Below are positions 1-64,000 of a DNA stretch of 64,000 nt, piece by piece. The stretch is from Heliocybe sulcata. Taxonomy: Eukaryota; Basidiomycota; Agaricomycetes; Gloeophyllales; Gloeophyllaceae. Each line of letters opens with the position of its first letter. Position 1 is the stretch's first letter. The DNA is taken from assembly GCA_004369045.1 (NCBI GenBank), contig ML213514.1, positions 891,538-955,537 of the forward strand. Reading direction: 5' to 3'. A model generated the notes under the pieces. The model saw only the letters and a program-made list of their open reading frames with translations. It did not search any database and was not told where the DNA came from. Position numbers and translations under genes: made by a program.

Positions 1-780
1 AGCAGGTGGTATGGATTGGAAGGAGAAGATGCGGAGAGAGTTAGGTCGGAATTTGATACCTTCCTACAGAGGCAAGCTAGCAATAATTGTGTCCATGAGC
101 TTAGCAGTGTTCAGTCGAGAAGCAGTCAGGCACATGAAGGAGTTAGAAAGCCTTTTCGTAAGGAAATAGAACTGTGTGAGGTGCCAAAAAGCCGCCATGA
201 ATGGAAGATGTCCAGTGTTCGACGGATTCTTTCAGAGAATGAGCGAGACGTTTGATGCCAAAGAAGAGAGGAAGACATCCTCCGATTCTTCGGATGAGCC
301 CCAGAGCAGTTTCCTGTACTGAGTCCAAACATCTGTCCCTTATGCTCGGGCGCTCTCCCGCTCTGCGGACCTATGAGATCCAGTAATGCGTCGCACTCTC
401 GAGAGCGTGAGGCGAGAGTGGATATCGATAGGTTGTCGACTGCGGAACCCATAGAAGACCGTACTCTGCATTCTGAGCAGCCACATCACAAGCTTAGGAC
501 TCGCTACTATCATATGAGAGCGCGCCGCGGCATTCTTGCAACCAGAAAGAGTAGTGAGAGGAGATCGCAGAGCATTCTGCGTACTGCGTACATGATAGAG
601 AGCTATACTGTGGGAATGACGCCTGCGGGTCGAAGCGCCCGCTGATTGGACGGGCGTCTATCTATACGGAACTCGCCAACCTACGACATTTTGTGAACTG
701 CCTTACTCAAGTAAGTATTGATCTAGGACCTCAAGTACTCATTGATCATTTGCCGAGTTACAAGCTTATGCGGATTTTAG
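1..780. other. Gene-poor left edge
   Basis: No recognisable gene. The short open frames here have no family features and no convincing splice pattern. The end of a gene starting outside the window cannot be excluded for the first 255 bases. Confidence 0.4.
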
Positions 781-1879
781 CTAGGTGAATCCGCCCTCTA
801 TCCACCCCTCCAGCAGCTTGTTCACCTCGCTCGCGTGACTCAACATGACCCAATGATCGGCATTAAGGCTCTCTATTCTCACTCTCCCTCCACCCAGGTC
901 CCGTAGCTTCTGACGTTGTGGCTCCGCCAAGCATATGTAATCTTTGTTGGCTGCCACGAAAAGGATCGGCGCGTCGGGAAAGCTAGCACGATCCTTGGGT
1001 ATTGATTTATCATCTTCAGCACTGATGCCAGAAGTCATGACTTTGTACCAGTTGAGTGGAGCTTTCAGGGGACGGAGGGCTCGGCTGGCGACCTCCTTCT
1101 CCTCTTCGGTGATGTAGCTTGGCAGCGGACCGATCTTATTGGCGAGTAGCGAGGACTTGAGAGCCCCGACTCCCGCGACATCCGTCTTCCATATATTAGA
1201 GTCGTACGGGAAGACCAACGAGAACATAGAATCCCACTATCACATTATCAATAACTTCCTAGCCGCGAGAATCGGGGAGAACAACATACATGATCGTCAA
1301 TAATTCTATCCGCGCCGTCTTCGGAGAAGAACAACCAGTATCCATAGAGTTCGTATCCCAACGCTTGCTTCGTCTTCTGCAGGTCTGCGGCTAAGTCGGT
1401 GTTGTGTCCCGGAGGCAGGTATCCGAGAGCAAGGAATGCATAAGCAGTGAAGCGTTCCGGATAGTAATTGGCTAGTCTCGATGTAATCTTGGATCCCCTG
1501 GAAATGAAAATTGTCAACAAAAAGCGAGTGGATCGGGCCAAATAAATTCAGTGGCTACGTACCAGTCGTGGCCTATGACAACCACCTTCTCAAGTCCTTC
1601 ATAATCCAGTAGATCCACAATATCGCGGCAGATGAGACTTGACCGGTAATCCGCGACATTCTCAGGCTTATCGGTCCCACCATACCCAAGCATGTCGGGG
1701 ACGACGAGCCCGTAGCCTCGATCATGGAAGTAGGCTAATTGGTGTCGCCAGTCGTATGAGGTGGAAGGAAAGCCGTGGAGGAAGAGCAGGATCGGCTTGC
1801 CGCCATGCGGAGGAGAGGAGAAGTAGTGGTATGTCACACCACGCGAGGTCTTGAAGTCCTTGTACAGAGAAGAGTCCAT
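781..1879 (-). CDS. Soluble epoxide hydrolase (alpha/beta-hydrolase fold)
   Basis: Predicted to open epoxides to vicinal diols, probably in the cytosol, since no signal peptide is seen. Three exons (1879..1563, 1497..1290, 1236..781) join in frame to about 326 residues, the usual length. Visible motifs are the oxyanion-hole HGFP near residue 35, the nucleophile in GHDWG near residue 105, a candidate acid in AANKDY, and the catalytic histidine in NADHW near the C-terminus followed by the typical EVNKLLEGW helix. Introns are about 53-66 nt with GT-AG ends. A TATA-like box lies about 72 nt upstream. It is a single gene with no obvious partner. Related fluoroacetate or haloalkane dehalogenases share the fold, but the lid and HGFP context favour epoxide hydrolase. 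Confidence 0.88.
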
Positions 1880-2479
1880 TAGTCGAAGACTTCGAGACGC
1901 AAGCGAATCACAGAAAAGTCAGTTGGCTGAGAGGAGCGCCAAGCGGTTCCTTTATACGCAGATGCAATTATCAGGTGCAGACTTGACGGATAGCCAAAAT
2001 TAGAGCAATATACTCATTTCCCGAGCACGATAACAATGTCCGCCGAGCGGACTGAGTAACACAGCCAAAACACCGCTGACATAGCACACAATACGCATGA
2101 GCCCATATGAAGGACCAAGACGTGTATGCTGCCTACGCATGCCGGTGCCGACTCAAAGGCAAGGCAGACGAATGGAGCTGGGGAAGCCGGACATCAATCA
2201 GTCGGATCCTTCCTATCAGAGACCGTTATTTCATGATCACCAGATAGCAACATAGTAGTAGTACATGCATCAAATATGCCGCAGAACGTAACTGAGGAAT
2301 CGCGTTCCAGGCCGTCGACAGACAACATACATCGGAAACGCTAAGATAGCAACGCCGTTGGTAGTCATAGTTCGAGGCCGGAAGCGCAAAAAAGGGATGC
2401 AAACTGATTAGTGAGCACATCACATAAGCATATCCATAGACACTTACGGCCGCTTCTCCTCATTCTGGACGAGGAACAC
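1880..2479. other. Intergenic region
   Basis: Promoter of the epoxide hydrolase on the right-to-left strand and the 3' flank of the beta-propeller gene. No gene is seen. Confidence 0.4.
1951..1956 (-). promoter_or_regulatory. TATA-like box of the epoxide hydrolase
   Basis: On the minus strand the sequence reads TATAAA, 72 nt upstream of the start codon at 1879, a plausible core-promoter position. Inference from sequence only. Confidence 0.4.
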
Positions 2480-3550
2480 TCAGGAAGCTCTCTCCAAGAT
2501 CCATACAGTTCCCGTGCCCGGTCGGTACGACACCAGATGGTCAGGGTTCCCGTTGCTCGCGTAGTCGAAGGCGAAGCAGCGATCGATGGGTGACTTGAAG
2601 TTATACCCGCCAATGCCCTCTCCAGGTGCATCCTGACGGTACACGGGTTTATACCCCTCGGTCCCGTTCCTCTCCAAGATCCAAAACATGCCGGTACCAG
2701 GGCGGTAGATAACGAGTTCATCGAGGTTGTCTCCCCCATCGTAGTCGTAGGCGAAGCAGCGATCTGCCGGTGAGTTGAGAGTACACCCTCCTACTCCACC
2801 CGAGGCAGTGTCGGTGGTGTAGATAGAAGCGAATCCTGTGCCATTCTTCTGGATAATACAGAAAATACCGGCGCCGGGACGGTAGAGAACAATCTCGTCC
2901 AGCTTGCCATTGCCCTCGTAGTCGAAAGCGAAGGCACGGTCTGCGTGAGAATCCAGGTTGTATCCGCCTATGCCATTGTTCTGGGCATAGACAGCGGTAA
3001 ATGATCCGCAGTCATTCTTCAGAATCCACACCATCCCGGTGCCTGGGCGGTATATGACAAGGTGGTCAAGCTTGCCCGTGCTGTCGTAATCGTATGCAAA
3101 GATACGGTCCGCGACGGAAGCGAGGTTACAACCGCCAATGCCAGTGCCCGGAACCATCTGGGCAAAGACGGGCATGAACTGCCCGGCACAGTTCTTGAGA
3201 ATCCAGATCGTGCCGGTACCCGGGCGGTAAACGAGGAGATGATCTGCTTTGCCGGAGTGATCGTAGTCGAAGGGACACATGCGGTCATTTGGCGACTTCA
3301 AGTCGTACCCGCCGATGCCCTGTCCAGGGGATGACGTCGCATAGACAGCGGTGAATACGCCGCAGGTGTTCTTGAGAATGCAGACACATCCTAGGCCAGG
3401 GCGGTAGAGTACAACGTGGTCTCGTTTACCTGTGCTGTTGTAGTCGAAGGCGAAGCAGCGATCGGCCGACGCTTTGAGGTCGTAGCCTCCGATGCCATAG
3501 CCTGGGTCGCACTGGGCATATACGGCTCTGTAAACATCGGTGCACGACAT
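2480..3550 (-). CDS. Six-repeat FG-GAP/VCBS-like beta-propeller protein
   Basis: A single-exon gene of 356 residues made almost wholly of six repeats of about 58-60 residues. Each repeat carries GIGGYxL, then DRxFAFDYxxxGKxDHLV, then YRPGTGxxWILKN. The D-x-x-x-G-x-x-D core resembles the calcium-binding loops of FG-GAP/VCBS blades, and the overall form suggests a six-bladed propeller. There is no signal peptide or membrane segment, so the product is probably cytosolic. Fungal beta-propeller lectins such as the Psathyrella velutina lectin have comparable repeats, but no sugar-binding residues can be assigned here, so a lectin role is only inference. The repeats are near-uniform, suggesting recent internal duplication. 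Confidence 0.8.
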   Translation of the reverse strand: MSCTDVYRAVYAQCDPGYGIGGYDLKASADRCFAFDYNSTGKRDHVVLYRPGLGCVCILKNTCGVFTAVYATSSPGQGIGGYDLKSPNDRMCPFDYDHSGKADHLLVYRPGTGTIWILKNCAGQFMPVFAQMVPGTGIGGCNLASVADRIFAYDYDSTGKLDHLVIYRPGTGMVWILKNDCGSFTAVYAQNNGIGGYNLDSHADRAFAFDYEGNGKLDEIVLYRPGAGIFCIIQKNGTGFASIYTTDTASGGVGGCTLNSPADRCFAYDYDGGDNLDELVIYRPGTGMFWILERNGTEGYKPVYRQDAPGEGIGGYNFKSPIDRCFAFDYASNGNPDHLVSYRPGTGTVWILERAS

Positions 3551-4448
3551 CGCGCTGATAGGGTATGGACTGAAACGCTGGTAAGCAAGAGCATTATCTC
3601 CAGTTGGAGCTCCACGTACCTTTGTCTTGGGGAGAGGGGGATGACCACTTGGACAGAACCGTTGCGGCTTTTATGTCCTCGGACAGAATTGCATGGGAGA
3701 AATGGTTAATCGGACATTTCTAAGGAAAGTCCAGTGTAAGGTCACCGGACACGCGCTGCTGAACAACTTACTGCAGTTCTCAATGAGATTGGACAATAAC
3801 GAAGCTGATCAGACATCCGTAGAACATCGGTGACAACACATAGCCGTGATTATGTGCAAAGTGCAGTATACTTAGTAACAAATTGCAATTCGCAAGCTTG
3901 GAAGATGACATGGGGTGTATTCCAGTCCATATAAGCAGATCGACAAGCGCGCACTCCTGCGAGAAGTGATACCACCTCCAGCGCCTCCTCGGACACAAAC
4001 AGGATGAAGAAGTAGTGTCCAAGCATATCCGGCGCGCAGCTGCGAACCTGTGATATATTGCGACCGGGACAATATGATGAGAAGTATCCAGATAGAAATC
4101 GAGGATTCGACGTATCTTGACTTGCCCGATATAATTTATGCCGTGCGCACAGCGGGAGCCTCGCATTCCGCGAGAAGCGCTGGAAGTACAAACTCGGCGT
4201 GGAACGACAAAGTCGCGAGGGTCACCTGCATACGTTTATTGGTTAGGCCCCAAAGGAACCCAATCGTCGATAGACGCGCTCAGTGCGCTATGAAACTGGG
4301 CTCCCATGGAGGGGCTATGATAAGAGCAAAACCAGGATAAGTCGATCAGAACATTGAAGATGAGACCTGTGTCATCGTCGTGCATTCCATACATTCAGAA
4401 GTCCCATGTTCACCAGAATAGCATTTGTCCCATACTAGTTCACATCGG
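3551..4448. other. Intergenic region without a recognised gene
   Basis: Overlapping short frames on both strands have no family motif and no consistent exon chain. It holds the 5' flank of the beta-propeller gene. Confidence 0.4.
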
Positions 4449-5033
4449 TGCATCAGGAAACCGGGATTTCTCCGCCTGGAGACGGCATCTCCACGGCCCC
4501 ATCCGGCCCGAGATGGAGACGCGCTCTCCGGATGGAGACACCTTTTCCAGATGGAGACCGCTCTTACCTCTAATGCTAAGTCTCGAGAGCGTCGAGGTAG
4601 CGGGCGTTATTGGGTGTGTTCTATCATGAATCTGTGGTGTATATACATGTTCTGAAAACAAAATTACTGCAAGTAATTGCTTTGTTCATGTCATGTACAC
4701 CAATAATGCCGAGAAAATGTACTTACAGGGTACCCCAGCCCTTGTAAGACCCGGAATTTATCTAGGACACGTTTCAATATCTATTTTATGTACATCTGGA
4801 ATGTATGGACCACCTCCAGGACCCCTCCGAGCCCTACTCAGTCCGCATAGACTCGGGACAGGTCCCGCCACAGCCACGTGCTGTCTCCATCTGGCTCCAT
4901 CTGGAGAGACGTGTCTCCATCTAGGCCGGGCCGGAGACGGCCATTTCCATAATAAGGGGGTACCTCTCCATCACTCCATCGCTCCAGGTGGCGCCACATG
5001 GTTCGGCTGGAGATATCCGAGGTTCCTGATGTG
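4449..5033. mobile_element. Degenerate TIR element (MITE-like)
   Basis: Two arms, about 4451-4565 and 4865-5030, are imperfect inverted complements. The outer ends both read CATCAGGAA followed by a C/G-rich step and T(T)TCTCC. The inner part of each arm has several GATGGAGA or TCTCCATC units in the matching order. The roughly 300-bp centre has no coding potential. This fits a non-autonomous DNA transposon of about 590 bp. Target-site duplications could not be fixed, so the ends are approximate. Confidence 0.5.
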
Positions 5034-6006
5034 GTAGGATGGAGAAGCCAGTGAATTACTTGCAAGCGCCTCAAGAACGACAGCATCAGAGACGGCAGCG
5101 AGATGAGACCGATGCTATGGAGTGCCGCAGTGCGAGGATGGGTAGCACAGCTCCGTGATTAATACAGTTGGTACTCAGAATAGCGACGTAGCCTGAGGCC
5201 TGCGGTACTACCGGTGCGCACCGTTTGGCGTAGAGGAGGCGACTAGCAAGGTGAGAGACCCTGGTTGAAATTCGAGAATATTGCAACTGATTTGCTCTTG
5301 TATTTAACATACAGTAATCACGCCACAGTCTCCGCCACCGTCCTCATCACTAGGTTTTCTCGTGCAACCGTCCAGCATCCCAGGTAACTTTGACATGAGA
5401 GTTCGAGCGTTTACAGATCATCACAGAGTCGGAGACAAGAGTGCGCTGCACTCCTTGAACACTATTACTTCAATAGAAGATCCAGGCACCTTGGTGCTAT
5501 GAACCGCATACAAATCCAACACGGCCAGTACGCCATCTGGCAGCTATTAATATATAAAGATCCGTTTGACAGTCACATATGAATTCAGGGAATCCGCAGC
5601 TGGGTAGTATAGCAGAAGCTTATAAGCTACATTGATCATCTGCTATATGTGGCCTCGGAGAATTCTGGAGGCAAGGAAGACAAACATCGCTACAGCCTAT
5701 TTGGTGTGGACCTTGCATGATAACAAATGCCCGTTGTGCATGCGTTTCTCGAGTACAAGTACTGGCCAGAGTTCCCGCCAAATTGGCCGTTAATATTCGG
5801 TGACCGAGATAAATAGAAAATAAATGTCAGTAATATCTGATAAGATATTGGATGGCGCAATTCGTTCACCAATCGGAGCATCTTATCAATCCGCCGCCCG
5901 AATCCCCGACTTCAGCCTCTTCTTTGCCTCCGACTCATCCATTCTCTTCTGGCCTCTCCAAGTTATCATCTACTTGCTTTACCAACGCGGAAAATAATCC
6001 ACCGAG
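5034..6006. other. Intergenic region upstream of the glutaredoxin gene
   Basis: No gene is recognised. The last part is the promoter and 5'UTR of the glutaredoxin; short frames starting near 5852 do not join it in frame. Confidence 0.4.
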
Positions 6007-6830
6007 ATGTCTGCGCCGCAGAATTTCCACGTCGTTTCCTCCCCGGCACACTTTCAGGACTTGCTCTCACAGGACCTCAACCGCATTTCCCTCATCAATT
6101 TCTGGGCGCCATGGGCAGCACCATGTGCGCAGATGAACGAGGTCGTGCTTGAGCTATCAAGGAAATATTCTGAGCTGCTGGTCCTTCAGGTACGTCCTGT
6201 TCATAGCGACTAGACCGCAAATTCATGCGAGGCGGCTAGGTGGAAGCGGAAGAGCAGCAAGACATCACCGAGTCTTTTGAGGTCGAGGCTGTCCCGTCCT
6301 TCATCATCCTTCGTGGTCACACCCTTCTTGGTCGGATATCTGGTGCCGATGCGTCCGGTCTCACCACGTCCATCGCCGCTGCCCTTCGACCCGCGTCCTC
6401 CGTCCAGCCGAAGTCGTATTCCAATGCTCAGCCTGCGCCGCCAGATACCGAGACACCGGCGCAGCTCGAGGAGAGAATCAAGGATCTTATGACCAAGGAG
6501 CGCGTGATGCTGTTTATGAAGGGCGTGCCGGATGCACCGAGATGCGGGTTCTCGAGGAAGACGGTTGGAATCTTGAGGGACCACGGCGTGCCGTTCGGTA
6601 GCTTTGATATCTTGAGCGATGAGAGTGTTCGTCAGGGTGCGTTGACTCAAACTCAAAGACTTCAATATGAGCGAGACTGACATCGGAATGCAGGGATGAA
6701 AGTGATCAACAATTGGCCGACATTCCCGCAGCTCATTGTCAATGGCGAGTTCGTCGGTGGCCTGGATATTATCCAGGAGATGATCGAGAATGGGGAGTTT
6801 GACGAGATCGTCGTGGGCAAGGCTCATTGA
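6007..6830 (+). CDS. GRX4: Multidomain monothiol glutaredoxin (Grx3/4 type)
   Basis: A cytosolic/nuclear iron-sulfur cluster-binding regulator of iron metabolism in fungi (family knowledge). Exons 6007..6189, 6240..6636 and 6694..6830 join in frame to 238 residues. An N-terminal thioredoxin-fold domain carries WAPWAAPC, with one cysteine as in the family. After a proline-rich linker, the C-terminal glutaredoxin domain has the cluster-ligating CGFS motif in [10 protein letters not shown] and the glutathione-binding [16 protein letters not shown] segment. The length matches yeast Grx3/4. Introns are 50 and 57 nt. Nothing suggests damage. Confidence 0.93.
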
Positions 6831-7005
6831 TTGCCGATTTACTTACGATTCTATCGGGTTCTTGATCTCGATACCGGTTCCGTCGGTGTATGGTGTGGAT
6901 TATCTCATATAAGTAATAGATTCTCGTTTTTATCCGTTTTCCCTGGTCTGTCCTTTGCTGAACGCCTTGCAGCCATCAAGTGCACTAGCTCGCAGTCCCC
7001 TGTCC

Positions 7006-7158
7006 TCAGGGACATGTTACGGCGCATCCACACGGTTCGCAGAACACCTCGGGTGGTGTACACGCAATGTCACACATGGGTTCGGGGGCGGGCTGCGGCG
7101 CGCCGAGAGTCAGTGCGCTGAGCGCAAGAATGAGGCCCGCGTAGATGAAAGTCTTCAT
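7006..7158 (-). CDS. Secreted six-cysteine micropeptide 1 (SCP-1)
   Basis: Encodes 50 residues. A signal peptide of about 19 residues (MKTFIYAGLILALSALTLGA) is followed by a Pro/Glu linker and a core with spacing C-x3-C-x6-C-x2-C-x-C-x3-C ending in CP. The ATG is preceded by a GT-AG intron (7163..7215) in the 5' leader, as in its four relatives downstream. The mature peptide would be about 30 residues, probably disulfide-bonded and extracellular. It pairs with SCP-2 by its PQPAPEP-like linker. Function is unknown. It is not a hydrophobin, which has eight cysteines including CC pairs, and the spacing is not that of CS-alpha-beta defensins. Confidence 0.75.
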   Translation of the reverse strand: MKTFIYAGLILALSALTLGAPQPAPEPMCDIACTPPEVFCEPCGCAVTCP

Positions 7159-7162
7159 GTTG

Positions 7163-7215
7163 CTGGTTATACAGATAAGTCGCGAAACTCGCACTCGCTG
7201 GAGATGATTACTCAC
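7163..7215 (-). other. 5'UTR intron of SCP-1
   Basis: A 53-nt stretch from GTGAGT to CAG on the minus strand, ending 4 nt upstream of the ATG. Equivalent introns precede all five paralogues, so it is likely real although no transcript is available. Confidence 0.6.
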
Positions 7216-7387
7216 GAGTTGGATGTCAGAGATTGCAAATACTGTACTGGCGAGCGTAAGGCAGAACTATGTGTACTGCAACATTCAGCATTCAGTCTCT
7301 CGTGCGCCTGGAAGTACGCAAGACCACACGACTCACCTGTCCCTGGCAAACCTGGACAATGCAACCGTCCTCATGCAGGCTACGGCA

Positions 7388-7396
7388 TTTTATATA
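7388..7396 (-). promoter_or_regulatory. TATA box of SCP-1
   Basis: Minus strand reads TATATAAAA about 230 nt upstream of the ATG, a distance conserved in SCP-3, SCP-4 and SCP-5. Confidence 0.5.
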
Positions 7397-7906
7397 CTCT
7401 GAGATCTCTGAGAATCCAGCCATCAGGACTCCGTCAATCAAGCATCAACAGTGAACGTGGGTGAGAAAGGTGAGGCCATTCGGGTCTTCCTAACTGCGAT
7501 CTAGCGCTCTGTGGACTGGGCCGGTCATGAGGCTAGCAATTAACGGAAGTATAATGGTGCGCAGTGTTTACCAGGACGGAGCTACCGATCCGCTCTTGAT
7601 TCTTCCCTCTTGTTAACATGTTTTATGATGGAGTTGGTGGGTTGATGCTGGAACTGTTCGCAGTGATCGCAGGCTGTCTAGTTCAGACTGCGGCCATCAA
7701 CGACTAGCCTGACCGATGGGCATGGCGGGCATTGCGCGGATATCCGTTCAGGTACGACTTGTGGCTCGTCCCTGCCTGTTCGAAATTTGCTTTCGCAGTT
7801 TCCATTTCGGACTTATATCCCGTCGAGTGAGTCTGGCAGATATATGGCAATATTATGAATTATACGGTATTGCCTCATTCACATAATACAGCATTCTGAG
7901 GGCCTC
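7397..7906. other. Intergenic region between SCP-1 and SCP-2
   Basis: No gene or repeat is recognised; it is the upstream region of SCP-1. Confidence 0.4.
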
Positions 7907-8065
7907 TCAGCAAGACGTTTTGCAACTGCAAGGCGGGCAGAACACCAAGTCAGGTGGGCAAAAAATGGGACAAACTCCTGCGGGCTCGGGTTCAGGATTG
8001 GGAGCCGCCAGTGCAACTGCGGTGAGTGCAAAGAGGAGAGTCGTATACATGAATATTTGCATCAT
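7907..8065 (-). CDS. Secreted six-cysteine micropeptide 2 (SCP-2)
   Basis: A 52-residue ORF below common gene-calling size limits. Tandem ATG codons begin a hydrophobic signal peptide (residues 1 to about 21) followed by the linker PNPEPEPAG and a core with spacing C-x3-C-x6-C-x2-C-x-C-x3-C, ending in cysteine directly before TGA. It shares linker style and core with SCP-1. The cleavage-site context ALAAP is typical for signal peptidase. Its 5' leader intron (8074..8136) ends 8 nt before the first ATG. Extracellular and disulfide-rich by inference; function unknown. Confidence 0.7.
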   Translation of the reverse strand: MMQIFMYTTLLFALTAVALAAPNPEPEPAGVCPIFCPPDLVFCPPCSCKTSC

Positions 8066-8073
8066 GCGTTGAC

Positions 8074-8136
8074 CTGATTATACGCTTATAAGATGGTAAG
8101 TATGCCTTCTGCAACCTGCATCTTGGTCTCACTCAC
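8074..8136 (-). other. 5'UTR intron of SCP-2
   Basis: 63 nt, GTGAGT to CAG on the minus strand, 8 nt before the ATG. It is the longest of the five leader introns. Confidence 0.5.
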
Positions 8137-8186
8137 CAGAGACAATGGTCGTGGAAAGTCAAGGTTGTATTCACAGTCGATGGTCA

Positions 8187-8194
8187 TTTTATAT
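8187..8194 (-). promoter_or_regulatory. TATA-like box of SCP-2
   Basis: Minus strand reads ATATAAAA about 122 nt upstream of the ATG, closer than in the other four family members. Confidence 0.35.
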
Positions 8195-8518
8195 CGGAAA
8201 GAGGCTGAAACGTGCAGACTGCAGCAATACCCGGCTGCTGTCATCGCCTTACCCGCTCACCCAGGCCCTCCATCCTTGTGGCGACTGCAGATGCGCCACC
8301 ATCAGGGCCATGAGTATGGGTAGTTAGAACATCCCCCGGGTAGGGTGGCGACTCCACAATTCATCATTCTCGTTTTTTGCATTCTGTGGTGTTCTCATGC
8401 ATTCTTACGGAGACTTGCGCTCATGTCGGTTATTGTCGGAGAAGCCGGCGCCAGAATGGTCTTCCAGACCCACATTCTTCCAAAGAGCTAGAGTGCAATT
8501 CATTCCGGTGAGTCACTC

Positions 8519-9735
8519 CTAATACTCGCTGTTCTTAGCCCGATTCGCTCTCCATGTGTAGTACTCCCCACTACTCATGACGGGATAATTCATTGGATTC
8601 TCCGCGGAGATGCAGCTGGGCACGGGCTCCAACAGCATTTCCCTATCAAACCCAAAGAAAAATGGACACGAATACCGCTCCTTCCCGCTCTTGTTGATCA
8701 CCCGGTGGACCGTCGAGACGAAGAAGTCGTTGGTCTGGCGCATAAAGCAGTCGGCGATGTTGACTACGAGTGCCCCAGGGACTGGAGGTGCCCTAACCCA
8801 CTCGCCGGATTTGGAGAGGACTTCGAGCCCGCCGCAGTCGTCTTGAGTGACCATGGTGAAGCACTCGAAGTCCGTGTGTGCGCCAATGCCGTTCTGGTCG
8901 TCTGGTGAGGCCTGGATTGATGAAGAGTGAGTGAGACTCTCAGCCACTCGGCGATTGCTTCGCACTCCCCTCCTGTTCTGGATAATGCAAGATCCTCATG
9001 CCAGCCTCGGGTCGTTTGACGTATTCGTCAAAGTAGTCTTCCGGCATATGCAGTGCCAGGGCGAACATTCTCGTCATCTTGCGCGCGAGCGTAAGAAGCT
9101 GGGTATGGTACGCGTATAGCGTCTCCTTGAATTCAGGTAGGTTTTCGGGCCAGATACTGGTAGATGGTCTATCCTTTGCGACAGCTCCGGGGTCGAACTG
9201 GGCGTCATATGCCCAGTTGAATGCCTCACTGAGGTCTGTGAACGAGGTGAGCTCCTGTTCAACCCGGATCTTGTACTGGTGCAGATGTATATTCACCATT
9301 GTACTTCCTATGATTACGATTGTAGCCTTCCAGCGGGTGATACCCTACGTACTCATTCGGAACCAGGCCAGTCCATACTTTCATCTTCTCCTCCATTGAC
9401 AGAGAGAAGAACCGTCTGGCTTGATCGAAGGTATCTTCTTTGTATCTCGCATCGATTCCCTGAGGAGATGTCAACATTGGAGCCTCGACGAGGACCTGCC
9501 CGATACGCACATGATTGACGGCATAAAAGAATCCGATTCTGGAAGCGGCTTCTCTGACCTGCTCAGCCACCGCTTGTCGGTCCTTAATGTCATCGCTGAA
9601 GATGCCCTTGATATCAATGATCGGTATCTCCCCGGTGTCTCTGGCGAGGTTCGACTTGTATGACACTATCTGCCCATTCTGAAGTTTCAGAGTCAATTGT
9701 GGTGCATCTGCTTCGATAGTGGCCGTTGTCGACAT
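8519..9735 (-). pseudogene. 2OG-Fe(II) oxygenase paralogue A, apparently splice-damaged
   Basis: Isopenicillin-N-synthase-like dioxygenase that would use 2-oxoglutarate and Fe(II) in the cytosol. Exons 9735..9511, 9459..9297 and 9235 to about 8970 join in frame. The N-terminal DIOX_N segment reads IPIIDIKGIF, and the last exon carries the iron-binding HTD and the distal HRV plus the 2OG-binding RYS. The last junction is the problem: where paralogue B (46284..47501) has a GT donor, this copy reads GG (minus strand, 8969-8968), and the nearest GT leaves the wrong phase for the acceptor. Reading through meets a stop. All catalytic residues are otherwise kept, so the damage is recent or an unusual junction is used. 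Start codon chosen by alignment with paralogue B. Confidence 0.7.
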
Positions 9736-9800
9736 TAGAGTATGACTGACGCGACTAGCAGCACGGTGGAGCTTCCGAGCTTGCAATGGGTATCTAACGC

Positions 9801-9808
9801 CTTATATA
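9801..9808 (-). promoter_or_regulatory. TATA box of 2OG oxygenase A
   Basis: Minus strand reads TATATAAG about 70 nt upstream of the start codon at 9735. Confidence 0.45.
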
Positions 9809-9992
9809 CCACTTACCGGTCAAGATAGCGCGCTATCGTGCCATTGGAGAGTATTCAAGGTTCTGGTTCGGATAACGTGTGAGACATAAATGGAGAGAAC
9901 AGAATAGCCGTCCACACCGAACGTTTCCGTGCCTGTCCTTCCCAACCATAACCTTGAGCAGGCGACTTGCATATGTCTGCTTTGAAGTAGCT

Positions 9993-10069
9993 GCTTGTGA
10001 GCGTTCGACTCACGTATGTCGAATAATACGCTTACAGACTGTCATCAGATAGAAATGAAGTTCCTCGCA
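9993..10069 (+). pseudogene. Truncated inverted copy of the SCP-3 5' end
   Basis: The plus strand here matches, over about 77 bases, the minus-strand leader intron, splice acceptor, ATG and first five codons of SCP-3 (10546..10468). Identity is high, with a few substitutions and a short indel. After MKFLA the homology stops and the frame runs only a few more codons to TAA. It is a broken duplicate in opposite orientation, probably made by a local inverted duplication. Confidence 0.75.
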
Positions 10070-10113
10070 GGCTTGATGGTCCCGGGGTTAACCAGGGCAC
10101 CCGACTATTAATG

Positions 10114-10135
10114 AGACGCGTGACGTCACGCGTCT
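10114..10135. promoter_or_regulatory. Perfect 22-bp palindrome centred on a CRE (TGACGTCA)
   Basis: Every base pairs with its mirror complement: AGACGCG, then TGACGTCA, then CGCGTCT. The centre is the canonical bZIP (ATF/CREB) site. It lies 45 bp beyond the break of the inverted SCP-3 fragment and about 170 bp from the SCP-3 stop codon. It could be a bZIP operator or a rearrangement footprint. Confidence 0.55.
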
Positions 10136-10305
10136 GCTTCGCGGCACTCAATATTCAGTTCCTTACAGAAGGCTCGACTTTCTGCACCCTTCAATATAGA
10201 GGTAACCATAGGATAGCCTAGCAGTCTATTACAAGAGAGCATGCTAGTGGTAACAGGTATGGACTGTGAGCTCAACACTATTACTTTATCCTCGTCCGAA
10301 ACTCC

Positions 10306-10482
10306 TCACGCCTTCGTAGACGTCGGTGCACACGGTGTAGAGTAGCATCCGCAAGGAGCGCAAAAATGGTAGGGCTCTAGACATGCTAGGTCGCAATGGA
10401 TCTGGCGCCAATCCAGCGCAGTTGCGTGGCTCTGAGTAGCAAGAGCCAGAACCAGAGCAGACATCATTGCGAGGAACTTCAT
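10306..10482 (-). CDS. Secreted six-cysteine micropeptide 3 (SCP-3)
   Basis: Encodes 58 residues: a signal peptide to about residue 20 (ending SHA), then a propeptide-like TALDWRQ, then a core C-x3-C-x6-C-x2-C-x-C-x4-C and a seven-residue tail (APTSTKA). The segment CDLACLEPYHFC is closest to SCP-4. The ATG was chosen over an upstream in-frame ATG because the signal peptide begins here and the leader intron (10489..10542) removes the upstream part. Secreted and probably disulfide-bonded; role unknown. Confidence 0.75.
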   Translation of the reverse strand: MKFLAMMSALVLALATQSHATALDWRQIHCDLACLEPYHFCAPCGCYSTPCAPTSTKA

Positions 10483-10488
10483 TTCTAT

Positions 10489-10542
10489 CTGACGGCAGTC
10501 TGTAAGCGTAATATTTTCGACATACGTGAGTCGAACGCTCAC
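10489..10542 (-). other. 5'UTR intron of SCP-3
   Basis: 54 nt, GTGAGC to CAG on the minus strand, ending 6 nt before the ATG. The truncated inverted copy at 9993..10069 retains it. Confidence 0.55.
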
Positions 10543-10714
10543 AAGCAACTAAGACCTGATGGACAGTACTTCCGGAGAGTTCTGACAAGGAGTTCGATGC
10601 TGATACAGGGATGGAAGATTAGCTACGCGCGTTGTACAACTCAGGAGTCAGGACGAGAAGACATACCGAGTAGCTTGAGGTGTGGAGGTGTGCTACCCGA
10701 CCACTCCGCGCCAG

Positions 10715-10721
10715 TTTATAT
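10715..10721 (-). promoter_or_regulatory. TATA-like box of SCP-3
   Basis: Minus strand reads ATATAAA about 233 nt upstream of the ATG. Confidence 0.4.
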
Positions 10722-11093
10722 CTGCGTCCTTTCGTAATGTAATGTGCGCTCCTCAGCTTCATGAAGTCGCAGATGGTGGTGTTTAATTGAATCCATTAGT
10801 TCGTGTATTAATATTCAATTGTTCCTGTGGCGCCGGCACATGCAACTTTTCGAAAGCTAGACTCTCAAAATTGTCTAAGAGTATGCTCGTAAATTTCACT
10901 CTGTACGCTGCGCCGTACCTGGCTCCTGCGTTTCAGCTGTACGGGATCAATACAAATGCTATTGCCGATCCGATCCCGAGACTGTTCAACGCAACATAGT
11001 CGTTATCCTCCAGTCTCGTCCCGGCTACCCGACATTCATTACTTCCCGAGCGATGGACCTTCTTATCCGTCCAGATCCTCGTTCCCGAGTTAA

Positions 11094-11258
11094 TCAGGTC
11101 TCGGTGCAAGGTGTCAGACTGCACGAACAAGGCGGGCAGAAATGGTACGGCTCTCCGCAAGCAATGTCGCAGACGACTTGACGCTCCTGAAGAACTGTGG
11201 CGTGGCTCCCGGCGATAAAGGTGAGTAATAGGATCGCGACGGAGGTGAGGGACTTCAT
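11094..11258 (-). CDS. Secreted six-cysteine micropeptide 4 (SCP-4)
   Basis: A 54-residue ORF found by its similarity to its neighbours. Signal peptide residues 1-20 (MKSLTSVAILLLTFIAGSHA), then TVLQERQ, then a core C-x3-C-x6-C-x2-C-x-C-x4-C ending TET. The ERQ-V-x-CDI stretch is shared with SCP-5 and, as WRQ, with SCP-3, and may mark a protease step after a single arginine (inference). The leader intron (11264..11316) ends 5 nt before the ATG. A TATA box lies at 11474..11482. Function unknown. Confidence 0.75.
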   Translation of the reverse strand: MKSLTSVAILLLTFIAGSHATVLQERQVVCDIACGEPYHFCPPCSCSLTPCTET

Positions 11259-11263
11259 GGTGA

Positions 11264-11316
11264 CTGTGGCGATTCGCGTCAGAAGACGCGAACTTGATGT
11301 ATATGCTCAACCTCAC
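11264..11316 (-). other. 5'UTR intron of SCP-4
   Basis: 53 nt, GTGAGG to CAG on the minus strand, ending 5 nt upstream of the ATG. Confidence 0.55.
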
Positions 11317-11473
11317 CTCTATAACGAGATCTTCAGCCACAGAGAGGTTTTGAATGCAGCGAAGTAGATGGACCTGTAATTAAATATCAGGCTCCTGCTC
11401 AGGTCGAGGACTGTGGATTTAGTTACGATATCGTGTTCGACCGCAAGTTGGTCTCCGCAGCACAGCGACGGGC

Positions 11474-11482
11474 CTTATATAC
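11474..11482 (-). promoter_or_regulatory. TATA box of SCP-4
   Basis: Minus strand reads GTATATAAG about 216 nt upstream of the ATG. Confidence 0.5.
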
Positions 11483-12084
11483 GTCCCTCAATGCATGCCG
11501 TTATACGGAGTCTCTATAAGTAAGAGTACCCCATCTATTCTTCGCCGACCGTGTTTCAGCTTCGGCCGTGGAATCAATCAACGCTGAAATTCAAGGTTGC
11601 CGCGTTAGAGAAACTAAGCGAAGACAATTCATAGGGAACGGACCGGTTCGGGCGCCTAGTAGCGAATGACAGCGCTCTGCACAACGCCCCGCAAGTCATA
11701 CAGGCTGCGTGACCAAAGGGAAATGGCATCCCGTACTGCCATAACGCCACACAACGAGAGCCCCAGATGCGCTAGGCGAATCGGGTCGGACGGATACAGA
11801 AGGGGATTCGCCAGCCGCGTGTCGACCAACGAGCGATGAAAGTCAAATAGCACGGGGAATGATTAACGAGGGGCCGCCATAACGAATTTTGTGTCGAAAC
11901 ACGGCGAGCGTTCACGGTTTCACATATCCCGTACTGCTCGCACTGAGAGCCACGTATCTGAATAGCTGGCCATTCACTTGCAGTGCGCTGCCTTGTCACA
12001 AAGAATAAACCGAGGGCGAATCATCTTCTGTTCATTGCACTCCCCATTACACTGCGACCTACATAAGCACGACTTGCCCTAGGT
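11483..12084. other. Intergenic region between SCP-4 and SCP-5
   Basis: No further family member, repeat or gene is seen on either strand. Confidence 0.4.
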
Positions 12085-12249
12085 CTAAGCGCAAGGCGTC
12101 AATGAGCACTTGCAAGGAGGACACAGGTAGTAATGAGGCTCCGGGCACGACACAATATCGCATGTGACCTGGCGCTCTTCGAGAGCAACGGCGCTGCTAC
12201 CCGCAATGAGGGCGGCAAACAGGACGGCGACGGAGTTGATATACTTCAT
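12085..12249 (-). CDS. Secreted six-cysteine micropeptide 5 (SCP-5)
   Basis: Encodes 54 residues: signal peptide 1-20 (ending GSSA), then VALEERQ, then a core with one extra residue in each of the first two loops, C-x4-C-x7-C-x2-C-x-C-x4-C, ending in CA. It is the most upstream gene of the minus-strand array. Gene architecture is identical to SCP-4: leader intron 12261..12311 and TATA box 12470..12478. Very likely a tandem paralogue. Role unknown. Confidence 0.75.
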   Translation of the reverse strand: MKYINSVAVLFAALIAGSSAVALEERQVTCDIVSCPEPHYYLCPPCKCSLTPCA

Positions 12250-12260
12250 TGTGATCGCTT

Positions 12261-12311
12261 CTGGGATGCTCCACATTAGAAAGTTGATCTAGTGCAAATG
12301 GTTCTGCTCAC
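12261..12311 (-). other. 5'UTR intron of SCP-5
   Basis: 51 nt, GTGAGC to CAG on the minus strand, ending 11 nt before the ATG. Confidence 0.55.
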
Positions 12312-12469
12312 CGGTTGGATACGTTCGAATTGCAGACTGGTCTCGGATGGATAGTTATTGATGGATCTTGCGGCATATCGTCAGATCTAAGTCTCTGGAT
12401 GAAGGGACTACACTTACAATACCCACAAGCTATCGACTGCAGCTGGTTTCTGCAGCGTTCCTACTGCCT

Positions 12470-12478
12470 CTTATATAG
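12470..12478 (-). promoter_or_regulatory. TATA box of SCP-5
   Basis: Minus strand reads CTATATAAG about 221 nt upstream of the ATG. Confidence 0.5.
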
Positions 12479-13467
12479 TATGCCCCTCTCATTATTCGGA
12501 TCATCTGAAGGTGCGTTGACCCCATCATCCCTCCGCTTTCTCGTTTACAGCGATGGCTGCAGAGCTTGGACTAATGGCCGTTGCTAGCTAGCATGCCGCT
12601 TCACGGAGAGTTTGATTACACCCAGTTTGCAATGTAGTGTGATTGCCCCTCGCTGAGCAGAAGAGGTCTGCACTCGCGCTTTGCACACTGCCATGAACAT
12701 GCGGGTTTTGTCTCGGCAACATCAGTACAAGCCCCACTAAACACGTACCGTCAGCAGCTGGATGGGACATGCACTTGGTGGACCATGGCGCCTGGCTCAC
12801 CCGCCACATACATCATGCACGCCGCTGCGTCAATCGGATGAAAACGGACCGCCGGAACTCCGACTATACAGGAGGTAAGTAGCTGAATACGAAGGAACGG
12901 GACCAGGCGGGGCTATTACAGAATGAGATCGCCGTTCAGTCACTCCCAGGGAACGACAATAATTGAAAGGACATTAGCACCGACGCCGAGATCCAGGGCT
13001 AACATTTATGGCAGCATGGGCGCGGACGATATTCCCGTGCACTTCAGGCCCGCAGTCAAAGAATGTCAGGCGACTGCTCTCGGATCCATGCGCGGAGAGT
13101 GCAGGTGGTGCTAGCGATATCTCAGAGGGAAGTCGAAATAACCCCGAGGGTGTACGTGTAGCAGGTAGTCGCAAGGTATATGATAAAGAACAGCGCATAT
13201 ATTCGTCCTCTTTCCGGCCACTGTCGTAATGATTCGGAAAGATCACCGTCGAGTAGTTCTGGTGCCATAGATCCAGTCAGAGCCCGAGCAGGCACGAAAC
13301 TTGTCGGCGACCGGTTACACAGCTGGCAGGAGTAAGCCGCAGTCCCACAATGACCATCACATGAGTCCACGGAGACTCGTGCTAAGGATCGGACCGTAAT
13401 CGTGCCCCTTTTCGGATGGCCAGAAGCGGAGAGACGACAAAGAAATAGAGCAGCAGGCTTAGTGTAA
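12479..13467. other. Intergenic region without a recognised gene
   Basis: Searched by eye for another six-cysteine peptide and for exon chains on both strands; none found. Confidence 0.4.
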
Positions 13468-14521
13468 TCAGAGTTCGATACTCTCCTTGGCTTTGAATTT
13501 CTTCGCCGCCCTCTCGGCAGAGCGGAAACAAAATTGGTTGCCGTACAGCTCGAACTCGAGATGTGGGATGTCCTGGACGACCTGGGTGCCTGATAATCTT
13601 GACGACAGTGGAGGAGTTGCCGTTTGAGATGAGGAGGGTTGGCTTGACGCGAGAGTCGAGTACAAAGGGATGAAGAATTTGAAGATAGAGTTGCGTTTTG
13701 GGAGGACTTAGCGGGCTATGTCAGGAGACGCCGTGGGGGAGAGGCTGGAATATGGGAGGCTTACGCTTCACCTGATTCTTCTTGTTTATCACCCTAAATG
13801 CGTTTTCGGTCTCGAGAATGACAATACCTGACGAACCGACTAGCGCCGGGTTCTTGGCTTGAGATACTGGATAGCGCATAATCCGGTCAAGGGCTCATCC
13901 CGTAACCATAGGAGCAGAGCCGACCTATTATGTAGGACCCATGGAAATCTGCCTTGACCAGCTTGGCATGCATGTTCGCAACGTTCGGATGCGGTACTGA
14001 CGTGGGCTGAGGTGGAAGATTATGAAGCTCAGACATGTACCCAAGCCACATGTGATGCAGAGGGACAAATAGCTCAAACCTGCTCATGGTCAACCTACTC
14101 AAGCCTAGAGGCCAAAATAGACATAAATCACCCACTTCGACTGCTCCTTACTCAGCTTCCAGCTCCCTCTTATTACCCTCCCGACCCCAAGCCCCTTCTT
14201 CTTCTTAGCCTCCGTCCGTCTCCGCCTCTTCTCCTCCCGCTCCTTCTTCGCCTTGCTCTCCTTCGCGGGGTTCTCCAGCATGATCTGCTTTCCGCCGATA
14301 CGGGATGCATACGTGCTTGCTGGGTCGGAGGTGCGGAGGTGAGACTGGACGTAGGTGGGAATGAAGGGCCCGGAAGATACGAGAGTTAGTTGGGCATTCC
14401 GATGAGGCAGCGCCAGAGGTGCGTAGGGATTGACGGGAGCCTTGGGACGCAAGGTGGAAGAGACCGAGGAAATGTTCAGCGTTACTTGCTCGTTCTTAGG
14501 CACATCGGGCACGGCACTCAT
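13468..14521 (-). CDS. POP4: Ribonuclease P/MRP protein subunit POP4 (Rpp29)
   Basis: Nuclear RNA-binding subunit of RNase P and RNase MRP, acting in tRNA 5' maturation and rRNA processing. Exons 14521..14136, 14079..13925, 13866..13765 and 13706..13468 join in frame to 293 residues. A basic helix (KKEREEKRRRRTEAKKKK) precedes the Sm-like Rpp29 domain, where the family blocks are clear: LFVPLHHMWLGYM, MHAKLVKADFHGS, KNPALVGSSGIV, ETENAFRVI, and LEFELYGNQF near the end. The third junction is phase 1 and restores VSQAKNPALVG. No defects were seen. Confidence 0.92.
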
Positions 14522-14986
14522 GGTCGTGGATTAAGCCTTTGGTACAATATTGTGGTCCTCTTAGACTGTCTTCCTATGTTCGGATTTTGCCGGAAAAAAA
14601 ATTAGCGCTCGTTAATCTTGCAAACTCTGTTTCTTAAGTTACTCCCCTAGCTCTTCCTTTCGAAGTATTCCGCGCGGTTGCCTGCAGGCAGCAGTGTTTG
14701 AGTATCCAAAATCTATCACGGTCTGTCATGAAAGGTCAGCTGAACTTCAGGCGCTCGCGCAGCTAAGCAACAATCACCGTGCTACTTATATACCCTCCCT
14801 TTGAATCAATAGACAGCAGCTGGATCCGAATCCCACGCGGCCGCGCCATGCCCTATCAGTTTGACGTTTAACTGGACCAGAAAATAATGCGGATATCTGC
14901 ATAACGTTCCTCGTTGCTCTTGAGCGCGTTTGTACGCCTCGGCACCCCCACTGCCGCCTGGATACTCTTGAAGAGTGCCATTTACC
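14522..14986. promoter_or_regulatory. Divergent promoter region between POP4 and ABC transporter 1
   Basis: A 465-bp gap between divergent genes with no coding signal. Both promoters must lie here. No specific operator is recognised. Confidence 0.4.
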
Positions 14987-17900
14987 ATGCCCATCTCGTT
15001 TCCAATCGGTTCTATTCCTGCAGCACTAGCCTTGGCGTTGCTTGTGGCTCGACTCCCTCTTCCAAAGTCGGTTCAGAGGGCGGTGAATGTCTTGAAGTCG
15101 CCTTTCGAGGCGTTCATTCCCCTCGAGGAAGCTGAAATATCGCTCCGGGGAGAGGGCGATGCTACAGTAAATGACCCTGCAACTCGTTCTGCTGCACCGC
15201 TCTGGCGTACCGTCGTTCTGTCCTGGGTCGCCCTGCTGGAGAGTCTAATTTGGCTCGGTATTGCATGCTACCGGATTATCGTGGCGCACGACATCGATGC
15301 TCTAGAACTCAGTGAAGCTCTCGCGATCTCAGCATCCTGGTTATATGCCGCTCTCAAACCTATCCTTGTCCCTACGCCCACAGTTCCCTACGGCCTTTTC
15401 CTCCTGTACACTGCCCATCTCGCTGTTGCGACAGTCTTTCTGGCGTCTCCACTATACGACTACAATGTGGATGATAGAACTCTCCCGCCTACCTGGGGCT
15501 TGATCGCACTGGCCTCAAACATCACGTTAATCCTGCTTTTGCTTACTGTCGTCGTTCACATGCCCCTCGCCGTACCCCGAGTTGGCGTAAGAAAGGAGGA
15601 CATCGGTGTCTCTGTCTCTCCAGAGGAATACACTAGTTTATGGAAGTGGCTGACCTTCGACTGGGTACGGCCTCTGGTACAGCGAGGCAGAAGGAGTACT
15701 CTCAATGAGGAAGATGTCTGGAATCTCAGTCCTACTATGCGAGCGCGCGTAGTATTCGCCAAATTCCAGCAGATCCAACAAACGTCTATTGTCTATCGCT
15801 TATGGCGAGCAAACTCGCAGGACTTCCTAATGGACTTCATCCTCACGTGGACCACCGTGGTGTGCAACTATGCTGGACCATTCTTCCTGAAGAAGATCCT
15901 CTCGGCTATCGAAGACGGCCCGCGTGAAAGTCTGTCGCGAGCGTTTGTTTTTGCGTGCCTCTCGTTTTTGGCACACGTCCTGAAGGGAGAGTCGGAGCTG
16001 CAGCACTTGTGGTATGGGAGGCGCGCGGCGACCAGACTTAGAACTGAGCTGCAGGCGGCAATATACGAGAAGGCTCTGAAACGAAAGGATTACTCTGGAG
16101 TTGTCCCGAAAGATAAGCAAGGCAGCGATACGTCGGCGGATAACAAGGACGGGGAGAAACCAAAAGCTGGTGCTGGTATTGGGAAAATCGTGAACCTGAT
16201 GTCTTCTGATGTTGAGCGGGTCTGTTCCGCCATTCTCTCTTATTCAGTCGTGTTAATGACGGCTCGATTCGCAGATTGTGACCATATCGCAAATACTGTT
16301 CTACATATACTCAGGTACGGGAAGCGCACCGCAGGTATTCTTCGAACTGACGGTCCGTCGCCTCAGCGCCCTTTGAGATCGCCTTGGGGGCAGTCTTCCT
16401 GTATGAGTACGTTACCGTCCCTATTGCCGATCGTCGTAATGGACCTTATGATATCGCCTCAGGCTGCTCGGATGGTCAGCCTTCTCCGGTTTCATCGCCT
16501 TCGTCCTCGCGTTTCCCGTGAGCAGATGGCTCACCCAGCGCGCAGTGCGCATGCGGCGCGACTTGTCTGCAGCGCAGGATAAGCGGGCAAGTGCTGTCAA
16601 CGAGCTCATAGGCGCTGTGCGGTTTATCAAGTTCTTCGCGTGGGAGGGGAGGTGGATTAATCGTGTGATGGAGGCCAGGAAGAATGAGCTCTATTGGATA
16701 AGGAGAGGTAGGAGTTGCTATTCCGATTCTCTGAGCCGTGCTTAATGGCCATTTCTAGGTCGGATCAACGTCCTCCTCTTTCACGCGTTATACGTGCTGT
16801 CGCCGGTCCTCATTACTTTGATATCGTTCTTCACCTATGTTGCGCTGGGGAATCAGCTGAACGTCTCCACTGCCTTCACTGTGAGTTGTGAATCTCTTCG
16901 CAAAAAGTTCTTCGAGTCACCTCTGTCTCCCCAGGCTCTAGCACTCTACGCCATGATCAGGTGAGTAGCCTCGGGACAAGGATGTTATGAAAAGTACGAG
17001 TTGAACTGCGTCGCAGGGATCCGATGAATATCATCCCAATCTGGCTCTTGCAGATCGCCGACGTGAGTATCGCTCCAGCTATCCCGAATATTTCTTAACG
17101 CGCGATTTGTCATCAGACGACAGTTGCACTGCGTCGTATTGAAACTTATCTGAACGAAGACGAAGTCGATGGAGGTGTCTCTTCCCTGGAAGAAGCAGGT
17201 GATACCGTGGCTGCGCAGAGAGGATTGGCCATCATCGAGGGTACCTTCAAGTGGAACGAAGTAGAACAGTCTCCAGAGGTCGTGACTGCTCAGGCTCGAG
17301 ACCACATCGAGAGTACCAACGAGGGAACGGGAGAAACAGATGTTCAGTCCAATCCTGACCTCAGCACCACCGGCGATCACGACTTTAGGTTGAGGGATAT
17401 AGATGTCACATTCCCAGAAGGCAAGCTTACCCTCATTACGGGGCCAACGGCGTGTGGGAAGACGGCTCTTCTGGTGACAATCTTCTGAAATCCAGGAATC
17501 CTCAATGCACTGAATGTTCTTCCAGATGGCACTCCTCGGCGAGATGACAATTCTCTCTGGACGCATTTCGTTGCCTAAGGATACCTCGAAAATCGACTCT
17601 GACGGTCTCGTGCACGCTATATCCTACGCTTCTCAGAGCCCGTGGCTGCGGCACCAGTCTATCAAGGACAATATCCTCTTTGGGCATATACTGGATCAGA
17701 AACGATATGAAGCCGTTGTAGAGGCTTGTGCTTTGAAGCCGGACTTCGAGATACTGGAGGATGGTGACGCTACTGAGATAGGTGCTGGGGGCATAAGTCT
17801 CTCCGGGGGACAAAAGGCAAGGTGCGGATTTCCTCTTGCTTAACGGCATTCCAGTCTCCATCTCGTACTGAATGACGCTGGAAGGGTTGCACTGGCTCGC

Positions 17901-20900
17901 GCTGTGTATGCACCTACGAAGTATGTGTTGTTGGATGATCCATTGAGCGCTGTGGTACGGCTTCGCTGTCAGCCCTGTTGAACCTGTCTGTTAACTCGCG
18001 CACGCAGGACAGTCATACAGCTCGCCACATCTTTGAACGACTCCTATGTGGACCTGTACTCCAAGGCCGTACTGTGGTTTGTCTAAGTCTTATTTACTGT
18101 GATAACTAATCAGCTCAACATGTTCTGTCGCCAGTTGCTTGTCACTCATCATGTATCACTGGTACTTCCAGGAGCTAATTACGTTGTTCGGCTATCAGAT
18201 GGTCGCATCGATCTCAAAGGAACGGTTGAAGACCTTCGTAGTCAAGGTGTCTTAGATGAGGTGTGGCGAGACATCCCCGACACCGAGGACGTAACTGTCG
18301 AGAAGACCGAGGAAGACCTTGCGAAGGAGGCTGAACAAGAGCTTGTTGGAGATGTAAAATCAGATGATGGAAATGCTTCTGACAGGAAGAAGCCAAGAAC
18401 ATTAGTCGAAGAGGAGCACAGGGAGGCGGGGAGCGTGAAGTGGCACATATATCAGACTTACCTGACCGCCTCGTGCGTTACATCCTGATCATCTACAGTA
18501 TAAACCTGATGTCGTTTTAGATCATACTGGACGTGGGCTGTCATCCTACTCCTCATTGCTCTGAACCAGGTTCTGAGCATAAGTGAGAAATTGTGGATCA
18601 AGGTGGGCCTGACGCCAGAGTCATATACTTAGAGACTTACAAGCTTAATTACGAGGTCTGGGGTGAAGCATACCCGCTACATCAGAGCAACATCGCTGCA
18701 TTCTCGCTCCAGGACAGCAAGCATCAGACTGTCATTGGTTTCGGCCCATCTATGACGAATGCTATCGCCCGTATTCCCGCCATCCACGCCCTGACTGCCC
18801 ATATATCGAGATGGCCAGATGCCCAACAGCATCCTATGTATTACATTGGGATATATGCCGCTATTAGTCTCGGCACTGCGTTCGTAGACGTCGGGTTCGT
18901 AGTGACTCAACTCATTGGATCACTCCGAGCGTCGCGATTATTGTTCGAGCGACTGCTGGTTACTGTGGTGCGCGCTACGATGCGCTGGCATGATGTCACG
19001 CCGCAAGGTGCGCTCCTTGACGACATCTTGGTGGTAAATCTGACCACGGTCTCCAGGCCGCATCCTGAATAGATTTACTAAGGTCTGTGCAAGGATTGTC
19101 AAGCTCTCGCAGCATAACTGACGGTGCATTACAGGACATGGATACCGTCGATTCCTCGCTAGCACAGTCCATGCTCAGTATGAACATTGCCCTAGGCGGC
19201 TTCCTCGCTGCTGTGCTAGCTGTTACGTGAGTATCCACCGTGCCGATTCTCCAAGTAGTGCTCAGTTATTCTTCCCACCTAGCGTCTTCTTCCCAGTTTT
19301 CTTGATCCCTGCAGCACTCCTGGGCTTCATTTATTTTCACCTTGCCGTTGGATACCTGAACACTGGTCGAGATCTACGTCGGATGGAGTCCAACAGCCGC
19401 TCTCCTATATTCTCCGGTTTTCAGGAACTGTTACAAGGCATTGTGACGGTCCGTGCCTTCTCGGCCGAGAGGAGATTCCTGCAAGAATTTCTTGAGAAGA
19501 TGGACCTCACTACCAAAGTAATTGATCGTCTCCTGCATATCGGATTCTGCTAAGGATCGGCGTCTAGATGTGGTATGCATTTTGGATGACGAATCGCTGG
19601 CTATCATTCAACTTCGATCTCCTCGGCGCATCTGCAGTATTCGTCACAACTCTGCTGTCGTTGACTCAATACGTGTCCGCTGGGGTCGCTGGTCTATGTA
19701 TCACATCCGCTATGACATTCTCGGACCGGATTTACTGGGCCTGCCGCTATTGGACAGCCTTAGAGCTCGACCTGAAGTACGTCCACCATCCGCCTGGAGT
19801 TTTCTATCTCACAAGTCTTTCCTAGTTCTGTGGAGCGAGTAGTGGAATATTTGGATGTGCCGCAAGAACCTCCGGCTTTCATAGAGTCCAATAGACCGCC
19901 GGCATATTGGCCCTCCAGCCACACCTCGGGTACCATGCTCTCAGTGGAGGACCTGGTTGTCAAATATGCTCGTGATTTACCACCTGTCCTCCATGGTATC
20001 TCCTTTTCATTGAAACCGGGAGAACGGGTGGGTTTGCTGGGTCGGACAGGTGCGTCAAAAGGTATTAAAAAAATATGGGAAGTGTTGAAATTGTCTAGGA
20101 AGCGGCAAATCCACTTTGGCGATGAGTCTACTGCGATTCGTATGTGGATTCAGTCCTTCTTCATTCCTCGACTGAAGAGTGTCAGGTGGATCCCGTTTCA
20201 GGACGGATAGTCATTGATGGCATTGACATATCGACCATCGGCCTCCACGACTTACGGTCTCGCATTGTAAGTCTTCTCCGCTTTCTCTCATATCTATTGC
20301 TCAATCATCTATCTTCGTAGACGTTCATTCCGCAGGTACCAGGAGTTCTGACCATTAATTCCGAGCTGTGGTATTGACTGATCGTACAGGACGCCGCCCT
20401 GTTCTCAGGAACTCTGCGCGAGAATTTGGATCCTTTCAGTGAGTCTTTTGGTATGGGCGCACTTTCTCGACGCGCTCATCGTGATCTCACAGACGAACAT
20501 AGCGACGAGGAGTGTACGGACGTCTTGCACCGGGTGCACATGATCAGCAAGAGTGCTTATAACTCTCGGGTACCTTCTAGACGAGCTTCCGTCGATGGCA
20601 CAGAGGCAGAAGCTCCCGTCGCGTCGGGCGACTTGTCGCCGGAGGGTACCACTATCGTGGACAGGAAGACTGCTGTCAACCTGGAGACACAGGTATCCTC
20701 CGGTGGTGCGAATTTTTCGCAAGGTCAAAGGTTAGCTGTCATAGAACAATCTCAGTGATCAATCACTCAGTACCACCTAGACAACTAATCGCTCTGGCTC
20801 GAGCTATGCTTAGGCGGAGCTCTATGATCATCCTTGACGAGGCGACCAGCAGCATCGACTTCGACACGGACGAGAAGATCCAGCAGACGATCCGCGAAGA

Positions 20901-21174
20901 ATTTGGCGGAGCCTTGCTCCTTACCGGTGAGTCCGTCCTCTGTGTGCTTCTCTGTGTTTGTCTGAAGACGCGCTACTCCTTGGATCCAGTGGCCCACCGC
21001 TTACGCACTGTGATTGACTATGACCGCTTGATCGTGCTTGACAATGGCCGCATCGCGGAGTTCGACACGCCGTATGCGTTGATAAAGAAGGAGGACGGGA
21101 TTTTTAGGCATATGTGTTTGAGAAGCGGGATGTTCGCAGAGCTGGAGACTATGGCAAAAGGCTCGGCTGAGTAG
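14987..21174 (+). CDS. ABC transporter 1, subfamily C (MRP/YOR1-like full transporter)
   Basis: ATP-driven membrane exporter of the multidrug-resistance-associated class. At least a dozen exons run from MPISFP (ATG 14987, preferred over 14975 by alignment with transporter 2) to TAG at 21174. The N-terminal hydrophobic region resembles TMD0, then TMD1 with LTFDWVRPLVQRG. NBD1 has Walker A GPTACGKT (17440-17465), signature LSGGQ (near 17800) and [10 protein letters not shown]. Then TMD2 with FSAERRFLQ. NBD2 has Walker A GRTGSGKST restored across an intron after 20050, signature FSQGQR (near 20720) and [11 protein letters not shown]. Several junctions were checked and keep frame. Substrate unknown. 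It is a paralogue of the gene at 26392..32667. Confidence 0.88.
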
Positions 21175-21313
21175 GATCCTATGTGAGCCTGGCATGATAG
21201 TACCAGTACTAGCCCTTGCTAGGATACGAAAGTCGGCGCGATTTGTAGGTACATGACTGCTTGAGCAATGAAATACAAGAATTAGAGAGTTACGCAGTCC
21301 ATTTCGTCGCCCG

Positions 21314-22084
21314 CTAGAACCACCCGAAGCCAAACCAATCAAGGAGAGTCCACACTGTGGCTTGTCCTTCTCCAGGGAGCGTCACACGGAGCAACTCGTC
21401 CATGGTCACATTCCTCCAGACCTCAACCGGTATCCATCCGATGTAGGCCCTGTCTCCAAATCCCCCGATCCAATACACATTCTGCACAACAAGCCTAACC
21501 CATCTCGACCTGTGAATCCGGTTACCCGGCAGCCACGCCTTCGCATCACGATGGTGCTGCACAAAGCACGCAACGACTTCACTCTTCTGAACATCTTCGT
21601 GTGGAAGATCCTCGAGATACCCCACGAGTGAGAAGCGCGGAAGAGATGCGAAGCTGTAGTACCGCGTGTGTGCATCCGGGGGGACCCAGCGCATAGAGAG
21701 GGTGACGTTGGACCCTGCCGCGGCGTTCTTGAAGCTCGTGGCAATGTCTACCGCAAGGATTGTGGGGTGCCCTGTCTCGGGCTCGCAGTCTGCGAAGTAG
21801 TCCATGAGCCCGATTGGTGTCCCCCCAAGACCCTCCGGGCGGTCCTCTGAAACGCTGGCATTAGTGGTTGGGAACACGGTGCTCAATGTACCGATAGTGG
21901 TCAGGTGCATGATGCGCCGCGCGAGGATGGCTGATTCGTGAAGGGTAGGGATCTTGGCTTGGGCATCGGCGCCACCAGACTGGGGGTTGGCGAATACGTG
22001 CTGCGGGTCATCCCAGAGCGCGACAGATGAAGCGGCTGTACTTAGAGTGATGCATGCAAGAGAGAGGGCTAAAATGTTGCGCAT
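21314..22084 (-). CDS. Secreted CREG-like (FMN-binding split-barrel fold) protein
   Basis: 256 residues in one exon, beginning at the ATG that opens a signal peptide (MRNILALSLACITLSTAASS) rather than an upstream in-frame ATG. The body has the order of conserved blocks of the CREG family: ARRIMHLTTIGTLST, GTPIGLMDYFADC, PTILAVDIATSFKN, then CFVQHHRDAKAWLPG and WIGGFGDRAYIGWIPVEVW. CREG proteins share the pyridoxamine-phosphate-oxidase fold but usually lack cofactor and enzyme activity. Secreted or vacuolar by inference. Two N-x-S/T sites are visible. It lies between the two ABC transporters, with no evident functional link. Confidence 0.85.
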   Translation of the reverse strand: MRNILALSLACITLSTAASSVALWDDPQHVFANPQSGGADAQAKIPTLHESAILARRIMHLTTIGTLSTVFPTTNASVSEDRPEGLGGTPIGLMDYFADCEPETGHPTILAVDIATSFKNAAAGSNVTLSMRWVPPDAHTRYYSFASLPRFSLVGYLEDLPHEDVQKSEVVACFVQHHRDAKAWLPGNRIHRSRWVRLVVQNVYWIGGFGDRAYIGWIPVEVWRNVTMDELLRVTLPGEGQATVWTLLDWFGFGWF

Positions 22085-22120
22085 GGCGGCGACGTTGATG
22101 GGAATGGGCTCAGAGACCAA

Positions 22121-23207
22121 CCTCTCCTCTTTATGGCCACGCAGCTTAGCGGCATGGTAGTCACGGTCACAGTCGCGTCGGGTGCTGTCACGCGATTCAT
22201 TACGTACGGGTAGGGCCGATGAATGCAGAAACCCTTTGCTGCATGAAATCCTTACTCACTGATATCAGTGGTCTATGGTTCGAAGCATCGCATGGGCCGC
22301 CGTGCTTGTCATGGTCTGACTATTGAGCGAATTGAAATAGTTCGGGTGAGCCTTGGGGCGCAAAATGTGAATTCATCGCAAATGAAAGCATATCTAATAT
22401 CAATGTACTTGGTTGTGTTAGCGGTGCAGCTGGATGTGTCTTCGAAAGCCGAGTCGGTGTGATGCATGATGCATGAATACAGATTGATATTTTATATTTT
22501 TGAGCCCTTGCAACCCCGGGGCCGCGACACAGGTCTTGCAGGGTCGCCTTCATACGTTATCCGTACCGGGTCTCTTCATCACGACATATCAGGGAAGGGC
22601 GTCCTTCAGAGAATCCGAGTTAGAATTTGTCGGCTTTTCTTATGGAAGGCGGTCATCCTCTGGTACAGAAAACATCCCGCACCTTCTATCAGTGTGCAAA
22701 GTAAATCGTAATAGAGCTTGAAATTGTAATTTTGGGTCAGAGAAGAAGGTCGACAAGGAACGCGCGTATATAAACGCTGACTTCAGGGCTGTCCATACAT
22801 GTCCAACAACCTCTGTGGGATTACCTGTAGCTCGTCAGCTATGATGGGCAATGCATTTCCCCTGCGGCAGCCAATAACGTATTCGTGTCGGTATCAGGTA
22901 TCAGGCCACGTTGTCGCCGGCAAGTTCCGCGTGTATGTCGGACCCGGCACGTTCCCGGCGGCATATTGGTGGGGCCTCGAGGTTCTTGTCAGCCCCACTC
23001 CGCCGACTGTTTGGGAAAGCCTATATGCTCCTGCTCGATTAATCCTGTCTCCTGCGATCAGATGATAAGGAAATGGACACAATCCAGAGAAATTTCAGCA
23101 ATTGGCCCAGCATTCGATGCACTTGAGCGGTCTCAAAGAAACGGCATTGGAGACGGCCTACGGAACGCCCAATGCAGATGCACGTTACCGGTTTCTTGGT
23201 ATCAAAA
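22121..23207. other. Intergenic region with a short repeat
   Basis: No gene is called. Bases 22850-22886 resemble 26094-26140 (shared AATGCATT, CCCCTGCGGCA and ATAAC blocks, same orientation), perhaps remnants of a duplicated sequence. Confidence 0.35.
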
Positions 23208-23780
23208 TCACTTCTCTCGTAGCGGACCTCGAATGTATGGCTCGTAGTAAGCCAATTGATAGTCAGGCGGCGCCTCTTCTCTATCCCCCATGTCCCTGCC
23301 CTCGTTTTCTGCCGTCGACCAGGCTTGTATGCGCTCAGCCAGTTCCTGCGGTAGCGCCGGTATGCTCGTGCCTGAGGACGAGGCCATCGCTGATGTCGAC
23401 GTAGTCGAGTCTCGACGTGGCGACAAGCCGGTTTCTGTCAGTTCATTCCTGCCTTATCTTAGTTTTCCTTCTGACCGACGTCCTCAGGCAACTTCAAGGG
23501 CACCTAAGCGAGAAGAGGTTCGCAGTGGAGCAGCTAACAGCGAGGTTAGTACTTGCTTCTTGATGCCAGTGAAGCGGGATTTGCTTATTTTCGGGACCTT
23601 TCTCAGCATCTGGACTGTGCGGCTGCGAGTCTCGTCGCCGTTGGTTTTCTGAGATCAATCAACATCTCCCTTCCGACGACGTACGCAGAGGCAACGAACG
23701 TGTGTACCTTTTTTTAGTGCGCGGTTCACCGGTACTGACATGGGTATATGCGCCCCATTAGTTAGCGGACCGGTTCCCCC
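23208..23780 (-). CDS. Probable small multi-exon gene, unknown function
   Basis: The 3' part on the minus strand reads a protein-like acidic segment containing ALPQELAERIQAW and APPDYQLAYYEPY before a stop at 23208. Upstream, introns 23539 to about 23490 and 23464 to about 23424 would join KSRFTGIKKQ and VPLKLPEDV to the last exon in frame. The first exon and its phase could not be settled (an ATG near 23740 gives a different frame). No domain is recognised. The competing plus-strand frames look less protein-like. Confidence 0.35.
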
Positions 23781-23932
23781 AATACAAACTAGCCATATTA
23801 TCGCTTTCAACCCACCTCCCTCGGGAGCCGCATCCCTGGGTCACTTCCGCGAGCAGCGTCAACGCCATAGGCTCCGAAGTCACGGACAACAGCGAAGCAA
23901 GAGCTTGTTGTCGCCATGGTTCTCAAAGCAGC

Positions 23933-25246
23933 TTGACTCTGCCCGGTCCTGCGGAGGTGCGGGTCCGCGTTCGCGTTGCGGCGGACGAGATAATGCTGCC
24001 TGTCCCGGGAGATACCAAGGTCCCTGCTCGCCCTGGTGTTCTGCCCGAACGGCCGTGCAATGCACCCTACTTCTTCCCGCCCGCCTCTCGCCGTCCGCGG
24101 TGCTGTTATAGCCAATCAGTCCTCACAGAACATAGTCCGATGCAAATTCAGCCAATGGGTCCCTTTTTCGATGGGTTGCTAGCGGCAAGTAAAGAGTGTC
24201 CTTCCAGTCGTCCGGGCCTCCTCACTCGTCGCCGCTACCAACACGGTGGTCCGCTCAGCATCGTTTCGAGACAAAACCCTGCTCCAGACGGATTCTTACT
24301 GCCTCCTATGATGGCGCCTGCTGCGCACCCTGCTGGATCGTTGAGGCCGCTCACGATGACAGCGATGACCGAGTTCGACTTGACTTGCGACTTACCGGAA
24401 ATAATGAGGCGGATGATACTGGATATGGATCCGGCGGGAGCAGTACCGCTGTCTCATGTGGGTCCGAAGAGGTCGCCCGCTGAGACTGTTGGATGGCACA
24501 GCAGGGAGATTGTGTTCGGCGAAGGCCACTCGCCACGGAGTCGGCGAGGAAATGGATGGTTTCGTGTCCACAAGACGGCCGGTCCTGGAAATAGTAACTA
24601 TCGGCGGACAAGATCGAATTCTTCATTACAAGGTCAGGATCAAACTCAATCTCTGGTTGCAGGAGAGAGTCAGCCAGGGATTGCTGACGATGACTTTGAT
24701 CCGGGTGTTGTCTCTACACAGGCTATTGAATCGGATCATCTGGCGTCTATTCAGAACGCTCTTCCTAGGCCGCGATCCACGGGCTATCCGCCGCCGCATG
24801 GTACTGGCCAGTCGCCTCCGTCCCCATCGCCATTGTCTCAGTCGTCTTCTCCCTCAGCCTCTCGCAAAGGCGTATCCCATCCTCCACGCACTGGCCGGAC
24901 CACGAGGTCGCCGCCCTCTTTGGACTCTACATTAGGGAATGCATCAATTTCGCCGTCATTTTCCCCCACGAATCTATCTAGCACGAATTTCCATTCTTCA
25001 AAGGACGGAAGCAACAGAGAGCCTCGCCAGCGGATATCCACCCCAATTGCTTCCGATACCCATCGGTTCCGAGGTGCCAGGACATCAAAGGGTCTGAAGC
25101 ACGGGGCTGGCAAGCAGCTCAGCCTGGACGAGCTTATACACTTGATGCCCCACGAGCGTTTATTGCGTCCGGTGTTGTGCGAATACGTCAGGGCGCAGAT
25201 GGAAGTTGGGCTGCCTTACAGTCTTATCCCTCAAATTCTTGCGTAA
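23933..25246 (+). CDS. Hypothetical low-complexity protein
   Basis: An open frame of 437 codons on the plus strand. The C-terminal half is rich in Ser, Pro and Thr, as in disordered fungal proteins, and ends with a more structured stretch (LSLDELIHLMPHERLLRPVLCEYV). No family is recognised and the true start is unclear, since the first part overlaps GC-rich sequence open in several frames. It could be the 3' exon of a larger gene or a chance ORF. Confidence 0.35.
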   Translation: MTLPGPAEVRVRVRVAADEIMLPVPGDTKVPARPGVLPERPCNAPYFFPPASRRPRCCYSQSVLTEHSPMQIQPMGPFFDGLLAASKECPSSRPGLLTRRRYQHGGPLSIVSRQNPAPDGFLLPPMMAPAAHPAGSLRPLTMTAMTEFDLTCDLPEIMRRMILDMDPAGAVPLSHVGPKRSPAETVGWHSREIVFGEGHSPRSRRGNGWFRVHKTAGPGNSNYRRTRSNSSLQGQDQTQSLVAGESQPGIADDDFDPGVVSTQAIESDHLASIQNALPRPRSTGYPPPHGTGQSPPSPSPLSQSSSPSASRKGVSHPPRTGRTTRSPPSLDSTLGNASISPSFSPTNLSSTNFHSSKDGSNREPRQRISTPIASDTHRFRGARTSKGLKHGAGKQLSLDELIHLMPHERLLRPVLCEYVRAQMEVGLPYSLIPQILA

Positions 25247-26391
25247 CACAATGCAATCAGCTCGTTGGAGAAGATCAAGGTCGGCGAGAGTATTGGTGAA
25301 GAACAGGCGATGGAGATAAAAGACGAAGATCACCACTGCTGGTGGCTGTTTCGCCGAGCTACCTCTCGTGTGTTTTCGTCGAGGCCAAGCAGGACTGGCT
25401 GGATGTCGTCTGGCCACGATCACGGGAGAGCTGTCCCAGCCGCCCGAGGTTTGCAAGTCGCTTCTTTTCACGGTTATCATGTTATTGTTATTATCTCCGT
25501 CTGCCGCACATGCCCCGTTGCTCAATTTCTGTGTTTGCTTCTTGCTTGTCTCTCAGCATCGCACTATTCACGCTTCGCAACCAGCACACGCATTCTATCC
25601 TCAGCATCATACCTCAAAGCATTAGTACATTATAGCACACGTTAGTATCTTGTAGCTCACTGTTGATATGATGCCGCCGTACTTGTAGTTGTACTACCTC
25701 CTTGTATTTGTATTACGATTGATCTCTCTATTTCGGTATTGCGCCTCTAGAGGCCTCTGGTAATAAAAACGATCCAAAGGTTCACATGCATGGGAGCGAG
25801 GACGCAGTCCATCCGCCGCTTTTCGCAGTCGTCAGCTCTCATATCGACAGCATGCACATCATGTCCAAACTCGATTACGGCGAGTATAGTAATGTTGACT
25901 TGCGCCTCGAATGTTCGCCCAGAAGGTGGCAGGTGCAGCGGCGCGGATAGGGTTCGGATCCGTGGCGAGAAGTGGGCTGCTGTGGCGGGCACTACTTGCG
26001 TATATGCACCCAGCGAAGCAAGCCCATATTTGAGCGGGAGTCCTTGTGGATATACGGAAGCAGGAGAAGACAGCGAGGCGGCCGACAGGGGGGAATGCAT
26101 TCCCCTGCGGCAACCTATAACCTCGTAATGACATATTCGTCGAGCGCATGTCTAGCCAGAATCGAATGGACGGCGTTGAATGTCAACGAAGGTATCTGGC
26201 CTCCCCAGCTAGAGAAACTGACGTCAAGGTTGACTTGATGGATCACTGGCCAGTCGGCAAATTTGGGCGGGATCGAATCCATTTTTTTGTCGTACAGAAG
26301 CAGCATAAACCATATGGAACAGTTAATGGACGCTATGTGCTCTTTTATCATATTCGCATAGCCTGAGAGAACCACGAATGCTCACACAATA
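25247..26391. other. Region 3' of ABC transporter 2, no firm gene
   Basis: Minus-strand frames at 26115-26375 and 25747-26100 look partly protein-like but share no family signature and do not join by obvious introns. Confidence 0.3.
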
Positions 26392-29300
26392 CTAATTCGA
26401 GTCAGCCGTCCTTCTCGCCATAGGCTCTAGCTCCGCGGACATTCCACTCTTTAAACACATATGCTTGAAAATCCCATCCTTCTTCCTTAACAACGCATAT
26501 GGCGTGTCAAATTCCGCGACCCGGCCCTTGTCCAGCACTATCAGCCGGTCGTAGTCTATCACCGTGCGCAAGCGGTGAGCGACTGAGACCAATAGAAACC
26601 GACCTGGGATTCAGTACTGAATAGGGAGCAGCTGCGACTCAGGGACGCACCAGTAAGGAGCAGTGCTCCGTCAAATTCCTCGCGGATCGATCGCTGAATC
26701 TTTGCATCCGTCTCAAAGTCAATGCTGCTCGTCGCCTCGTCGAGAATGACAATGGAGCTGCGACGAAGCATAGCACGAGCGAGGCCCACGAGTTGTCTTT
26801 ATGGAAGGCGAGAGCCAAGGCCATCAGTAGTTGGTAAGACCCAAACGAGCCATGGTGAATATGACTGACCTCTGTCCCTGAGAGAAGTTTGCTCCTCCAG
26901 CAGACACCTGTGTCTGCAACGTGACCGCCGTATCTGAGTCGATGACGGTGTGGCTGTCCGTGGATATCGCAGGAGACTCGGTTCCTACGGAATGTGCCCC
27001 CGCGTCCGAGGCATCGTCCGATATTATGTGCATGCGGCGCAGAACCGCTAAACATTCATGGTCGCTGTACGTGTCTGCGGGGCAGTAATCAGTACAATGG
27101 GATATGGCATTCGGAATGTGGTAGAGTAATTACTAGAAGGATCCAAGTTCTCTCGCAGAGTACCGGAGAAGAGAGCGACGTCCTGGTAATACTTGTCAAC
27201 GCCATTTCAAATAATGATAAGTATTTTCAACCTGGGGGATGAAGGTCTGGAGACGGACAATGAGGTCATGAGTAACATCGAGTAGTTGTCCGCTCACAAT
27301 TCGAGACCTCAAGTCGTGAATACCAATAGTTGAGATGTCTATGCCATCGATGACGATGTGTCCCGAAGCCGGTTCCACCTGCCACGGGTGAGCTCGGCGA
27401 TCTCAGTGGTGCCAGTCTTACTCACAAATCGTAACAAGCTCATCGCAAGGGTAGACTTCCCACTTCCTGATCCAACGTCAATAACTACTCGTCGACAGAT
27501 CCGCTGACTTACCCGTGCGACCAACCAACCCCACTCGTTCTCCCGGCTTCAGTTGAAGTGATATACCGTGAAGGACGGGCGGCAGCTCAGGTGCGTATTT
27601 AATGGTGAGGTCCTCTATGGACAGCATGATACCTGCGCCTGAAGCTGAAGTCGAAGGCCAGTAGGCGGGAGGCCTGCTGGATTGCACAACGGCCGGAGGT
27701 TCCTGTGGCAAGTCCAGGTACTCTACGAGTCGTTCGACGGAGCTGTAGTATGTAAGTATTGATATCTATGACGTTTCGACATACAATTCAAACTTTCACT
27801 TACTTGAGATCGAGTTCCAGCGCTGTCCAGTACCGGCAAGCCCAGTACATCCTATCTGAGATGGTCATAGCCGAAGTAATGCAGAGACCAGCAATCCCGG
27901 CAGACACAGATTCCCACAAGCATATCAGGGTTGTAAGGAATACCGCTGTCCCGCCCAGCATATCAAAGTTGGTGGCTAGCCAGCGGTTCGTCATCCAGTA
28001 TGAATACCACATCTAGGTAAGAACGATAGTGCATTGTCTAGTGAGCGATTCATTGTGAATAGGGTGCAAGTGAGAGCATAGCTAACCTTGGTAGTAAGGT
28101 CAACGCTGGCGAAGAACTCTTGGACAAAGAGTCGCTCGGCTGAAAAGGCGCGTACAGTGACGATACCCTCCAGGATTTCTTGGAAACCGGAAAAGACGGG
28201 AGAACGCGTAGTCGCCTCCATGCGCCGAAGATCCCGCCCTGTACGCATATAGCCAATTGCGAGGTGGAGATACACCAGACCGATGACTGCCGCGGGAAAC
28301 AGGAAGACAGGGAAGACGATCCTAGAGACAGCATTTAAAAGGCGATTATGGAAAACATGGTGGGTTGATACTCACGTCACCGTAACTACTGCAGCAAGGA
28401 AGCCAGACAAGGCTATAGTGATGTCCAGTATCGACTGCGAGACGGACGTATCGATCGCATCAACATCCTTCGGAATTGGAATAGTCAGTATTTCGGGATG
28501 TTTATGGGTGAATTATATGTGATCGCGAGACCCACCTTTGTAAACCTGTTGATGACACGCCCTACAGGTGCCCGTTTGAATGAGAAGTGATCGTAAATTG
28601 TCGAAGACCAAACGTCACCTTGGGGCGTAACATCATACCAGCGCATCGTAGCTCTGACAACAGCAATGAGCAGTTGCTGAAAGAGCAGCCGAGACGCTCG
28701 TAATGATCCAGCAATCTGGGCGGTAATGAAGACAGCCTCAAGAAGAGCAGATCCGAGACTGATAGCAGCATAGAACCCGACGTAAAACATTGGGTGAGTA
28801 TCCGCGTCGGGCCATCGACTGTGAGTGGAAGCCACAGTGACCGCATGCAGAGCTGCAGAGTTCGCGGGCAAGAGACTACTGATTGTTAAGGCCGGTCGGA
28901 ATAAGAAGATGCTCGGCGAGGAAACAGCCTTGCTCTGGCTGTACGCTTCACCCCATATCTGTTGCAGCCGTTTAGTAGACAAGCGCTAGGAGTTCCCATA
29001 GAACCCATACCTCGATCCAAATCTTCTGGATGACACCCATCACCTTTTATCGGATGGGGTCAGCGTGAAACAAATATGCGCCCGGTGAAACCCACTGACC
29101 TGATTCAACGCTATCAGCAACAGAATGACAGACCACGTCCAGTAAGAACTGGGAGTTGTGAGCTTTCGCCTCTCCAGAGAGGAGGGGTAACTTACGAAGC
29201 TCCAAAGTATGTCTTGTATATAGATGATTTCACGCTACCGGCCGCTCGTCGCTCGTCTTCAACCAGCTTTCGTGGCGTATTTGGTGTGCGGGAGTGGTCG

Positions 29301-32300
29301 TGGATGTCCTTGTCTATATCCTGCTCATCTGTGTCTTCAGAGGTGGGACTGTCCTTCGCGGTTTCAGTTGCCGCGATCTCTGTCTCGGGTAGATCACCAC
29401 ATAGCCTGTCAGTATGTCCATTAGCCGTCAGCTCCTCAACAGAGCCTTTGATATCGATGCCACCATCTAAGAGGCGGACTATATAGGCTGCACTGGGCAA
29501 TATTAGTGAAACATGATGTGTCACAAGCAGCTGGACAGATCGTATCAGAAAAGAGACCTTACACAGGAAGAATCACCTAGCGAACCACAGTACGGTCAGC
29601 AAGTAATGGCCCGCAAAACAGCCGCTCGAACAGTTGGCGCGCTGTATGACTGTCCTGCACATAGGCCATGCACTATAAGCCATGCTTCGGAGGCATAGGA
29701 ATACACAAATCGGACACGTACCACGGAACTCAAGGGATCATCCAGTAATACATATTTGGTTGGCGCGTACACAGCGCGAGCGAGGGCAATTCTTAATTGA
29801 GATGACAGCAGATGAGCCTCATGGAAATGAGAAGCGGAGCTTTCGTACCTTGCTTTCTGACCGCCAGATAGACTTATCCCCCGCGCACCAACTTCAGTCG
29901 CATCGCCATCTTCCAACTGTTCGAAATCGGGCTTTAAAGAGCAGGCGTCGATGACAGCATCATATTTAGCTTCGTCTATCGGGTATCCGAACACGATATT
30001 GTCCTTAATTGACTGGTGGCGTAACCAAGGATTTTGGGCAGCATAGGAGATGCCCCGTATGAAGCCTTTCGAATCGACGGATGTGGACTTGGGTCGCGAG
30101 ACACGTCCCGAGAGGATGGTCATTTCGCCTAGCAGAGCCATCTGTGGCATCACAAACAATTCAGCTGGTAGATCCGGATAGTGCATAACTGATTCAGACC
30201 AGCAGTGCCGTTTTCCCGCTTGCTGTCGGACCAGTGATCAAGGTCAGCTTTCCTTCTGGAAATGTGATGTCCACGTCTCTCAGAGTGAAGTCGCGACCCA
30301 CAACCATTCTGGCACGAGTACTAGAACCCGAATCTGCGATGTGGCACTCGACTGCCTCGAGTGCGTGCTTCAACGGGTCCCCAGTCTCTCGTACTTCGTT
30401 CCATTTGAATGTCCCATTCGTAATGGCAAGGCCTTGGTATGACGCGTCCCCGGGCCCTGCGTTCGCCAGACTGGAGGTGCCAGTTTCCACCTCGTCCTCA
30501 TTAAGATAATCTTCGATGCGCTGCAATGCCACACGGATCTGTAATCGAGTGTGAAGATCTTAGTAGAAGGAATTCTGTTGGTATAACTGAAGCATACGTC
30601 GATGATCTGCATGATATATGTTGGAGCGACATCCAGTGGATCTCTGAATGCACGATATGAGGATATACTGGCCAGCCATTGTGATAGAAATGTCTTACTT
30701 GATCATTGTAAAGAGCATAAGGGCCTAGAGGGGCTTAAAGTCAATCCTTGTACATCCGTCAGCAAGGGCATTTCCTCACAGCGAATGCTGTCGAAACAGA
30801 CAGTTGATTTCCCAATGTAACATATGTGAAGAAGGATATCAAAGATATCAACGTCGGCGAACATATAGATAGGACACGGAAGAATAAGCCGTTAATTCGG
30901 CCTGTCAAGGTAGCGATGAATAAACGGCATGTAATAGCGAGTTGACCATCCTTACTATTCTTCAGCCATGCCAGCTCCTCTTTTCTTGCATCCAAGACGC
31001 GGCAAATCCATTGATCTTCCCAAGCAAAGAGCTTGATGAGCTTTGCAGCTCCGATGAGCTCACTGACGATGCTCGAGCGGCTATCCTTAGCGGCGGACAA
31101 GCCGCGGGATATGCGGGAGCGCTGCCTCGTGATCCATCTGCTTAGCAGCCAGCTGAGCAACATCGCAACGATGCCGGAGAACGCCGCCAGACCGAGCAAA
31201 CTGGAATGGTGAGATAAAAAGTCGATGTTGCCACCTATGGAATTGCATTACATACTTGTAGAGAAACAGAGATCCCATGACGATTTCCAGAGGCGCTGAT
31301 GCAGAGGTATTAGAAGGCATGGAACAAGCGATAGAATTACTCTGATACCTGTGCAGATCCCGCCGACTGACGCTATTACGGCGCATATCTGACAAGAAAT
31401 CTAGTCATCGTGCCGGTACCATGGATTAGAGTCTGACCTTCTCGGTGTCCGCTGACATCAAGTTCACTACCTTTCCAATGTCCGCGCCAGTCCTCGACTT
31501 GTCGCCATCGCCTTTGCCTTCATATGTTACACCATCTCTCTTGGGTTCCATCCGTGCCTTCGCAGTGACGCCAGAGAAATCCTTCCGCTTAAGTGCCTTC
31601 TCATAGATTGCGGCTTGCAACTCGCTCCTAGCCCTGATCGAGGCTCGTCGTGTATACCAGAGGGAATGGTTGAACAATGCTACCCTCATTGCGTACGCAA
31701 GAAAAGCGAGGAAAGCGAATATGAACGCTTGGGCTCGACTCTGCTTGGATCCATCCTCGATACCTGCGAGTATATTCTTGAGGAAGAAAGGCCCAGCGTA
31801 ATCGCATACTACGCCAGCGTACATCATGACGGCCCCGAGCAGCACGTCGAGTGAGCTTGCTTTCCACAGCTGATAGGCAAGGGTCGGTGCTTGGATTCGG
31901 CAGAACTTGAGATACAGCGCATGTGTTCGCATTGTCGGACTGAGATTCCGCACGTCAGTTTCGTTCAAGGTACGCGCTCTTCCCCGATTGATCAGGGCAC
32001 GGATCCAGTCGAAGGTGTACCATCTCCACAGGCTAGTATAGTCTTCGGGAGAGGTGGTTATACCGATATCCGCTCTCATGGCCGCGGTGGTAGGAACGGC
32101 CATGGGTGATGTGAGAATAACCCAGAGCAGCGTGATGACGGCCAAAAGGTTCAAAATCATGAACACCATGACTGACTGAGATGGAAAAGGACTATCATGC
32201 ACAGCGCGATCATAGAAAATTTTCCCAAGAGAAAAAGTGGAAACCATGAGATGGCTAGAGTAAAGCAGGAGGAGATCGTAGCATGGCGTCGACGTGCGAT

Positions 32301-32667
32301 CCAGCGCTGGTTTGGCGCTTGCATAAAGCCACGAGCACGAGATAGCGAGAGCTTCGGTGCCGTCCAAGTAGTCTCTTTCAGGCGCCGTAAAAAATCTGTA
32401 CGAGCTTATTCCGAGCCAGACTAGTGTCTCGAGTAATGCAATCCATGACAATAGCACGTTCCGCCAGAGTGGGATATTCGGACTTGCTCCACTGACTTCG
32501 CCTTCAGCAGGAGACGCAAGTGCTTCAGCTTCTTCCAGAGTTATGAAGTTCCCGAAATGAGACTGTATGGCATCCAGCAGTCTCCTGAATGCTCTTGGAA
32601 GGGGGATGGAGCCTGCCAGAAAGACGAGGACGAATGCAGGAGGAACGAGTCCGACAGGAACAGACAT
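26392..32667 (-). CDS. ABC transporter 2, subfamily C (paralogue of transporter 1)
   Basis: Full-length ABCC exporter, multi-exon, from MSVPVG (32667) to a stop at 26392. The first exon of 413 codons covers the TMD0-like region and TMD1 start ([13 protein letters not shown]). NBD1 carries Walker A GPTASGKT (near 30215), signature LSGGQKAR (near 29870) and [13 protein letters not shown]2 includes [16 protein letters not shown]2 has Walker A GRTGSGKST split by an intron (27530-27450), signature FSQGQR and [12 protein letters not shown] (near 26745), and ends [15 protein letters not shown]. Intron positions at both Walker A motifs match transporter 1, showing a shared duplicated origin. The two genes converge. 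Substrate unknown. Confidence 0.88.
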
Positions 32668-33158
32668 GGCTGAGAGATACTGGTAGCCTGCTTAGCAGCT
32701 GCAGTGCTGATCAACCAGAAGGCGGAGGAGCGCTATCCACTGTACAGAGCATGCGAGTCAATGTGAGTCATTTTGACTCATGTGCATAGACTGGCGCCAA
32801 ACTGCTGCGAAATATCCGTGGTCCTCTTGACAGCAACGTAATATTGGAGCCAATACTTGATAGCGAAGGACTCTGCCACATATTGCAGCATAGAATATGA
32901 AGTCAGATGGCGACTGGCCAGTACGAGCTATTCAGATTCTAGCAGTTGCTCGAGCGTAGGCAGGGGTGCTGGACAAGCACCCAATCTGGTAACATCATTA
33001 CCTTTTCAGAAGGTACTTGCTCTATTGCAGACGCGCACGGCTTAGCGCTTTAAGCTTTAGTAGCGACTGACTGTCGGCGAATACAACACTTGTTACGAAT
33101 TCAGCTCAGGGAATGGTCTTCTCTACATTGTAGCTATCGACGTCCAAGCTTTGGCCTC
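32668..33158. promoter_or_regulatory. Divergent promoter region between ABC transporter 2 and ATG17
   Basis: 491 bp without coding signal between two divergent start codons. A TGAGTCA-like AP-1/Gcn4 motif (tgagtca) occurs near 32764. Confidence 0.35.
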
Positions 33159-34924
33159 ATGTCGACCTCTCCGGACCAGCCACACATCGTCTCATTAGTC
33201 TTGCAATCCAAGAAAGCGCTGCAGCACGGTGAATCACTGTGCTCAAGAGCGAGTTCAATCTCCAGCGCCTCGGCCCAGTGTGCGATCGATGTGCTGGCGC
33301 TCGACGCGAAAGTGAAATGGATCAGCAATGCCGTGCTGGAGCAGTTGAAAGTGAGCGCCGTGCATCCCGGACATTCTCTGGTCTGATCAGCCTTAGCTGG
33401 CTGCAAGCGTTGCTAAAAACATGGAGACGAAGCGGCTGGAGATTGAAAGACAGGCTAAGGTGTGCTCTTGGATAAGTTCCATCATAATTGCACGCTGAAA
33501 CGGGTTTAGCAATGGGACTCGCAGAAGTCTCAGCGCGCCGATGCCTTGGACGCAATCCTAGAATCACTGGGCGGCCAAGTCGTGCCGCGAGGGTTTCATG
33601 AGACTTCATCAGACACCTCACTGTTCGGGAGCCAGCACTCCGAGGACGAGGAACATGCCAGTCCGAATGGGACCGGAGTCGACGGTATAGACCGGAAGAA
33701 AACAGGATCCGGGAATGATCGCAGTGGATGGAAGTCATTGCGCGATTTTGTGGACGAGCGTGCGATTGATGAAATGCTGGAGTCGATGGAAAATGACAGA
33801 GCGGGTCTTGAAGTACGTTTATCTGTTACACTTCGTTCTCATATTATGGAATTCAAGAATCAGGATGTCTTGTCCACCACCGCCGACTATCCGACTACCC
33901 TCAGTGGACATATAACTACTATTCGGGACAGCCTACCAAAAGAGAGCCACGTTCCAACTATCGAGAGCGTGCTGCTCGCGCAGGACAAGGCGTCGACAGA
34001 TATGGCTGGCCACTTGGAGAGCCTCGCAGCTCATTATGAGCAGATGGCCGGCGCGCTGAGGGATCATGAAGCAGGAGACGCGTTTAGCGAAGACGACCTG
34101 CAGGGTAAGACCTTTGCGTCCAACGCCAAGCTCTGTGCGCCAGCTTATTGTCGCGAAACGGCATACCAGATATGAATAGGGATACAGAGGAGTTGCCGGC
34201 TATCATAGTCGAGCTTGAAGAGAATGTCTCCACGATCGGACGACTACAGTAAGATTGATGTTAAGCTGCATCGGACAATATGCATTACTTTATTCCAGTG
34301 AACAGCTTCAGAGAGCCAAGACGGCCGCGCAGGAACACATCTCGCTTCATCGAGCCGTTCTCGACGACCTCGATGAGCTGGGCGAAATCATGACCGACAT
34401 GCTTCAGCACCAAGAGCAGATCCAGGTGAGTTATCCGCCCTCCCCACCTTCTTGTACCACTTATTGTTATGGATCCAGGCTGACTGTGTCGAACGCTTGT
34501 CACACCTCCAAGCACACCTGATGACGCTCGAAGACCTGCGCCATAAATACACGAGCTACCAATTCTCGTACAACAAGCTCCTCATCGAGATCGCGAGGCG
34601 AAGGCAGTACTGCGAGGCTGCTGAAAACATCGTCAAAGGCATGATGGCGCAGCTGGAGGCCATGACTGAAGGTAGTTTCCTTGTCTTGTCATCGTCCACG
34701 TCGTCCCTCACACGCATTTTGATGTAGAGGAACACATCGTCAGGCAGGAGTTCAACGCCGAGCATGGACAGTATCTTCCGTCAGATTTGTGCCCGTCCAT
34801 CGAGGACCCGCCGACGAACTGGGAGATTGTGCCGTATGGTGGTGAGCGGGAGGATGTGCTACCGGATATTGATAATGATTTGTTGGTTGAGGTCCGTTGC
34901 GGGGTTTCTGACGTGTCCTTGTGA
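33159..34924 (+). CDS. ATG17: Autophagy-related protein 17
   Basis: Scaffold of the Atg1 kinase complex at the phagophore assembly site. Starts at MSTSPDQPHIVSLV. Introns after VLEQLK, after EIERQAK and after RAGLE, plus three further short ones, join helical coiled-coil exons. Recognisable blocks are KALQHGESLCSRA at the N-terminus, AKWISNAVLE-like sequence, the VKNMETKRLEIERQAKQW helix, a long central coiled coil (HLQAHLMTLEDLRHKYTSY), and the C-terminal hallmark EFNAEHGQYLPSDLC then PPTNWEIVPYGG. Predicted size is about 480 residues, typical of basidiomycete Atg17. The residue after intron 4 (near 34105) is uncertain. Confidence 0.85.
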
Positions 34925-35663
34925 TTGTGCTGATGTCTGTCGCCGTTCTCAAAGGCGAAGGATAGGACGGCAGGATCAGAAGCCGGTTTGGGCGCCAGCC
35001 AGAGTTTGTAGAGGTAGGAGGGTTGGTGGACGTTTGTCAGGGTGATGCATCATGGAGTCGTACTTGGATCATAAGTGGGTCCAGAAAGCTCTAATGTCAA
35101 ATATGTTGAAGCGCTGCAGCCTGGCAGGTTGGTTGTTACCGTTGGAGTCGCAGTCCGCTCTGTCGAATAGCTGTCGCGCCACAAAGACAGAAGATGACAT
35201 CTAATTCTATTTTGCTTTCTTCAACAACTTTGAATCAGTTTTATGACATTCGGATCCCCCGTCACCCGATGTGGAGAAACAGATACTGTATATAGCCCTG
35301 CTTCTTTCAATCTTGCATCACTCCGCAATCTTTTACATTAATATTCCTTTCTCGCATATAAAAACTGTTGTTTGCCATCCTTCACTTCTTTTTACCCGCT
35401 CCATCCTCTGCCTCTCAACGTTTCTCTTCGTGCGCATCACTCTGCGTCTTCCGAGAGCTAGCTTTAACATAACTTGCGTTCTCCATAACGTGCACCGGCG
35501 TCTAAATCGGTATCTAATCTTGTCTGCCGTGCTGTGCCATGACAGGAGCTCGATCCGACCAGACAGACCTCGGCGCCGCCTTGATAATTTACATATCTCC
35601 TTGCACTTAGGCCGACTCGTTTATAGCTTCCACCCACTCGAGACGCCCCGCTACCTGCTCATC
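34925..35663. other. Intergenic region and urate oxidase 5' flank
   Basis: An open frame upstream of the urate oxidase ATG is low in family features and is judged leader sequence. Pyrimidine-rich tracts at 35290-35420 are typical of fungal promoters. Confidence 0.4.
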
Positions 35664-38333
35664 ATGACCACCGAACCCGGCACCCTCTCTGCAGCCCGCT
35701 ACGGCAAAGACCTCGTCCGCGTCCTTCGTGTTGTTCGTGAAGGATCGACGCACCATGTTGTTGAGTACAGCGTCCGCGCGCTCGTTGAGGGCGATATCGC
35801 GACTAGCTATACAGAGGCGGACAATTCAGTTGTCGTTGCCACTGATTCGAGTACGTCCTATGTTCGCTCCCGAATTGCGCCTGTATCTGAGATTCTTCCC
35901 AGTCAAGAACATCACGTACTGTGTGTATCGTCCTATCTGAGTAGCTCCTAAAAGTATAGAAGAATCCTGCAGATCTTGCCAAGGTTTCCCCGCACATCCT
36001 TTCTCCGACACGCTTCGCCCTTCATCTCGCGACGTTCCTCCTCTCAAAATACCCGCACCTGCACAAGGCGTTTGTGGATGTTGACAGGCTTCGGTGGTCT
36101 AGAATCCCAGTCGTCGGACAGGGCGAGGTGAGTGCGGCATCTTTTATATCATTATCGTCATAGCCTGCAGCATATGCTCTCGCCACTAGCAGAGAGTCGG
36201 TGGAAACCCTAGCATACTGCTCAGGACCACTAGTCATCTCCCTGATATCGTTCACTTTATCGATTGTCGGTCTGATGATGCCACCCTCAGTCCAGCGCGC
36301 ACCCCCACTCTTTCATCCGCGATGGTGAGGAGAAACAAGCTGTCTCTGTCGAGCTCGACGCCTCCCAGGGTAAGGACAAGATGGTCGCAGTCGTGAAAGG
36401 GGGAATGCGGGACTTGCTAGGTAAGCTATTCCTCTTTCTGCTCTTTTCGAAGGTGTTATCTACCGTTCCTTCTCATTCGCTTGCTCCGTCGCCTTTAGTC
36501 CTCAAATCGACCGGCTCGGCGTTCCGCTCCTTCGTCCGTGACGAGTTCACCACCCTGGCTGAGGTGCCCGACCGTATCCTGTCGACTTCGGTTGATCTAG
36601 AGTACGTGTTTGGTAAGGTGGCAATTCCGGCCGAATTTAAGGACGCAGATAAGGTGAGTGATCTACTAATGATATGGATCCCATTGGACCGACTCCTTAA
36701 CTTCCCATGTAGACCTTGAAATCATTCTCCCTGACGTCCGCTGGAGACGGCGACGTCTGGGATGCGGACAAGGCAGCCGACCTTGCGAGGAAGGTTACCT
36801 TAGACCTGTTTGCAACCGATGAGAGTGAGAGTGTGCAGGTGCGTCTTAGTGCCTTCTGCGCGTACTCATGCTTCTAATTCTTTGTCGCTTGAATCAAGGC
36901 AACGCTCTACAAGATGGCGCAAACTATTCTTGCGGAGGACAAGTACATCAATGCCGTGACGTACAAGCTGCCGAACAAGCACTACGTGCCGGTGGATATG
37001 CGATATATTGGGGTGGAGAACATGAAGCCGTGAGTGTTTCATTTGCCAGTTCTATTCCTATCTCTTTCTATTTATTGTCTTGCACCTTGAGTCAAGCGAG
37101 GACCCCTGGGTTGCGCATATCAGTGTGTCTGCCACGGGACTTACCACAGGCTCGTATCCTACATGGCTCGAGTCTTCGGCTAAAATGGGTATCGGAAGTG
37201 GCGCCTCGGTGCATTTCACTGTTCCAACGTGCCGACGAGCCAGACAAGTGCTGGTGATTCCCGTGGCAGATACACTCTATATGGATGATTGGTTTTCCTA
37301 CGCTGCTGGGCGTCCGGCAACTGGTGTACCCACGGCGCTGGCCTTCGCATCCCTCGGATGTCGAACTTGCTACAGTTTCCCCGCGCTTGACGCAGCTCTA
37401 TGTTGGTTGTATGGTTATAGATGGATAGGGTAATGGGTGTACCATCACCGGGCATCAACCTATTCACCTGTCTATCTACAACGATGGCATTTGCTGCGAC
37501 AACATCGAGGGTTAGACGACGCTTCTATATTAACTGTGGTGGAAGCGTTGCTGTTTGTTCCATCTCTCTTCCTTCTTATACCAATGTCGGGGCTTCGATG
37601 GGCGTGTCGACTCTACTATCTGCGGTCCAACATTACGCCAACACCCTCCGCCTCGTCCTAACTTTGGTGGGACTATATCAGTAGGCAATCAGCCGCACTC
37701 AAATCTTTCTTCCCGTGTGTTTGACATGGTTGGAGCGGACGCTTTCGACTGTCTTCTCCTTTCCACGTTCCGAAGGCATGTCCGTTCTGGATGCCGCCGG
37801 AAACATTATGACAGGATCGTCGAATGCTGCAGATCGGCCTCTGACCGCATTTCTTTCTCTGCCGGCGGATCGCTCGAGTCCAGTGTAAAGGCTGGAACTC
37901 CCGGCGGTAGGGCATGGTTAATTTACGTTTACCTTTGGGCCAGACCCAATCGCTCTGACGTCGGGGTTATTGACGGTACGGACGGATGACGGTGCCCGGG
38001 GCCTCGCGGCCATTTCGCAGGGAATGCCACTGATATCGGGGTGGTATCGATGCTATGCGAGAGATGCGATAGGAGGTGTTTCCTCCTTCGCTAACACGTC
38101 TCGATATACTTTGGGCACCGAAAGAGAGAGCTGACCATGTGCTGCATCGATGCAGGTCCGAAGCGGAGGTGTTTGTCCCGTTGGCCGCGCCGAGGTGAGT
38201 GGTCGATTCCCAGGTCTTAAATGGGGAAATTGCTGATGACGTCACTTTTTGTTTTTGGTGTTCGGTGTCGGGTGTTATTCCTGCTCGTGTGGTGGACAGT
38301 GGGTTGATTACTGCCACTATTACGAGGAAGTGA
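35664..38333 (+). CDS. Urate oxidase (uricase)
   Basis: Oxidises urate to 5-hydroxyisourate in purine catabolism, normally in peroxisomes. The order of family blocks is clear: ARYGKDLVRVLRVVREG, SIKNITYYLAK, HLHKAFVDVDRLRW, HPHSFIRDG, LKSTGSAFRSFVRDEFTTL, then NKHYVPVDMRYIGVEN and a final exon reading SEAEVFVPLAAPSGLITATITRK. Exon 2 is only 18 nt (35903..35920) between two 52-nt introns. The intron after ENMKP is 1,126 nt (37030..38155), about twenty times the usual size here. The protein ends TRK with no SKL-like peroxisomal signal visible. Two exons (38156..38194, 38300..38333) complete the gene. Confidence 0.88.
37030..38155 (+). other. Oversized last-but-one intron of urate oxidase
   Basis: Donor CC|GTGAGT at 37030 and acceptor GATGCAG at 38155 restore the reading frame into SEAEVFVPL. 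The 1.1-kb interior has no recognisable gene. It may hold an old insertion, but no clear terminal repeats were found by eye. Confidence 0.65.
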
Positions 38334-38962
38334 GGCAGCCGTTAGAGAAGTGCACGAAGGAGATTTGGAAGGTATCGATATTGGCCGTGCAATTTAAAAG
38401 TCGAGGATTATGAAATGATATCATAGGCGAAGTTTGCCGAAGCAGGGAATTGATGTCTGACTTGGCGATCTCTATGGGAGACCCCGAGCATCTGCTGGAA
38501 TTCGTCTCGGCCAATAATGTACTGCGGGGTGTTCCCGGGCCAATCAGGGGACACAGTGTTCTTACTTCTGAGAGGTCGCTTTTGAGAGATAGATGTGCCA
38601 AGATATATGCTAAAGCGCCACAGCTCACCGGATTAGCTTTTCCACATTTTGTGGCGGCCATTTCTCGGTTCATCGCTTGCAGTTGCCAAGTTCAGGTTCT
38701 CTGGGTCCCCATAGTTTCCAGCTCCGATCCATTGCAGCTTGTGATGATGTCACCTGGGGAAGCCAAAGAAGGCAGCAACGCCCCGGGGTCATAGTGACGT
38801 CAGGCGACCCCCGAAAGATGGGGGTGGCGAATGTCATAACGATGGGAGACGAGAATGGGATTGTGTTTGCGTGCTCCACCGTGACCACACAGACTGCTCT
38901 CTGCTTAACACTCGACACCTCTCGGCGCTGCCCGACACATCCTCGACGCACTCGTATACGCT
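38334..38962. other. Intergenic region
   Basis: No gene recognised between urate oxidase and the zinc-finger regulator. Confidence 0.4.
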
Positions 38963-41452
38963 ATGGGCGGCGACCACAAATGCCCTGTCTGCCAGGCGAC
39001 GTTTACTCGTCCGCAACATGTCCAGCGACACATGCGTTCCCGTGAGTAGCCATCTAATACAAATGCATGGAGTGCGAGGGTGGGGTCGCGCTCCTTCCAC
39101 CTCTTGTTGGCGCGATCCACCCGCTCCTTCGCCGGGCTTATGCTTACGATCGCTATGCAGACACCGGAGACAGGCCGTACAAGTGCCAGCATTGCGGGGA
39201 TCAATTCGCTAGGAGGTAAGCTTTAGCGGGAGTCTTCTGCTGGCGCCGGGTACTAAGTATCGGCCAGTGATCTGCTATCCCGTCACGTTAACAAATGCCA
39301 CGCAAACGAAAAACCCCCTACAACCACTGCGCCCAACCAACGGCGCAAGGGCTCGGCCGCTGCCTGTCGTGCAACGACGTCCAAGCAGGCGTGCGACCAG
39401 TGTGTACAGTCCTCCTTGCCCTGCGACGGTGCCAACCCCTGTTCCAAGTGCGTCCAGCGGAAATGCAGGTGCACGTACGTCAAGTTCCATAGGCAGACCG
39501 CGCCCGTGGGCCCCGGCCACCAGATTCGCCATGATCCAGGTGATGTGCTGGCCTTGGGCGGTCTCGCAGGTGCGTTCGCGCTCGACCCCCTTACCGGCGC
39601 GCCGCGCTATCAGGACGACTTTTACCTGAACCCTGCACCGGGGTCTAACGCCCTCGCGGCCCAGGTGCTGCCGTCGATGGCGATGGATCAGGCGTACGGC
39701 CAACAAGTATCCGCCGCCGCGGCCCCACAGTTCGCCTTCCCGCCATTATACTCTGCTGGAGTTACGGGCCCTTCGCTCGAGTTCGACGGAGCCCCGGGCC
39801 AGGGTGGACTTGACTATATCGCGCGGTACCGTGCTCAGGCTGACTTGCTCCGACGGGCTGGCGTGGTCGTGCCGCCTCCCGCGGGGCTGTACGCAGATAC
39901 GAACCCGCAGCGGTACTCTCTCTCGACGGCCGCTTGGCCCCAACACTCCGCGAGTCAGCCGGATTTGCAGGCTTATGCGCAGGCCGCGAGTAACATGGCT
40001 GCGCGACCCCATCACTTGGACAACGGGTCCACCACCAGTCTCGCAGGTAGCGAATCACGGCATTCGCTCTATTCTTCGGCTAGCTCTTCGAGCTCGAGGC
40101 ACGCCCAATACGATAATTCTGCAAGCGTTTCACCTGTTCCGCCGCCTGTGGGCTACTCGAATGGTCATTATGCACAACAGCAACATGCTAGACCCGTTTC
40201 GCAATCATCCTCACAGCCAGGCTCCGTGGCTTCCTTGCTCAACAACATGACGCACCACCGAGATAGAAGGCATTCTAATGCCACCAACCGGAGCGACTAT
40301 GATTCTGCATACGACTATGAGAGCACAAGCAGCCACGGACGGGAAGGGTCCGTGCCCTCCGATCATGAGTATTCGCATCGCTCCAGCCATCATTCGCAGT
40401 CGAGTTCCGTGGACGGTCACGCCGATCGCGGTGAGGGCGAAGGTGGTTTCTCCTCGGCATTCGGGATGATGAGTCTGGACGACCCGAATGTTCTGGCGGG
40501 TTTGAGCAATGACGCGCCCCCCTTCTTCAGCGGCGAGATGAACGTGTCGCAGCACTCCGGCGAGAACGAGCCCACCCCGGGCCCGAACGGCAGCCTGAAA
40601 ACACCTAGCACGCGAGAGATGGAGACGCGCGAGTTGCGCGATTTCTGGAAACAATATATGCGCACGCCAGGGAGCGCTAGTGGGAGTGGGTGGACGCCGA
40701 TATTTGGTGGTGACCCGGGAGGTCTGTTGGGCCGGCCGAGTCCACCGAAGAGGGGCCTGAGTCGCGTGGCTAGTCTTCCGAGCGTGAAGACGCCGACGGG
40801 CTTAGGGGACATCAATCGCACTTTACTGCAGCCTCTTGTCGTTCCGGATGGCCAGGGCGAGCAGACGAGGACGCAGCTGCACTTCGCGGACAAGGAGGAT
40901 TTGAAGAGCTATGAGGCTGCCGTCCTTGCACGCAAGGGTGTGACGGAGCTGAACCTGGTGCCGAAGAAGTATAGGAATCACCCTCAGCAGGAACTGCATG
41001 GGCACGGTCTGCGGTTGCCTCCCGTTGGTGTGGTTACGGGGATCTCAGGACACACAAGTCTTGTGAACAATAGTAACGCACCGGATGGGAAGACCAGGGC
41101 AACGTCTGCCGAGAGCGCGACGTCTTCTCTCGTGGGGGCGTTGAACGAGAGCTCTTCCAGGCCGGGGACGGCGGGGTCTGATCCGCAGGACTCGAGACCA
41201 AGCATGAAGAGGCTGGCGAGTCAGACGCTCGAGCCGGAGTACGCGAAGCGCGCGCTCATTAGTAACGCGACGCCGACTGGCGCTGCAGGGCCCCCGCCGC
41301 TGTGGGGTCGGGATCATGACAGCGCTCTGGCCGATGGAGATGAGGGCTCAGAAGGGAGTGATAAGATGGGCGCGGGTCTTGACAGGAAGACAGTGAATAT
41401 CTCGGAGCGGATGAGGAGGATGAGTGCCCCGACCGTCTCGGCCTATCCCTGA
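38963..41452 (+). CDS. Transcription factor with two C2H2 fingers and a Zn2Cys6 cluster
   Basis: 772 residues from exons 38963..39041, 39161..39215 and 39268..41452. The first finger is CPVCQATFTRPQHVQRHMRSH. The second, split by an intron, is CQHCGDQFARSDLLSRHVNKCH. A linker of about 25 residues leads to a fungal binuclear cluster, CDQCVQSSLPCDGANPC then CVQRKCRC, with six or more cysteines in the usual spacing. The rest is long and disordered, rich in Ser, His, Pro and Gly, with an acidic stretch near GEGEGG, probably an activation region. Nuclear. The C2H2-plus-Zn2Cys6 arrangement is known from ascomycete Cmr1-like melanin regulators, but orthology is not claimed. Targets unknown. Confidence 0.85.
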
Positions 41453-41928
41453 GCCGCTCGGGAAGTAACCAAAGGTACGTCTTTGTTTTCCTTATGCCGA
41501 TGGACGAATGTGGAGCTAAGGTTATCATCGTTCAGCGCAGTTTAATGACGAATATCTGGGCGGTACAGGCTCACACTTTTAAGGATGAGAGTCCACCTCC
41601 GCCGATGCGTTGCTGCGGGTTTAATCCTTATTCCCTTTTTTGTCTATATCGACGCTCTGACGATTCTCTTAACGCTCTGGTGTTCGTCTTACTGCTCTTT
41701 TCTTTGATCTTCTTGAAACTGTATTACAAGTCGCTTTCTCAATCGGACGGCCATTTCTTTCTCGACCTCTGCTCCCCGTGCCTGTGTTTGTACTGCTCGG
41801 TTGGGAACATTGTAGTGTACTGTACTCGACTAATCGTGACATTTATTAGAGCTTGAGTTTCTTCCAATAAATGAGCATAAGCCCCGAGTTGGCATCTGCC
41901 CCAGGAGGGAGATCCGATAACGAGGTGT
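41453..41928. other. Convergent 3' flanks
   Basis: Between the convergent zinc-finger and GH16 genes. Pyrimidine-rich 3' sequence; no gene. Confidence 0.4.
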
Positions 41929-43315
41929 TTATTCGTAGACGCGCACGGAAGCGAGGTCCCAGTAGGCCTCGATGAAATCCGCGGGATTTTCGTCGACGTA
42001 GGCTGGTCGGGGACGGGCATGGTAAGGCAGCGCCTAGGTATGGTATGGAAAGAAGAGGATACTTACAGACGCAGTCGCCGGGACATCCGTCGAGGTTGAA
42101 GACATTGCCGGCCCAGTCACCACCTGGGATTAGTACTCGATTAGCGGTCTGGCCTTTGACACATTACAGCAGGGAAATCAAGCGCACAGAGTGTCAGGTT
42201 TATGATAATCTTGTTCTCGTTGAAATGCGAGGCCAAGTCGCAGTCAGTGTTGTTCGGGAAGTATGCAGTTGGTGTACCCTGCGAAAAGTACGATTAATTG
42301 TCTGTCTGTCACACGCCGGCCTTTAATATGAGAGCTTACCCATAGATTTGTGTCAACGAGGGGAGAGGCGATTGGCAGACTGACATCCACAGGCACACTG
42401 CGGTCGTTGCGTGCCCAGAACCAGACTTTGATGGAGGAGTTGGTACGTTCCATGGCGTACCTGACGAACGTTAGCGATCCACAGAAAGATCGAGTTCGGC
42501 CGTGATTAATGATTACCATCCTCCGCCGTCTGCGTTAAAGGCCGGCCCATAGCTGTTCGCGGTAGGCGCCGCGACACCGCAACCGGCGTTAGAGTTGTCA
42601 TAGGCGTCGCAATCCGTCGTCTCGATGATTCTTTATATGAGTCCAGATGATTTCAGCGCCTCAAGGTGAATGGGATGACCGGATGAGGAGACTCACCCAG
42701 TCTCGGTGCGGTTACCGGCGGGCATGGTACACCCCGGCGCGGTGTGGAGAGTCATCTGGTTCGGAGAGACGTCGTTGACGCCTTCGACAATGTCGACTTC
42801 GCCGTCGTACGGCCAATTGCTGCCCGTCTCCCAGGCCGCAGGCCAGGTCGCGCAGCCCTGCGGCATGTGCCGGATGTCGAAGCTGTTTCGGAATCGCAGC
42901 CACAACGTCAGGGCAGGTAGGAGCGGGAGGAGGAGGAGGAGGGGCTGACATGATGACGTGGGTGGTGTAGGACTTGTAGCTCTGGATGCGGACGCTGTCC
43001 CGCCCTGCGTCGGACGCGTTTAGGACGGTTGTGTGGTCGGCGCGCATGATGAATGTGTCCCAGGAGGCGTAGGAGAGGTTCTTTGAGATGGCGTACGACT
43101 CGTTCACGTAGTTGCTTCGATCGAGACGCATTCATTTGAGATACACCTGAGGGGGTACGATACGCTTACACACGGCCATGGGTGGGGTCCGGAATGGCTT
43201 GAAACTCGAACGTGTTGTAGAACTCGTACCCGACATGGTAATCGGAGAGGTAGTACAATCCGCTGGCGTGTACGAGAGTCGAAGCGAAAGCAAGAAAAGC
43301 GAGCGGCAACATCAT
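41929..43315 (-). CDS. GH16 endo-1,3(4)-beta-glucanase, secreted
   Basis: Cleaves mixed or beta-1,3-linked glucans in cell walls. Begins MMLPLAFLAFASTLVHAS, a signal peptide cleaved after about residue 18, followed by the family N-terminal block YYLSDYHVGYEFYNTFEF. Multiple exons carry NYVNESYAISKNLSYASWDTF, RDSVRIQSYKSY, then RHMPQGCATWPAAWETG and the catalytic GEVDIVEG (near 42790), where the two glutamates of E-x-D-x-x-E are nucleophile and acid/base. Cysteine-rich GDWAGNVFNLDGCPG closes the domain, and the protein ends DLASVRVYE. The intron before FDIRHMP restores frame (phase 2). Several N-glycosylation sites. No anchor is seen, so it is probably extracellular. Confidence 0.9.
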
Positions 43316-44911
43316 GGCGATATCGCAGAAGAGTGAAAGTTAAGAAAAGAGGGAAAGTGCGGCACTCGCTTGACGCCTCTGTAGTTCGACGAGCAGGAAA
43401 ATGTGCTTTAAAAGCCTCCCGGACGAGTTTTAAGTATAACCGTGGGTTCGATGTACAGGGCCTGACAGGTACGTGAGGTACAAGATACATCCGATTAAGG
43501 GCCGAAGCCAGGAGGGTACCTGATTTGCTGAGTCGGTGTAGCACCACTGAACGCGCCCGATGGGAGGCATCTCCTTCATCTGCAGCGTCCAGTCAACGTA
43601 TTGCGCCAAGTTGCCAGGTATTGGTTCCTTTGTGAGGTCTAGAGCAGATTGGCAGGGGATCTGCTATCACGAACCACGGGAACGTTGGGTGGGGAGCACG
43701 CATTGGAGCAGAGGGTTGACAGATGCAAACAATGAGAAGGGTCGGGACGGCGTTGGCTACAGGATATAGCGAACTTGCCGCGGGCCCGAGGGTCGAAATA
43801 AGCTTGAGGACGCGTAAGACACATCCGGGATACCAGGACCGTCCGCCGCGCACCCTCTGCTGACGAATTCCTTCGAGAGAAGCCAGAGAATGGCATCCTT
43901 CCGTTCGATCCACGTAAGTAGCGGACATGCCACTTCAGCCTGCGAGTACTTGTATGGCACGGACTTCGCTCCCAAGTCCGCTTAAGATAGACGGCGTTCG
44001 CATGTTCGCCTGTCAATGGCATCCTATCTTGAGAAGTAATCCGGATTCCACAAGCAGGTGTCGGCACCAGTAAGCAAGAGGAAGCAGAGTCACAAGCAAC
44101 GCTGTGCACGCGCGCACTTTCAACGCCACATCTATTGGGCATCACCTCTACGAGGAGGGGTTCCACGACGCGACTCCTGATTACTTTCGAGGCAGGGTCG
44201 TCCGCGTCATGTGTCGACGGCTAGAAGCCGTTTCACTGAGCTGATGCGGACACTGGGCAGAGGAGACACAGTGATGGTAGCAAAGCAGGACCTGCCGTCG
44301 AGCACGGATGAGATACTTGAGCAGCGCAGGGTGCGGCGAAGAAATCGTACAGCCACCTCGCTAAGGCCACGCATATTCCTTTTCCGCCTGACGACTTGCG
44401 CTCACGCTCTTTCACCATATTATCGTTCGAGGACGTGCATGGTCTCAGCAGATTCGGTTCCTTGGTTCCTTGAATGACGGATATTATGTGGTCTCGCGAG
44501 GAAGCGAGGTGAAGGCGATTAGTCTCCCTAATTTCCCAACTGTCGCCATCTGCACCACCAATGATTCTGCTTTGGAATATTGCTCCTCTCAAACTCGCTA
44601 CGAACGACAAGGGTCAATATGCTGGAGAGCTAGCGTGCAATCGGCGTTGAGCGCGAGCGTTCTCTCCGGCTTCTTACTGACATGATGCGGCCGCTCCATC
44701 AGAGATTAACAAGTACCGCAAACCGCTCGGCATGAGGTGGAAAAGTAGGTCCTGCTCATCAATCTGGACGTCCAATAGCAGCCTGGGGGACCCTATGCTA
44801 ACGTATCTGGCAGTCGCCGTTCCAGAGCATGGCTGTCCCGGAGATCCTATATAGGATGCAGGTCGAGATGCAGCATTCCACAGCTCATCGATCCCTTCTA
44901 CACCTACAATC
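43316..44911. other. 1.6-kb region without a recognised gene
   Basis: Holds the divergent promoters of the GH16 gene and the reductase gene. Long minus-strand frames (for example 43639-44166) have Arg/Ser/Cys-rich compositions typical of chance ORFs, with no family features. Confidence 0.4.
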
Positions 44912-46164
44912 ATGTCAAAGGGTCTCGTTCTCGTTACTGGTCTCACTGGGTAAGTCAGCATTCCTTCACATGGGCTGCTCTCGCTAATGCTCCATCATCT
45001 GCTCAGCTTCGTCGCCACTTCGACCGCCCTCGCTTTTTTCGAGGCTGGATACTCTGTCCGCGGTACCGTCCGTTCCGAAGAGAAGGCCAACAACTGGATC
45101 GCCGCCTTCCCCCAATACAAGGACAAGTTCGAATATGCCATCGTCGAGGACATGACCCAGCCCAACGCCTACGACGAGGCCGTCAAGGGCGTCGACATCA
45201 TCGCCCACATCGCGTCGCCGACACACTGGCAGCCCAAGGTGCGCCCGTGTTCACTATCTTATCTAGATCTACGCCTGATCGACGATCAGGACAACGAGAA
45301 AGACATTCTCTTGCCCGCCATCAACGGCACCAAGAACATCGTCAGTGCGACCAAGCTTGAGCCCAAGATCAAGCGTGTCGTGTTCACCTCGTCCTTCGCC
45401 GCCGTCGCCGACCCCCGCACGCCTCCGCCTGCTGGCAAGGTCTACACCTCTGACGACTGGAACCCCATCACCTACGAGGAGGGCAAGAACTCCACTGAGC
45501 CGCGATGGACGTACCAGGCTTCCAAGGCCCTGGCCGAAAAGACCTTCTGGGACTTCCAAAAGACGGAGAAGCCCTCCTGGTCGGGATCCGTCATTGCCCC
45601 CATGTAAGTCAACACCGGTCTGCTATCGAGGGCGCTTCTGACTGTGGCTCGATGCGCATAGCGCTACCTACGGTCCCCCTCAGAACCCCGTCAAGGATAT
45701 CAAGAGCATCAACATGTCCAACCAGTACTTCTTGGCCATGGCCAACGGCACCTTCAAGCAGGGTGTCCCTGCCATCGGTTTCCCCTACTGCGTCGACGTC
45801 CGCGATGTCGCTCTCGCACACGTCAAGGCGGTCGAGCTCGACGTTGCCAAGGGCCAGCGCTACCTCCTCGTTGGCAGCCCCTACGTACGTCTTTCCTTGA
45901 TACTCATCAGACGCTTCTGATGCGAATCATTCCGCACTATAGAAACCCGAGCAGTTGGTGGACATCATCGTCCGCAACTTCCCCTTCCTCAAGGACAAGC
46001 TGCCCGAGGTCGACATCTCCAAGGTCGACATCACGCCCCCCTTCGGCATCGACACCTCCAAGACGACCAACGAGCTCGGCATCCAGTTCGTCCCGTTGGA
46101 GAAGAGCGTCGTCGACACCGTCAGCAGGCTCTTGGAGCTCGCCAAGGGATTCGGCGCGATCTAG
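44912..46164 (+). CDS. NAD(P)-dependent aldehyde/ketone reductase (extended SDR, GRE2/DFR-like)
   Basis: Extended short-chain dehydrogenase, cytosolic. The first exon of 13 codons holds the Rossmann start LVLVTGLTG, completed across a 53-nt intron by FVATSTALAFFEAGYSVRG. Other landmarks are the VRSEEKA cofactor region, DIIAHIASPTHW, VFTSSFAAVADP, and the catalytic Tyr-x3-Lys in WTYQASKALAEK. Four or five exons give about 340 residues ending LAKGFGAI. Relatives reduce methylglyoxal, other aldehydes or dihydroflavonols; the substrate here is unknown. Codon use is strongly C-ending, suggesting high expression. Confidence 0.9.
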
Positions 46165-46283
46165 AGCGAGACGACAACCACATGTGAAAGTCTCTGTTCT
46201 CTTGTAGACGAATTTGTAGCAGTATATCCATAACGCACGAGACATAACATTGGAATCCATCGTCTTTATCTTATTGACACGGT

Positions 46284-47501
46284 TCACAAACCACCCGCTT
46301 TGGCAGTGTTGGCTCGCCATCTGTAATACTCGCCAAACGTTACCACCGGATACTTAGCTGGGTTCTCTTCGGACACGCAGGACGGCACGGGCTCCACCAA
46401 GATATCTCTGTCGAAGCCAAAGAAAAAGGGGGCCGAGTAGCGTTCCTTGCCACTCTTGTTGATGACCCGATGGATAGTGGATACGAAGAAGTCGTTGGTC
46501 TGGCGCATGAAGCAGTCGGCGATGTTGACCACCAACGCACCCGGCACGGAGGGCGCCTTGATCCATTCACCGGACTTTGAGAGCACCTCGAGTCCGTCAT
46601 TCTCGTCTTGTGTGACTATTGTGAAGCATTCAAAGTCGGTGTGGGGGCCGATGCCGTTCTGGTCGTCCGCAGACGCCTTGGCGGATGTCAGCTACCTGAG
46701 GGAACAGGAAACATGTACAGAAGCTTACGTCTTGCTCGGGGTAATGTAACACTCTCATAGCCGCTTCTGGGAGCCGCACGTGCTTGTCAAAGTAGTCCTC
46801 TGGCATACCCAAAGCCAAGGCGAAGAGGCGACTCATTCTCCTGGCCAGTACGAGCAGCTGCGTATGGTATGCGTACAGTTTCTCCCGAAAGCCCGGTAAG
46901 TTATCGGGCCAAATACTGATCGGCGGTCTGGCGTCAACAGGCGCCTCTGGGTCGAACTCGGCGTCGTACGCCCAATTGAAAGCTTCACTGAGATCTACAC
47001 GTTTGTCAAGGGTAAACTGAAACCTTGGACAGGGTGGTCCTCACCGTTGTTTTTTCTCCCATCGCGATTGGATGATAGTAAGAGATGGTAGCCGACGTAC
47101 TCGTCAGGGACTAGTCCAGTGTATAATTCCATTTTTGTCTCCTCTGGCAGGGGAAAAAGCGCTTGGCTTGCTCGAATGTATCGGCTTTGTACTTGGCGTC
47201 GATGCCCTGAGCCCGAGATCCAATGAGCACAGGAGATGGCGCAGGCGTGGTCTCTGCAGCGTACAGGGTTGATCATGTAAAAGAATCCTACCCGCGAGGA
47301 GGCTTCGCGAACCCGCTCGGCGACAGCCTTGCGATCGTCGAGCCGGTCACTGAATATGCCCGCAATGTCTATGACGGGGATTTCGTCTGCTTGTCTAGCG
47401 GCGTTGGACGGGACGTGTATGGTTTGGCCACTGTCGAGCTGGAGAATGGCGGGCGAGTCCCGCAGGTTTGTGTCAACAGTTGCTGTGACCAGGGCAGACA
47501 T
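46284..47501 (-). CDS. 2OG-Fe(II) oxygenase paralogue B (intact)
   Basis: Isopenicillin-N-synthase-like dioxygenase, about 350 residues. Starts MSALVTATVD (47501), then the DIOX_N block EIPVIDIAGIFSD. Introns after MINP, after GRKNN and after PEQD all have GT-AG ends and keep frame. The catalytic domain has iron ligands in GPHTDFECF and HRVINKSGKERYS, where the arginine of RYS binds 2-oxoglutarate. Closely similar to the damaged paralogue A at 8519..9735, 37 kb away and on the same strand. Usual substrates are small molecules or thymine-like bases; none can be assigned. The conserved NHG triplet reads NPG here. Confidence 0.88.
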
Positions 47502-48522
47502 GATCGGTAGGAGAGGAGACAATGGTTGATTCCTGAGTGTCCTGTCTGTAACCTGCGGACACGACAGTGCTTCAGGAGTACATATCGTCAGAGATCACAC
47601 TGAAAGTCCTCATTGGAGTGTATTCTTGGTGCTCTGAAAGGCAAAAGAAGAAACCGCCAGTCCACTTAGGTTCAGCCAGACTTGGTCTAAGAGTAGAAGG
47701 CCCACAGAAGTAGCATCGAGTCTGCGAAGGGAATGAAATCCAATCCGAGGCTCTAGAGAGCTTCGAGGAGTCGTTCATGGCATGCAGATTCTCGTACCCC
47801 CCCCCCCCCCCCGCCCTCCCTCTCTCACTTAGACATGCTACATGCAGCGAGTCAGGGTATTAACCTAGAGGCAACCTGGACCGGGTAAGGGCATGTGCAT
47901 GATCAGCGGATGCCGTTCGTGATAATCCCAGATATCGCTTCCTTCGAGACTTCGGCTGGGCGGAGGATGACTCAGAACTGGTTTTCGATAAGTTGGCAGA
48001 ATGAATGGCGTAGCAGCGCAAGAGACTGCAGGCCGGTCGAAGTGGCGTACCATAACGCGTTATCATGACAGTCACCGCTTGCAGCTTTTGTTACTTGCAA
48101 ACAGAATACTCGATACCTCTCAACCCGAAAGGCAGATAGCCACTACTGATTCATCATATATCTCTCGCTGGCTGGAGGCACAGGGCAGATCCACCGACTG
48201 TCGCGGGACAAAGACTTTGTTGCTAAGACTGTCACCGTCAACGAGGGACGTCCGATATTACGCGAATCTGGCGACTGATCACCTTGCATCAGTTTGAAAC
48301 AATTGCATGGTGTATCATGCTCCCGTTGCGTTGTCCTCGCCAGCTCTGCTCATTCATGAACGTCGTCCAGAGTCATCTCACCAGCCTATCGAGGATGTTC
48401 GAAGATGGGATTCTCGGACGCTCTGCAAGATATTCTGCTGGTGCTGCATTGGTCCTGACGACTCTGCCATAGTCTACCAAGTACAAGTACTTCTCAACCT
48501 CGCCCCCTAAGTTACCCGGTGC
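47502..48522. other. Intergenic region with a poly-C tract
   Basis: No gene seen. Contains a run of 15 C at 47798-47812 followed by a C/T-rich stretch. Confidence 0.4.
47798..47812 (+). repeat. Homopolymer tract C15
   Basis: Fifteen consecutive cytosines, directly visible. Its length may be a sequencing estimate. Confidence 0.9.
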
Positions 48523-49827
48523 TTACGGGATTAAAATGGCCTTGAACTTCACCGAACCGGTCACCATGCTTTCATAAGCCTCGTGTACCTTCTCGAGGGG
48601 ATACTTTTGCATGTGAGTAGAGATGTTCGCCAATCTGGTGAAAGCGACCGTTTCCTCCATGTCCTTGGGCGTTCCCGAGGGCCATCCACGGATTGACAGG
48701 CGCTTCGCGATCATTGGTGCTGTGAGATGATCAGATGTGAAATGATCAGAGCTGCTACATATCATCGGGCGATGTGCGCACCTGAGGGGATGGCCAAGTC
48801 CTCGGCCGTGACCGATAACAAGAGGAGGGTGCCTTCAACAGCAAGTCCGTGGACGAGCTCACGGGTGACCTTGGCGTTAGGCACAGTCGCCACAATCAGC
48901 TTTGCTCCGCCCATTTTGCGAAGCTCTTCAGTCTGGTTGACCTTGCTGCCGTCTAAGTAGATATGAGCACCAAGCTGGGTGGCGAGCTCTCGCTTTGACT
49001 CTGAGCTGGATAGCGCGACAGTCTTGAAACCCATTGCGCGCGCATACTGGATGGCGAGATGACCGATGCCTCTACCAAGAGCCGCGTCAGTGCTACGATA
49101 CCCCAAAGGCGACAGGAAAAGAATAACCCGATGCCTTGGATGGCTACAATATCGCCTGGCTTGGCACCCATATTGCGCATGCCATCTACGATGGTGTCAG
49201 TGTGGGATATCGACCTGGACGTGTCCAGACGTACTGTACGCCGTGACACCTGAACACATCTGGGAAGTCACTTCGGCTGGGTCGATATCATCCGGAATCC
49301 GAACTAGACACTCGCTGCGCAAAGTAGCGTATTCAGCGTATCCACCGTCTACGGTGACACCTAGTATGCGATCAGTGGGAGAGCACAAAACTGGTGAAGT
49401 AGAGTGGCTAGCTTACCGTTCGCGTCCTCGTTCTCACAGGTGTTGAAGTCGCCGCGCTTGCAAGAGTCGCAGATGAAGCAGTGCGCACCATGCCATCCGG
49501 CCCCGGCCTTCTGGCCCACCTTCCATTCCTTCTCCGAAGGATGGACGGCGACGATGGTGCCGGCGATTTCGTGCCCAGGAATCCTGGGCAAGGGACTGGG
49601 CCAGGATTGTTCCACTACCATCTCGTCGCTGTCGTGGCAGTATCAGACTTTGCTCGCTCCTCAAACGCAACACCGCATACTCACCTACGACAGATACCGC
49701 ATGCATTGACCTTTACGACGACTTGGCCTGGCTGCGGGTCCTTCCAGTCGACGTCGATAAGCTCGAGTTTGCCCGCTGAGGTGACGGCGACAGCCCTGTA
49801 AGACTTGGGCGGAGTGAAAGTCGACAT
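48523..49827 (-). CDS. Zinc-dependent alcohol dehydrogenase
   Basis: Medium-chain NAD(P)-dependent alcohol dehydrogenase, cytosolic. Starts MSTFTPPKSYRAVAV. An intron follows NACGICR, and SDEMVVEQSW continues. Catalytic zinc ligands are C in CGICRSD and H-E in PGHEIAG. Structural zinc cysteines are in CFICDSCKRGDFNTC (C-x2-C-x2-C-x7-C). The Rossmann motif GIGGIGHLAIQYA is completed across an intron after QGIG. Later blocks are LGAHIYLDGS, KLIVATVPNAK, and SIRGWPSGTPKDMEET near the C-terminus, ending KAILIP. Introns are 40-70 nt. Closest in style to fungal ADH1-like or propanol-preferring enzymes; substrate not assignable. Confidence 0.9.
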
Positions 49828-50190
49828 TGTGATGTGAAGCTGTTGAACAGAGCGTCTGGTGGGTGGTGTCTCTTCGGAAGACGCAGGCAGGTTTTATTGG
49901 CTTGCGTAGGCAGTGCTTCATCAGCGTCCAGCATTCGGCATCCGACATACGCGTGTGTGTTCGAGCGGCACCAGCGGATGGCGGGGGAAGACTGTTTTAC
50001 CGATCGGATAGAACGTATGAATCGGATAGAAGTCTGAATCGTCGACGTTGCTTGATAGAATAACTTTTGACGCCTAGCTAACCAAGTCCATCTTACGATA
50101 AGAGAGCCATCTACGATTGCCCAGAATGTGCACGTTACTGTTATAATAGATCTTTACATGGCGGAACTTTCGACTGAAATGGCGGAAATA
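49828..50190. other. Promoter side of the ADH gene
   Basis: No gene recognised. Confidence 0.35.
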
Positions 50191-50285
50191 CCACCTCAGG
50201 CAGGGCCAGATGTGTGACGTAATGACCTGCGAGGCCCTTTGTTGTGCAGGCAGGAAATGGCCTCCCAGGTTACATCCCCGAAGAT
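50191..50285 (+). repeat. Left arm of the 94-bp inverted repeat
   Basis: Complement of 51726..51819, with only a few mismatches and a one-base indel. Confidence 0.8.
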
Positions 50286-51725
50286 GTTTCCCTATAAAGT
50301 CCCAAAATAGAATACCTGTATTTGGACGTGATCCACTGCCGTCTACGGATGCTCCGTGCATCCTCCGTGGATGTCTGCGTTGTAAACCTCATCTGGTAGC
50401 TACAGTATCCAGTAAACATCCCAAGTTCTATTTTATACAAGTATCTTTCCTGTATCTGCATCCCTTTATAAGCGGTGACTAGGCCATCTCCGGCAGTTCC
50501 CTTCTGATACTGAAGTTAATGCTATTCACCGTGAATATTATTACCGAGCCATTAGTAAAGCATTGATGGGAAATCCTCAACTTCCTTGCCAGTTGTATGC
50601 CTATAATATGCTGAGTTAATCCACACACAGTACTATAGCACATATATACAGATTCTTTGAGCAAGAGGAAAACATCGGGCATGTATCGTTGATGCACCGT
50701 CCGGATATACCAGCAACATCTTCGGAGATGTCCAAGGTAGGCGCCCAGCCAATGAGCAGCAGAATAGCAATAGTGATGAATGTATATATTGTGCATTGAC
50801 CCAGCCCGCAGTCATAGAACATCGAAAAGTAGATAGAAAAATATTGTGTGGCTGCCCCAATGGGATGCACCCATCCCGGATGCCTACAGCTACTTGGATA
50901 CTTCGGGATGAATCAGTGGCGCGTCAAGCGCCGGGTTGCATACTAACCGACATGCTTCACAACAGCATTTCGAGTGGGTACGCGGTACTCCCACATGTAT
51001 CCCTCTGCCTAAAATTGCTCTAACTATTGTAACAGCTTGTAACAGTGTTATCTGCATAATATATAACCTCCCTGCCCTTTATTCATTAGTATATAAGGTC
51101 ATAACACCATCAAAAAGCTGTGGGGAGCTGTATGTGTCTGGAGTATCCGGGGATAGAAGGGTAGATTTGATGGATGACTCAACTAAACAATCATAAAACC
51201 TTATGAGAGTAGTAATTGAGCATTCTCTGCTATAATTTTCATTTCAGGTAATGACCGGGGACCATCAAGTCTGGCATGGTATACTAACAGTCTTTTATCA
51301 AATGGAGCAGTAATATTATCTATGTCCAGCACCGGGAGATGTTATCATGACCTCCTAGCAGTTATAATAGAACAAAGCAACATATATTAACAGCCCTAGA
51401 TACTATCTGGGAACCAGTGGTATGTCCAGCTACAAGGAGCAGGCATATGCATACCGGCACACGGATCGACACCCGAAACCGCGCGAGCCGACTTCCGACT
51501 CGGACGCCGACGCCGACCACATGCATGCCCAGATTTGGGAAGGGCAGGCACGTACAACTGCTACGGACAACATCAACGGAACATCTTACAGAGGTGGCGG
51601 GCGGCGGCGGGGAAGCACCGAAGTTGTCCAATGGCACATCTTTCCTACATCGCGAGGGCCTCCACAGATATTCTGCAGGAACGGCGGGCGATCATCTCTG
51701 TTATATTAGGTTTATATGGGATGAT

Positions 51726-51819
51726 ATCTTCGGGATGTAACCTGGGAGGCCATTTCCTGCCTGCACAACAAAGGGCCTCGCAGGCCATTACGTCACACAT
51801 CTGGCCCTGCCTGAGGTGG
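51726..51819 (-). repeat. Right arm of the 94-bp inverted repeat
   Basis: Complement of 50191..50285. Confidence 0.8.
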
Positions 51820-52425
51820 GAAATACCTCCAACTCGGCAAAGTGAGATCCCTCAAGACGCCCGTCGGTGATTGGTCAGCTGTGAAGCATACACAGCCACA
51901 TACCCTCGATCAAATTTCATTTGAAAATCTAAATTTCAAGGCTGCCACCGGCGGCTACACTCCGACGAAAACTAGCAGGTCCTTTGTATGGTGCACTTCA
52001 CATATAGAAAACACGGCAGAAGGAACAGAAATGGCAAGCATTAGAGAAGCACCTGACACTTATTCTTTTTAAACAGAGATATGTTGTGGCTAACCGTATA
52101 AAGTTATATTCGCAGCCTTCTGGGAAAGCTTCAGAACAGCAGCGCCACATAAGCAAATACGAGCAAATTCGGCAGATGCCGTGATGATGGGCATCAGAAT
52201 CCCGCTTTTGCTTGGTATAAGCATGCGAAGTCTTGAGAACGGCTGCTTGGCTTGCGCACGCATGCGACCGTCTAGATTCTGTTCGACTCTGTCAATATTG
52301 CCATATAAAAGGAAGGACGTTCTAAGCATCTTGCCTAATGGACTTGACGCGAGGCACGAGCGGCTTGAGCCCGTGCACCGCCAAGCTAGGAGCGGCCCAT
52401 GCGAGTCTTGCGTGCGCTGGCTCGT

Positions 52426-52451
52426 GGCATCCACGCCTGTGGCGTGGTGCC
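52426..52451 (+). other. Hairpin in the 5' leader of the retroelement
   Basis: GGCA then CCACGCC pairs with GGCGTGG then TGCC around a TGT loop, 11 pairs with one bulged T. It lies about 185 nt upstream of the gag ATG. Confidence 0.6.
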
Positions 52452-52634
52452 AGGATCGTCCCCTCCCTTATAGTCCTGCCAGCGCAACACGTCAGCCTTT
52501 CTCCTTGTCCCCCTTCGGCTCTGCCAGGCTTGGGCAACTTTTTCATTTTCATCCTCTTATACCCTTACTCCTTCACGCTTTATGCATAGTCGTACTCTAC
52601 AACCTCGCATATATTTATCTCCGGTTATTTTAGT

Positions 52635-54047
52635 ATGACCCAGACACTCGGCTCATCCTCGCTTGGCGGTGGCGATGCCATCTTCCTGCCCAAAAATAAG
52701 AAGCCCTACACAACGGAGCATCTAGCCCGACTGGCGTGCCTATCCAGGGAACAGAAGGCAGAATTCAACAGGCTCATCAGTGTTAGGAACGCCTCCCGCA
52801 TAGAGAAGGAATCCCGCCGCGAGTCCGACAACTTGATCTCGCCAGCATCCTCTGTTGAATCTTTGATCGACATCCCGGAAGAAGAGGATGCGCCCTCACG
52901 CCCGAGCACGCCGAAGAACGGCAACAAGTTCCAGGCCACGATGCACATGCTGGCGAGTCTTAGTCCTACTGTCTTTGATCGTGTTATTGGTTTTGTCCCT
53001 TCGAAAAGGAAGGCATCCGACGACTCCGATCTCGAAGAGCTCTCTGACCCCAAGAGGCCCAAGCTACTCACGACCGAGGGAGAAACCAAGATCACCCCCG
53101 GTGCGACGGTCTGCTATCTAGGTGTCCACCCAGAGATCGAACTTTTGATCAAACACAAGCAACACCTACGCCTCTCGCTCTTCACCAATGATGGCTTACG
53201 GAAGCTCGTCGAGGATGGCAATACTATGCCTAGGAAGAAACTCGCTTCCAAGATATCGATCATCGACGTCTCTCAGTTCAAAGACGAAGCCTTGTTGACC
53301 AAGGACGAGTTCCGTGAGGCCATCGACAGAGCGATGATGGTCTTCACCGTGCTAGGCGACGCCTCTTACATCCAGCGATGGGATGACCATTGGAGCTGGT
53401 TCCTCAACCTGCCCAACTTCAAGGACAACTTCGATGCGGTTCTAGCTTGCGAGATTGAGCTTCGCCGCGAATACCGCACCTCGCCGTTCGAGTTCAACCC
53501 CATCCATTACAACACTCGGTATCGCTCGAAGCTGGCGGACCTCCAACTGGCTCAAATGAAGCAGCTGGAGAGAGATATGCGTAGCTTGCTGGGAGGTAGG
53601 TCCTCAGGCCAGGGAGCTGGTCCTTCGAGAAACTCGGGTCCTCAGGTGAATGGGCGGCGCTTTGGCGGCGTTGGCATTGGCATGGGTGCGGTCGCCGGCG
53701 GTGCCGGTGCTGGCGGTGCAGGTGGGCGGTTTCCGGAAGGCAACGGGGGCGCTGGCCCGGTTCCCGTCTGCCTTATCTGCTCGCATAAGGGCCATCTCAT
53801 CTGGAACTGCACGGCAATGCAATTCCCCGACGGCGCCCCTCTCTTCTCCGAGACCAGAGGTTGCAACCTGCATCCCCGAGGCGGTGTCGAGGAGATCTGT
53901 CGAATCTGGAACATCACCCGAGATGTTCTCAACAGATGCAACCACCACGTCAATGACCGCGACAACAGGCTCCATTGTTGTTCCTTCCGCGGTGTTCACG
54001 ACCACCATGCGCTCTCCTGGACCTGCAGAAATGAGCCCCGCAATTGA
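52635..54047 (+). CDS. Gag-like protein of the retroelement
   Basis: 470 residues. The N-terminal half has a polar, low-complexity region with a basic nuclear-localisation-like patch (DPKRPKLL). The middle carries a helical, capsid-like domain (DRAMMVFTVLGDASYIQRWDD). A Gly-rich linker precedes a zinc knuckle, CLICSHKGHLIWNC (C-x2-C-x4-H-x4-C), near residue 380, followed by a conserved-looking tail with EEICRIWNITRDV. It would bind element RNA. It begins 15 nt after a stop-containing leader at the first good ATG. Confidence 0.8.
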   Translation: MTQTLGSSSLGGGDAIFLPKNKKPYTTEHLARLACLSREQKAEFNRLISVRNASRIEKESRRESDNLISPASSVESLIDIPEEEDAPSRPSTPKNGNKFQATMHMLASLSPTVFDRVIGFVPSKRKASDDSDLEELSDPKRPKLLTTEGETKITPGATVCYLGVHPEIELLIKHKQHLRLSLFTNDGLRKLVEDGNTMPRKKLASKISIIDVSQFKDEALLTKDEFREAIDRAMMVFTVLGDASYIQRWDDHWSWFLNLPNFKDNFDAVLACEIELRREYRTSPFEFNPIHYNTRYRSKLADLQLAQMKQLERDMRSLLGGRSSGQGAGPSRNSGPQVNGRRFGGVGIGMGAVAGGAGAGGAGGRFPEGNGGAGPVPVCLICSHKGHLIWNCTAMQFPDGAPLFSETRGCNLHPRGGVEEICRIWNITRDVLNRCNHHVNDRDNRLHCCSFRGVHDHHALSWTCRNEPRN

Positions 54048-55680
54048 GTCACCTTCAGCTCCTTCTATCGACACCTGCTCTGCCTGCCGCTCTACTTCTT
54101 GCCACTCTCGCTTAGATGACTCTTGCCGATCACGAATTTCTAATCGAATTTGCATGCCTTACGATGCTGACGCCTTCGACGCTGATACGGCCGATCAGGG
54201 TTCTGAGCTCCGAAAACGCGTTTTAGGGTTGTTTCGTGATCGCGGCGACGTTGCGACTCTATTGCGCATCCGCTCGCCGCTGACAGCTCCTTGGAAGGCG
54301 AGCAACAACTATACTGGCGACCCCGACTATTCACTCTGGCAGCGAGCCCGCGACTCTATTCCCCGCAGCGCAGCGACACTCACTCTATTCAGCGGGACTC
54401 AATGCAAACCGATCTATTCTGGTCTCGGGAACTATTCTTGGACTCGGCCACAAACGACGCGTAAGCCTCGGCCTCCGGATCTTTCCGATCGAGTCAACGG
54501 CAACTCGGCACAACACAGACCGGTCGGTCCCGAGGAGTCTAGGCCATCGAGTCATTCTAGATCGACCATCCCACTCAATGTCCCGCCTGTCGTTCCCATC
54601 ATCGCCTTCGCCGCCCGTCGGGTCGCATGCTCAGGGAGCCCGTACGCATCAACTCACCGCCTCCATCATCGGTTTCGGCTCCCTCCGCGCAACGCATCAC
54701 TCGCCCGACCCACTACCCCTTTCGGCACAACCGCACCGCTCTTCGGCAACTACGCCCGCCACTCAAGTTACTGTGGCACCGCCGCATCGACGCAAGGTCT
54801 CGTACGGCGTGGCGCGAGGACAAGACTCGTCGCGTGTTTCAAGCTAGGCTACGAATGTACTCAGGCAGGCACCGCGCCGCGAGGAAACGATAGAGTTGGT
54901 AGGAAAAGTTAGGTACAGGGCGGTTGGGGCGATGCGCGCCTTGTGGATGAGCGCACGACACAGAAGATGGTTTGCGGAAGACGGTTTTCTCTTCATGTGC
55001 GACTGCGAGTAGTGTAGCGGTGACGTTTGTACTTAAACCCTTTCTCTTTGTCTCGAATATGCAAGTTATCTTCACCCTTCGTATCTCGTTCTCGGCACAA
55101 GAGTTTCCTCTAGAGTATAAGACTTTCGACAGTCTTCCGACTTCACCCAGAGTTTGCGCGAACCTTCCAACAGCGCGCGCGACAAGTGAGCTCTTTCGTT
55201 TCAAAGTTTTCTCTTAAGTCCGGCCTCGTGTGCCACCCGTCTCGTTAACCGCGTTCGAGTTGTCTCGAGTTTTAGAAGCATCGCACATCACACCGACGGC
55301 ATTGTACGCGTGCCTCGATCGCATTGTGTAGGCGATCCCGATCCCGCTCCCTCTGAGACTGTGCGACAAGCGCGCGCTCCGCGACAGCCCGAGAAGTTAT
55401 TGCACCAAGAACACACCGGGTGCATTAGAATCGCATCGTCAAGCGGAGTACGATACAAGTGTCTCCCGAAGTGTGCGTATCGAATTGAGACTGCCGCACG
55501 ACCGCGACTGGTCTGCGTCAAACTACCTTTAGCCCCACCTATACGTCTTACCCTACCCTATCCCTCCGAACGTCTATTATACCCTTCGTCGCCCCGGACC
55601 TCGCAGCCATCTAGCACCAAGGGATTGGTGCTACGCTTTGTGGTTGTTGTTCCCCTTTAGGTCTGTGCGGGTTTCGTCGC
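54048..55680. other. Gag-RT spacer with an overlapping +1 frame
   Basis: A plus-strand frame (53650-54912), offset from gag and overlapping its 3' end, stays open for 420 codons. Its part after gag (near PDYSLWQRARDSIPRS) could be coding, but no domain is seen. The rest, to the RT start, is GC-rich and non-coding or intronic; a possible acceptor CCCCTTTAG ends at 55660. Confidence 0.3.
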
Positions 55681-57558
55681 GTGTTAGTGCCTTTCAACGC
55701 CTTACTACAGCAACATAATCTGGTCGACGAGCACCCCGATCTTGTACAGAAACTTAAGAACGGTTTTCCCATGGGTGACTTTCTGTCACAGCCCAACCAT
55801 AGCAACATATTCCCCAATCACCCGACTTGCATTCCCTACGCCGAGGAGATCAACACCTACCTACATGAAGAGGAAGCGGCTGGCCGAATGAGCAGCCCGT
55901 TCACTCGAGAACAAGTGGAGGCGATCATAGGGCCCTTCCAGTGCTCCCCGCTCACGGTCTCGGTGCAGCCACAAGGGCCTGGCGAGCCCGACAAGATCCG
56001 CATCTGCTGCAACCTCTCAAAAAGCACGCGAGGGTGCCCCTCAACGAATGACTTCATCGATACAGACAAGTTCCCCACGAGATTCGGGTCAGCGCATGAG
56101 GTCGCACAAATAGTAAGTCCCTTCGCTTTTCCGAGGACGTTCGAGTCCTTCGCCGCTGGAGGCCATAGCCCATTACTGGATGTTCGAGTCCCTGCCGCTA
56201 GAGGCCATCGTTTGTGGTCGGACGCTCGAGTCCCCCTCGCCGCTAGAGGCCTTCGTTTTGTCGGGCGTTCGAGTCCCACCATGGCATCGCTCTCGTCCTT
56301 GCGTCGCTCTCATCGCCCGGCCTCGCTACCCTGCTGTCACTTAGATCAGACGCTCATAGACTGCCCTTAGATATCGACGGCTCCGCCGGGCACCCAGGCA
56401 ATGACATTGGACATCGCCAAATTCCATCGCACCTGCCCAATCCACCCAGCACACAAACCATGGTTCGTGGTCCAAAGCACGGAGGGTTTCTGGGTGGACC
56501 ACACTTGCCCGTTCGGCTGCTGCTCGTCGGAGAGCAACGCAGGCTCGATCGCGAATGCGGCACTGGATATCTGGAAGGCCGCTGGGGTTTGTCCCTCCGT
56601 GAAGTGGGTCGATGATCTTGTAACATTTCGATTCCTCTTACATGTGGCTGTGGACAGCTCGGCCGCCTATCCATATGATCGCACTTCGGCCCTCGAGCGC
56701 ATTGCGTCGCTCCATATACCTTGGCATCGCGATAAGGGGCAGGACTTCGGCCCGACCTTCACCTACCTCGGTCTTTTCTGGGATATCAAGGGCAAGACAG
56801 TCTGCCTTCCCGAGAAGAAGCATCTGAAGTTTCTCAGGCGGGTCCAGATCTTCCTTCAGAAGTTCTCGAGGGTGCAGTGCCAGCTCGAGGACGTCATGAA
56901 GATGCAGGGTTCTTTATGCCACATTGCCTTCGTATACCGCAATGGCCGCTCGCGCCTCCCCAACCTCATGAACTTCGTGGCGTCGTTTAAAAACAACCGG
57001 CTCGTGAAGCACTTCCCGCTGCGCTCGATGATTTCGGACTTGAAGTGGTGGGCTAATCAGCTAGTCCTAGTTGGAGTCTACCGTTCGCTTCGCAGCACCG
57101 GCCCTTTGATACACCATCACATCTTTGTCGACGCCTCGACGGACTGGGGTATTGGCGTGACTTGGGGCGATCGCTGGGATGCCTGGTGCACAACGCCGGG
57201 TTGGCAGGGACGGTTCCGCGACATTGGCTGGCTCGAAGGCGTGGCCGTCAAGCTCGTCATCTACTTGCTCGAGGAGCAAGGCATCGAGAACGCCACGATC
57301 CTGGTCCACTCTGACAACCAGGGGATCATTGGCGCCTTCGACAAAGGCTGCAGTCGCAACTTCGAGGTGAACCTATCAATTAGGCATGCCGCGGTTGTGC
57401 TAGCGACCCGCAATATTTCCCTGGTGCTCGAATACGTCGAGTCCGAAGAGAACCCCACTGACCGCATCTCGCGCGGAGATCTGGGCGCGGTGGCTTCTCG
57501 CATCCGCTCCCGCTTTAAGCTCCCGAAGGAGCTGGCCTCGTTCTTGACCCATGTTTAG
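55681..57558 (+). CDS. Reverse transcriptase and RNase H of the DIRS/Ngaro-like element
   Basis: No ATG fits the first conserved residues (LVDEHPDLVQKLKNGFPMG), so the N-terminus is approximate and probably comes from an upstream exon. The first part runs to EVAQI (56112). An intron-like 258-nt gap (56113..56370, GTAAGT to CTTAG) then joins in frame to STAPPGTQAMTLDIAKFHR, where the D of TLDI is the first catalytic aspartate. The active site reads VKWVDDL in place of YVDD. RNase H follows, with IFVDASTDWGIG, LVHSDNQGIIG and SEENPTDRIS. It would copy the element RNA in the nucleus or cytoplasm. Frame is otherwise open. Confidence 0.82.
56113..56370 (+). repeat. RT intron filled by a 43-bp tandem repeat
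   Basis: Intron with GTAAGT donor and CTTAG acceptor. Inside, four starts of a 42-43 bp unit occur at 56139, 56182, 56224 and 56267. Each begins GTTCGAGTCC (GCTCGAGTCC in the third), and the first three continue with CCGCT(A/G)GAGGCC. The repeat head resembles the Pol III B-box consensus GTTCGANTCC. Confidence 0.7.
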
Positions 57559-57667
57559 GTCGGGCATTTAGGTATCACTTTGCCATGTTGCATTCGCTCA
57601 CATTATATTCTATAGATTTCACCGCCATAGTGAAGCGGCAGGACGTCCTGTCGCGGCTACCAGCGAG

Positions 57668-58945
57668 GTGCGCAAACCCCCGCCAACCACCAGCAGGCCT
57701 GCTGAACGGCCTGGGGTTCTCGCACCACCGCGCTCGTCTGGTATCCGAAAAGGTCGCAAGCCGCGGGCAGACTGTGACATTGCCCCCAGTCCCTATCGTC
57801 CCCACGTCGCTGCTGTTGATCGGCTGCGAGCGTGGACATCCCCTCACTCCACCTGCCTAGACTCCCGACTTCGCCTGGAGCTGTCGCCGGGAACCGCGAA
57901 TGCAGTACAACACCTCCTATTCACAGCACTAGAGCCTTCGACGCTCACTACCTATGGCCCCGGCCTACTTAGATTTCACCAGTTTTGTGACAGTGAAGGG
58001 ATCCCTGAGTCCTCTCGTATGCCGGCCTCCCGCTACCTTCTGGCCGGTTTCGTTGCTCACCATGCAGGAGCAGTCTCAGGCGGCACCCTCTCCGGCTGGC
58101 TGACTGGCCTCCATGCCTGGCACGATGTCAACGATGCACCCTGGCACGGTGACTCCCGCTTTGTTTCGCTGGTCCGGACCTCAGCATCGAAGCACGCACC
58201 GCTCTCCTCTCGCCGTGCGCAGCGGGCCCCGGTGACGATCGAGCATCTCTTGGCGCTGGAGCTCTTCCTCAGCCCGGACAATCCCAGAGACTGTGCGGTC
58301 CTCGCTGTCGCCCTCGTCGCATTCTGGGGCTGCTGTTGCCTTGGCGAACTAACCGTTCCTTCTCGCTCGGCCTTCGACCGTCGCCGGCACGTTGCTATGG
58401 CCCCTCAGCCCGTATTCAAGGCTCTCCCCTGCGGTGTCGAGTCAGCGCTCTTTACGATACCATTCGGCAAGGTGGAGAAGGAGTCGGGTGCTCACATCTC
58501 GCTCACTGGGAGGAATCTCCTCTGCCCCGTGCGCGCCTTGCGCCACCACCTGGATCTCAACTCGCGCGTGCCAGACAACGCCCCGCTCTTCGCATACGCG
58601 ACCGCTGATGAAGGCTGGATGCCCATGACGAAGTCGGCCTTCCTTGGCCGCTGCAAGGAGGCCTGGGACCCGCTGCGTCTGTCACGCGTGTCTGGGCACA
58701 GCTTCCGTATTGGCGGCGCTACTGAACTTCTCTTAGCGGGAGTCCCGCCCGAAACCGTTGCGGCCCAGGGCCGTTGGAGGTCGCTTGCTTTCCTCCTGTA
58801 CTGGCGGCGCCTCGAGGATCTCCTCCCCCTCACCATCTCGAAATCATATGATAGATCCCGCATCGCTACACTTAAGTCTGACTTCGACGCATACCGTGTT
58901 CGTAATAACCTGCCCTCTGATATTCCCGATAGTCTCGTCGCATAA
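57668..58945 (+). CDS. Tyrosine recombinase of the retroelement, first arginine replaced
   Basis: About 425 codons, opening with a Pro-rich leader; the true start may be further in. The SAM-like N-terminal core-binding domain has PSTLTTYGPGLLRFHQFC. The catalytic domain has the C-terminal boxes HSFRIGGATELLLAG (H-x2-R), then QGRWRS, and the nucleophile tyrosine in LLYWRR. The first box reads GCCCLGELTVPS, where relatives have Arg before LGEL; here the codon is TGC (58337-58339). This loss could abolish DNA cleavage. The enzyme would insert circular element DNA. It ends IPDSLVA. Confidence 0.78.
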   Translation: MRKPPPTTSRPAERPGVLAPPRSSGIRKGRKPRADCDIAPSPYRPHVAAVDRLRAWTSPHSTCLDSRLRLELSPGTANAVQHLLFTALEPSTLTTYGPGLLRFHQFCDSEGIPESSRMPASRYLLAGFVAHHAGAVSGGTLSGWLTGLHAWHDVNDAPWHGDSRFVSLVRTSASKHAPLSSRRAQRAPVTIEHLLALELFLSPDNPRDCAVLAVALVAFWGCCCLGELTVPSRSAFDRRRHVAMAPQPVFKALPCGVESALFTIPFGKVEKESGAHISLTGRNLLCPVRALRHHLDLNSRVPDNAPLFAYATADEGWMPMTKSAFLGRCKEAWDPLRLSRVSGHSFRIGGATELLLAGVPPETVAAQGRWRSLAFLLYWRRLEDLLPLTISKSYDRSRIATLKSDFDAYRVRNNLPSDIPDSLVA

Positions 58946-59094
58946 ATACCATGTTTATTCGTTGTCGCTGCTCTCGCGCTTGTGTACGCTCACTGTCCCG
59001 CTGTCGCTTATGTTATCTGTTATTAGCTGCACATGTCATATGAATTGCACTGCCTTCACGCTGTCTCTCAAGGGTTCCTTCCAGAGCCTCGCCT
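58946..59094 (+). other. 3' flank of the recombinase gene
   Basis: Short AT-containing stretch after the recombinase stop. It includes the start of a hairpin CCAGAG/CTCTGG (59081..59098) that competes with the closing helix of the next feature. Confidence 0.4.
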
Positions 59095-59337
59095 CTGGGT
59101 TGGGGTAGCCATTTCGGCCTTGGCCGAAACCCGGCTGTTGTGAGCCTTCGGCTCTGGTTGGGTGTAGCCCGGGTTTCGTCCGGCAGCAGAAACGACACGT
59201 TTCTGCCCACCCTCGTGCTCAGTGCCTCGGTGCGGCTTCCGATTGGCTGCCACACATCTGTGGCCTTCAGCCACATCGGCATCTCGGCAAGCCCAACGGC
59301 CTTCGGCTGTTGCCGCACCAGGCCCTCCCCAACCCAG
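59095..59337 (+). other. Large multibranched RNA/DNA fold 3' of the recombinase gene
   Basis: An 11-bp perfect closing helix, CTGGGTTGGGG (59095-59105) with CCCCAACCCAG (59327-59337), encloses at least six stems. These are TTTCGGCC/GGCCGAAA (59112-59129), AAACCCGG/CCGGGTTT (59127-59176) around GAGCC/GGCTC (59142-59154), GCAGAAACG/CGTTTCTGC (59186-59206), GGTGCGGC/GCCGCACC (59229-59319, extended by GCCT/AGGC), TGTGGC/GCCACA (59259-59275) and AACGGCC/GGCTGTT (59295-59311). Frequent TTC or ACA loops. The fold spans about 243 nt and is non-coding. It could guide packaging, priming, circularisation or recombination of the element. Confidence 0.7.
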
Positions 59338-60282
59338 CGAAATCGTATCCAACAGTGTCGATTTCATGTCATATCATTCACACCTATTCTACTGGCTGAC
59401 TTCCTCTCCTTGCTCATTGCCCGCTCCCTAGCTTGGCAGGTATTTAACGTTTAGCAGACCATATATCAACATCGCAGACAGGCGGGTATAGACTGGTCCA
59501 AGTACTGTCTCAAAAGCAAACATCGGGCTGGACATGGGAAGCCAAGGTTGCCTCACCATTAACTCTTGTTTGAGGAACATATTGTTCTGAGAATCTGGCT
59601 TCTCTGGTTGTACATGCAGCACAAGTGAGCCTAGTCAGCTGGTCTCTTCTCGGAGATGCATACGCTCTTGCTGACTCCTGGTCCTCGCGTCCTCGTCGCT
59701 CTCGTTTTTTCTGGCCCACCCACCGCACCTCTAGTCTTATTGGCAGTGCTGGACTTGAGACCGCCCTCCATGTGGAGACTCATCCAGCACTCGGTCTTCG
59801 GTTCTGCATCCGGTTGCGCCACACACGGGGGGCAAAGCAGGTGTCGAATTCCGCGGTGGCGCAGGAATTCGACAGGTTGTCGAGTCAAGTGTCGAATTCC
59901 GCTGGCCGCGGCAAGCTCGACCATGTGTCTTGCCGGGTGGTCTATAGATGTGCCGGAAGCAGACTCTAGAGGCCTCTAGAGGCACTTTATATACAGTTGC
60001 CGTTTACGAGATACGCCTTAAGAGATCAGAGAGAATTCACAAAGCAGGTGTCAGATTCCGCTGCGTTGCCGCGGTAAATCCGATCACATGCCTTCCGGCT
60101 GGTCCATGGATTAGGCTCTGGAGTCTGGACGACACTATAGCACGTCGTCGTAACATGCGTCGTTTCATATTGGCGTTAAGCGAAATGCTGGATTTGAAGT
60201 CGCCGTGAAGTCGCCGTCGCAATATAGTGCAACGATTATTAGTTCGAGATTTTGCTATAGGAGAGCTCATACCACTCTGAAG
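59338..60282. other. Spacer with a three-copy GTGTC(GA)ATTCC motif
   Basis: No gene recognised. GTGTCGAATTCC occurs at 59841-59852 and 59889-59900, and as GTGTCAGATTCC at 60048-60059. The first copy is mirrored at 59864-59874. Each lies beside CCGC/GCGG-rich sequence. It holds the promoter of the gene at 60283. Confidence 0.45.
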
Positions 60283-62268
60283 ATGTCCCAGAATCCCGTT
60301 TCGTATCCGTCTCAACCACCTGCTATCCCGGAAGCATTCGCAGCTCACATAGAGCAGGTGTTGCACCAGGAAATAGAGCACGTGCATCAGCAGTACGCGC
60401 AGCTACGCCAGGCTGAGCAGGCTGAGCAGGCACAGCGGATAGCGGTATTCCAAGAAGAACAGGCACGAATCGCAGCAGAGCAGGCGCGAGCTCTCTATCA
60501 GCCGCAGATAGACGAGCTACGGCAGCAGCTGGCTGCAGCACAAATAAGGTATTTGCGGCTGCTTTTATTCAAGCTATGACATGACTAAAATATTCACTGG
60601 TCATACACGAGCAGATCAGATGTCCATGAAGGTACAGATATGGTGGATGTCGTCATGGAAAGCAGCTCAAGTAGCAGACGTCCGGGCCGACTGAAGCGCG
60701 CACGACTCGAGGCCGATAGGCCACAGCCCATAGGAAAGCGTCACAAAGCTGCCCCGCCCGTTGACAGGCACCGACGGCCCTCAGTACTCCTGGAGACGCG
60801 GAGTGTTGCTCGAGCGTCAGTCTCTCCGGAAAAGCATCATGCTGGCAACCGGAGGCGCTCAGTATCTCCCATCAAAAAGCCTTCCGACGTCAATCGAGTG
60901 TTGATGAGCGAACTGCCGGACGATATTGCAGGATTCAAGGCGAGTCTGCGTAGGAATACCTAATGCTTTTGATACTGATCGAAATTAGCGTGCCTTGTAC
61001 GCTCATATTCGGATTCTCTGGCGTCTTGAACGAGGCGCTGTCCCAAAACTTCCACCATCAGATATCCTGTCTGACTTCTCGTTGCGGTTCTCAGACAGTC
61101 AGAACATTGCTGCTACTGCGACAGCTGGTCCTCCTCTCATACACTCCTCTCTTGTCGAAATCTCGCAGTCACTTCATTATGGGGGTGGCGGACAGCAAGC
61201 ACCATGGATGCTGATGGTCGATCAGGCTATGCTCGAGTACTATCAAGTCTGTATCTCACACTTTGGACTACCATGTTGGTGCCCCGACCTTCGGGACACA
61301 GCATACTCTCCATATAACTCTGCTTGTCGCATTATTGCTTTGACGACATTCCAGCAGGGCATCTTGGCGAAGGTGTATGACCAGCTCCTCCCGAATCCCA
61401 GATATGTTACAAATACCATGCTTATCCTCAAGCTGTACGACCATTTCGTGCATTATTACCAGCAAAAGCGCTTTACCAAGGAGAAGAAGTCGCCGGGAAG
61501 TGTAACAATATCTGAGGAGCTAAAGACAGTGTACAAGAATCGTGAACGTGTGAGTAAGATAATATATTTGCCGCAATATCCTCTAATTCACTCTGTCACA
61601 TTCCACAGCTCGCTGCATGTCGCAAGAAGTTTGCGAAAGAAATGAAACTTCCTGCGCAGTATATCAATATGGTCTCAGAAGTCAAGGCAACTTCGGATGA
61701 CGAATGGGACCCGGAGCTTGGTGCCTACGCTATCAAGCGCAGGCCTGAGCGCTCTGCGGCGGCGAACATCTTCTTTCGACGCTTTGATGCCATTCGAGAG
61801 AAGACTCTGACGTACTTGCAGCGCGGTCGGATCAGGGGGCATATGCGGCTCTGGCCTCCTGAGCCGAAAGACACTGCTTTTCCGAGACTCCCGGACACCA
61901 TGCCCCTTGACTACTTCGATCCTATATTCTACAATCAGCTCCTCCCAGGCATGCGATTGAAGATTACCAATGAAGCTCTTGCATTCCCACTCGACCCCAA
62001 TACAATACTTGTACCTGACAACAATTATGAAGCTGAACATATATCTAGCAGCGAGTTGGTTGAGAAATTTGGTGATGAAGTATTCGCCAGGTATAAGATC
62101 CCAGACGAGAGTGCTGTTCCAGTGGATTGGTCATCTGGTGATGAGGATGGTCCTGATGATGATGAAGAGGATGGAGGCGAGTTGTATGATGAGGAGGACG
62201 AGCGTGATGAAGTGGTTTCCGGTCGGCGAGCATTTGCTGCAATGCTTGCTGATACTTCAGGCAGTTAG
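60283..62268 (+). CDS. Uncharacterised four-exon protein
   Basis: 603 residues from exons 60283..60548, 60615..60939, 60989..61549 and 61609..62268, all in frame. The N-terminus is a Gln/Ala/Glu-rich coiled coil (about residues 20-85). Next is a basic, Ser/Arg-rich nuclear-type region with KRHKAAP. Then comes a compact central domain (CPDLRDTAYSPYN, LAKVYDQLLPNPRYV, KLYDHFVHYYQ) and a C-terminal part with WPPEPKDTAFPRLPD, followed by an acidic tail. The intron after GFK appears to use a GC donor (60940). Similar families seem common in polypore genomes near repeats, recalled without a search. Function unknown. Confidence 0.7.
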
Positions 62269-62429
62269 TTGTTATATAGAAGGACCTTGAACAATCTCCA
62301 TAAACCCATTCTAAAATAACATCACTTTTGCTATATGAAATCGTCAGGCTCTCGCTGAATTCACTGCCGCTGCCCCGTCCATAACCAGGTTGAGCAGTTC
62401 CTACAAACATGCGTATCTCATGAGCGCCA

Positions 62430-63243
62430 CACACTCGACTTAAGGGGGGTAAACGCAGCCGCACTTTGCTCCTGTCCCCGATCGTAAGGCCGGAGCGCAG
62501 CTCAGGCAGCTTGAGCAGGTGGCGATTTGACACTTCGATCGTAGCCTCGTCGAACATCTTCGCGGTAGGCATAGATTAGGTGCACGCACCCCTGGCATCG
62601 ACAACTATAGTGCACCTCGGCGATCTGACAATGATACAGTGGCACACATGAGCCTATCCCTTCCGACCACACCAAGCCAACACATCACCCACCTGCCCAA
62701 TCCAATCATCACACACCACATAATCCCCCGCCTCCATGTCCACCTCGTACTCCATCTCCCCAGGCTCTTCCACCCAGGCACCTCCTCCCTGCTCACGACG
62801 TGCTTCAGCCGGAAGCAAATATCGACGCCTGTGACGACGCCACTGCGCACATCTTCGACGCGCTGCTTGCAGAGGTCGCCGGAGACAAAGGTGGGGTCGA
62901 CGAGTCGCAGGCGGCGCTCGGGCAGGGTCTCGCATGCCGCGGCGGGGAAGGACACGCCGACCACGCCACACTGCAATGGGCGCATCAGCGGGTCGGGGTG
63001 GTGCGCAGGCGGGGGGAGGTCCTCGGCGTTGTGCCAGCATCTCTGCTGGGTGCTGTGAGCTGCGAGAAAGAACGTGAAAGAAGTAAACCACGTACAAGAA
63101 CGATGTCGAGCGTGTCCGGCTTGTCGATGAGCTGGACGATGTCCTCCTGGTAGAACTGTGCGATCACAGCACATGGCGCGTTCATATCCCTGGATCTATG
63201 CATACGAAACACAACCCGAGCTGACCTTTGTGGCGGCAGTCAT
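62430..63243 (-). pseudogene. UBE2O-like N-terminal fragment, frameshifted
   Basis: Resembles the N-terminal region of E2/E3 hybrid ubiquitin-conjugating enzymes (UBE2O). Starts MTAATK, then a 36-nt intron, AQFYQEDIVQLIDKPDTLDIVL, an intron, and RCWHNAEDLPPP, GVVGVSFP, LVDPTFVSGDLCKQRVEDVRSGVVTGV. Between about 62770 and 62810 the frame must shift by one to reach EAGDYVVCDDWIGQV. A further intron-like gap leads to MFDEATIEVS and LPELRSGLTIGD, where homology ends. No catalytic UBC domain follows. The 3' end overlaps sequence antisense to the neighbouring gene tail. Such fragments are common around Agaricomycete repeats. Confidence 0.65.
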
Positions 63244-63344
63244 TTCCGCTCTGTCATGATTAGTGTGCTGCCAGGGTTGTGTAATTGTGAGCTCGGAAAT
63301 GGATGAGGAGAAGCTAGGATGTGCGGCCGAGCTGAGCGAGTTGA

Positions 63345-64000
63345 GTGACTGCAACTGGTCATGAAGCCCTGCACGACGAGATGTGCCTTGTGACGTGCGA
63401 TGTGACCGGTCGCATCCTTCTTCGCACAGAATACCCACTTCGACCCAATAGTCAGCGTGTTCAACTGTTTGATAATGGCCTCCTCCACCAACGCAGCTAA
63501 TCTGGATGCTTCCTCACGTCTCCAAGGTTGCGTGGGTTTAAGGCTTCAGCTTCACCGGTCTTGGCAACAAGTGCATTCTCGATTCCCCCTGCCTCGTCAC
63601 CCTCGTCCGGCACCTCCTCGATGGTAAATGACCGCCTCGGTATCTGAAGACCAGCTGGAATGCTCAGATTGTTCGGCTTTACAGACGTGTGCTCTTCTCC
63701 AGACATCAAGTCTCGCGCGTATTGCGAAGATTGACGATCGTGTTGCAGACGTTGGACAGGTGCTGGTGTAGGATGTTTCATACACATCCGACTCGCCGGT
63801 GGAGGGATGGAAACATTGTCGGATGACTCGGGTGGGTTAGAAGGGTCTTGGGTATCCTCGGGTTTGGCCTCGGCGCGTGATTTCTGCAGTGCTGAAGGTG
63901 TTTCATTACTGACGTCGAAGTCTTCCGCATTCTCCCCCTCGAAACTTCCTTCAGCAGATGTGGAATCAGGTGTTCCATTCGACAGTACAGTACGCTCCTG
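63345..64000 (-). pseudogene. Decayed Ty1/copia-like Pol remnant, cut by the window edge
   Basis: Minus strand reads EALNPRNLGDVRKHPD, then a stop where Trp is expected, then IKQLNTLTIGSKWVFCAKKDATGH, IARHKAHLVVQGF. These match the start of copia reverse transcriptase (IGSKWVFKxKKDAxGxIxRYKARLVAQGF). About 15 residues are missing before TIGSKW, and homology stops after VQGF near 63360. Polar linker sequence with EEVPDEGDEAGG precedes it and runs off the right edge. Not functional. Confidence 0.7.

Follow-up and report, generated by a model that had tools for sequence, protein, structure and literature searches.

A Cluster of Very Short Genes in Heliocybe sulcata

The window, the 64-kb stretch of genomic DNA of the brown-rot mushroom Heliocybe sulcata analyzed here, harbors an array of five very short genes (m1–m5), which are listed with their candidate upstream elements in table 1. 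The first-pass annotation had described five minus-strand ORFs of 50–58 codons, all of which were recovered where it had placed them and on that strand. It had also proposed the core C-x(3,4)-C-x(6,7)-C-x2-C-x-C-x(3,4)-C, which is borne out by spacings of 3,6,2,1,3, of 3,6,2,1,4 or of 4,7,2,1,4 in the five members, along with CxPCxC and CD(I/L) motifs in most of them, which are present in 5/5 and 4/5 sequences, respectively (m2 has CPI). Its division of the linkers into a Pro/Glu-rich type (m1 and m2) and an (E/W)RQ type (m3–m5) proved correct, and the N-terminal leader that it assumed agrees with an N-terminal hydrophobicity of 2.30 (2.29) to 2.74 in m1–m5.

Table 1. Peptide genes of the array and candidate elements preceding them (window coordinates)
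Feature	Position	Strand	Description
m1	7006..7158	minus	50-aa precursor; X-Pro linker APQPAPEP; core spacing 3,6,2,1,3
m2	7907..8065	minus	52-aa precursor (51 from second Met); X-Pro linker APNPEPEP; core spacing 3,6,2,1,3
m3	10306..10482	minus	58-aa precursor; WRQ linker; core spacing 3,6,2,1,4
m4	11094..11258	minus	54-aa precursor; ERQ linker; core spacing 3,6,2,1,4
m5	12085..12249	minus	54-aa precursor; ERQ linker; core spacing 4,7,2,1,4
m1 candidate leader intron	7163..7215	minus	53 bp GT..AG, ending 4 nt before ATG; consensus only
m2 candidate leader intron	8074..8136	minus	63 bp, ending 8 nt before first ATG; consensus only
m3 candidate leader intron	10489..10542	minus	54 bp, ending 6 nt before ATG; consensus only
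m4 candidate leader intron	11264..11316	minus	53 bp, ending 5 nt before ATG; consensus only
m5 candidate leader intron	12261..12311	minus	51 bp, ending 11 nt before ATG; consensus only
m1 TATA-like box	7390..7396	minus	TATATAA at -238; consensus only
m2 TATA-like box	8187..8193	minus	TATAAAA at -128; consensus only
m4 TATA-like box	11475..11481	minus	TATATAA at -223; consensus only
m5 TATA-like box	12471..12477	minus	TATATAA at -228; consensus only

Protein searches of the same genome, in which each member served as query and the results were pooled, revealed two further members outside the window (m6 and m7), located about 200 kb from the m1–m5 array in the same orientation, so that the family comprises at least seven genes in H. 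sulcata. These searches returned the seven places and two chance matches, on contig 1 (E 0.36) and contig 25 (E 0.002), both of which lacked the six-cysteine core on reading. A profile scan of the window and three further sequences (L040–L042) recovered the seven members, each at E < 1e-19, and beyond them its best match had E 0.34, at 46274–46339.

Between m2 and m3 lies a gene for a 2OG-Fe(II) oxygenase, which the first-pass annotation passes over. A genome search with this oxygenase gave 11 matches, two of them on contig 12, namely the gene itself and a paralog within the window. The same profile scan detected no peptide gene beside the paralog, the end of which is overlapped by the E 0.34 match. 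In the 20 kb around m6 and m7, 10 of the 32 ORFs of at least 90 codons were scanned and none encoded a 2OG-Fe(II) oxygenase. A functional partnership between the oxygenase and the peptide genes is thus not supported.

Leader, Core, and Constraint

A hydrophobic leader is present in all seven members, with hydrophobicity values of 2.29–2.75 against a median of 0.75. Among 289 ATG-started window ORFs of 45–70 aa, a background that probably includes m1–m5 themselves, 9% reached a hydrophobicity of 2.0 and 4% reached 2.3. An intron-like stretch of 49–63 bp, ending 4–11 nt before the start codon, was observed in six of the seven genes; m7 showed no leader intron under the strict rule, and no strict TATA box was found for m3. 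Applied to the whole window, the intron rule, which was devised after inspection of the sequences and defines candidates by consensus alone, was passed by 34 of 2268 ATGs, six belonging to m1–m5 (m2 through two ATGs), as compared with 28 of the 2262 other ATGs.

The core spans 21–24 residues in m1–m7 and contains six cysteines, which are invariant in 7/7 members even though the codons TGC and TGT alternate, and the CxPCxC motif likewise occurs throughout. Members differ in the sequence of the loop linking cysteines two and three, and the net charge of the core lies between -3 and 0 in every one of them. With the last loop set to 3–5 residues, the core pattern matched five times in the window, precisely at m1–m5, and in none of 200 simulated 64-kb sequences generated by a first-order Markov model.

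In all 21 pairs of the seven members, pN (0.23–0.51) was lower than pS (0.66–0.94), and the peptides therefore look constrained at the level of their sequences. Similarity between the genes at the DNA level was detected in 6/21 pairs, where it was confined to the coding sequence, save for about 5 nt preceding it in m4/m5.

Absence of a Named Family

Among deposited proteins, m6 alone was found (H. sulcata OE88DRAFT_1661773), in agreement with the Agaricomycete origin that the first-pass annotation had guessed, and no relatives in other species were detected at the sensitivity of that search. The expectation that genes of this size are easily missed by gene callers is supported by this single deposited protein among seven members, and we consider the genes probably real but almost entirely unannotated. 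No Pfam match was obtained for any of m1–m5 at E ≤ 1, nor for any of four members, including m6 and m7, at E ≤ 10, in searches where the HMMER filters drop most matches above about E 0.1. Profile searches against the PDB gave no match in one instance and, in the next, two weak and irrelevant ones, a designed peptide and a neuraminidase (E 0.94 and 2.8). Two fold predictions had low pTM (0.36 and 0.33); both models place a hairpin near the third and fifth cysteines and contain no helix, and Foldseek returned no match of either to solved folds. Literature searches, including by the name Heliocybe, yielded no paper on these peptides as judged from titles and abstract openings. The lack of any Pfam match, relevant PDB match or other deposited protein upholds the earlier remark that no named family with this spacing is known. 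The peptides form a new family of a kind that is already common, that of small secreted cysteine-rich fungal peptides. Metallothionein and hydrophobin readings were set aside on the basis of the leader and the cysteine pattern, taking both groups as commonly defined.

Linkers and Proposed Maturation

Three linker types separate leader and core: X-Pro dipeptides (m1 and m2), a single Arg-Gln (m3, m4, m5, and m7), and Lys-Arg followed by Glu-Pro (m6). As sequence motifs, these match known fungal processing routes. The X-Pro/X-Ala dipeptides typical of STE13 occur as APQPAPEP in m1, APNPEPEP in m2, and KR-EP in m6 and are absent from the four RQ-type members; the KR site is restricted to m6, and each precursor carries one core.

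Judging from its hydrophobicity, the leader would take each precursor into the secretory pathway. In m1 and m2, a STE13-type dipeptidyl aminopeptidase would then strip the X-Pro dipeptides; in m3, m4, m5, and m7, cleavage after the single Arg would leave an N-terminal Gln; and in m6, Kex2 would cut after Lys-Arg, with subsequent removal of Glu-Pro. If the motifs are used in this manner, by all three routes the mature chain would begin between one and three residues ahead of the first cysteine of the core, yielding a peptide of about 23–34 residues, which the six invariant cysteines would lock through three disulfides. In basidiomycetes, both STE13 motifs and signs that precursors are processed by STE13 have been described, and an Agaricomycete precursor expressed in Pichia gave pyro-Gln peptides as well as peptides ending at a single Arg (PMC9769878).

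The precursors resemble the KEX2-processed repeat proteins (KEPs) of Agaricomycetes in their leader, their Kex2 or STE13 motifs, and possible pyro-Gln ends, and STE13 X-Pro/X-Ala dipeptides are found in some KEPs; unlike m1–m7, with a single core per precursor, KEPs have several repeats flanked by dibasic sites (PMC9769878). The m1–m7 core holds six cysteines, whereas the word cysteine is absent from the main text of that account of KEPs (PMC9769878).

Comparison with Other Peptide Classes

The CS-alpha-beta defensins are defined by the cysteine order C..CxxxC..C..CxC and a helix, and the pro-region of plectasin, one of their members, contains X-Pro. Like plectasin and copsin, m1–m7 are predicted to be secreted and disulfide-rich, and m1 and m2 have X-Pro linkers, but their cysteine order is CxxxC..C..CxC..C, both low-pTM models lack a helix, and the cores are acidic to neutral. 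Basidiomycete mating pheromones end in a C-terminal CaaX and are linked to STE3 receptors; neither this identity nor a mating-type link is supported for m1–m7, of which 7/7 have a hydrophobic leader and 0/7 a CaaX ending, while the 14 STE3 matches in the genome all lie on contigs 11 and 16. Such pheromones are, moreover, synthesized in the cytoplasm and prenylated (PMC9769878).

Fungal knottins such as Avr9, the MLP124266/AvrP4 family, and the Histoplasma Fungi1 family are likewise small and secreted with six cysteines (PMC6889267, PMC4503680). Knottins have the spacing C-X2-7-C-X3-10-C-X0-7-C-X1-17-C-X4-19-C and the disulfides I-IV, II-V, and III-VI, the last being threaded (PMC6889267). This spacing as quoted fits 5/7 members, since the last loop of m1 and m2 has three residues against a minimum of four. 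In contrast to the named knottins, m1–m7 have a core of only 21–24 residues with putative disulfides and have neither sequence nor fold match to a solved structure; the named knottins also come from pathogens, whereas H. sulcata is a wood-decay fungus (PMC10380501). With the species-specific small secreted fungal proteins of PMC4649063, m1–m7 share predicted secretion, shortness, and the lack of a homolog found elsewhere, but the 300-residue cutoff of that study greatly exceeds their length, and they are multicopy with a fixed cysteine framework.

Possible Function

The first-pass annotation had suggested effectors, antimicrobials, or signaling peptides as possible roles. We favor, with a probability of roughly 55%, the view that m1–m7 are real, spliced genes of a family with seven or more copies, grouped in two clusters, whose products are secreted, matured by three linker routes, closed by three disulfides, and act as an extracellular ligand for a protein target. 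The weakest step of this scheme is the last, namely that the peptide would act outside the cell by binding a protein rather than by breaking membranes; a small, presumably stable, neutral to acidic peptide would most likely be such a ligand. The fungus itself or a competitor could supply the target, for instance a receptor, enzyme, or channel, and no evidence gathered here points to any particular one. A knottin-like fold is possibly shared by these disulfide-rich peptides.

Extracellular metal binding, with the cysteines as ligands, is suggested by the dense CxPCxC motif in 7/7 members, yet it appears highly improbable given that the oxidizing secretory route favors disulfides and that the core cysteines are invariant and even in number. 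Self-signaling peptides matured as in ascomycete alpha-pheromones seem unlikely as well, because X-Pro linkers also occur in defense peptides such as plectasin and melittin and because none of the STE3 matches falls on contig 12. This is despite the resemblance of the X-Pro and KR-EP linkers to STE13/Kex2-processed precursors, those of basidiomycetes included (PMC9769878).

Knottin-fold peptides inhibiting secreted proteases or other enzymes, and thereby shielding the secretome of the fungus or blocking that of rivals, would account for the variable loop between cysteines two and three, as expected of a binding loop, and for the five members that fit the quoted spacing (PMC6889267). We nevertheless find this doubtful, since the last loop of m1 and m2 is one residue short, the hairpin in both models lies away from its usual place in knottins, and no PDB relative was found. 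Little weight is likewise given to antimicrobial peptides acting on membranes or cell-wall precursors of bacteria or rival fungi in wood: the genes are small, multicopy, and cysteine-rich with leader-like N-termini, and Kex2 cleaves the antimicrobial peptide copsin from Coprinopsis cinerea upon its expression in Pichia (PMC9769878), but the neutral or acidic cores in 7/7 members weigh against classical cationic antimicrobials, and the complete lack of Pfam matches extends to the defensin families.

A more tentative reading, which we hold possible though not probable, is that one very short three-disulfide core with its own fold was retained while its maturation signal was swapped among STE13-type dipeptides, a single Arg-Gln, and Kex2 combined with one dipeptide. 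A fungal lineage would thereby have gained private extracellular ligands, set free by different proteases. The family would offer a natural comparison of maturation routes on one core, provided that the three processing types are real, and the cores are short enough for chemical synthesis, so that direct functional testing is possible. More broadly, a constrained multigene peptide family can be almost missing from deposited protein sets, and the recovery of one member in seven suggests that mushroom genomes may encode more peptides of this very small size than counts indicate.

The Six-Cysteine Array and Its Outlying Members

The five minus-strand ORFs (m1–m5) proposed by the first-pass annotation were all present where it had placed them (see the table below), and their alignment bore out the claimed cysteine core, since 5/5 conserve all six cysteines as well as the CxPCxC proline. 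With the last loop set at 3–5 residues, the core pattern matched exactly these five genes in the window and produced no match across 200 simulated 64 kb sequences. Between m2 and m3 the array is interrupted by a gene for a 2OG-Fe(II) oxygenase with DIOX_N and 2OG-FeII_Oxy domains; a paralogue of this gene lies ~37 kb off in the same window, the pair being 78% alike across query residues 7–144. The neighbor of m1 is a glutaredoxin-domain open frame, convergent with it on the opposite strand. Elsewhere in the window, a 536-residue open frame had no Pfam match and showed 33–46% identity to 13 proteins, some of which bear the name or the domain marks of fungal ABC transporters.

Protein searches of the genome (31.6 Mb, 51 contigs; the window comprises bases 891,538–955,537 of the 955,537-base contig C12), using all seven members as queries and pooling the results, recovered seven places. 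The two further members, m6 and m7, are located ~194 kb left of the window, on the minus strand like m1–m5, and the m6 core has six residues in its last loop. No single-member query gave the full set, and six of the seven queries scored exactly six candidates each, possibly a ceiling of the initial search stage, so the family comprises at least seven genes. Two additional weak matches were discarded on inspection. Scanning the window plus 30 kb around it with a profile returned the same seven members, the best E value beyond them being 0.34. Around m6/m7, 10 of 32 ORFs were scanned against Pfam and six of the ten matched a family, namely Ku, PTPA, arrestin (below the cut-off), aldo-keto reductase, citrate transporter, and SPX. 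On other contigs of this genome, C11 and C16, we observed 14 STE3 matches, 11 of which fell at 798–837 kb of C11, a region that looks like a pheromone-receptor mating locus.

Coordinates of the family members and of other features (window positions unless C12 is given)
Feature	Position	Strand	Source
m1	7006-7158	-	ORF
m2	7907-8065	-	ORF
m3	10306-10482	-	ORF
m4	11094-11258	-	ORF
m5	12085-12249	-	ORF
m6	C12:696226-696408	-	genome protein searches
m7	C12:697028-697207	-	genome protein searches
Glutaredoxin-domain frame	6240-6680	+	
Oxygenase gene	8519-9786	-	
Oxygenase paralogue	46299-46712	-	
536-residue frame	14972-16579	+	
Inverted repeat, first arm	9988-10069	+	
Inverted repeat, second arm	10468-10551	-	

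Sequence Evidence for m1–m7 as Probable Genes

Constraint, candidate leader introns, and TATA-like boxes in the sequence together argue for m1–m7 being genes. In 21/21 member pairs pN (0.23–0.51) was lower than pS (0.66–0.94); dN/dS is withheld because silent differences were saturated in many pairs. Cysteine codons switch between TGC and TGT with the residue kept, and the DNA similarity detected in 6/21 pairs was confined to coding sequence, except for ~5 nt 5' of it in m4/m5. A candidate leader intron (GT..AG, 49–63 bp, with a branch-like site and ending 4–11 nt before the ATG) was found in six of the seven genes, including m6 outside the window; m7 had none under the strict rule. Across the window 34/2268 ATGs passed this rule, six of them belonging to m1–m5 (m2 via two ATGs), and at the background rate of the remaining ATGs (28/2262) the passing of 5/5 genes has a probability of ~3e-10, a flattering figure since the rule was set post hoc, with the sequences already known. 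Strict TATA-like boxes were located at -223 to -248 in m1, m4, m5, m6, and m7 and at -128 in m2, and were absent from m3.

The region of m3 also holds a two-part inverted repeat (36 bp at 97% and 48 bp at 94%), which arises because the candidate leader intron of m3, together with its first codons, recurs as a truncated plus-strand copy ~400 bp away in opposite orientation. If long enough, an m3 transcript could form a fold-back structure.

Possible Precursor Maturation and Family History

The leaders have hydrophobicities of 2.29–2.75, values of at least 2.3 and 2.0 being reached by 4% and 9%, respectively, of 289 ATG-started ORFs of 45–70 aa. Three linker types were distinguished: APQPAPEP and APNPEPEP (m1, m2), xRQ (m3, m4, m5, m7), and NKR-EP (m6). 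A maturation route is plausible for each, because matching processing is described in passages of PMC9769878, which report that Agaricomycete precursors contain Kex2 and STE13 motifs, that there are indications of processing at these motifs in basidiomycetes, and that Pichia expression gave pyro-Gln peptides as well as peptides ending at a single Arg. Processing of this kind would release peptides of roughly 23–34 residues.

The two clusters share an order in which, following the direction of reading, RQ-type genes come upstream of the X-Pro or KR type. The tree separated m1, m2, and m6 from m3, m4, m5, and m7; support for this split was moderate (82/83), none of the branches reached the program's mark of firm support, and m6 and m2 formed long branches. 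This shared order and the tree split suggest that the family may descend from an ancient pair of genes that was duplicated as a unit and later expanded.

Fold, Distribution, and Possible Roles

AlphaFold2 was run twice, once with m4 as the first sequence (five rows) and once with m1 (six rows), and both models show a short hairpin (residues 19–21 and 25–27) around cysteines three and five. Mean pLDDT was 75 and 77 but pTM was low (0.36 and 0.33), and Foldseek matched neither model in the PDB. The knottin spacing quoted in a passage of PMC6889267 was fitted by five of the seven members, m1 and m2 being one residue off in the last loop, and the fungal knottins described in passages of PMC6889267 and PMC4503680 come from pathogens. 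On these grounds the peptides are here termed at most knottin-like rather than knottins.

Among 263 candidates, the seven-member profile search returned a single protein, OE88DRAFT_1661773 of Heliocybe sulcata, identical to m6 over 61/61 residues; a five-member profile matched none of 65 candidates. No relatives were found in other Agaricomycetes, although the database searched includes proteins of such species, an absence that says little since m1–m5 and m7 were not found there even for Heliocybe itself. Small secreted cysteine-rich peptides are an already known, common kind in fungi, to which the present set adds a new family that has no name, whose core is very short and whose processing motifs are mixed, as judged against titles, abstract starts, and passages of open-access papers, and an earlier description is possible.

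Taken together, the members appear to be ligand peptides that act outside the cell. Among the roles raised by the first-pass annotation (effector, antimicrobial, or signalling), a classical membrane-active antimicrobial is disfavored because the cores, with net charges of -3 to 0, lack the positive charge expected of one. For extracellular ligands of a wood-decay fungus (Heliocybe belongs to Gloeophyllales, and a passage of PMC10380501 calls it a brown-rot fungus), antagonism of other organisms and enzyme inhibition seem, in our judgement rather than as a result, likelier than self-signalling.
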